DNA from: Planctomycetaceae bacterium
GTDB lineage: Bacteria; Planctomycetota; Planctomycetia; Pirellulales; Pirellulaceae
Direction of reading: 5' to 3'
Assembly: GCA_007127095.1 (NCBI GenBank)
Contig: SKZY01000089.1
Coordinates: forward strand, 1 to 33,517
DNA: 33,517 nucleotides
Shown piece after piece: positions 1 through 33,517 of this stretch. The first letter of the stretch is position 1, and the number at the start of each line of letters is the position of its first letter. A program made the translations under genes and the position numbers. The notes below the pieces were generated by a model. That model had not been told where the DNA came from and searched no databases. It saw nothing but the letters and a program-made list of their open reading frames with translations.

Positions 1-23
1 CGATCAGCGGCGTCAGCAACCGA

Positions 24-254
24 TCATCCGGCCCAGTCGAGCTTGGTCATTTCCCGCAGCCGATGTTCGAAATTCCCGATCAATCCACCGACCAACACCC
101 ATCCATGAGCGGCTCGTAATTCGATCTCGCCATGCTCATTGATTCGCAAAATCGAATCACCGACGACCCCGGCGCGGTGCAATTCTCCCAGATCGATTTC
201 GCCCTCGTTGACGACATCCAGCAGGGTCTTTCCGGTCAATTCGATAAACGGCAT
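24..254 (-). CDS. Small hypothetical protein, 76 aa
   Basis: I do not recognise a named family. The protein begins MPFIELTGKTLLDVVNEGEI and is soluble, acidic and rich in Glu, Gly and Leu, with no signal peptide or membrane segment. An in-frame GTG lies 18 bases further upstream, but the ATG at 254 is preferred because a GAGAG Shine-Dalgarno-like stretch sits just before it. The stop codon is close to the window edge, so its downstream partner cannot be seen. The next gene in the same direction, the amidohydrolase, ends at 343 and may be co-transcribed. The regular beta/alpha-looking composition and good start site suggest a real gene. The function is unknown. Confidence 0.6.
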   Translation of the reverse strand: MPFIELTGKTLLDVVNEGEIDLGELHRAGVVGDSILRINEHGEIELRAAHGWVLVGGLIGNFEHRLREMTKLDWAG

Positions 255-342
255 TACACTCTCTAATTTCACTCAGCGAACCGCGGCCGGCCCGACTTCA
301 GAACGTCTCACCACGACCCGACGATTATAACTCGAACCGCTG

Positions 343-1566
343 TCAGTTGATCGTCTGGCCGCGGAGGAACCGGCGGATAATCCAGCGATCATCCCAGGCG
401 AACATCAGCCGCGCCAAGGGATCGATCGGTAGCCCGAGCCAGGCTATATCGGGGCGGATGATCAACAAATCCGCCATGGCACCAGCAGCCAACCTGCCCG
501 CGTCATCCCAACCGATCGCAGTCGCATTGCCAGCGGTGATCGCGTGCCATGCCGTCGCCGCTGCGGGAACCGGACCGCCTAGCCCCGCGGCGGCTTCGAT
601 CATCGCACGACCGACCCGCACCATACTCCGCTCGTAACCGGCGCCGATATCACTGCCCAAGGTGACCGCAACCCCCGCGTCCAGCAGCTCATGTCGCAGC
701 ATGGTTCCCGAACGGAGGAACGAATTGGCGACGGGACAATGGGCGATCCGGGTTCCGCTGGCTGCCAACCGCCGACGCGACCCGGGGTCGAGGTGGATCC
801 CATGAGCACAGACGGTCCGCGGCCCGAGCAACCCCGCGTCGGCATAAACCTGGGCGTAATCGCGACCGCCGAACAGGACCGAAACCCGCTCGCACTCCGC
901 CACCGTTTCGGCCAGATGGGTTTGAACGACGGCGCCGGTTTCCGCCGCCAAGCGGCCGGCTCGCGCGAGCAATTCGTCGCTGCAGGTGGGTGCGAATCGC
1001 GGAGTCACCGCGGCTGCGATGCGGGAACCCGGCGGAAAGCGGGACAGCAGATCGGCCGACTCGGCGATCGATCGGTCGGCCGACCGACACAACCCGGATG
1101 GCGCCTCTCGATCCATCAATACCTGACCGATGACGCCGCGGAGCCCGCGGTCGGAAGCGAGTCGCAACGCCGCCGCGGTCGCCTCGTGATGCACCGTCGC
1201 ATAGGCACAAATGCCCGTCGTGCCGTGCCGCAGACATTGATCGAACGCCCGCGACGCCGCCGCCCTAGCGTGGTCGGTGTCAGCCCAACTCAGCTCGGCC
1301 GGAAACGTGACCTGGTCGAGCCACTGCAACAAAGGCAAGCCGTGGGCTCCGATGATGTCGAATTGCGGCAGGTGCAAATGGGTGTCGATCAAACCCGGGA
1401 CGATCAAACAGTCCGGGCCACCCCAATCGGCGGCCGCCGCAAGCTCCCCCTCAATCACTTCCTCGATACGATCGTCGCGTACCCGTAGCGTCCCCGGTGC
1501 GATCCGGCAGCGTCCGGCTGGCGATGCCGTGGCGTCCTCAAGTAGCAATTGTCCGGAAATCAGCAT
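343..1566 (-). CDS. Guanine deaminase-like amidohydrolase
   Basis: This is a 407-residue metal-dependent amidohydrolase of the TRZ/ATZ/guanine deaminase branch. A metal-binding DTHLHLPQ motif lies at residues 61-68, HLAE at 217-220, CAHGIHL at 253-259 and SDIGAG at 305-310, the usual order of metal ligands in this superfamily. The stretch DYAQVYADAGLLGPRTVCAH resembles guanine deaminases, which convert guanine to xanthine in purine salvage. Other chlorohydrolase or cytosine-deaminase-like substrates remain possible. Length matches the family. It is cytoplasmic, with no signal peptide. The start ATG at 1566 has only a distant AAGG. It is transcribed divergently from the peroxiredoxin at 1740, so the 173-base gap should hold both promoters. 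Confidence 0.82.
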   Translation of the reverse strand: MLISGQLLLEDATASPAGRCRIAPGTLRVRDDRIEEVIEGELAAAADWGGPDCLIVPGLIDTHLHLPQFDIIGAHGLPLLQWLDQVTFPAELSWADTDHARAAASRAFDQCLRHGTTGICAYATVHHEATAAALRLASDRGLRGVIGQVLMDREAPSGLCRSADRSIAESADLLSRFPPGSRIAAAVTPRFAPTCSDELLARAGRLAAETGAVVQTHLAETVAECERVSVLFGGRDYAQVYADAGLLGPRTVCAHGIHLDPGSRRRLAASGTRIAHCPVANSFLRSGTMLRHELLDAGVAVTLGSDIGAGYERSMVRVGRAMIEAAAGLGGPVPAAATAWHAITAGNATAIGWDDAGRLAAGAMADLLIIRPDIAWLGLPIDPLARLMFAWDDRWIIRRFLRGQTIN

Positions 1567-1739
1567 CGACGCGAGACCTTGCGAAAAACGGACGACCAGG
1601 ATCGAGATGGTGAAACCGATTCGGACGATGGGATCGATTCAGCTTCGGCATTTTCCGACCGCGTCGGTTAGAATCTCGAGCGAAGGTCTAGGATTGTTTT
1701 CCGATTGCCCCGTTTCCCCACGTCGCGGAGTCGCTCCAC

Positions 1740-2330
1740 ATGTTTCGTCATCTCAACAGCCCCGTCGCCTGGATCGCGTTGGCGATCAGCTCCGTAATCT
1801 ATCCGGCAGCCCGTGGCGAATCTCAACCGCTGGAAGTCGGCGCCGCGGCGCCACAATTCGAAGTCCTCGACGATCGAGGCGAGAGCTGGAAGTCGGCCGA
1901 TCACGTCGGCAAACAGATCGTCGTGGTCTACTTTTATCCCGCCGACATGACCGGCGGCTGCACCGCCCAAGCCTGCGCCTTCCGTGACGACATGTCGGAT
2001 TTGGTCGACCAGGATGTCTTGGTGGTCGGCGTCAGCGGCGATTCGGTCGAAAACCACCAACTTTTCAAACGTGCCCATCAACTCAACTTCCCGCTGCTGG
2101 CCGATGTCGATGGGGCGGTTGCCGACGCCTTTGGCGTTCCGACGACGGTCGGTGAGCGGACGGTCCAAGCTGAAATCGAGGGAGTGACCTACGAACTCAA
2201 GCGGAATGTGACCCCCAAACGCTGGACATTCGTGATCGGACGCGACGGCAAAATCGCCTACAAGGATGCCAATGTCAACGCCCGCGAAGATAGCAAGCGG
2301 GTCGCCGCAGCGATCGCAAAGTTGAAGTGA
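1740..2330 (+). CDS. Exported peroxiredoxin (AhpC/TSA, Bcp/PrxQ-like)
   Basis: A 196-residue thiol peroxidase that reduces hydroperoxides. The PxxxTxxC peroxidatic motif is intact (PADMTGGC, Cys74) and a second Cys follows five residues later (Cys79), the PrxQ/Bcp arrangement for an intramolecular disulfide. Residues 1-26 form a hydrophobic signal-like segment ending near AARG, so the protein probably acts outside the cytoplasm. Cytoplasmic Bcp proteins are about 155 residues, and the extra length is mainly this leader. A TAGAAT hexamer at 1669-1674 could be a -10 element, but I see no good -35. murQ begins 9 bases after the stop, so the two may be co-transcribed although their roles differ. 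Confidence 0.9.
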   Translation: MFRHLNSPVAWIALAISSVIYPAARGESQPLEVGAAAPQFEVLDDRGESWKSADHVGKQIVVVYFYPADMTGGCTAQACAFRDDMSDLVDQDVLVVGVSGDSVENHQLFKRAHQLNFPLLADVDGAVADAFGVPTTVGERTVQAEIEGVTYELKRNVTPKRWTFVIGRDGKIAYKDANVNAREDSKRVAAAIAKLK

Positions 2331-2339
2331 TCGACGGCC

Positions 2340-3227
2340 ATGTTGCACCATTTGACGACCGAAGGCGTGAACCCGGCTTCGGAGCAGATCGATCGCTGTG
2401 GGGCCGATGAGATCGTCCAACTGATCCTCGCCGAAGACCGCAAAATCGCCGCTGCGGTCGCGCGGGTCGCCGACGACATCGCCCAGGCAATCGATCGGAT
2501 CGCCGCGACGCTACGCGGCGGAGGCCGACTGGTCTATCTCGGTGCGGGGACGAGCGGGCGACTCGGTGTGCTCGATGCCAGCGAGTGTCCGCCGACGTTC
2601 AACACCGATCCTGGTCAGGTCATCGGGCTGATCGCGGGCGGGCCCGACGCGCTGACGCGAGCGATCGAGGGGGCGGAGGATGACCCCGTGGCCGCCGTCG
2701 GCGATTTGCAACGGGTCGGGTTCAGCGACGCCGATGTGTTGGTCGGGATCGCCACCAGCGGACGGACTCCCTACGTTATCGGGGCGCTCCGTCATGCCAG
2801 GTCGATCGGCGCTACGACGATCGGGCTGGTATGCAATTCGCCTTCGGAAATCGATCGCTGGGCAGACGTGCTGATCGCCCCGATTCCGGGTCCGGAAATC
2901 ATCAGCGGCTCGACCCGCATGAAGGCGGGCACGGCCACCAAGATGGTGCTCAATATGTTGTCGACCGGCGCAATGATCCGACTCGGCAAGACCTACGGCA
3001 ACCTGATGGTCGACTTGCGGGCTACCAATACGAAGCTGACGCTGCGCTCCCGCCAGATCGTCGCGCGATTGACCGGATTGGCCGAAAGCGAAGCTGCACC
3101 GCTGCTCGATCGGGCCGGCGGCGAGGTCAAGACCGCGATCGTGATGCACCACCGCAGCGTTTCGGCTGAGGAGGCGAGACGGTTGCTCGAGCGGCACCAA
3201 GGTCACTTGCGGCAGGTGATTCGATGA
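2340..3227 (+). CDS. murQ: N-acetylmuramic acid 6-phosphate etherase MurQ
   Basis: A 295-residue SIS-domain lyase that removes D-lactate from MurNAc-6-phosphate to give GlcNAc-6-phosphate in peptidoglycan recycling. The family signature GAGTSGRLGVLDASECPPTF spans residues 68-87 and includes the catalytic-type glutamate (Glu82). The second signature, GSTRMKAGTATK, is at about 190-201, and the KTYGNLMVDLRATNTKL region follows. Length is typical of MurQ (about 300). The next gene, a BadF-type sugar kinase, overlaps by four bases (ATGA), which points to translational coupling and supports a cell-wall amino-sugar salvage role. No PTS transporter gene for MurNAc lies in this window. Confidence 0.95.
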   Translation: MLHHLTTEGVNPASEQIDRCGADEIVQLILAEDRKIAAAVARVADDIAQAIDRIAATLRGGGRLVYLGAGTSGRLGVLDASECPPTFNTDPGQVIGLIAGGPDALTRAIEGAEDDPVAAVGDLQRVGFSDADVLVGIATSGRTPYVIGALRHARSIGATTIGLVCNSPSEIDRWADVLIAPIPGPEIISGSTRMKAGTATKMVLNMLSTGAMIRLGKTYGNLMVDLRATNTKLTLRSRQIVARLTGLAESEAAPLLDRAGGEVKTAIVMHHRSVSAEEARRLLERHQGHLRQVIR

Positions 3228-4216
3228 GCGGCGGTGAGCCGGGCCGAGTGGCTGATGACAACGGCCCCTTCCTGATCGGGATCGACGGCGGCGGCACCAA
3301 GACCGAAGCGGTGATCGGCCGCAGGATCGAAACCGGCGACGCGGATCATAACGCTGCCGGTTGCAGCGACCCTTTCGCCGGACTTCAGATACTCGCCCGC
3401 GGCACGGCCGGACCGGCGAACCTGCAATCGGTCTCGGCCGATCAGGCCTGGCATCAGTGCCGCACCGCGATCGTCGCCGCCTTCGATTCGCTCCACTTGC
3501 CGGTCGGACAGATCGACGCTGTGGCGCTGGCGATGGCGGGTGAGGGGAGCCGGCCGCATCGCGAAGCGTTTGTCGCGGTCGTGCAAAGAGCCGGGCTGGC
3601 CGCACGGGTGATCGTCACGCATGACGCCCGACCGTTGATCGCCGCCGGTACCCCCAACGATTGCGGCGTAGCTCTGATCGCCGGTACCGGCTCGTTCGCC
3701 TACTGTCGGACCGCTGAAGGGGTTGAGGATCGTTGTGGCGGCTGGGGTTATTTGTACGGCGACGAAGGGAGCGGGTATGCGATCGCTGCGGCCGGCTTAC
3801 GGGCGGCAGTCAGGGCTGCCGACGGGCGCGGTGAACCGACCGAATTGCTGACCGCTTTCGGGCACTGGCTTGACGAACCGACCGCCACGGCCTGGTTGCC
3901 GCGACTGCGAACCTGGAACCCCGAACAGTTGGCCGGTGGTGCCAAGGTCGTACTTGAAGTCGCCGCTCGGGGCGACGCGGTCGCGAACGCGTTGATCGAT
4001 CGCGCGGCCGATCATTTGGCCCGACATTTAAAAGCGCTCTGGGATCGACGATTCGCGGGAAAACCGGTCAACCTTGCGCTCACCGGTGGCCTGCTGATCG
4101 GCGACCCGACGCTGCGAGAACGCGTCCTCAACCATTTCGTTCAGCGCGGTGGCGTCGTCGGCGAGTACCGCGTGATCACCCACCCGGTCGATACCGTCCT
4201 GACGCTACTCCGCTGA
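3224..4216 (+). CDS. BadF/BadG-family amino-sugar kinase (GlcNAc or MurNAc kinase-like)
   Basis: A 330-residue ASKHA-fold ATPase. The phosphate-1 motif IDGGGTKT is at residues 20-27, THDA at 132-135, the phosphate-2 motif AGTGSFAY at 153-160, and the typical GGWGYLYGDEGSGY segment at 172-185. These match N-acetylglucosamine kinase/BadF proteins. Its start codon overlaps the murQ stop, so it most likely phosphorylates an amino sugar such as GlcNAc or MurNAc released from peptidoglycan, which MurQ could then process. That assignment comes from context and family, and the sugar specificity cannot be read from the sequence. It is cytoplasmic. The gene ends 5 bases before the convergent lipoprotein gene, with no obvious terminator between them. 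Confidence 0.88.
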   Translation: MSGGEPGRVADDNGPFLIGIDGGGTKTEAVIGRRIETGDADHNAAGCSDPFAGLQILARGTAGPANLQSVSADQAWHQCRTAIVAAFDSLHLPVGQIDAVALAMAGEGSRPHREAFVAVVQRAGLAARVIVTHDARPLIAAGTPNDCGVALIAGTGSFAYCRTAEGVEDRCGGWGYLYGDEGSGYAIAAAGLRAAVRAADGRGEPTELLTAFGHWLDEPTATAWLPRLRTWNPEQLAGGAKVVLEVAARGDAVANALIDRAADHLARHLKALWDRRFAGKPVNLALTGGLLIGDPTLRERVLNHFVQRGGVVGEYRVITHPVDTVLTLLR

Positions 4217-4221
4217 TCGTC

Positions 4222-4476
4222 CTAGCGGCCGATCCAGGGCATTGAATCTTGGACGATCCGACTTCGCACCGGTTCAGGCAGCGGGTTCTCGTAACCCGGC
4301 GGACGCGCACCGGCTTCATACGGACCAATATCGTTTTGCGGATAGGGGTCGTGAACGACCGCCGAGGCTTGCTGCTGCTGGAGCGGCCCAGGCGGGGCGA
4401 ACCAATTCGTCCCCCGACATCCCAGGGCCGTCAGCGAGAGGGCCAACAGGGCGATCATGTTGAGGTTACGAAGCAT
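4222..4476 (-). CDS. Small predicted lipoprotein, 84 aa
   Basis: The protein starts MLRNLNMIALLALSLTALGC, a classic lipoprotein signal with LTALGC as lipobox and Cys20 as the lipidated residue. The mature part is short, proline- and glutamine-rich (PLQQQQ), and ends in SMPWIGR. No enzymatic motif is visible. The frame is open a further 90 codons upstream, but the lipobox placement fixes the start at 4476, and the upstream residues look non-coding. It is convergent with the kinase and divergent from mch. It is likely anchored in the envelope. I do not recognise a specific family. Confidence 0.7.
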   Translation of the reverse strand: MLRNLNMIALLALSLTALGCRGTNWFAPPGPLQQQQASAVVHDPYPQNDIGPYEAGARPPGYENPLPEPVRSRIVQDSMPWIGR

Positions 4477-4722
4477 GACGATCGTTTCCGGGAGCGAAGA
4501 TGATTCCGTATCGACGGTAGCAGAGTCGTCGATCACGGGCCAAGACGTTTTCAGGTGCTCGCTGAGTATCGATCCACGCCGAGTGACCGGGTGAGCGGAT
4601 TCCGGGTCGCCGCCCCAGTCTGCCGGTGGTGCGGTTGCGGCAGTGGCGGATGACACGGTCGCAACGCCTGGAAGCGATTCGCCCGCTTTACTCAGCCGAT
4701 CGAATCGGCCACATTTCTGAGC

Positions 4723-5706
4723 ATGCTGAACCACCAATCGTTTCAACTCTGTGCCGCCGCTGCCGATTCGGCGGTCGATGGCGAGACCGCATCGTCGTCA
4801 TCCGCGGCGATCTCGCGGGGGATCGCCAGACACAGCGTCGGCGGCGCGACTTTGCTCGACGCCGGTGTCGCCGTGACCGGATCGCTCGACGCCGGGCTGC
4901 TGATGTCGCGAGTCTGCCTGGGCGACCTGGCCGACGTCGGTTTTGCCTTGGAGGATGCCGATCGCTTCGCCAGCGATGTGGCGGTGACGGTCCGCAGCGA
5001 TTCACCGGTGGCAGCCTGTCTGGGCGGTCAGTACGCCGGGTGGCCGGTATCGGTCGACAAGTATTTTGCGATGGGTAGCGGTCCGATGCGTTTGGCGCGG
5101 GGCCGTGAAGAGATGTTGCAGGCACTCGACTTGTCCGAACGGCCCGAGCGGGTCGCGGGCGTGTTGGAGTCGACCGAGTTGCCATCCGCGGAAGTGATCA
5201 GCGCGATCGCCGAACAATGCCAGATCGCCCCCGATCGACTCGCGCTGATGATCGCCCCGGCAGGTTCCTTGGCCGGTACCGTTCAGGTCGTCGCCCGCAG
5301 CGTCGAAACATCACTGCACAAACTGCATACGCTCGGATTCGATGTCCGGACCGTCTTCTCGGCTTACGGGGTCGCCCCCTTGCCGCCGCCGGCGCGGCCC
5401 GATGATGTCGTCGGCGGGATCGGCCGTACGAACGATGCGATCCTCTACGGTGGCCGGGTGACGTTGTGGGTCGACGCCGACCAGGCGGCGGTCGATGCCG
5501 TGGCGGATTCGGTGCCGAGCACCGCATCGCGTGACCACGGCCGCCCCTTCGCCTCGATCTTCAAAGATTACGGCTACGATTTCTATCAAGTCGATCCCCA
5601 CCTGTTCAGCCCCGCCGTCGTCTCGATCGTCAATCGTCGCAGCGGGTTGACCCGCCGCTGCGGGGCGATTCAGACCGACGTGTTGCGGACGTCGTTCGGC
5701 ACATGA
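4723..5706 (+). CDS. mch: Methenyltetrahydromethanopterin cyclohydrolase Mch
   Basis: A 327-residue enzyme resembling Mch, which interconverts 5,10-methenyl- and 5-formyl-tetrahydromethanopterin (EC 3.5.4.27) in the H4MPT-linked C1 pathway. Recognisable features are the N-terminal GGATLLDAGV stretch, the CLGGQYAGWPVS segment, FAMGSGPMR near residue 120, the IAPAGSLAGTVQVVARSVET block and the C-terminal GRTNDAILYGG and FKDYGYDFYQVDPHLFSP motifs. Length is that of the family (about 310-330). H4MPT enzymes are known from archaea, methylotrophic proteobacteria and planctomycetes, so this gene supports the host assignment. The start has little ribosome-binding signal. The following ATP-grasp gene overlaps by four bases (ATGA), so at least three genes probably form one transcript. 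Confidence 0.93.
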   Translation: MLNHQSFQLCAAAADSAVDGETASSSSAAISRGIARHSVGGATLLDAGVAVTGSLDAGLLMSRVCLGDLADVGFALEDADRFASDVAVTVRSDSPVAACLGGQYAGWPVSVDKYFAMGSGPMRLARGREEMLQALDLSERPERVAGVLESTELPSAEVISAIAEQCQIAPDRLALMIAPAGSLAGTVQVVARSVETSLHKLHTLGFDVRTVFSAYGVAPLPPPARPDDVVGGIGRTNDAILYGGRVTLWVDADQAAVDAVADSVPSTASRDHGRPFASIFKDYGYDFYQVDPHLFSPAVVSIVNRRSGLTRRCGAIQTDVLRTSFGT

Positions 5707-6629
5707 GCCGACCGCAAGCGACCTCCGACCGGTTGTCGACGTCGGGACCGCGGTTGTTGGCGTTAGGACCGGGTGACGGTTGGCACGCCGACCGCTTGCG
5801 CACCGCGGCGACGCAGCTCGGTGGGACCTTGGTCTACGCCGCATACGAATCGTTGGCGGCTACGATCGATGCCAGCGGACGTCGGATCGCGACGAGTTCC
5901 GCGGGCGAGTTGACCGCTTTCGATGCCGTCCTCTGTCGTACAATGCCGGCCGGATCACTCGAACAGGTTTCGTTCCGACTGGCGGTCCTGCACGCCGCGT
6001 TCGCCGCTGGTGTGCGGTTGGTCAACCCGCCGCGGACGCTCGAATTGGCGATCGACAAGTACGCCACTTTGTCAATCGTCGCGTCGCTAGGCTATCGAGT
6101 CCCCGAAACGATCGTCGTCCAGTCACGCGGCGAGGCGCTCACTGCCTTCGATTCGCTCGGCGGCGACGTTGTGGTCAAGCCGATTTTCGGCGGCGAGGGC
6201 CGCGGCGTGATGCGGATCTGCGATCGCCAGCTCGCCTGGCATGCCTTTTCGACGTTGGAACGACTCGCCAGCGTGCTCTATGTTCAAAAGTTCGTCCCGC
6301 CCGGCGGCAGCGATATCCGGCTGTTGGTGATCGGCGACCGAGTGGTCGGTATCCGCAGGACAAACGACCGTGATTTCCGTACCAACGTCTCCGGCGGCGG
6401 CATCGGGCGAGCGATCGAACCGACCCCCGAAATGACCCAGCTCGCACTCCGGGTTGCGGCGACGATGGGATTGGAAATCGGTTCGGTCGATCTGATCGAT
6501 TGCGATCGCTACGGGCACGTCATAATCGAGGTCAATGCGGTGCCGGGCTGGAAGGGGGCTCAGGGCTGCTGTGATGTCGACCTGGCCGAGATGATGATCC
6601 GTCAATTGATTCGGGAGTCGAGTACGTGA
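5703..6629 (+). CDS. RimK-like ATP-grasp ligase in the mch operon
   Basis: A 308-residue ATP-grasp protein. VVKPIFGGEGRGVMRI (around residues 158-173) is the typical ATP-binding lysine/glycine-rich loop, and the end of the fold shows the acidic/Asn metal site in VIIEVNAVPGWKG (about 279-291). Such enzymes join a carboxylate to an amine with ATP. RimK-type genes are repeatedly found beside H4MPT/methanofuran C1 genes in bacteria, where glutamylation or a similar ligation in cofactor biosynthesis is the favoured role. Coupling to mch by ATGA overlap supports that here, but the substrate is inferred. It overlaps the next gene by four bases (GTGA). Confidence 0.85.
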   Translation: MSRPQATSDRLSTSGPRLLALGPGDGWHADRLRTAATQLGGTLVYAAYESLAATIDASGRRIATSSAGELTAFDAVLCRTMPAGSLEQVSFRLAVLHAAFAAGVRLVNPPRTLELAIDKYATLSIVASLGYRVPETIVVQSRGEALTAFDSLGGDVVVKPIFGGEGRGVMRICDRQLAWHAFSTLERLASVLYVQKFVPPGGSDIRLLVIGDRVVGIRRTNDRDFRTNVSGGGIGRAIEPTPEMTQLALRVAATMGLEIGSVDLIDCDRYGHVIIEVNAVPGWKGAQGCCDVDLAEMMIRQLIRESST

Positions 6630-8329
6630 CCACCGCCGATCACCAGGCCAATATCGCGGCCCGTTTGTCGATCTGGGCCAAACGCATCCCAGGCGGGATC
6701 GCGATCGCCGAACCCGAGTCGGCCGTACAGGCCGATGGGACCCGGTCGTATCGCCTGACCACCTTCGCCCAGCTTGATAGCGAGAGTGACCGGATCGCCC
6801 GTGGCCTACTCCGCTGGGGAGTCCGGCCGGGCATGCGGTTGGTGATGCTGGTCCCCTTCGGCTCGCTATTCATCCGCTTGACCTTCGCCCTGCTCAAGGC
6901 CGGGGTGACGGTTGTACTGATCGATCCCGGGATGGGACGGAAACACCTGGTCGATTGCCTCGCCGAGTCCGAACCGGACGGTTTTGTCGGGATCGCCAAG
7001 GCCCAGGCAATCCGGACGCTGCTGCGACACCGTTTTCCGACCGCCCGTTGGAACGTAACGGTCGGCGATCGCTGGTATCAACGGCGTTGGTTTTGGGGTG
7101 GCCGAACGCTGGGTCAAATCGTGGCGCTCGGCAGCAGCGAACCAGCCGTCACAGCCCCCGACGAATTGCCGACGATGAAGGCGAGCGATAACGCCGCGGT
7201 CATCTTTACCACCGGCAGCACGGGACCGCCCAAAGGTGTCGCCTATACCCACGGCACTTTCAACGCCCAAGTCGATCTGATCCGTGACCGCTACGACATC
7301 CACGCCGGCAGCCGAGACCTGGCCTGTTTCCCGCTGTTCGGACTGTTCGATAACGTGATGGGGGTGACCACCGTGATCCCCGATATGGACCCAACGCGGC
7401 CGGCGGACGTTAACCCCGAGCGGCTGTTCGAAGCGATCAACCACTGGGAAATCGACCAGGCATTCGGATCGCCCGCGCTCTGGCATCGAGTCGTCTCCTG
7501 GTGTGAACAGACCGGCAACGGCTTTCCGACGCTGCGGCGTGTGCTCTCGGCCGGCGCCCCGGTGCCCGCCGAAACGCTCCGAAAACTCCGTCGCTTCGTC
7601 CACCCCGATGCCGACATCATGACGCCCTACGGCGCCACCGAAGCGTTGCCAGTGGCCTCGATCGAGTCGCGACAGGTGATCGCCGAAACCGGGCCGGCCG
7701 CCGCCAAAGGACGCGGCGTCTGCGTCGGGACCCGCTTCGATCGGATCGAATGGAAGGTGATTCAGATCGACGACGGGCCGCTCGCATCGATCGCCCAAAC
7801 CGTCGAAATGCCGACCGGTAAGATCGGTGAACTGATGGTCGCCGGCCCCGTCGTCACCTCCCAATACGTGGTTCGCACCGATCAAAATGCCTTTCACAAG
7901 GTCGTCGATGGTGACCGCATCTGGCATCGGATGGGAGATGTCGGATATCTCGATGCCAACGACCAGTTCTGGTTCTGTGGCCGCAAAGGACACCGCGTGC
8001 GGAATGCGGGCAAGACCTGGTTCACGATCCCCTGCGAGGCCGTCTTCAACGTCCATCCAGCGGTCTATCGCAGCGCCTTGGTGGGACTCGGTCGGCCCGG
8101 TGAACAAACGCCGGTAATCATCGTCGAGCCGCATCCCGACCAGCGTCCAGTAGGGCCGGCTGCCAACTCGCGATTGATCAAAGAGCTGCAGGAATTGGCG
8201 GTGCGCAATCCGCTGACTCGGCGGATCGAAGACGTTCGGATCTATCCCGGCCGATTGCCGGTCGACATCCGTCACAACAGCAAAATTTTCCGCGAACGGC
8301 TCGCCGCGGAGATCAACCGAGTCGGGTAG
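6626..8329 (+). CDS. AMP-dependent synthetase, OleC-like (fatty acid CoA ligase family)
   Basis: A 567-residue ANL-superfamily adenylating enzyme. The core P-loop-like motif FTTGSTGPPKGVAYTHG is near residue 193, the YGATEALP motif near 336, GDVGYLD near 433, and a C-terminal lysine lies in NSKIFRERLA near 553. The NSKIFRE ending and overall layout resemble OleC, which makes beta-lactones from beta-hydroxy acids in long-chain olefin synthesis. No oleA, oleB or oleD is visible in the window, so olefin synthesis is not shown, and a different carboxylate substrate is possible. The start is GTG inside the stop of the ATP-grasp gene, so translation is coupled to the C1 cluster, which is an unexpected partner. 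Confidence 0.82.
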   Translation: MTTADHQANIAARLSIWAKRIPGGIAIAEPESAVQADGTRSYRLTTFAQLDSESDRIARGLLRWGVRPGMRLVMLVPFGSLFIRLTFALLKAGVTVVLIDPGMGRKHLVDCLAESEPDGFVGIAKAQAIRTLLRHRFPTARWNVTVGDRWYQRRWFWGGRTLGQIVALGSSEPAVTAPDELPTMKASDNAAVIFTTGSTGPPKGVAYTHGTFNAQVDLIRDRYDIHAGSRDLACFPLFGLFDNVMGVTTVIPDMDPTRPADVNPERLFEAINHWEIDQAFGSPALWHRVVSWCEQTGNGFPTLRRVLSAGAPVPAETLRKLRRFVHPDADIMTPYGATEALPVASIESRQVIAETGPAAAKGRGVCVGTRFDRIEWKVIQIDDGPLASIAQTVEMPTGKIGELMVAGPVVTSQYVVRTDQNAFHKVVDGDRIWHRMGDVGYLDANDQFWFCGRKGHRVRNAGKTWFTIPCEAVFNVHPAVYRSALVGLGRPGEQTPVIIVEPHPDQRPVGPAANSRLIKELQELAVRNPLTRRIEDVRIYPGRLPVDIRHNSKIFRERLAAEINRVG

Positions 8330-8464
8330 GCGATGTGTGGCCAAGCTGAGGCAACCGACACTTTTTTTTGCCGGATTGACCTCAGGTGTCACCGGGCTCG
8401 CGATAACTCTCTTGACCAAGCGGTGCTTGGCGAGCAAGCGACCCCCAAACAAGGCATCCCGATC

Positions 8465-8785
8465 ATGAGCAAGTATTACGTCGAATCCGGCACCCTCCGC
8501 TGCGTCGTCTCCGCCGAATCGCCCCGCCGTGCCGCGCTCTGGGCAGTCCATCGGGCGATGCAGCAGATCATGCCGATCGATGAGCCGGTTCCGACCGAAC
8601 CGGAAGAAAAACACGAGCGTTCAAAAAATCAAGGCGTGATGGTACTCGGCGGGACGATCCGTACCAGCGAACGCGGATTTTGCGGTGGCGACGAGACGAC
8701 GCTGCCGACCTTCGAAGTCGTTACCGAGTGGAACCAGTTGGTCAACACGCTCGATCGACTCGAAACCCTGCTCGGTCGCGATTGA
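8465..8785 (+). CDS. Small conserved-looking protein, 106 aa, unknown function
   Basis: Start ATG at 8465 (MSKYYVESGTLRCVVSAESP), preceded by AAGG about ten bases upstream. The reading frame is open further upstream, but the extra residues are Cys/Arg-rich and look non-coding. The protein is soluble, with beta-strand-like N- and C-terminal parts around a charged linker (EPEEKHERSKN). A FCGGDE segment and a C-terminal helix (WNQLVNTLDRLETLL) follow. There is no membrane segment or named domain. It lies 135 bases after the OleC-like gene. A TTGACC at 8376-8381 is a possible -35 without a convincing -10. I expect it to be conserved among planctomycetes but cannot confirm that. Confidence 0.6.
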   Translation: MSKYYVESGTLRCVVSAESPRRAALWAVHRAMQQIMPIDEPVPTEPEEKHERSKNQGVMVLGGTIRTSERGFCGGDETTLPTFEVVTEWNQLVNTLDRLETLLGRD

Positions 8786-8812
8786 CGACGTCGACGACTA
8801 CGGGCGGCTCCC

Positions 8813-8887
8813 GATTAAGGGGTCAGGAGTCAATTGTGCGAAGCACCCGAAGGGCCGTTCCGGCAATTGACTCCTGACCCCTTAATC
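8813..8887. repeat. 24-bp perfect inverted repeat with 27-nt loop
   Basis: Arms at 8813-8836 and 8864-8887 are perfect reverse complements (24 of 24). Each contains the motif GGGGTCAGGAGTCAATTG or its complement. The 27-nt loop at 8837-8863 is GC-rich and begins TGCGAAGCACC. No coding frame is needed to explain it. It lies between convergent genes ending at 8785 and 8912. It could serve as a bidirectional terminator, although no T-run follows on either strand. The length and perfection suggest a REP/BIME-like or other miniature palindromic mobile element. Confidence 0.8.
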
Positions 8888-8911
8888 CGAACATTTGATG
8901 TTGACGCTCCA

Positions 8912-10069
8912 CTAGGGGATACCGCGGACGATCGTCGGCCCGACCAGCCGAGTGAGCCAGACGGGAAGCCGTTGCCAAACCCGGATCAGCCGCTGGTTCC
9001 CCTGCGAATCAGGCCGCATCGCGTCGACGTTTCCCTGGCGGACGTAGTACTGCCAGACCGCCGGATGCGGCTCTGCTCCCCACTGCGCCTTGAACTTGTA
9101 AGTGCCACTACCTTCGCTGCTGCGACCGAAATCAAAGGTGTGACTCTGCCGCTCGATCGCCCGGCTGAGCAGTCGGCGATACATCAGCATGTTGACGTTG
9201 GTACGGTTGTACTGGCGGAGGCTGCTGGCGCTCGGTACCTCGGTAACCCCGCCGAGATGAGTCAGCAGCGCCGCGGCGACCGGCTTGTCGGCCTGGCGAA
9301 GCACGCAGAGCTCGGCGGCACCATCGAAGCGGTCGAGGATCGCGGCGAACAACCGTTTCGAGAAGACCGGCGTACCGAGGTCTCGCATGTTTTCTGCGAA
9401 CACTCGGTAGAAATCGTCCAGCAGTTCAAGCCTGCCCCAGTGAACCGTCGAACCGTACTCGCCAGCTTTCTTGATCTGACTTCGCAGCTTCGATTTCCAC
9501 AACCGCTCGAGCTCTTCGTCACTCTCCGGCAGCGACAACCGCATATGGACTTTGTCGGTCCGGCAGTGGTTGAGCCGACGATTTTCCACGGGCCGCTCGT
9601 GTCGCAGTTCGAGATAGCGGACGTCGAGTCGGTCGGCCAAGTCGCAGGCGCCGTCGACCAGCGTCGCGGCGGCAGCGGCATCGATCGCCCAAGCACCGCC
9701 GGTGTTGAGGTAGGGCAAGCTGACCAAAAAACGGCCGAACAGCGGCCCTTTGACCAGCATCAATGGCAGCACACCACTGGTTTGATCATAGCCAGCCGCG
9801 CCACCGCGGGACGACCGCAACAAATAAGCGGGGTGTTTCAGCCCCGCCGAAATCGCCTCGACCCAGCCTCGGTGGTGGCCGTTGAGCCGAGGAAATCCAC
9901 TCGTGAGTTTCGCCGCGTCACCGTCGGGCCGAGTCGTTTCACCGTCAAGCCAATCCGGGAACGCGGCGGGCCAGTCGAGCAGGTTGAGTCGATCCGCGGT
10001 CTCCTGCGTCATTGCCGTCGTTGATTCAAAAAGAAGGTTACGGAGAGCCCACTTGAAGATCGACAGCAT
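8912..10069 (-). CDS. FemAB-like acyltransferase (GNAT fold), exopolysaccharide-type
   Basis: A 385-residue protein resembling the FemAB-related family found with exopolysaccharide/PEP-CTERM loci. It has an N-terminal half with SGFPRLNGHHRGWVEAI, a central LPYLNTGGAWA segment, a basic helix around KSKLRSQIKKAGEYG, and a C-terminal GNAT-like core with DKPVAAALLTHLGG and the RSSEGSGTYKFKAQWG block typical of these proteins. FemAB-type enzymes transfer amino-acyl or acyl groups, and the acceptor here is unknown. The start ATG at 10069 has a poor ribosome-binding site, and an alternative ATG at 10012 would drop 19 residues. It lies downstream of a Wza-type exporter on the same strand, so an envelope or capsule role is likely. 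Confidence 0.75.
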   Translation of the reverse strand: MLSIFKWALRNLLFESTTAMTQETADRLNLLDWPAAFPDWLDGETTRPDGDAAKLTSGFPRLNGHHRGWVEAISAGLKHPAYLLRSSRGGAAGYDQTSGVLPLMLVKGPLFGRFLVSLPYLNTGGAWAIDAAAAATLVDGACDLADRLDVRYLELRHERPVENRRLNHCRTDKVHMRLSLPESDEELERLWKSKLRSQIKKAGEYGSTVHWGRLELLDDFYRVFAENMRDLGTPVFSKRLFAAILDRFDGAAELCVLRQADKPVAAALLTHLGGVTEVPSASSLRQYNRTNVNMLMYRRLLSRAIERQSHTFDFGRSSEGSGTYKFKAQWGAEPHPAVWQYYVRQGNVDAMRPDSQGNQRLIRVWQRLPVWLTRLVGPTIVRGIP

Positions 10070-10115
10070 AGCCGAGAACCGGCCGCGCCGCGCTGCTCAT
10101 GAATCGCTCTCGGAA

Positions 10116-11561
10116 TCAGCGAAGGAATTCACGAACACCGTAGGCAAAGAATGCGAAAATTCCAAAGTTCGACAACTCCTCGAGCGGCGAGAATCGCAGC
10201 AACAGCCGATCTCCAGGCTGGATCAACAACCGCTCGCTCTCGTTGCTAACCGCCCGCGCCAAGTTCACCCGGATGGCATACTGCGTACCATCGGGCCGCT
10301 GGCGAAAGACGAATAACTGGGACGGCACGATACCGGACGATGGCATCATCCCACCGCCACCGCCTCCAGCACCTTGAGGATTGCCGTAGGAATAGCCCGC
10401 GATCGCCATCGCGGCGAAGACGTCGACATCGTAATCGCGCGGTAATCTATGTTCGCCGCCAGGTAATAAACCCGCGGTGTAAAAAACTTCGGTCTGACGG
10501 TTGGCAACGAAGATGATGTCGCCACTGTTGAGCGTGATCGCCTCCGGCGGCAATTCCAACTCCGTCCCGATCGGAATCCGCAATGGGATCACCAGATCGG
10601 CTTCGCCCAGCGACTGATCGATATCGGCCATTCGATGACTCGAGGCCGGCAACCGTTCGGACTCGATCATCTGTGACCATTTGGGGCTGCCTGTCGATCC
10701 TTCAAAGCCGCCCGTCAGAGTCTCCTCCTGAAATTTCCCCGGTGGAGACTTGGGCGGTAATACTCGCGCATCGGGCGTCATGCCAGGCAACGGCGTGAAC
10801 GGTAGCGGCGGATTGATCGGTATCGATCGCTGATGGGAACCTTCGCTGCCTGCCTGCCGGCGTGTCGAGCGCCGATAGATCCGGATCTCATTCTTGGCTG
10901 CCAACCCCGGCAATCCGCCACTGGCTACCAAAGCCCCGAGCACATCGTTCCGATAGGCGGGCAGGTTGACCGTCATCCCCATCGCCGAGTGATCATTGCC
11001 AAACCCCGATTGCCCCGTGTCTTCGCGGATCACCGTCACCTGATAGGTCCGTGGGCGGATCAAGTTGACCACCGGGTGGACGTCGGCATCGCCGAGCACC
11101 TCTTTGGCCAAATAGTGGCGACGGATCACGTCGGCCGCCTCCTCGATCGTCATCCCCAACACATCGACCGGCGGTAGCGAGGGCAGCGTGATCTTGCCGC
11201 TCTCTTGAACCACGACGGGCAACCCGACCGACGGCTGTAGGTCGCTGCCCGGCAACGGATAGTGGATCGGCGGCAACTGTGGATCGGACAAGGGACTCTG
11301 GAATGGCAGAACCCCCGGAACATAGATCGACAACACATCGCCCGGGGCGAGCCGATATTCGGCCGGCTCCGGTTGCGTCAGCGCGGTCACTTCCAGCGGT
11401 TTAAAGTCCCGCTTGGCTTCGCCTCGGGATTCGGCGGGCAGCCGGCGAGCGGGGACTCCGCGAATCGGAAACGTTATCGAAGAGCAGCCGAATTGCCCGA
11501 CCAGCAAGCAGAACCCGATCAAAATCGCGAATCGTCGATAACGCATCCTTGCGCAAGCCAT
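10116..11561 (-). CDS. Wza-type polysaccharide export lipoprotein
   Basis: Starting at 11561 gives 481 residues, with GAGGAA about nine bases upstream. An ATG 15 bases in (11546) is also possible. The N-terminus has a lipoprotein signal, FCLLVGQFGC, with the lipidated Cys inside the first 30 residues. The poly-export domain follows (EYRLAPGDVLSIYVPGV), then the first soluble-ligand-type beta-grasp region (VQESGKITLPSLPPVDVLGM and an adjacent EEAADVIRRHY helix). A long Pro/Ser-rich stretch separates this from a second GDIIFVANRQTEVFYTAGLL segment and a C-terminal LLIQPGDRLLLRFSP. These are outer-membrane export-channel features. The Gly run (GGGGGG) near the C-terminus is unusual. Confidence 0.87.
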   Translation of the reverse strand: MACARMRYRRFAILIGFCLLVGQFGCSSITFPIRGVPARRLPAESRGEAKRDFKPLEVTALTQPEPAEYRLAPGDVLSIYVPGVLPFQSPLSDPQLPPIHYPLPGSDLQPSVGLPVVVQESGKITLPSLPPVDVLGMTIEEAADVIRRHYLAKEVLGDADVHPVVNLIRPRTYQVTVIREDTGQSGFGNDHSAMGMTVNLPAYRNDVLGALVASGGLPGLAAKNEIRIYRRSTRRQAGSEGSHQRSIPINPPLPFTPLPGMTPDARVLPPKSPPGKFQEETLTGGFEGSTGSPKWSQMIESERLPASSHRMADIDQSLGEADLVIPLRIPIGTELELPPEAITLNSGDIIFVANRQTEVFYTAGLLPGGEHRLPRDYDVDVFAAMAIAGYSYGNPQGAGGGGGGMMPSSGIVPSQLFVFRQRPDGTQYAIRVNLARAVSNESERLLIQPGDRLLLRFSPLEELSNFGIFAFFAYGVREFLR

Positions 11562-11739
11562 CAATACGTTCCTCGGTCGCTCACCAAACCTTCCGGTCGA
11601 CCGCCTCCATGCGGCTCCCCAACGTCTGCTTCGGCAGATTCGCTGCCCCGGCATCGGTCCGCTCACCCGTCAAGCGGCAAAGCCGACATTCCCGACCGCC
11701 AAAACCGATCGCACCAGCAGAATCGGAACCATCGCCGAA

Positions 11740-12567
11740 TCAGAGGAATCGCCAATCGCCCGTCACCATCACATAGCCCCACAGCATTAAGTTGACCAAC
11801 GCGTGCGACCAAATCACCGGCCCGAGCCCGAGTCGGCGGGTCCGGTTGAGCAGCAGACACCACGTGACGCCACAGAGAATCGCTCCAAGCCAATCGGCCG
11901 GCTGGTGCGCGAGCATAAAAATGGCTGTCGAAGCCGCGACTCCGAAACCGCTCAACTGCCCCAACTCGGTCCGCTCGAACCGCTCTGTCAACGCCGGAGG
12001 TGCGTCGATGGCGCGTCGCCCCGGGCCGGTTCGAGCCACAAGATCTCCGACCAACGGTAGGTCAACGACCAACTGACAAGCCGCCGTAGCCGCCGAACGG
12101 AAATCGTGCAGCCCACGGAGGAGCAACGAGCGATGAAAGACCTCCTCGATCAGCGGAACGGCAAGGCACATCGCCAGCAGATGCGCCACCGCAGCCGACC
12201 AGAACAGCCACGACCGGTCTTGTTCAAGCCTTTCCCAGATGGTTGATGCAGCCAGTTCGCTCGCCTCACCGCCCAAAACCTCGCCGCCAAAGAACGAAAT
12301 GCCAACTGCCGTGATCGAATGCAGCACCACCCAAGTGACCACCAACACGACCGATAACGGCACGACCGACCAGTGAAATCGGAGACTCAGTTCTGGGACC
12401 TGCCTCCGCCAGCGGAAAACGAGCGAGCAAACCAACACCGTCTGTACCAGTTTCAACGGCCCGTAGGCCCAAACGTGCCCCGGAACCACGACGGCAATCA
12501 CAGCCAAACCGGCGACGTAGACCATCCAGGGAACTGTCCGGGGCACCCACGGTGGGTCATTCGGCAT
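11740..12567 (-). CDS. CPBP family intramembrane metalloprotease
   Basis: A 275-residue polytopic membrane protein with the three CPBP (Abi/Rce1-like) motifs in order: EExxxR as EEVFHR at residues 141-146, FxxxH as FMLAH at 217-221, and HxxxN as HALVN at 255-259. Hydrophobic stretches at about 13-30, 40-52, 68-92, 122-140 and 207-265 are consistent with several membrane helices. CPBP proteins act as membrane-embedded proteases that process prenylated or other membrane substrates. In this position, upstream of a Wza-type exporter and a FemAB-like transferase, it may belong to the envelope/exopolysaccharide group. The substrate is unknown. The ribosome-binding site is weak. Confidence 0.85.
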   Translation of the reverse strand: MPNDPPWVPRTVPWMVYVAGLAVIAVVVPGHVWAYGPLKLVQTVLVCSLVFRWRRQVPELSLRFHWSVVPLSVVLVVTWVVLHSITAVGISFFGGEVLGGEASELAASTIWERLEQDRSWLFWSAAVAHLLAMCLAVPLIEEVFHRSLLLRGLHDFRSAATAACQLVVDLPLVGDLVARTGPGRRAIDAPPALTERFERTELGQLSGFGVAASTAIFMLAHQPADWLGAILCGVTWCLLLNRTRRLGLGPVIWSHALVNLMLWGYVMVTGDWRFL

Positions 12568-12641
12568 CGGTCGCGTCTCGCTTCATCCGCAAACCCCCTC
12601 GTTTCCGCTCCCATCGCATCCCCATTAGCGACGGATTCATC

Positions 12642-12669
12642 TTGCCGCAGCAGATGCACAATCTATACT
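12642..12669 (+). promoter_or_regulatory. Candidate sigma-70 promoter upstream of the 62-aa ORF
   Basis: TTGCCG at 12642-12647 and TATACT at 12664-12669 are separated by 16 bases, a fair match to -35/-10 elements in an otherwise GC-rich sequence. Transcription would start about 65-70 bases before the ATG at 12743. Confidence 0.4.
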
Positions 12670-12742
12670 ATAAGGCTGAGTCCGTCGGTTTCGTCTACCC
12701 GACCCGCCGACGTTTGACACTCTATTCGGGATCGGGTTAAAG

Positions 12743-12931
12743 ATGTTGTGTCTATCCATTTACGCATTCGCCGCAGCCGTTTTGGCCGCGTTTTTGGTGT
12801 ATTGGTTAGGCCAAAATGCGATGTGCGCCCCAGAGTGTTTTAACGGCGACGGCAGCGAATTCTGTCGCGACTGTCCGCTCGACTGCTTCGGACGCCGAAA
12901 ACCCGGCGGTCGCTCGACCCGATCGGGCTGA
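12743..12931 (+). CDS. Possible small Cys-rich membrane protein, 62 aa
   Basis: The predicted protein has an N-terminal membrane helix (residues about 4-24, YAFAAAVLAAFLVYWLGQ) followed by a cysteine-rich tail (CAPECFNGDGSEFCRDCPLDC) and a basic C-terminus. The five Cys residues in this tail could bind a metal or form disulfides. There is no clear ribosome-binding site, although a plausible promoter lies at 12642-12669. The hydrophobic segment and even composition make it more believable than random, but the family is not recognised and it may be non-coding. Confidence 0.4.
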   Translation: MLCLSIYAFAAAVLAAFLVYWLGQNAMCAPECFNGDGSEFCRDCPLDCFGRRKPGGRSTRSG

Positions 12932-12991
12932 CCACCCGGCGATCTGGCCGGCACCGGAGTCCTCACCCGGGAAAATGTTTTCGACTAGCCT

Positions 12992-13021
12992 TGACCGAAA
13001 TAGTTGACATGGAGTATATTT
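12992..13021 (+). promoter_or_regulatory. Candidate promoter of the MarR gene
   Basis: TTGACC at 12992-12997 and TATATT at 13016-13021 are spaced by 18 bases, which would start transcription about 15 bases before the ATG at 13043. A second TTGACA at 13005-13010 has no well-placed -10. The operator-like repeat at 13001-13031 overlaps this promoter. Confidence 0.45.
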
Positions 13022-13031
13022 TCATATCAAC
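13001..13031. promoter_or_regulatory. Operator-like site 1 (MarR promoter)
   Basis: ATAGTTGA at 13001-13008 and TATCAAC at 13025-13031 contain the inverted pentamers GTTGA/TCAAC. The 12-mer TTTCATATCAAC (13020-13031) matches site 2 (TTTCGTATCAAC) at 11 of 12 positions. ATAGTT-type palindromes are typical MarR targets, so this probably mediates autoregulation. Confidence 0.5.
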
Positions 13032-13042
13032 GAAATAGAGCC

Positions 13043-13519
13043 ATGACTGACAGCCAACTACAGCACGAGTTGAAGAAACGCCATCCGTTCGAGTCGCTCG
13101 AACAGCAGGCGGTGCTCAATATCCTCCGTACCAACGATCGCTTGCAAATTCGCTTCGCACGGCTGTTTCGAAGTTTCGGACTGACCGGTTCGCAATACAA
13201 CGTGTTGAGAATCCTTCGCGGCGAAGGTCGACCACTCCCCTGCTTGGAAATCGCCAGCCGGATGGTTCAAGTCGTACCAGCCATCACCGGGCTGATCGAC
13301 CGACTCGAAGCTCAGCAACTGGTCAGCCGCAAACGGTGTCATGAAGATCGCCGAGTGATCCGCGTCGAATTGACCGCCAAAGCGATCGATCTGCTCGCCA
13401 CCATGGACGAACCGGTGATGACACTCCACCGCCAAACCATCGGACACCTGTCCGAGGCAGAGTTGATTCGACTAAACGAATTACTGGAAAAGGCTCGGCA
13501 AACGCCGACAACTACCTAA
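13043..13519 (+). CDS. MarR family transcriptional regulator
   Basis: A 158-residue winged-helix regulator. The frame is open 39 bases further upstream, but the ATG at 13043 is chosen because the earlier start would place coding sequence inside the promoter and operator. The core DNA-binding region is visible as LTGSQYNVLRILRGEGRPLP, then LEIASRMVQVVPAITGLIDRLEAQQLVSRK and the wing CHEDRRVIRVELTAK. The ends form the usual dimerisation helices. MarR proteins generally repress a neighbouring operon and release DNA on binding phenols, quinones or oxidants. The pirin and Old Yellow Enzyme genes directly downstream are the likely targets, because a matching operator precedes pirin. Confidence 0.93.
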   Translation: MTDSQLQHELKKRHPFESLEQQAVLNILRTNDRLQIRFARLFRSFGLTGSQYNVLRILRGEGRPLPCLEIASRMVQVVPAITGLIDRLEAQQLVSRKRCHEDRRVIRVELTAKAIDLLATMDEPVMTLHRQTIGHLSEAELIRLNELLEKARQTPTTT

Positions 13520-13541
13520 ATCCCCACATTTTTTTTACCAG

Positions 13542-13561
13542 ATAGTTTTCGTATCAACTAT
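13542..13561. promoter_or_regulatory. Operator-like palindrome 2 upstream of pirin
   Basis: ATAGTT at 13542-13547 and AACTAT at 13556-13561 are perfect 6-bp inverted arms with an 8-bp centre, ATAGTTTTCGTATCAACTAT. It shares TTTC(A/G)TATCAAC with the site in the MarR promoter. It lies 32 bases before the pirin ATG, a good position for repression. Confidence 0.6.
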
Positions 13562-13593
13562 TTTCGTAACGCGCAATATCCGAAAGGGACGAA

Positions 13594-14292
13594 ATGATCC
13601 AGATTCGAGCGGCTAACGAGCGAGGACACGTCAATCACGGCTGGCTGGATACCCATCACACCTTCTCCTTCGGTTCCTACTACGACCCGAAACAGATGCA
13701 CTTTCGGGCACTTCGGGTGATGAATGAGGATCGGATCGCCGCCGGCCAAGGCTTTGGTGAGCACCCTCATCGCGATATGGAGATCGTGACCTATGTCCTC
13801 TCCGGGGCACTCCAACACCAGGATTCGCTCGGTAACGGCGAAGTGCTGAAGCCCGGCGAGTTTCAACGCATGAGCGCCGGCAGCGGGATCACCCACAGCG
13901 AATTCAACCCGTCAGCGACCGAACCGGTTCACCTCTACCAGATCTGGCTCTTCCCAAACCGACGTGGGATCGAGCCGAGCTACGAGCAAAAACAGTTCGC
14001 CGAGTCCGAGCGGCACAATCGATTCCGCTTGGTCGCTTCGCCCGACGCCGCCGAGGGAAGCCTGCTGCTTCATCAAGATGCCCAGATCTACTTGGCGAAC
14101 ATCGATGCCGGCGCCACGATCGCTCGACCACTGGCCCCCGGCCGTCACGGTTGGTTGCAGGTGCTCCGCGGCCGTATATCGCTGGCCGAACAAAGGCTTA
14201 TGGCCGGCGACGGGGCCGCGGTCAGTGACGAATCGGAACTGTCGATCACCGCCGGTGACGACGCCGAGGTGATCTGGTTTGACTTGGCCTGA
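13594..14292 (+). CDS. Pirin family bicupin protein (YhaK/YhhW-like)
   Basis: A 232-residue bicupin. The pirin signature appears in the first half: HTFSFGSYYDP (about 22-32), RVMNEDRIAAGQGFGEHPHRDMEIVTYVLSG (about 41-71) with metal-binding His in HPHRD, and LQHQDSLGN and AGSGITHSEFN further on. The second cupin is shorter and ends VIWFDLA. Length equals the YhhW/YhaK group, some of which have quercetinase activity. AGGG precedes the ATG by about five bases. Located between a MarR regulator and an Old Yellow Enzyme, it probably takes part in a response to quinones or other electrophiles. The biochemical substrate is not defined by the sequence. Confidence 0.93.
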   Translation: MIQIRAANERGHVNHGWLDTHHTFSFGSYYDPKQMHFRALRVMNEDRIAAGQGFGEHPHRDMEIVTYVLSGALQHQDSLGNGEVLKPGEFQRMSAGSGITHSEFNPSATEPVHLYQIWLFPNRRGIEPSYEQKQFAESERHNRFRLVASPDAAEGSLLLHQDAQIYLANIDAGATIARPLAPGRHGWLQVLRGRISLAEQRLMAGDGAAVSDESELSITAGDDAEVIWFDLA

Positions 14293-14380
14293 GAATCGGA
14301 CCGTCATCTGTTTTCTCTGATTTCCTAGTTGCTTCTTTGCTGCGATCGTTTTTCTCATTCCTTGAAGGCACCCCAATCCG

Positions 14381-15484
14381 ATGTCCACTCAAACGCTGCT
14401 GACCCCCTTTTCACTCCATGATCTATCGCTGCGGAACCGCGTCGTGATGGCACCGATGACTCGGGGCAGGGCGGGGCGGGAACGACTCGCCAACGCCCTG
14501 ATGGCCAAGTACTACGGCCAACGAAGCGACGCCGGTTTGATCATCAGCGAAGCGACGACGATTTCCCCACAGGCCAATGGCTGGAACGAATCACCGGGCA
14601 TTTACACCGACGAGATGGCCGAAGCCTGGCAACAGGTCACGACGACGGTCCATCAGCGTGGTGGTACAATTTTCTTGCAGCTCTGGCACTGCGGGCGAGC
14701 GTCGCACAGCGCCTTTCACGGCGGCGCTCCGGCCGTCGCCGCATCGGCGATCAAGATCGAAGGCGACGCGATCCACACCCCCGACGGCAAGCTGCCTTAC
14801 GAGACACCGCGGGCCTTGGAAACGTCCGAAGTCGCCGCGGTGGTCGAAGATTATCGCCGGGCGGCGGAACGCGCCAAACAGGCTGGATTCGACGGCGTCG
14901 AGGTCCACGGGGCCAACGGCTACCTGATCGACACCTTTTTGCAATCGAAGACCAACCAGCGAACCGATGCCTACGGCGGTAGCGTCGAAAACCGTTACCG
15001 ATTCCTCCGCGAAATCGTCGAGGCGGTCTGTACGGTTTGGCCGTCCCACCGAGTCGGCGTCCGGCTGTCGCCCAACGGCGCCTTCAACGACATGGGGTCG
15101 CCCGACTACTACCAGCAATTCACCTACGTCGCCGAACAGTTGAACCGACTCGATCTCGGCTATCTCCACGTGATGGACGGGTTGGCATTCGGTTTCCACG
15201 AACTCGGCGAAGCGATGACCTTGGCCGATTTCCGCGGCCGCTTCTCGGGACCGTTGATCGGCAATTGTGGCTATTCGCCCGAGTCGGCCGAGGCGGCGGT
15301 AGCGACGGGACAGGCCGATCTGATCGCCATCGGTCGTCCCTACATCAGCAATCCCGACCTGGTCGAGCGGATTCGAAACGGCTACCCGCTGGCCGAACCG
15401 GCTGAGGTTTCAGACTGGTACTCACCGAGCGGAGAATCGGGGTACACTGATTTTCCGACCTACCGGGAAGCAAGTTCCCGCTAA
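14381..15484 (+). CDS. Old Yellow Enzyme family alkene reductase (NemA-like)
   Basis: A 367-residue FMN-dependent ene-reductase of the N-ethylmaleimide reductase group. Hallmarks include NRVVMAPMTRGRA near residue 18, the LWHCGRASH stretch near 103-111, GFDGVEVHGANGYLIDTFLQ (about 170-189) with the catalytic His/Asn pair region, NQRTDAYGGSVENRYRFL, and IGRPYISNPDLVERI near the end. It would reduce activated C=C bonds of unsaturated aldehydes, maleimides or nitro compounds with NAD(P)H. It lies 88 bases after pirin with no operator between, so it is likely co-transcribed with pirin under the MarR protein. It is cytoplasmic and full length. Confidence 0.94.
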   Translation: MSTQTLLTPFSLHDLSLRNRVVMAPMTRGRAGRERLANALMAKYYGQRSDAGLIISEATTISPQANGWNESPGIYTDEMAEAWQQVTTTVHQRGGTIFLQLWHCGRASHSAFHGGAPAVAASAIKIEGDAIHTPDGKLPYETPRALETSEVAAVVEDYRRAAERAKQAGFDGVEVHGANGYLIDTFLQSKTNQRTDAYGGSVENRYRFLREIVEAVCTVWPSHRVGVRLSPNGAFNDMGSPDYYQQFTYVAEQLNRLDLGYLHVMDGLAFGFHELGEAMTLADFRGRFSGPLIGNCGYSPESAEAAVATGQADLIAIGRPYISNPDLVERIRNGYPLAEPAEVSDWYSPSGESGYTDFPTYREASSR

Positions 15485-15535
15485 CCGATTCGACATCTCG
15501 ATCGGATACCGCTGACGCGATCCTACGCCGGCTTC

Positions 15536-16414
15536 ATGACCCGCCCCGCCGCTAACCTGCCCGCCAACGTGACGCCGTCCAACGGTCACCCATCCCGCTC
15601 GCGGGATGGGAAAGTCGGCGTCGCCACGATGCTTTCGTCGGCGGTCGTGGCAGTGTTGGTCGTGAGCGTGCTGTTCTCAATTCTGCGGCGAGACGAATCG
15701 ATCCGGCTCCCGGCGACCTCCGATACCCCAGCGAGCACCGGCGACTCGGCAGCCGTAGCGAGTTCCCCGGCTGATGATCCGACCCCAGCACGCCGTGACC
15801 CGGCAAGCGCATTCGCGACCGCGTTGGCCTATCTGGTCGACCATGGCGGCGACACGATCCGGTTGGACGATTTCGCCGCGACGGCGGAGCACTTCAAGAC
15901 GCTTGCCGCCGTCGAACGGTTGCGGGTGATCCGGGTCGAAGGAGGCGAATTGAACGCATCGGCGGCCGCGGCATTGGCCGCGATGCCGCATCTTGAACAA
16001 CTCCACCTGCGCGGTGTCGCGATCGATGACGCGGCGCTGCGTTCACTCAGCGGTTCACAATCGGTGTGGCTGTTGAACCTCGCCGGCGATCAATTGCGAC
16101 TGTCGGCCGCGGCGATCAGCGAACTCGGCCAGATGCCTCGATTGCACCAATTGCGGCTAGCCATCCCCTCGGGCGATCGCCAAATCGCCGCTGCGGTCGC
16201 CGATATCGAGCGGCTCCGCAGCGTCCATCTGATCGGGATCGCGGTCGACGACGAGGGGCTACGGTCGCTGGCCCGCCTGCCCGAACTCGAGTCGCTCTAT
16301 CTCGATGACGCGATGGTCAGCGATCAGGGATGGTTGTGGCTGTTCGACAACCGTCCCGGATTGCATGTCCATATCGACCAACGCCACCACGATCGCGACC
16401 CGCAAAGCCATTGA
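15536..16414 (+). CDS. Membrane-anchored leucine-repeat protein
   Basis: A 292-residue protein with a Pro/Asn-rich cytoplasmic start, one hydrophobic segment at about residues 30-49 (TMLSSAVVAVLVVSVLFSIL), then a Ser/Thr/Pro-rich linker and a C-terminal domain with irregular leucine repeats: EQLHLRGVAIDDAAL, SVWLLNLAGDQL, LHQLRLAIP, RSVHLIGIAVDDEGLRSL and ELESLYLDDAMVSDQG. The spacing resembles leucine-rich-repeat/F-box-like repeats common in planctomycete secreted proteins. Its role is unknown, probably protein binding at or outside the membrane. It ends only 6 bases before the convergent rpoD gene. The start ATG has no strong ribosome-binding site. Confidence 0.75.
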   Translation: MTRPAANLPANVTPSNGHPSRSRDGKVGVATMLSSAVVAVLVVSVLFSILRRDESIRLPATSDTPASTGDSAAVASSPADDPTPARRDPASAFATALAYLVDHGGDTIRLDDFAATAEHFKTLAAVERLRVIRVEGGELNASAAAALAAMPHLEQLHLRGVAIDDAALRSLSGSQSVWLLNLAGDQLRLSAAAISELGQMPRLHQLRLAIPSGDRQIAAAVADIERLRSVHLIGIAVDDEGLRSLARLPELESLYLDDAMVSDQGWLWLFDNRPGLHVHIDQRHHDRDPQSH

Positions 16415-16420
16415 GACCGC

Positions 16421-18115
16421 TCAGGCAGCTTCTTTGAGGAAGCCGTCGAGCCGTTTCACCCGGCTGGGACTCTGCAACTTGCTGACCGCCTTCGCTTCGA
16501 TCTGACGAACACGCTCCCGGGTGACTTTGAAAATCCGTCCGACCTCCTCCAGCGTGTAGCTGTAACCGTCGACCAAGCCGTAACGGAGCCGAATGATCTC
16601 GCGTTCGCGGTAGGTCAGCGTTTGCAGCAACTCGTCGATCTTATCACGGAGCATCCCGTTGCCGGCACAACGGACCGGGTTGTCGCTGTCACTCGCCTCG
16701 ATGAATTCACCAAAGCTGCTATCCTCACTCTCACCGACCGGGCGATCGAGGCTGATCGGATGGTGCCCGATGTCGATCACCCGACGGACTTCTTCAACGG
16801 CGATCTGAGTGAACTCCGCCAATTCCTCGCAGCTCGGTTCTCGGCGTAGATTCTGGGTCAGCTTCTTTTGAGCTTGGCGAAGCTTACTCAGCACATCGAT
16901 CATGTGGACCGGGATGCGGATTGTCCGCGCCTGGTCGGCGACCGCGCGGGTGATCGCTTGGCGGATCCACCACGTGGCGTAAGTGCTGAACTTAAAGCCG
17001 CGGCGATACTCATACTTGTCGACCGCCCGCATCAGCCCCGTGTTACCCTCTTGGATCAGGTCGAGAAAAGAGAGGCCTCGGTTGCGATACTTTTTCGCGA
17101 TCGACACGACCAAGCGAAGGTTACCGCTACAGAGCTGGCGTTTGACCGATTCGTAAAGATCGAAATGGCGCCGAGCTTTCGTTACGCGATTGTGCAAACT
17201 GGTGGGACTTTCCTGCGTGACTCGCATCAATTCCCGCAGTTCTTGACGCAGGTCCGATGCCTCGTCGCGGCTGGCCGGGTCGCCGCCCAATATCGCCAAC
17301 CGATCGCGGATGAAGTTCATCCGCTGCGAGATCTTTTCGAGTTGGCCCAGTAACGGCGTCACCCGCCGGCTTCGCAGCGACAGCTCTTCGACCAGTTGCA
17401 ACGCCTTGCGACGGCGACGCAAGAATCGCTTGCGGACTTCGGCGTGGAGCCGTGGAGAGATGCCGCGGCGGACCAGCAGTTCGAAATCATGACGGTTTTG
17501 TTCAATCATCACATCGAGCGACGCGAGATTGTGCGGCATCCGGCTGCTGATCTGCTCTTTGGTCAACCGTTCGGTCAACGAGACCTTGATCGTACGGTCG
17601 AACGGCAGCTCGCCACGATGAACCTGATTCAAGGTGTCGACGGTGGCCCGCAACGCATAATCATTTTCCAACAACGCTCGGCGGAACTGGCGTCGAGTGA
17701 TTTCGATCTTCTTGGCGAGCGAAATCTCTTCCTCGCGGGTCAACAACGGGATCTCGGCCATCTGGCTTAGATACATCCGGACCGGATCTTCGCTGGCCCG
17801 ACCGAGGTCGGCCACCGGCATCAACAGGTCGGTGTCATCTTCGGTGTCGATTGTGGCCGGCAGCGACCGGGCCGATGTCGCCGTACGATCTCGCGGCGAT
17901 CGGGTGGCGACCGACAAGACGGGCCCGGTGACAACCTGCGGGGCAACCTCGACCAACTCGATCCCACGCGCTTCGATCGCTTGCATCAACGAATCGAGCT
18001 TCTCCGGGTTGACGTCTTCATCAGGTAGGTAGGCGTTGACGGCGTCGAAAGTGAGAAATCCGTCGGCTTTGCCCTGAGCGATGAGGCGATCAAGCTCTTT
18101 GTCCATAACTTGCAT
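16421..18115 (-). CDS. rpoD: RNA polymerase primary sigma factor RpoD
   Basis: A 564-residue group 1 sigma-70. Region 1.1-like sequence begins [20 protein letters not shown]. Region 1.2 shows [22 protein letters not shown] non-conserved insert rich in Arg follows. Regions 2.1-2.4 contain [39 protein letters not shown] and [20 protein letters not shown]. Region 3 includes RIPVHMID, and region 4 includes [15 protein letters not shown] and the helix-turn-helix [30 protein letters not shown] lies just before the ATG at 18115. It is downstream of dnaG on the same strand, the conserved macromolecular-synthesis arrangement, although no rpsU is present here. Confidence 0.97.
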
Positions 18116-18417
18116 GGCAAACTTCCTGTTTGTTGCCCCCGTGTCCTGATTCTGGGTCGTGACACGTGAGGCTGAGAGTGCGGGTAATCAATCAAACTCC
18201 CTTGGCCGCGGCGATCTTCACCGACTGCCAGGGAAGCATACACGTTCCGAAAACGGCGTAACCGGCCAGCTGGGTCGACCGGTTGCCCCGACACTGGGGC
18301 CGGTCGGGGCACTGCTCCGATGCCGCAAAACGGGCATCGCACTGATTGCGGCTCGGGCGGGGCCGCCTTGTCGTTCGCCGGGGCACTCCTTTGCTCGGGT
18401 TCGGGGGAAAGGGACGG
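18116..18417 (-). other. dnaG-rpoD intergenic region with a strong hairpin
   Basis: About 300 bases separate dnaG from rpoD. Two frames are open but their composition (Pro/Arg/Cys-rich) is unlike neighbouring proteins, so I see no gene. A perfect 9-bp inverted repeat, TGCCCCGAC at 18284-18292 and GTCGGGGCA at 18303-18311, has a 10-base loop but no following T-run. A smaller inverted repeat (CGTGTC at 18140-18145, GACACG at 18161-18166) lies just upstream of the rpoD ribosome-binding site. The stems may act as an attenuator or RNA-processing site, and an rpoD promoter could be here, but I cannot identify it. Confidence 0.5.
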
Positions 18418-20310
18418 TTATTGAGGTCGCAAGCCTTGTTGCAATCGCTGGGCGGCGATGATGTTGCCAAGCAACTCGGTCGCCGAATCGAGATTCACTG
18501 GGTCGGCTTCGATCTGAGTCAATTGGCGTCGGGAATCGACACTGCTCTGCAGCCGCGAAAATCGCTCGAGTAGTCCGCCGAAACGTTGACGCAGCGGTTG
18601 ACTAATGAAGTCGCCACGCTGTCGGATCGATTCGTCGAGTCCGACCAAAAATCCTTTCAGCCGTTCATCTTCAACCGCCAGCAGGACGGTCGACAGGTCG
18701 AGGTCACGACCGGCCATCTCCAAATCCTGATAGATGCGGAGCAACTCCCGCGACGTGTCCGATACCAGCCAAGCCGGATCGACCGACTCGATGGCCTCGG
18801 CGGCGGCCGCAGGAAACTCGATCATGATCTCGAACAATTCACGATCGATCCCCACGATCGGTTCCCATGGCGTGACCGGCGATGGCCCGGCCGCGCTCGA
18901 TTGGTCGGCCCATTCATCCGGCCGCGTCTCGGCATCTCGGGCGATCGCTCGCCGGGCGGACACCGCCGATCGCGAGCGACGGATCCGCTTGGTCAATTGG
19001 TCGCGGAGCTGGTCGGTCGGTACGGTGAAGGTTCGCGACAGCCGGACCAGCATCTGCGATGTCCGCAGTTCGGCGGGATTACCGCCGCTGGCTAGCACGT
19101 CCAACATCTTCTCTAACGCCGCGGTCGCTCGGTGAGTGTCACGCGACAGGTCGACACCATCCAACAGCGTGGCGAGCTTGTGGTCCAACGCGTCGGGCGC
19201 CGCCGCGGCGAGTCGCTCCAGGGCGTCGCGACCCTCGGCAGCGATGAAATCCGCCGGGTCGTTGCCGCCCGGCAACGTGATGACCCGGAGGTCGAGATCC
19301 GCACCGACAAACAGTTCCAGCACCTGATCGGCGCGACGACGTCCGGCCTCATCACCATCCAAGACCAACACGACCCGATCGACAAACCGCTTCAATAAAT
19401 CGACGTGCCGCTCACCCAACGCCGTCCCGAGCACGGCGACGACCGCCTCGATCCCGGCTTGGCGGGCCGCGATCACATCGGTGTAGCCTTCCATTACCAA
19501 GACTTCGCCCGACTTCTGCAGCGCCGTACGAGCCAAGTTGAGCCCGTAGAGTTGACGTGATTTGCTGAACAGCCGGGTCTCGGGGCCGTTGATGTACTTC
19601 GCACCCGGCCGCTCGTCGTCACCACCGGGCAGGATTCGACCGCCCAGCGAGATCGGACGATCCTGCAAATCGAAGATCGGGAACATCACCCGCCCCCGAA
19701 ACAGATCGTAAAAACCACCGCCGGATTGGCGGGCGGCAGCCAGACCGGCCGCCTGCAACACTTCGCCAGAATGGCCGCCCCGCCGCGCCTCGTCGAGCAA
19801 CCAAGACCACCCCGCCGGGGCATAACCGATCTGAAACCGTTGACGGCTGGCGTCATCGATACCCCGCTGGGCGAGATAATCGCGGGCCCGCCGGGCTTCG
19901 TCCCCCGGATCACTCTCCAAATACTCGAAGTAGGCGGTCGCCGCGAACTTCATTGCCGAAAGCAGCGTCGCTTTATCTTCCGGGCTCCCCGCAACAATCT
20001 TCTTGCCACCCGCGGGCCGAAACTCGATCCCCGCGCGCTCGGCCAAGATCTTCAAAGCGTCAACAAAATCGACGCCATCCCGCCGCATCACATAGCTGAA
20101 AACATCGCCGCCGATGTCGCAAACCCAACACTTCCAGGTCTGACGCTGTGGATTGACCTGCATCGACGGGCGACGGTCATCGTGCCAAGGACAACGGGCG
20201 ACATAAGCACGACCCTGCGGCCGGAGTTCAAGTTGACTACCGATGACGTCGACAATGTCGACAGCCATCCGCACCCGCTCTTTAAGGTCGAAGTCCGGCG
20301 AAGGGGACAT
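18418..20310 (-). CDS. dnaG: DNA primase DnaG
   Basis: A 630-residue primase that synthesises RNA primers at the replication fork. The N-terminal CHC2 zinc site is intact (Cys40, His43, Cys61, Cys64, in CPWH and CWVC). The TOPRIM core follows: GEVLVMEGYTDVIAARQAG with the catalytic glutamate and LVLDGDEAGRRRADQ with the acidic pair. The C-terminal helical part is the presumed DnaB-interacting region. The start is ATG at 20310, seven bases after GAGGAG; a TTG six bases upstream is less likely. It precedes rpoD by about 300 bases on the same strand. Length fits the family. Confidence 0.97.
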   Translation of the reverse strand: MSPSPDFDLKERVRMAVDIVDVIGSQLELRPQGRAYVARCPWHDDRRPSMQVNPQRQTWKCWVCDIGGDVFSYVMRRDGVDFVDALKILAERAGIEFRPAGGKKIVAGSPEDKATLLSAMKFAATAYFEYLESDPGDEARRARDYLAQRGIDDASRQRFQIGYAPAGWSWLLDEARRGGHSGEVLQAAGLAAARQSGGGFYDLFRGRVMFPIFDLQDRPISLGGRILPGGDDERPGAKYINGPETRLFSKSRQLYGLNLARTALQKSGEVLVMEGYTDVIAARQAGIEAVVAVLGTALGERHVDLLKRFVDRVVLVLDGDEAGRRRADQVLELFVGADLDLRVITLPGGNDPADFIAAEGRDALERLAAAAPDALDHKLATLLDGVDLSRDTHRATAALEKMLDVLASGGNPAELRTSQMLVRLSRTFTVPTDQLRDQLTKRIRRSRSAVSARRAIARDAETRPDEWADQSSAAGPSPVTPWEPIVGIDRELFEIMIEFPAAAAEAIESVDPAWLVSDTSRELLRIYQDLEMAGRDLDLSTVLLAVEDERLKGFLVGLDESIRQRGDFISQPLRQRFGGLLERFSRLQSSVDSRRQLTQIEADPVNLDSATELLGNIIAAQRLQQGLRPQ

Positions 20311-20534
20311 CGACAAACTCCTCGCTGGGGGCCTGTATCCATCGCTCGATCACCGCACGTACGGTAACCCGCCGCCCGATCGGTCGACCCACCATCTGTG
20401 ACGGGCAAATTTCGATCGGAACTCGCATCCCTGCAGCGGATCGATGATCGATCGCGCCACGAGCGAAGACCCGAGTGTGTCGATGATCCGATATCGAGTC
20501 AACAGCACTTTAACGATAAAATCGATTATCCCGA

Positions 20535-22349
20535 TTAAGCCAGGTCGCGTTCCTCAAACATCAACAAAGCGAGCATCAAAATCATCACGCAGAAGCAGAT
20601 CAGGTAATTGAAAGCACCGGCCAAATAGATCGCCGGGATCGGATTTCCCGCGTCGACCGCCGCCTGGACGTTGAAGGTGTTGAGGTTCGGAATCACCACA
20701 GCGATCAATTTGCCGACAAACCCGACCAATTCGTTCTCACCCATCGTCGAACGGACCAGCGGGGCGGTCAGATTCCCGATCACGTAAATCACGAAACAGA
20801 ACACGAAATTGGCCAACAGCGGCAATCGCGTCGCCAATGCCACCGCGATCCCGCCGATCGCCATCGTTTCCATCAGGTACAGCAACAACGCCGGAATCGT
20901 GGTCATGATTTCCTCATGACCCAACTGCCACGCCGGCATGTTCTGAGAATTTTCGCGAGCTTCGTAAATCGGCTTGACCCCGACCAAGAAAATCAGCAGG
21001 GCACTCAGGACCACGAACAGGACCAGCACGGTCAACATGATCCCGGTATACTTGCCGAGCAAAAACGAGCCGCGACTGATCGGCTTGCTGAGCACGGTCA
21101 AGGCAGTCCGCCCCTCGATCTCTTCGCTGACGCTGGTACCCGCCGACCAGACCGCCTGCAACATCCCCAACACCATGATCAGCGTCACGCCGCTGTCCTT
21201 CATCATCCGAATGTCATCGCCGAGCGTGTTGAACGGCAAGATCCACAACACGAACAGGCCGAACGAGCCGAGTAGGATCAGCAGCAGATAGAGCGGCTGT
21301 GCCATCTCGCTCTTCGCCGTCGCGACCGCGACCGCCGTGATCCGCGGCGCCGCTTGACGCAGCGCCACATAGGCCAAAAAGAAAACCACCAACCCGATCG
21401 CCGTGGTCACGATCGAGGCCGCCTCGGGGACCGCCGGGCGGGTCACAAAGGTTATCTTGACCGTCGCCGGGTCGACCTCGCGGTTTTGCATGTAAACGCG
21501 GTCAGGATCGAGTGGCAACGGCGGTGCCTCCCGCTCCTCACGGACATAACGGACCGGCTCGCCGGCGTTGATCCGCACCGGGTCGTTGTAAAAATCGGCC
21601 GGAGTCTCGCCGTCACCGATCAAAATCGTCTTGTCACTCTCCACCGTCAGTTCGGAGACATTGAACATGACGTAGTCCATCGGCACCTTCTGGAACTCCG
21701 CCTCGTCCGGATTGGTCAACTCCGCCGGCGCCGCTTCCAACTGACGGACGACCACTTCGGTACCGTCACCAAACAGGTTGACCTGACCGACCGACTGCAG
21801 GATTTCTCGCGGTTCTTCGACCAATGGCGTGGCCGCCAAACCGATCACCATGAACACCCCGGCGACACCCAGTAAATAAGGCATCACCCCCTCGCGGGCC
21901 ATCGCCCACAACTCAGACCGCGTGCGATACCAAACCCCATAGATGAACGCAAAGCCGAGCGTTATCCCGAGCACAATCACCGGCAGGATCAACATTCGCT
22001 GATACTCACCCGCCTGCGGGACGACCAAAAACCCGAGGATCGCCGCGACCACAATCCCGATCGCGATCGATGCCGTCCGACCCGAACTCGGCGAATCAGC
22101 CAACTTGCCCAACGGCGTGAACGACAACCCCGACATCAACGCCAAAATCGCCGCCAACGCTAATCCGCCGACCAAGATCCCCACCGCCAACACCCAAATC
22201 GGGGTCAACCAGATCGTTAACCAACTGCCGGTCTGCCCCAACAAGACACCCGACACGATTCCAGGAACGTTTCCCGGCAGGATTTCCGGCAGCATGCCGG
22301 CATCGATTCCGAGCTTGGCCAGTCCGGAAAGCAAAAGAGAAGCGAGCAT
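20535..22349 (-). CDS. ABC-2 type transporter permease-like membrane protein
   Basis: A 604-residue membrane protein. The N-terminal part (about 1-190) has several membrane helices. A hydrophilic domain of about 130 residues follows, with no recognised fold. The C-terminal half is an ABC-2 permease unit with the typical signature EEIEGRTALTVLSKPISRGS, then FLLGKYTGIMLTVLVLFVV and further helices, ending LMFEERDLA. The signature is characteristic of drug/polymer or gliding-type ABC exporters. No ATP-binding partner is encoded next to it: the sequence upstream is repeat arrays and the downstream gene is dnaG. It may pair with an ATPase elsewhere. Only a weak GGA precedes the start. Confidence 0.8.
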   Translation of the reverse strand: MLASLLLSGLAKLGIDAGMLPEILPGNVPGIVSGVLLGQTGSWLTIWLTPIWVLAVGILVGGLALAAILALMSGLSFTPLGKLADSPSSGRTASIAIGIVVAAILGFLVVPQAGEYQRMLILPVIVLGITLGFAFIYGVWYRTRSELWAMAREGVMPYLLGVAGVFMVIGLAATPLVEEPREILQSVGQVNLFGDGTEVVVRQLEAAPAELTNPDEAEFQKVPMDYVMFNVSELTVESDKTILIGDGETPADFYNDPVRINAGEPVRYVREEREAPPLPLDPDRVYMQNREVDPATVKITFVTRPAVPEAASIVTTAIGLVVFFLAYVALRQAAPRITAVAVATAKSEMAQPLYLLLILLGSFGLFVLWILPFNTLGDDIRMMKDSGVTLIMVLGMLQAVWSAGTSVSEEIEGRTALTVLSKPISRGSFLLGKYTGIMLTVLVLFVVLSALLIFLVGVKPIYEARENSQNMPAWQLGHEEIMTTIPALLLYLMETMAIGGIAVALATRLPLLANFVFCFVIYVIGNLTAPLVRSTMGENELVGFVGKLIAVVIPNLNTFNVQAAVDAGNPIPAIYLAGAFNYLICFCVMILMLALLMFEERDLA

Positions 22350-22498
22350 TCAGGAGTTCCGCGATGAATGATGACGATGGCAACGGTGCTGTTTACACGC
22401 AATAGCATAACGTGACGTCGCCGCGACGCGAGCCTTCACGACGATCCGTGGCTTACGTCGCCGCAATCGCTCTGGTTCGCTGCCACCCACATGCCAGC

Positions 22499-22645
22499 GT
22501 AGCGGAACTCGCAGAGAGTTTCGGACCGCAAGTCAAGGTAGCGGAACTCGCAGAGAGTTTCGGACCGCAAGTCAAGGTAGCGGAACTCGCAGAGAGTTTC
22601 GGACCGCAAGCCAAGGTAGCGGAACTCGCAGAGAGTTTCGGACCG
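22499..22645. repeat. Tandem array A: four copies of a 39-bp unit
   Basis: Copies begin at 22499, 22538, 22577 and 22616, an exact 39-bp period. The core is GTAGCGGAACTCGCAGAGAG followed by TTTCGGACCG. Copies 1-3 differ by a single base in the spacer (AAGTC to AAGCC), and copy 4 is truncated after GGACCG. Each unit can fold as GGAACTC-GCAGA-GAGTTTC, a 7-bp stem with one wobble pair. There are no unique spacers, so it is not a CRISPR array. The period is a multiple of three, so the region stays open as a 13-residue repeat on the plus strand, which I regard as incidental. Confidence 0.9.
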
Positions 22646-22654
22646 GTGACTGAG

Positions 22655-22773
22655 GGTTCGAAAGTCTTCGCGACTTCCGCTACTGGCTCGAAAGTCTCGG
22701 CGACTTCCGCTACTGCTCCGAAAGTCTTCGCGACTTCCGCTACTGGCTCGAAAGTCTCGGCGACTTCCGCTAC
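22655..22773. repeat. Tandem array B: four copies of a 30-bp unit, inverted relative to array A
   Basis: Four 30-bp units begin near 22656, 22686, 22716 and 22746 and alternate between GTCTTCGCGACTTCCGC and GTCTCGGCGACTTCCGC cores. Read on the minus strand, the unit is GTAGCGGAAGTCGC..GACTTTCG, clearly related to array A but in the opposite orientation. The stem base changed from ACTC/GAGT in A to AGTC/GACT in B while pairing is kept, a compensatory change. The outermost TAG of the array forms the stop codon of the thioesterase at 22770-22772. Confidence 0.88.
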
Positions 22774-23240
22774 GGACGATCCAGAGAAGCTGGCGCGGCG
22801 AGCCGCAACAATCGCTCCCGAACGTCTGGCGGAATCGGCCGCTTCTGCAGCGACCGGTCGGCAGCAAAGTGACAGCAGACCGCCGTCAACGTTCCGCTGG
22901 CCAACGGCCGCAACGCCGGATCCGCGGCGGCGTCCGCGATCGGATCGTCGCGAAAAAAATGGAACGCATACGTCACACTCGTCGTGCCGATCTTGACGAC
23001 CGAGACCTCGATCCGCAAGCGATCCTCGAAACGAGCCGCTGTGATGTAGTCGCAAGTCGCGGCAACGCGAGGCCATGTCCAATGCCCACCGCTCGCGTCC
23101 GGTTCCATCACGCTCAACCCGACCGACCTCAACGCGGCATGCTCAGCTTCTTCCATCATCGGGAAAAAGACCGAAAAATGCACAATCCCAGCCGCGTCTG
23201 TATCGCGAAACTCGACGCGACGTCGGTGAGAGTAGGTCAT
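22770..23240 (-). CDS. Hotdog-fold acyl-CoA thioesterase (4HBT/YbgC-like)
   Basis: A 156-residue single hotdog domain. The N-terminus carries the family motif RDTDAAGIVHFSVFFPMMEE (about 10-29), where the conserved Asp and the following VHF pattern match 4-hydroxybenzoyl-CoA thioesterase/YbgC proteins that hydrolyse acyl-CoA thioesters. The central segment DYITAARFEDRLRIEVSVVKIG matches the usual beta strands. Length is normal for the family (about 130-150), so the C-terminus is probably intact even though its stop codon lies in repeat array B. The start ATG at 23240 has no clear ribosome-binding site. The acyl substrate cannot be stated. It is cytoplasmic. It lies downstream of rpsR on the same strand. 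Confidence 0.87.
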   Translation of the reverse strand: MTYSHRRRVEFRDTDAAGIVHFSVFFPMMEEAEHAALRSVGLSVMEPDASGGHWTWPRVAATCDYITAARFEDRLRIEVSVVKIGTTSVTYAFHFFRDDPIADAAADPALRPLASGTLTAVCCHFAADRSLQKRPIPPDVRERLLRLAAPASLDRP

Positions 23241-23296
23241 CGGCGTTCACGTCGAAACGGCAGGCGAAGCAGCGGAAGACGCTACCCGAACAGAGA

Positions 23297-23575
23297 TCAC
23301 TCGCCGACGTACGGCATCAACGCCATGAATCGAGCACGCTTGACAGCGGCCGTTACCGCGTGCTGGCTGACCGCCGAACATCCGCTCTTGCGACGCCCCA
23401 CGATCTTGCCGTGCCGGTTGACCAATTTGGACAACAATTCAACGTCCTTGTAATCGACATACATCGGACGCGGGCGATGGCCATCGACAAAAATCGGGTC
23501 TTTACGCTTGGTTCGTGAACGGACTCGCGATCGCTTGCGAGCGCGGCTCCGATTGTTCATCGGTCGTGGTGCCAT
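23297..23575 (-). CDS. rpsR: 30S ribosomal protein bS18
   Basis: A 92-residue basic protein with the bS18 core: [27 protein letters not shown] region, then [20 protein letters not shown] and [16 protein letters not shown], matching the YKDVELLRRF...GKI..RR.TG.S..HQ..L..AIKRAR..ALLPF pattern. The N-terminal extension is Arg/Ser-rich. bS18 binds 16S rRNA and bS6 in the small-subunit platform. In many bacteria it sits with rpsF and ssb, but here it is alone, between a thioesterase gene and a small ORF. Two starts are possible, 23575 and 23560 (MNNRSRARK), neither with a clear ribosome-binding site. Confidence 0.93.
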
Positions 23576-23723
23576 GGATGCCGTCGAAGGAAGGTTGGGA
23601 GGGAATGGGTGTTTGAACGAGCTTCGCGATCACTCGGCCGTCACGACCGGGACGCGGGACGTCAGAGTATGACGACCGCGACAGGTCGTGGCAAGGCTTT
23701 CCTGGCACTTTCCGACAACCCGA

Positions 23724-23816
23724 TCAGTCTTGCGACCGGACGAACCAAAACCAGAGCACGCCGCTGAGCGGTAAGACCAACAACAGCGTACCGATGGCGA
23801 TGGCTACGGAAATCAT
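23724..23816 (-). CDS. Possible 30-aa single-pass membrane protein
   Basis: The minus strand encodes MISVAIAIGTLLLVLPLSGV followed by LWFWFVRSQD and a stop. It is almost wholly hydrophobic, with a positively charged/polar tail, typical of very small membrane proteins. No ribosome-binding site is evident. It lies between the DUF1559 terminator and rpsR. The clean ending, hydrophobic helix and absence of other coding in this gap make it believable, but a random hydrophobic frame is possible. Confidence 0.42.
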   Translation of the reverse strand: MISVAIAIGTLLLVLPLSGVLWFWFVRSQD

Positions 23817-23873
23817 GTGTGCAAACGGGATTCGAACAAATTAGCGAACGAACGAAGATCACCTGGTGGTAAT

Positions 23874-23913
23874 GAAAAACGACCGAGACCGCCATGTCAG
23901 CGATCCCGGTCGT
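23874..23913 (-). terminator. Rho-independent terminator of the DUF1559 gene
   Basis: On the minus strand, ACGACCGGGATCGC pairs with GCGGTCTCGGTCGT to form a 14-bp stem containing two G-U wobbles, with a 7-base loop, followed immediately by TTTTTC. The stem lies at 23879-23892 and 23900-23913 of the plus strand. It is about 30 bases past the stop of the gene at 23944. This is the clearest intrinsic terminator in the window. Confidence 0.88.
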
Positions 23914-23943
23914 CGATTCGTTCGAATGCTCAGTAGTTGACGC

Positions 23944-25065
23944 TTACAGCACGCCGCTGTCGAGCACGTATTCGCGGAACGGCACGTCGCTGCTCTTGCC
24001 ACGCGGCGTCATGATCGCTTGATAAACGCGATAATCGATCTCCTGACTGACAAACCGGCTCGACCCGTCAGCAAACCCCATGTTGACCCCGCCGGTGTGG
24101 GCCGACGATGGCCGGGCTACCGTAGGCGCGTTGCCCGGCGTCATCACGACCCGATACTTGTCCTCGCCGGCAGGCGCGCCGTTGATCATAAACGCAGGAT
24201 TTGGCAATGAGGCGCCATTGAACTGATCCGGGTCGGCTGCCAACCAGACAAAACCCTGCGTGTAGCGGGAAAGGTTAGCGGCATTTCCCAGGTTGCCGAG
24301 AGAGGCGATCGACGCCGAAGGGTCCCCGGGAATCCCGCTCATCGCGACAAAGTGCCAAGGTGACGCTTGCAGGTTTTCCGAAAACAGCACCGTATTGCCC
24401 GGTCCGTCCTTCAGATCGTCGGTCCGCACCGCCGGGCCGGTCGTGCCGGCTCCCAGATCGAGCTTGCTGTTGAAGACGCCGTTCGCCTTCTTCATCGACG
24501 CCACCCACGGTGTCGGGTTACTCGGGTCTGCCAGCGTGATGCCGAAGCCGTTGTTCGAGATATAGCTGTTCCGTCCCGCGTCACCTTCCAAGTTGGGGCT
24601 GCTCGGGCACTGCATGATCGCCAAGTTCGGTGCCGAACTGGTGGTGTAGTTCGGCCCGCCGCCGTCATCCACCACGATCGGATAGCGATCCTCGGTCCAG
24701 ACTTCATACGTCGGCTGACCATCGAGGTAGGGCAACAAGCCGATCGCCCAGCCGCCGACCTTCGGGTGCGGGGCGTATGTCTTCATCGCCGATTCGGGAT
24801 CGCTCGGGTCACCAGGACCGTTGAAACTGCCGTAGGAATGAATCCAACCCGGATACTGCTTCCGCTGCATCTCGTACTGGATCGTCGCCTTGGCGAGGTT
24901 GTTGATTTGGGTGCTGCACTGATTCCGCCGAGCGGCTTCACGAGCGGCTTGAACAGCCGGTAACAATAATCCCATCAAGATGCCGATGATGGTGATCACC
25001 ACCAACAACTCCACCAGCGTGAAACCGCCAGCTTTCGAGGAATAGGGCCGAGTTCTCATTGCCAT
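23944..25065 (-). CDS. DUF1559 prepilin-like secreted protein
   Basis: A 373-residue protein of the DUF1559 family, greatly expanded in planctomycetes. The N-terminus has a type IV prepilin-like cleavage motif, GGFTLVELLVVITIIGILMG (Gly-Phe at the cleavage point, Glu at +5 of the mature chain), followed by LLLPAVQAAREAARRNQCSTQINNL, the DUF1559 hallmark. The rest is a G/H-X-G-rich globular domain, ending HTGGVNMGFADGSSRFVSQEI near the C-terminus, also typical. It is likely processed by a prepilin peptidase and displayed outside the membrane, with unknown role. GGAG precedes the ATG at 25065. It is followed by the terminator at 23874-23913, so it seems to be its own transcription unit. Confidence 0.93.
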   Translation of the reverse strand: MAMRTRPYSSKAGGFTLVELLVVITIIGILMGLLLPAVQAAREAARRNQCSTQINNLAKATIQYEMQRKQYPGWIHSYGSFNGPGDPSDPESAMKTYAPHPKVGGWAIGLLPYLDGQPTYEVWTEDRYPIVVDDGGGPNYTTSSAPNLAIMQCPSSPNLEGDAGRNSYISNNGFGITLADPSNPTPWVASMKKANGVFNSKLDLGAGTTGPAVRTDDLKDGPGNTVLFSENLQASPWHFVAMSGIPGDPSASIASLGNLGNAANLSRYTQGFVWLAADPDQFNGASLPNPAFMINGAPAGEDKYRVVMTPGNAPTVARPSSAHTGGVNMGFADGSSRFVSQEIDYRVYQAIMTPRGKSSDVPFREYVLDSGVL

Positions 25066-25379
25066 GTCACGCCGCTCCGGGAGAATAGGTAAATGCAGAG
25101 TCGACCCAATGTCGCTGACATATGCAGCCAGACTGGAGACTCTTCGACAGTAATTGTCTGCAACCGGGTGTTAGCAGTCCAGACCGGACCGTCCACCGTT
25201 CTTGCCATTGTCGCAAACCGGGTGGCGAATTGCCAGCGATTCTTCGGGAAAAATCGGGCTTATTCGGAAGCCGCCAGCGGCGCCTGACGCCGCCGATGCC
25301 GGTTCCGTAGAATCGGGCCGACTAACCCTCCCGTTCATCAGCCTGCCTCAGGCTGCCCAGCCGAGCCGATTGCACCGCT
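25066..25379. other. Divergent intergenic region between DUF1559 gene and the YgfZ-like gene
   Basis: About 314 bases must contain promoters for both directions. I see no convincing -35/-10 pair. A short hairpin-forming stretch, CGGCG-CCTGA-CGCCG at about 25273-25287, is the only notable structure. Open frames here have no protein-like features. No tRNA or other RNA gene was recognised. Confidence 0.4.
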
Positions 25380-26342
25380 ATGCCGATCATTCAACTGCCA
25401 GCCCTGACCCTGCTCGATATCATCGGAGCCGATGCCGCTCGGGTGGTGAACAACCTCTGTACCGCGCCGGTTTTGCAACTGCTGGCCGGCGACGGGTACG
25501 AGGCGTTTTTTACCGATGTCCGGGGCAAGACACTTGGGCATGGCTGCCTCTATGCGTTGCCGAATGGATTGCGGCTGATCGGCGCCGACGGCCAAGCCGC
25601 CGCAGTCGCTGCCCATGTCGACCGCTATACCATTCGCGAGGACGCGGCCCCGGTCGATCGGAGCGGAGAAACTTCGGGCGTGCTGGTCGACACGGCTACC
25701 TTGCGGCAAACCCATCCGCAATTTTTCCCCGCCGAACCACGCTCGCCGACGACACTGGCCTGGTCGCCGCTGGACGACGATTTGGCCGCCTATCGTGTCC
25801 CTTGGGCCGCCGATCAGCCACCGTGGACCGCTGAACAAACGTCCTCACAAGCGGGTCCGGACGCCGACGAGGAACTCTGGTTGGTGGCCGGTCCGCCGAC
25901 GGCGATGAGCACCTGGCTGGCCGACGACCGCCTGGCCAGCACACCGCGGCTCGATGAGACCCACTTCCATCGACTGCGGGTGGCCAACCGCTTCCCCTGG
26001 TACGGAGTCGATCTCGATGACCGTCATCTGCCGCAAGAACTCTCCCGCGATGCCGCCGCGATTTCGTTCACCAAGGGTTGCTACCTGGGCCAAGAAACGG
26101 TCGCCCGGCTCGACGCTCGCGGTCAGGTACAAAAAAAGCTGGTGCTCTGGCGGATCGCCGCCGAACGGCCGCCCGAGCCGAATACCGAGTTGACGGCCGA
26201 CGGCCGCGTCGTCGGTCGCTTGACCAGCGTCGTCACCACCGACAACGGCGGCTTCCTGGCATTGGGGTTCGCCCGCCGCAGCCATTTCGATCGCGGCGCC
26301 ACCGCTAGCGGAGCCGACGGGATTATCGCCGAAGTCGTCTGA
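25380..26342 (+). CDS. YgfZ/GcvT-domain folate-binding protein
   Basis: A 320-residue protein of the YgfZ (IbaG57/COG0354) group, which binds tetrahydrofolate and helps iron-sulfur cluster enzyme repair or maturation. The signature KGCYLGQE is present as FTKGCYLGQETVARLDARGQ near residues 231-250, with the conserved Cys. The N-terminal half resembles the GcvT-like fold (VVNNLCTAPVLQLLAGDGYEAFFTDVRGKTLGH). The C-terminal part is the short beta-barrel (LTSVVTTDNGGFLALGFARR). It is cytoplasmic and of typical length. It is first in a long co-directional run; the zinc-ribbon gene follows about 100 bases later. Confidence 0.88.
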   Translation: MPIIQLPALTLLDIIGADAARVVNNLCTAPVLQLLAGDGYEAFFTDVRGKTLGHGCLYALPNGLRLIGADGQAAAVAAHVDRYTIREDAAPVDRSGETSGVLVDTATLRQTHPQFFPAEPRSPTTLAWSPLDDDLAAYRVPWAADQPPWTAEQTSSQAGPDADEELWLVAGPPTAMSTWLADDRLASTPRLDETHFHRLRVANRFPWYGVDLDDRHLPQELSRDAAAISFTKGCYLGQETVARLDARGQVQKKLVLWRIAAERPPEPNTELTADGRVVGRLTSVVTTDNGGFLALGFARRSHFDRGATASGADGIIAEVV

Positions 26343-26444
26343 ACCACGGTCGCTGGCGGGTTGACGCGACCCCGATGGCAGCTGATCCTTGTGTCCGGGT
26401 CGCCCTCTCGACTTCTCTCCTTCCCGCCCACCCTGATCGGCGCC

Positions 26445-27173
26445 ATGGCCAAGACCGTATCGGCAATCGAAATTTCGGCCGATCTGCTGCAGCGGTTGCA
26501 CCGGATTCACCGTCAAATCAACGACCTCCAGGGGCAAATCGATCGCGGCCCCCGCAAAATCGCCGCCGGCGAGGCGATGGTACAAAAGTGTCGCCAAGCG
26601 GTCGTCGACGCGGGCGATACGATCAAACGGACCTCGCTGCTGGCCGACCAACGGCAAAAACAGCTGGCGGAGCGAGAAGACCGCATCGAGACCTTGAGGG
26701 GAAAATTGAACGCCGCGGCGAGTAACCGCGAATACGATTCCTTCAAAGAACAGATCGCCGCCGACGAGCAAGCCAACAGTGTTTTGAGCGACGAAATCCT
26801 GGAACTGCTCGAACGGATCGATCAACTCGAACTCGAACGCCAGCAGCGACAGACCGAACTCGACCAGCGGTTGGGTGAACAGCAGCAGTTGATCGCCGAA
26901 GTCGAACAGCAATCTACCTCGCTGAAACACGACCTGGCCACGGTGCAAGCCGAACGCGCCGAGGCCGAGGCGTTGATCCCGGCCGGCGCTCGGGCGGAGT
27001 ACAATCGTTTGGTCAGCGCCCGCGGAGAAGAGGCGTTGGCGCCGGTCGACAACGAAACCTGTGGCGGTTGCTATCAAAAACTGACCACCCAGTTCATCAA
27101 CCAGATCATGCTCAATCAGCTGGTGCGATGCCCCAACTGCAACGCCTTTCTCTACCGCCGCAACGCGGGCTAA
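26445..27173 (+). CDS. Coiled-coil protein with C4 zinc ribbon (zf-RING_7/DUF164-like)
   Basis: A 242-residue protein. The start ATG at 26445 gives MAKTVSAIEISADLLQRLHR; an upstream TTG start adds only non-homologous-looking residues. Residues about 10-180 form long coiled coils rich in Gln, Glu, Arg and Leu. The C-terminus has a C4 zinc ribbon: CGGC near residue 206 and CPNC near residue 229, separated by LTTQFINQIMLNQLVR. This matches the zinc-ribbon family of unknown function. The protein may bind nucleic acid or a partner protein; the family role is not firmly known. It is 7 bases upstream of coaE and probably in its operon. Confidence 0.87.
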   Translation: MAKTVSAIEISADLLQRLHRIHRQINDLQGQIDRGPRKIAAGEAMVQKCRQAVVDAGDTIKRTSLLADQRQKQLAEREDRIETLRGKLNAAASNREYDSFKEQIAADEQANSVLSDEILELLERIDQLELERQQRQTELDQRLGEQQQLIAEVEQQSTSLKHDLATVQAERAEAEALIPAGARAEYNRLVSARGEEALAPVDNETCGGCYQKLTTQFINQIMLNQLVRCPNCNAFLYRRNAG

Positions 27174-27180
27174 ACCGGCG

Positions 27181-27852
27181 ATGATCGTCGTCGGCGTCTG
27201 TGCGTTGCCCGCCGGCGGAAAATCGGCGGTTTCAGCGATCCTTCAGCGGCTGGGCGCTGTTTGGATCAATGCGGACGAAATCGCCCACCAAGTGTTGGCG
27301 ACACCCGCAGCGATCGAGCAGATCGTAAGGCGATTCGGAACAACCGTCCTCGGTCCCGATGGGGAAATCGACCGCCCGCAACTCGGCCGACTCGTTTTCG
27401 GGGATGACGCTGCCGGTCACATGGCGCTAAGATATTTGGAGTCGATCGTGCATCCACTCACCCGCCGGATGATCCGTCAGCGAATCGCTGTGGCGATTCA
27501 GGACGATTCCCCGGCAGTGGTCTTGGACATCCCGCTACTATTCGAAAGCGGCTGGGATGTTTGGTGTGATGAGATCTGGTTTGTCGACACGCCGCGCGAA
27601 ATCATCCTCGAAGCCGCCCTGCGGCGAGGCTGGTCCGAAGCGGCGTGGCAGCAGCGGGTCGATCGACAATTGAACCCCGATGTCAAACGTCGCTTATCGA
27701 CCCGCCGCCTGGAAAATCATCGGTCGCTCGACGATCTCGAGGCGTCGGTCCGAGCCTGGTGGCGAGCGGCGATGACCACGGCTGGCCAGACGCCGAGAGC
27801 GATCGGGACCAGCCCTTCGCATTGCCACTCGTTCCCGATAGATGCTCCCTAA
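27181..27852 (+). CDS. coaE: Dephospho-CoA kinase CoaE (variant P-loop)
   Basis: A 223-residue P-loop kinase for the last step of coenzyme A synthesis. The family features are DEIAHQVL (about 31-38), the RPQLGRLVFGDD and VHPLTRRMIRQRI region, and DIPLLFESGWDVWCDEIWFV. The P-loop reads GVCALPAGGKS (5-15), where the first Walker A glycine of the usual GGIGSGKS is Ala8. Other CoaE proteins have a Gly there, so the loop is atypical although Lys14 and Ser15 are kept. The C-terminal 25 residues extend past the core and look unstructured. It is the gene before rho, separated by 165 bases. Function is likely retained. Confidence 0.87.
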   Translation: MIVVGVCALPAGGKSAVSAILQRLGAVWINADEIAHQVLATPAAIEQIVRRFGTTVLGPDGEIDRPQLGRLVFGDDAAGHMALRYLESIVHPLTRRMIRQRIAVAIQDDSPAVVLDIPLLFESGWDVWCDEIWFVDTPREIILEAALRRGWSEAAWQQRVDRQLNPDVKRRLSTRRLENHRSLDDLEASVRAWWRAAMTTAGQTPRAIGTSPSHCHSFPIDAP

Positions 27853-28017
27853 ATGGATTGATTTCTCGTCCCCGAATCGAACCCAAAGTCGATTCGGGAC
27901 GTCTTGATCAGATTGAATCGAGCAGTGCCCCCCGGCCGCTCCCCGCCAACCGACCTTTTCCCGCTTACTTCGCCATCCGACGTCACGCGGCAACCGTCCG
28001 CTTGCCAAGGCTCTTCC

Positions 28018-29541
28018 ATGCAATCCAACTATCCGCGTCGCCCCCGAGACGATCAGCGTCAATTTGACACCCGGGGACGTCGCCCGCTCGCGAGCCGGTT
28101 TTCATCCAACTCGACAGGCGGTGGCCCAGCCCGACATCCCGACGCCGAAGTCGATCAACGGGTCCGCGAACTCGACGCCGAACGCGACCCACTGTCGTTG
28201 CCCGAAGAGATCGTCAGCGAAGCGAATCGCGCCGGCGAACGGGTCGGGATCCCGACACCGGCCCCCGATGAGCCGATCCTGAACGTCGCGACCTTGCAAC
28301 AGATGGCGTACGACGAGTTGGTCGCCTTGGCGGTCGGCGATGGGATGGCCGATGTCGACGGCAGCACCAAACAGGAACTGATTTTCCGTATCCTGAAGTC
28401 GCGGATGAAAGCCAACGGGCTGATGTACGGCGAGGGGACGCTGGAAATCCTCCCCGACGGCTTCGGTTTCCTCCGCAGCGCCGAGTATCACTACCTCTCT
28501 TGCCCCGACGATATCTACGTTTCGCCCAGCCAGATCCGTCGCTTCGGGCTGCAAACCGGCAGTCATGTCGCCGGACAGATCCGGCCGCCGAAAGAGAACG
28601 AACGCTATTTCGCGCTGCTGCGGGTCGAGGCGATCAACCGCCAAGAGCCGACGATGCGGTCGCGGGTCAAGCCGTTCGACGAACTGACGCCGCTGCACCC
28701 TAACAAACGCCTGGTGCTCGAACACCGCTCCGACGAACCCTGCACCCGCGTGGTCGATCTGTTGACCCCGATCGGCTTCGGCCAACGGGGATTGATCGTC
28801 AGCCCGCCCCGGGCCGGCAAGACGGTCTTAATGCAGCAGATGGCCCGGGCAGTACTGAAAAATTATCCCGAAGCCTACGTCTTTGTGCTGCTGATCGACG
28901 AGCGGCCCGAAGAGGTCACCGATATGGAACGCGAGGTCCGCGGGCCGATGTGCGAGGTGATCAGCAGCACCTTCGATGAACCGGCCCAACGGCACATCCA
29001 GGTCGCTCAGATGGTGATCGAGAAGGCCAAACGGATGGTCGAGGCCGGCGTCGATGCGGTGATTTTCCTCGATTCGATCACCCGCCTCGCCCGGGCCCAC
29101 AACAGCGAAGGCGAAACGACCGGCAAACTCCTCTCCGGCGGGCTCGACGCCGGCGCCTTGCAAAAACCGAAAGCGCTCTTCGGCTCGGCCCGAAAGGTCG
29201 AAGAAGGCGGGTCGCTGACCATCATCGCGACGGCCCTGGTCGATACCGGCAGCCGTCTCGACGACGTGATCTTCGAAGAGTTCAAAGGGACCGGTAACCT
29301 CGAAATCGTGCTCGATCGGGCCCTCGTCGATCGCCGTGTCTGGCCAGCGATCGACCTCAGCAGCAGCGGAACCCGCCGCGAAGAGATGTTGATGGATCCC
29401 GAGGAATACCGCCGCACCTGCCTGATCCGCTCCGCCTTGGCAGAAATGGCCCCGGTCGAAGCGATGCAATCGCTGCTCAACCAACTGCGAAAAACGCAGA
29501 ACAATGCCGAGTTCCTGATGAGCTTGAAGGAGCAGCGATGA
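28018..29541 (+). CDS. rho: Transcription termination factor Rho
   Basis: A 507-residue hexameric helicase-like terminator. The start ATG at 28018 is preceded by AAGG; a TTG frame opening 114 bases upstream is unlikely. The first 70-80 residues are Arg/Pro/Ser-rich and disordered. A Rho_N-like helical segment follows ([19 protein letters not shown]), then the RNA-binding OB domain ([35 protein letters not shown]). The ATPase core has Walker A SPPRAGKT and Walker [17 protein letters not shown], with the Q-loop and R-loop region [22 protein letters not shown]. Length is greater than E. coli Rho (419) because of the N-terminal extension. It overlaps ribH by four bases. Confidence 0.97.
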
Positions 29542-30092
29542 AACCGGCAGAACAACTCAGCAACGGAAAAGAAGAACCGGTGGTGACGATCAACGGGTCG
29601 GACCAGCTCGCCGGCGGCGATTGCCCGCTGTGGAGCGGCTCCGAAGGTGACCTGCCCGCCGGTGACGTGGTGATCGTCGCCTCGCGGTACCATGCCACCG
29701 CCTGCGATTCGATGGTCGCCGCGGCGATCGATACGCTGGTCGGCAACGGATTCACCCACCGCCGACTGCCGATTGTCCGTGTCCCCGGAGCCTGGGAATT
29801 GCCGCTGGCCGTCCGCGCCGCCCTCGCGCGACCCGAAACGATCGCGGCGATCGCGATCGGAGTCGTGATCCGTGGCGAGACGACGCATGACGAACATATC
29901 AATCGCGCCGTCAGCCTCGAATTGATGCGAATCGGGAGCGATGCGGGGAAACCGGTCGGCCTCGGTCTGCTGACCTGCAACACGCCCGAACAGGTCGCCG
30001 CCCGCACCGGCGGCGAATTGGGCAACAAGGGCGACGAAGCCGCCGCGGCCGCCATCGAGATGATCCGCCTGATCGCGAAACTCCGTCCCTGA
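29538..30092 (+). CDS. ribH: 6,7-dimethyl-8-ribityllumazine synthase
   Basis: A 184-residue lumazine synthase, the penultimate riboflavin-biosynthesis enzyme. It condenses 5-amino-6-ribitylaminouracil with dihydroxybutanone phosphate. The core matches the family: [55 protein letters not shown], the [17 protein letters not shown] block and a C-terminal [17 protein letters not shown] helix. A hydrophilic extension of about 40 residues precedes the core. The start codon overlaps the rho stop (ATGA), so translation is coupled, an unusual pairing for a riboflavin gene. Other rib genes are not in the window. Confidence 0.95.
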
Positions 30093-30111
30093 TGCGAACC
30101 GAGTCGCTGCC

Positions 30112-31440
30112 TTGACGCACACCGCCTACGTCCATCGTGTGATCAATCTGCTCGATCCCGCCGGCGATACCCTGCTCAATCTCGACCACGATGAGGCGGT
30201 CCGCCGGGTGGCCAGCGGCGACCCGGCAGCGATCGACCGCATCGACGGGCACTTCGCGATCCTCGCCCAGGTCGGTCGCTCGGTCCACATGGCCCGCTCG
30301 ATCGGACGACCGATGCGCTACTTTTTGGCCAAACGCGCCGAAGGTCCCTGCTTGATCGTCGCCGAACGGATCGATCAACTCCGCGACCGACTCGCCGCCG
30401 AAGGACTCGACGACCAATTCCATCCGTCCTACACACGGATGGTCCCCGCCCACCACCTGGTCAAAATCGAACTGGTCGGTTGCCCCGACCCGAACCCCGA
30501 CTACCAACGGTTCTTTACCCCGACCCGCAATCAACTGCCGACCGATCTCGACCAGATCGGTGCCGCCTACATCGGCCGCATGGCCGAGGCCTGCTCACGT
30601 TGGCTCGATCGGATCGATCCCCGCGAACCGCTCGGCGTGATGTTCTCCGGCGGCATCGATAGCGGCGCCGTCCTGATCGTGCTCCAACACCTGTTGCTCG
30701 CCCGCGGCCAGGCCCCGACACGCCTCAAAGCGTTTACCCTGTCTGCCGGTGAGCGGTCCGCCGACGCCGAACAGGCCCGTGATTTTTTGCGGCAAACCGG
30801 CCTGGAAATGCTCGGCGAAGTCCTCGACTGCGAAACCGAACGGCTCGATTGGCGACAAGCCATCCGCGTGATCGAAGACTACAAGCCGCTCGACGTTCAA
30901 GCCGCGACGATGATGCTGGCCTCTTGCCGGCTGATCCGTGAGCGCTACCCCGATTGGAAATACTTAGTCGACGGCGACGGCGGTGATGAAAACCTGAAAG
31001 ATTACCCGATCGAGGAAAATCCCGAACTGACGATCCGCAGCGTGCTGAACAACCTGATGCTCTACCAAGAAGGCTGGGGCGTTCACGCGATCAAACATTC
31101 GCTGGTCCACAGCGGCGGCCAGAGCCGTGGCCAGGTCCGTTCCTTCGCCCCGGCCCAGGCCTGTGGCTTCCAGACGTTCAGCCCGTTCACCTTGCCCCGC
31201 GTGATCGAAGTCGCCGAGGCGATCCCGTTTATCGAATTGACCGAGTGGGACCACCAGCGGCTCTACGCGCTGAAAGGCGAAGTCGTCTCCCGCGGTGTCA
31301 AACAGATCACCGGCGTCGAGATGCCGATTTTCCAAAAACGCCGCTTTCAACACGGAGCCGTCGACGAACCGGCTTTCGATCGCTTGTTCCCCACCGCCGA
31401 ACGTGAATACCGGGCCGAGTTCCTGCGAGCATGGAATTGA
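30112..31440 (+). CDS. Asparagine-synthase-like PP-loop enzyme lacking the glutaminase Cys
   Basis: A 442-residue protein resembling class B asparagine synthase. The PP-loop motif SGGIDS is at 179-184, and a metal/ATP site like DGDGGDE lies near 286. [18 protein letters not shown] matches the family C-terminus. The first domain keeps the glutaminase-like [19 protein letters not shown] layout (45-63) but the start is TTG with the sequence MTHTAY, so there is no Cys2 nucleophile for glutamine hydrolysis. It likely uses another amine donor, as beta-lactam synthetase does, or acts as an adenylating ligase on an acid. The gene is 20 bases after ribH and 10 before a radical SAM gene, so the two enzymes may act in sequence. 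The substrate is unknown. Confidence 0.8.
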
Positions 31441-31449
31441 ACCGGTTCG

Positions 31450-32499
31450 ATGAACAGCCTGCCTGACTCGTCCGCCGCGACGCGGGCTCGAGTCGAATCG
31501 CTCCGCGGGCCGAAACGCCCGGTCGATCCGTATCGCCCGTCGGCCGTCATCCGCGAATCGGAGGCGACGAGGGGTGCCCGGGCCGCTGACTCCACCGCGG
31601 CTGACGCCGCCGCGGATAACACCATCGATCCGCCGCTGGCCGATGTCGTGTCAGTCTTCCTGACCGGGGCCGAGTGCCCGCTGCGGTGCACGATGTGCGA
31701 CCTCTGGCAAAATACACTCGACGGCCCGACACCGCCGGGGGCGCTGCCGCGGCAACTGGCGATCGCTTTGGCCGATCTGCCAGCCCAGCCCCAGCCCCAA
31801 CAACAGCCCCAGCCCCGCTGGATCAAACTCTACAACGCCAGCAATTTCTTCGACCGCCGGGCCGTACCGCGACAGGACTGGGACGCGATCGCCGCAGCGG
31901 TGCAGCCGTTTTGCCGGGTGATCGTCGAGAACCATCCGCGTTGGGTGAACGACTCGGTCGCCGAATTTGCCCGCCGGATCACCGGCCGCCTCGAAGTCGC
32001 GATGGGGCTGGAAATCGCCGACGATGCCTCGCTGAGGTTGCTCGACAAGCGAGCGACGCTGGCCGATTTCTCGGCCGCCGCCGATCGACTGCGAAGTTAT
32101 GACGTCGACCTGCGACTGTTCGTGATGTTGCAACCACCGGGCACCGCGGCCTCGGCGGCGACCGCCCGAGTGCTCGACTCACTGCGGTTCGCCGAGCAAC
32201 TCGGGGCCCGCCACGTCAGCGTGATCCCGACGCGCGGCGGCAACGGGATGCTGGAATCGCTCGCCGCAGAAGGTCTCTTCTCGCCGCCGACCGCCGGTCA
32301 ACTCGAAGCGACGATCGAGGCGGCGTTGGCCTGCCGATTCGAGAGCGTGATTACCGCCGACCTCTGGGATTGGGACCGGCTCAGCGGCCACTGCGCGACC
32401 TGTCGCCAGCCGAGACGCGAACGCCTCCAGCAGATAAACCTGACCCAACGCCCCCAACCGCCGCACCAGTCCCCAGCGGCGGGTTGCGATTGCCGATAG
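31450..32499 (+). CDS. Radical SAM enzyme, RaSEA-like
   Basis: A 349-residue radical SAM protein. The first 62 residues are low-complexity, and the [4Fe-4S] motif is CPLRCTMC (Cys76, Cys80, Cys83). A Pro/Gln-rich linker (PAQPQPQQQPQPR, 111-123) precedes KLYNASNFFDRRAVP, where the pattern resembles archaeal RaSEA (TIGR01210-type archaeosine enzyme). Two extra Cys pairs lie at the C-terminus, HCATC (Cys315, Cys318) and CDC (Cys346, Cys348), and may bind zinc or a second cluster. Bacterial members have no agreed function. Coupled to the asparagine-synthase-like gene, it may modify a product of that enzyme. It is the last gene of the run; the REP/RAYT locus starts about 90 bases later. Confidence 0.82.
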   Translation: MNSLPDSSAATRARVESLRGPKRPVDPYRPSAVIRESEATRGARAADSTAADAAADNTIDPPLADVVSVFLTGAECPLRCTMCDLWQNTLDGPTPPGALPRQLAIALADLPAQPQPQQQPQPRWIKLYNASNFFDRRAVPRQDWDAIAAAVQPFCRVIVENHPRWVNDSVAEFARRITGRLEVAMGLEIADDASLRLLDKRATLADFSAAADRLRSYDVDLRLFVMLQPPGTAASAATARVLDSLRFAEQLGARHVSVIPTRGGNGMLESLAAEGLFSPPTAGQLEATIEAALACRFESVITADLWDWDRLSGHCATCRQPRRERLQQINLTQRPQPPHQSPAAGCDCR

Positions 32500-32590
32500 C
32501 TCCGCCTGCTGGGATCGCTTGACAAACGAGACCAACTTCTCGCCTCCCTGCAACACCGAGCGTTTCGAGGTGAACTCTGATGGCGGAACA

Positions 32591-32619
32591 TCGTCGCCTT
32601 TCGCTCCGCGAAAGTAGCG
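32591..32619 (+). repeat. REP copy 1
   Basis: A 29-base element containing CTTTCGC-TCC-GCGAAAG, a perfect 7-bp stem with a 3-base loop at 32598-32614, then TAGCG. It is identical over all 29 bases to REP copy 3 at 33457-33485. It lies downstream of the radical SAM gene. Confidence 0.85.
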
Positions 32620-32730
32620 CTAAGATGGTGATTCAAGTCGACGACATTTTTTTGCGGATAGTATGTAAATATGTGCGTGCGGCGTCCAAGATTGCCGGCG
32701 TTTTTCATTTCCTAAAACGGAGGTTTTGTT

Positions 32731-32757
32731 CGCTACTTTCACGTAGTGAAAGACGAC
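32731..32757 (-). repeat. REP copy 2 (inverted orientation)
   Basis: The reverse complement reads GTCGTCTTTCACTACGTGAA and continues AGTAGCG. The stem CTTTCAC-GTA-GTGAAAG at 32736-32752 is perfect. Compared with copies 1 and 3, the loop and stem tip changed (CGC to CAC and GCG to GTG) with pairing kept, a compensatory substitution. It sits just before the RAYT start. Confidence 0.82.
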
Positions 32758-32779
32758 TATTGCGACTGTGGAGTAGCCA

Positions 32780-33483
32780 GTGACTGAACCTAAAAGACTC
32801 GGTGAACTTTTTGATCCGAAGGCGGATTTGTCGATCAGCGAACATTGTCGCCCGCATTGGTCGCAGGCGGGTGCGATTGTCTTCATCACTTTGCGAACGG
32901 CGGATTCGATTCCCCAAGAAGTCCTCGATCGCTGGGAACGTGAAAAGCGAGACTGGATGCGACGACATGATTGCCCGGTCGATCGGCATTGGTCAGAGGT
33001 TCTTCCGACGCTTGAGCCTGCCATAAAAGCTCAGTTCAAGAAAACATTCAATCGATGCCGTGAAGACTTTCTGGATACCTGTCACGGTGCGTGTGTTCTG
33101 CGCAAACGTGAACTCGCAAAGATCGTGGCCGATACGCTACTGCATTTCGATGGCGAGCGTTATCGGCTGGGCGACTTCATCGTGATGCCGAATCACGTCC
33201 ACCTGCTAGCCGCGTTTCCATCCGAGGATACGATGGGCGCTCAGTGCGATTCGTGGACGCATTACTCGGCTTGGAAAATCAATCTTGCCCTCGGGCGGAA
33301 AGGTAAGTTCGGCGGAAAGGTAAGTTCTGGCAACAAGAGCCCTTTGACCATTTGGTTCGCAGTCCCGAGCAATACGAGTATCTGTGCAAATACATTCGGG
33401 ACAATGGCACAAAGGCTGAGTTGCCAGAGAACGAATATTTGTATCGAGAGTACGGATCGTCGCCTTTCGCTCCGCGAAAGTAG
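32780..33483 (+). pseudogene. RAYT (REP-associated tyrosine transposase), frameshifted
   Basis: Translation from GTG 32780 (in-frame stop just upstream at 32774; GGAG seven bases before the start) gives a Y1 HUH transposase of the REP-associated group. The HUH motif PNHVHLL has His139 and His141, and the QCDSWTHYSAWKINLALGRK segment is typical. After KGKF the frame breaks because GGCGGAAAGGTAAGTTC (17 bp) is duplicated in tandem at 33294-33310 and 33311-33327. The second frame resumes WQQEPFDHLVRSPEQYEYLC and ends SSPFAPRK at 33483. The conserved tyrosine region (YEYLCKYIRDNG) lies after the break, so the product probably lost activity. Without the duplication the protein would be about 228 residues. 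The REP element at 33457-33485 encodes its last residues and stop. Confidence 0.9.
33294..33327 (+). repeat. 17-bp tandem duplication inside the RAYT gene
   Basis: Two identical, adjacent copies of GGCGGAAAGGTAAGTTC at 33294-33310 and 33311-33327. Removing one restores the frame GRKGKFWQQEPF through the rest of the gene. Seventeen is not a multiple of three, so the duplication is the inactivating lesion. Confidence 0.92.
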
Positions 33484-33485
33484 CG
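33457..33485 (+). repeat. REP copy 3 overlapping the RAYT 3' end
   Basis: It is identical over 29 bases to copy 1, and the stem CTTTCGC-TCC-GCGAAAG is perfect. In the pre-duplication frame it encodes the last residues SSPFAPRK and the TAG stop at 33481-33483, so REP and transposase sequence are merged. Confidence 0.88.
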
Positions 33486-33507
33486 AATGCATGGCGACTG
33501 GGCACGA

Positions 33508-33517
33508 CGCTACTTTC
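33508..33517 (-). repeat. REP copy 4, cut by the window edge
   Basis: CGCTACTTTC at the extreme end equals the first ten bases of REP copy 2 in its plus-strand orientation, so a fourth copy inverted relative to copy 3 probably starts here. With copy 3 it would form a head-to-head REP pair (BIME). The remainder lies outside the window. Confidence 0.55.

Follow-up and report, generated by a model that had tools for sequence, protein, structure and literature searches.

We identified three bacterial enzyme genes that co-occur across genomes with few exceptions, recur as one row in three phyla, and look like a candidate undescribed pathway whose product would bear an amide and possibly a halogen. 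They encode a glutaminase-less ligase of the asparagine-synthetase fold, a radical SAM (rSAM) enzyme related to RaSEA, and an FAD protein homologous to PltM-type halogenases. It is highly probable that the three genes form a single functional unit, and genomic evidence links three enzyme subfamilies to one function. The substrate is probably a small molecule, and not RNA or protein. We favour a small-molecule pathway with amide ligation, whose chemistry and product we infer, at a probability of roughly 0.5. No description of the trio, nor any study of its three subfamilies, was found in the openly licensed PMC literature, and a description elsewhere is possible.

The window, the whole 33,517-nucleotide stretch of planctomycete DNA analysed here, carries the first two genes on its plus strand. 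The ligase frame (30112..31440) starts with TTG and encodes 442 amino acids; the rSAM frame (31450..32499) starts with ATG and encodes 349. The spacing from ligase stop to rSAM start is 9 bases, one fewer than the ten first counted. Neither is a chance reading frame, since full-length proteins of both recur in other genomes. Upstream of the ligase lie rho-like, coaE and ribH genes, the last adjoining it; the CoaE and DMRL synthase identities are backed by Pfam, and the rho-like frame is one we take as such from reading the sequence. A tblastn search for ribH gave no match at 114 related loci, although the flanks available were short at many of these. The FAD gene of the same genome lies outside the window (G000:C329:4456-5943).

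The original prediction had proposed that the ligase and the rSAM enzyme are functionally coupled, and had suggested co-occurrence as the check. We searched two genome draws, 146 genomes of the order and 294 of the phylum, a few of which are common to both (e.g. G000 and G053). In the order, the ligase was matched at E <= 0.001 in 23/146 genomes, 20 of them at E <= 3.2e-172; the other three matches (7.8e-6 to 7.2e-4) were set aside as general AsnB relatives. The rSAM enzyme likewise had 23/146 matches at E <= 0.001, with 18 at E <= 9.6e-40 and five weak ones (1.1e-4 to 9.9e-4) set aside. Matches to the FAD protein at the same threshold were found in 116/146 genomes, 18 of them at E <= 1.2e-41 and the next at 9.1e-17. 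All 18 rSAM genomes and all 18 FAD genomes fall inside the 20 ligase genomes, and TIGR01210, used as an independent profile, recovered the same 18/146 rSAM genomes at E <= 2e-12 (next match, 7.5e-9). Across the phylum, the ligase (E <= 1e-60) and the rSAM enzyme (E <= 1e-20) were each found in 13/294 genomes and the FAD protein (E <= 1e-40) in 17/294, 13 of these at E <= 1e-170 and four at 1.8e-91 to 5.1e-73; the ligase, rSAM and strong FAD sets are the identical 13 genomes. The proposed coupling of ligase and rSAM enzyme was thus borne out in both draws. A hypergeometric calculation gave ~4e-21 in the order and, at the genus level (14/14 rSAM genera within 15 ligase genera of 88), 2e-15, figures that relatedness makes too small. 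All 13 phylum carriers belong to two families, and this relatedness inflates the co-occurrence figures, and the Mantel figures given below, which carry no species-tree control.

Physical linkage does not account for this pattern. The ligase and rSAM genes are unlinked in 6/18 order genomes, lying on separate contigs in four (G004, G133, G117 and G113) and ~610 and ~860 kb apart in two (G121 and G137), and they are also unlinked in two genomes of the phylum draw (G232 and G358). Because the pair co-occurs in these genomes, the coupling is more than adjacency. Contig ends offer an explanation for the two ligase genomes that have no rSAM match, G040 and G128: the G040 contig ends 6 bases past the FAD gene, where the congener G087 carries the rSAM gene, and in G128 just 9 bases separate the ligase from the end of its contig. 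In G004, ligase and rSAM enzyme are present with no match to the FAD clade, an exception to the trio.

To follow the genes further afield, named genomes were scanned with the ligase alignment. This yielded at least 592 candidate stretches, at least 457 of which held a relative at E <= 1e-3, and the best 80 were analysed. Their ligases are 59-75% identical to that of the window, and complete and cultured genomes are among them. Within these best 80 of at least 457 loci, an rSAM gene comes next on the 3' side, on the same strand and at most 800 bases away, in 33/80, an FAD gene is found in 24/80, and the order ligase-rSAM-FAD in 22/80; the remaining 47/80 have no rSAM gene inside the fetched stretch, a count that covers the stretch only, and the room available was 900 bases or more in 77/80 loci. 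Six loci (L117, L138, L159, L160, L187 and L192) carry ligase and rSAM genes with more than 4 kb of room and no FAD gene in the stretch. The three-gene row spans three phyla, including Rhodothermota and Bacteroidota. In the complete genome of Roseithermus sacchariphilus (Rhodothermota) the row includes a ligase 70% identical to that of the window, and all three proteins are nearest to one locus, L130. Parafilimonas terrae (Bacteroidota; ligase 63% identical) has the trio with no other recognised partner. Protein distance matrices from 39 genomes with the trio were correlated (Mantel r 0.69, 0.69 and 0.58; 0/2000 permutations each), values that kinship inflates.

The ligase belongs to the Asn_synthase family PF00733 (51 bits, cut-off 21), its sole Pfam match, as do 43/43 of its relatives at E <= 0.01. 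Together with the clustering of carriers in few families, this membership would fit an ordinary asparagine synthetase that stands beside an unrelated gene, with co-occurrence reflecting shared ancestry and nothing else. We regard that explanation as hardly credible: the ligase scores 45.8 bits against TIGR01536 (glutamine-hydrolysing asparagine synthase), far below the curated cut-off of 267.1, the genes co-occur even where they are unlinked, and the row recurs in three phyla. Two ligase alignments, one of 20 full-length relatives from the order and one of 43 relatives from several phyla, gave mean column identities of 73% and 70%. The ATP-site motifs of the family are invariant in 43/43. The predicted PP-loop motif SGGIDS was found at residues 179-184 (30646..30663, plus strand), with S179, G180, G181, D183 and S184 invariant in 43/43. 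A second motif, DGGDE (residues 289-293; 30976..30990, plus strand), is also invariant in 43/43, at a position where E. coli AsnB has EGSDE. Indeed, the whole of G288-DGGDE293 is invariant in the 43-ligase alignment, as are K409, R411, Q413 and G415, which resemble what we take to be the K-x-x-F-x-x-G stretch of AsnB at the catalytic Lys; the aligner left the two unaligned.

Aligned to E. coli AsnB, the ligase family is without the first glutaminase segment including its Cys; in AsnB this segment holds the nucleophile Cys and glutamine-binding residues. None of the 43 aligned relatives (0/43) has Cys at residue 2, and upstream of the TTG at 30112, as far as the in-frame stop 14 codons away, there is neither a start codon nor a Cys, which makes a hidden AsnB-type Cys2 very unlikely. 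The absence of the Cys2 nucleophile in the original prediction therefore stands, and a normal AsnB with its Cys after another start codon, the outcome that would have spoken against it, was looked for in the window and not found. An AlphaFold2 model of the ligase (pLDDT 88.0) matched human ASNS over residues 4-442, aligned to ASNS from residue 37 on (Z 25.2, rmsd 3.6, 387 aligned), beta-lactam synthetase over residues 6-442 (Z 25.0, rmsd 3.3, 370 aligned), E. coli AsnB (Z 24.8, rmsd 3.3, 362 aligned) and carbapenam synthetase (Z 21.4, rmsd 3.7, 383 aligned). On this model, the glutaminase-like N-domain that had been predicted is what is left of an AsnB-type glutaminase domain, and the first three folds are tied as matches, so that the modelled fold does not reveal the reaction. 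A single-sequence search of solved structures with the ligase gave no match, and its profile reached ASNS at 8e-6.

The likeness to beta-lactam synthetase, drawn earlier from the dead glutaminase, is thus real at the level of the modelled fold, and raises the possibility that the ligase closes a lactam ring within one molecule, which the rSAM enzyme and the halogenase would then tailor. The tie between beta-lactam synthetase and ASNS (Z 25.0 and 25.2) and the carbapenam synthetase match (Z 21.4) are compatible with this. However, the ligase loop GDGGDE stays close to GEGSDE of E. coli AsnB, the residue that presumably corresponds to the catalytic Tyr of the lactam formers is Asp289 in 43/43 ligases, and identity to those enzymes is 11-18%. 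Lactam synthesis is quite unlikely on these grounds.

The second enzyme carries the predicted radical SAM motif CPLRCTMC at residues 76-83 (31675..31698, plus strand), and its CX3CX2C pattern is kept in 47/47 relatives. Its model (pLDDT 92.6) has Elp3 as nearest fold (Z 16.4, rmsd 3.8, 253 aligned); further radical SAM barrels, such as biotin synthase (Z 15.4) and HydE (Z 14.9), come within 1-2 Z of it. From this motif and the modelled barrel, the protein is assigned to the radical SAM superfamily. The match to Pfam Radical_SAM is weak (14.5 bits, cut-off 29.5), and among solved structures the single sequence gave only E >= 0.28 and the profile only E >= 0.13. The two extra C-terminal Cys pairs reported earlier are present in the window, as a CxxC at residues 315-318 (32392..32403, plus strand) and a terminal CxC at residues 346-348 (32485..32493, plus strand), but do not define the family. 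When 50 related frames were read through to their stop codons, a CxxC near the C-terminus was found in 41/50 and two Cys pairs in 38/50 (a trimmed alignment of 47 gave 38/47 and 30/47, respectively). The pairs are missing in 9/50 frames, one of these at a contig end, and the frames concerned include both linked (L123, L137, L187 and L192) and unlinked (L071, L072 and L074) genes. Judged from these sequences, the Cys pairs are not essential, because nine frames do without them.

The nearest named family of the rSAM enzyme is indeed RaSEA (TIGR01210), as first proposed, at 69 bits and far under the cut-off of 212.15. TIGR01210 matches 47/47 relatives (best 1.8e-35) and TIGR01212 (MnmL) 16/47. 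Since these nearest families are tRNA enzymes and the best fold is Elp3, other radical SAM barrels following 1-2 Z behind, the set could amidate or amidinate a tRNA base, with the flavoprotein acting as an RNA base oxidase or halogenase. We consider such RNA modification improbable. In the strict sense, the archaeosine link of the original prediction finds no support, as none of the order genomes has RaSEA over its TIGR01210 cut-off of 212.15 (0/146) or ArcTGT over the TIGR00432 cut-off of 350 bits (0/146); 138/146 have lower TIGR00432 matches, of the kind expected from bacterial TGT. A link to 7-deazaguanine was tried and dropped as uninformative, with QueC present in 145/146 order genomes. 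The distribution is patchy, at 13/294 phylum genomes, and for tRNA as a possible substrate no positive evidence was found apart from the rSAM kinship. Even that kinship points in more than one direction: an rSAM protein on a Streptomyces plasmid is nearer to RaSEA (172.6 bits), and its gene has a regulator gene on one side and P450, SHMT, glycosyltransferase and carbamoyltransferase genes on the other. RaSEA relatives thus occur in gene groups resembling natural-product clusters, and membership of the family does not imply a role on tRNA.

Neighbour clustering revealed one more recurrent family, a flavoprotein encoded directly 3' of the rSAM gene at many loci. The coupling that had been proposed for a gene pair therefore holds, but the third co-occurring member, a PltM-type FAD halogenase homologue, had been missed, and the unit is a trio. 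PF04820 is matched by 35/35 FAD proteins, and their profile found the solved structures of PltM (6bza, 4.7e-80) first and CtcP (7v0b, 1.9e-74) next. The K87A mutant of PltM is described as inactive in PMC6424973. Lys87 of PltM aligns with an invariant Lys of the FAD family (35/35). Halogenases bear a WxWxIP motif, and in the corresponding region the family keeps the first Trp in 35/35, the second in 34/35 and then [LI] in 35/35, with the IP position mostly LR (Arg 28/35, Pro 3/35). These sequence comparisons suggest that the third enzyme probably halogenates, and that it may instead be a monooxygenase. A PltM-type partner shifts the likely role of the trio from tRNA to a small aromatic molecule.

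Other features of the flavoprotein could point to a peptide or protein substrate, with the ligase as a lasso or macrolactam cyclase and the rSAM enzyme and flavoprotein acting on a ribosomal precursor or building a protein-derived cofactor. AsnB-fold cyclases, rSAM enzymes and halogenases are all known from RiPP pathways, and a macrolactam cyclase model gives weak matches to 2/43 ligases. For the FAD protein of Parafilimonas, the highest-scoring NCBIfam model is the peptide hydroxylase QhpG (75 bits, below the cut-off of 240), ahead of the halogenase CmlS, with GoxB and LodB lower; against solved structures, the FAD profile gave a QhpG-type enzyme 9.2e-9, compared with 4.7e-80 for PltM. A peptide pathway is nevertheless unlikely, as no conserved small ORF was found beside the genes among the 15 largest clusters, which read as overlapping frames of larger neighbours, and the listed NCBIfam matches of the rSAM enzyme include no precursor-binding or SPASM model. 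A precursor encoded away from the trio is possible.

Neighbour clustering gave no further specific-looking recurrent family beside the trio that would indicate a larger operon. DUF1501-like and sulfatase-like genes recur beside it, and such genes are common in planctomycetes; FG-GAP/TPR genes are common to G071, G101, G087 and G040. Defence models gave no match at E <= 0.01, a plasmid collection no ligase match and a phage collection no rSAM match. A type III polyketide synthase product of the alkylresorcinol kind was considered as an obligate substrate and rejected, six ligase genomes (G071, G101, G083, G129, G059 and G040) being without a PF00195 match. At E <= 1e-10, PF00195 is found in 60/146 order genomes, in 14/20 with the ligase against 46/126 others (Fisher p 0.0066, uncorrected for kinship).

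In the small-molecule pathway that we favour, the ligase would use ATP to activate a carboxylate and, being unable to produce ammonia from glutamine, would join to it an amine taken directly. The rSAM enzyme would then alter the N-linked adduct, most likely by cleaving a C-N bond so that only the nitrogen is left, and the flavoprotein would halogenate an electron-rich ring of the molecule, an aromatic substrate of this type being suggested by the PltM-type partner. The substrate is probably a common metabolite shared by many bacteria, because the trio occurs in three phyla with no biosynthetic genes recognised next to it. RaSEA cleaves the C-N bond of a lysine adduct, and by analogy a ligate-then-cleave sequence by ligase and rSAM enzyme is possible, though we put it forward tentatively. 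PMC11298593 has Thermococcus ArcS transferring lysine to preQ0 without use of ammonium, asparagine or glutamine, which two further archaeal ArcS proteins likewise refuse, and RaSEA in complex with ArcS turning the adduct into archaeosine. The same paper has M. jannaschii ArcS reported to use ammonium, asparagine or glutamine, so even the ArcS-RaSEA precedent is not uniform. A more specific version, for which we see rather low odds, is a widespread bacterial pathway in which an amino acid and not glutamine serves as nitrogen donor: the ligase would attach it by its amine to a small aromatic acid, the rSAM enzyme would strip its carbon part, and the halogenase would yield a halogenated amide.

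If this more specific version holds, archaeosine chemistry of archaea would have an analogue among small molecules, made by a natural-product cluster of three genes that standard cluster-detection rules might overlook. Ligation followed by cleavage, if true, would account for the loss of the ammonia source in an AsnB-fold enzyme and would place RaSEA-type chemistry outside archaeal tRNA. As the ligase is common and complete and cultured carriers exist, the product is directly testable by genetics.

The trio shares single features with several known systems. With AsnB and ASNS the ligase has in common the two-domain fold over residues 4-442, the SGGxDS motif and the GDGGDE (GEGSDE in AsnB) loop, but Cys2 is missing, as is the initial stretch of the glutaminase domain, and the score is 45.8 bits against 267.1. 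Beta-lactam and carbapenam synthetases (Z 25.0 and 21.4) likewise have the AsnB fold and a glutaminase that is dead, and differ in having, presumably, Tyr in place of Asp289, in their 11-18% identity and in their partners. The FAD protein aligns over ~400 residues with PltM and CtcP and keeps the catalytic Lys, whereas the IP of WxWxIP is mostly LR and no phloroglucinol or tetracycline genes were recognised alongside. In the ammosamide cluster, as presented in PMC12715798, the putative asparagine synthetase Amm20 is proposed to amidate and the flavin halogenase Amm3 chlorinates, so that an AsnB-like enzyme and a flavin halogenase act on one small molecule; unlike the trio's proposed product, ammosamide is built on a scaffold peptide by PEARLs, and the rSAM-like Amm10 has no Cys motif. 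The ArcS-RaSEA system differs from the trio in that ArcS is homologous to ArcTGT (PMC11298593), whereas the trio has an AsnB-fold ligase, an rSAM enzyme at 69 bits against 212.15, an additional halogenase homologue and no ArcTGT over cut-off. Yet it offers the parallel of a direct-amine ligase, as the trio's ligase would be, paired with an rSAM enzyme of the RaSEA family (PMC11298593).

A C-terminal Cys pair is absent from the RaSEA-related radical SAM enzymes of loci L071, L072, L074, L123, L137, L159, L187 and L192, and also from that of L073, but the latter protein stops at a contig end. Members without these Cys pairs are encoded both beside the gene for the glutaminase-less ligase and away from it. 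RaSEA-like bacterial proteins are additionally found with their neighbours on the Streptomyces plasmids pFRL3 (L213, 11929-18579; 172.6 bits for this copy) and pFRL5 (L214, 5929-12587), where they adjoin genes for a P450, a serine hydroxymethyltransferase, a glycosyltransferase 9 and a carbamoyltransferase, perhaps forming an uncharacterised natural-product cluster.

Long FG-GAP/TPR and CRTAC-like genes lie close to the trio of ligase, radical SAM and halogenase-like genes at L052, L055, L063/L112 and L066, in two families of the order; this proximity may reflect either a wider linkage or chance. Within the window, 3224-8329 carries successive genes for a BadF-type ATPase, a methenyl-H4MPT cyclohydrolase (PF02289), an ATP-grasp enzyme of RimK type and an AMP-binding enzyme, an arrangement suggestive of a C1-transfer (tetrahydromethanopterin) cluster.

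At the window end (32590-33517), a hairpin repeat is present twice in direct orientation, at 32590 and again at 33456, and in inverted copies around 32729-32760. The repeat surrounds an ORF (32780-33517) that extends past the contig end; this ORF gave no Pfam match at 1e-4, and its PNHVHL stretch recalls REP-associated transposases.

Among the TGT matches listed for the order, the TGT-like proteins at G026:C140, G008:C242 and G129:C159 (genome:contig) score 188-210 bits against the archaeosine TGT model, whose cut-off is 350, and the remainder, at 135 bits or less, are farther from archaeosine TGT. These three are perhaps DNA-modification TGT relatives.
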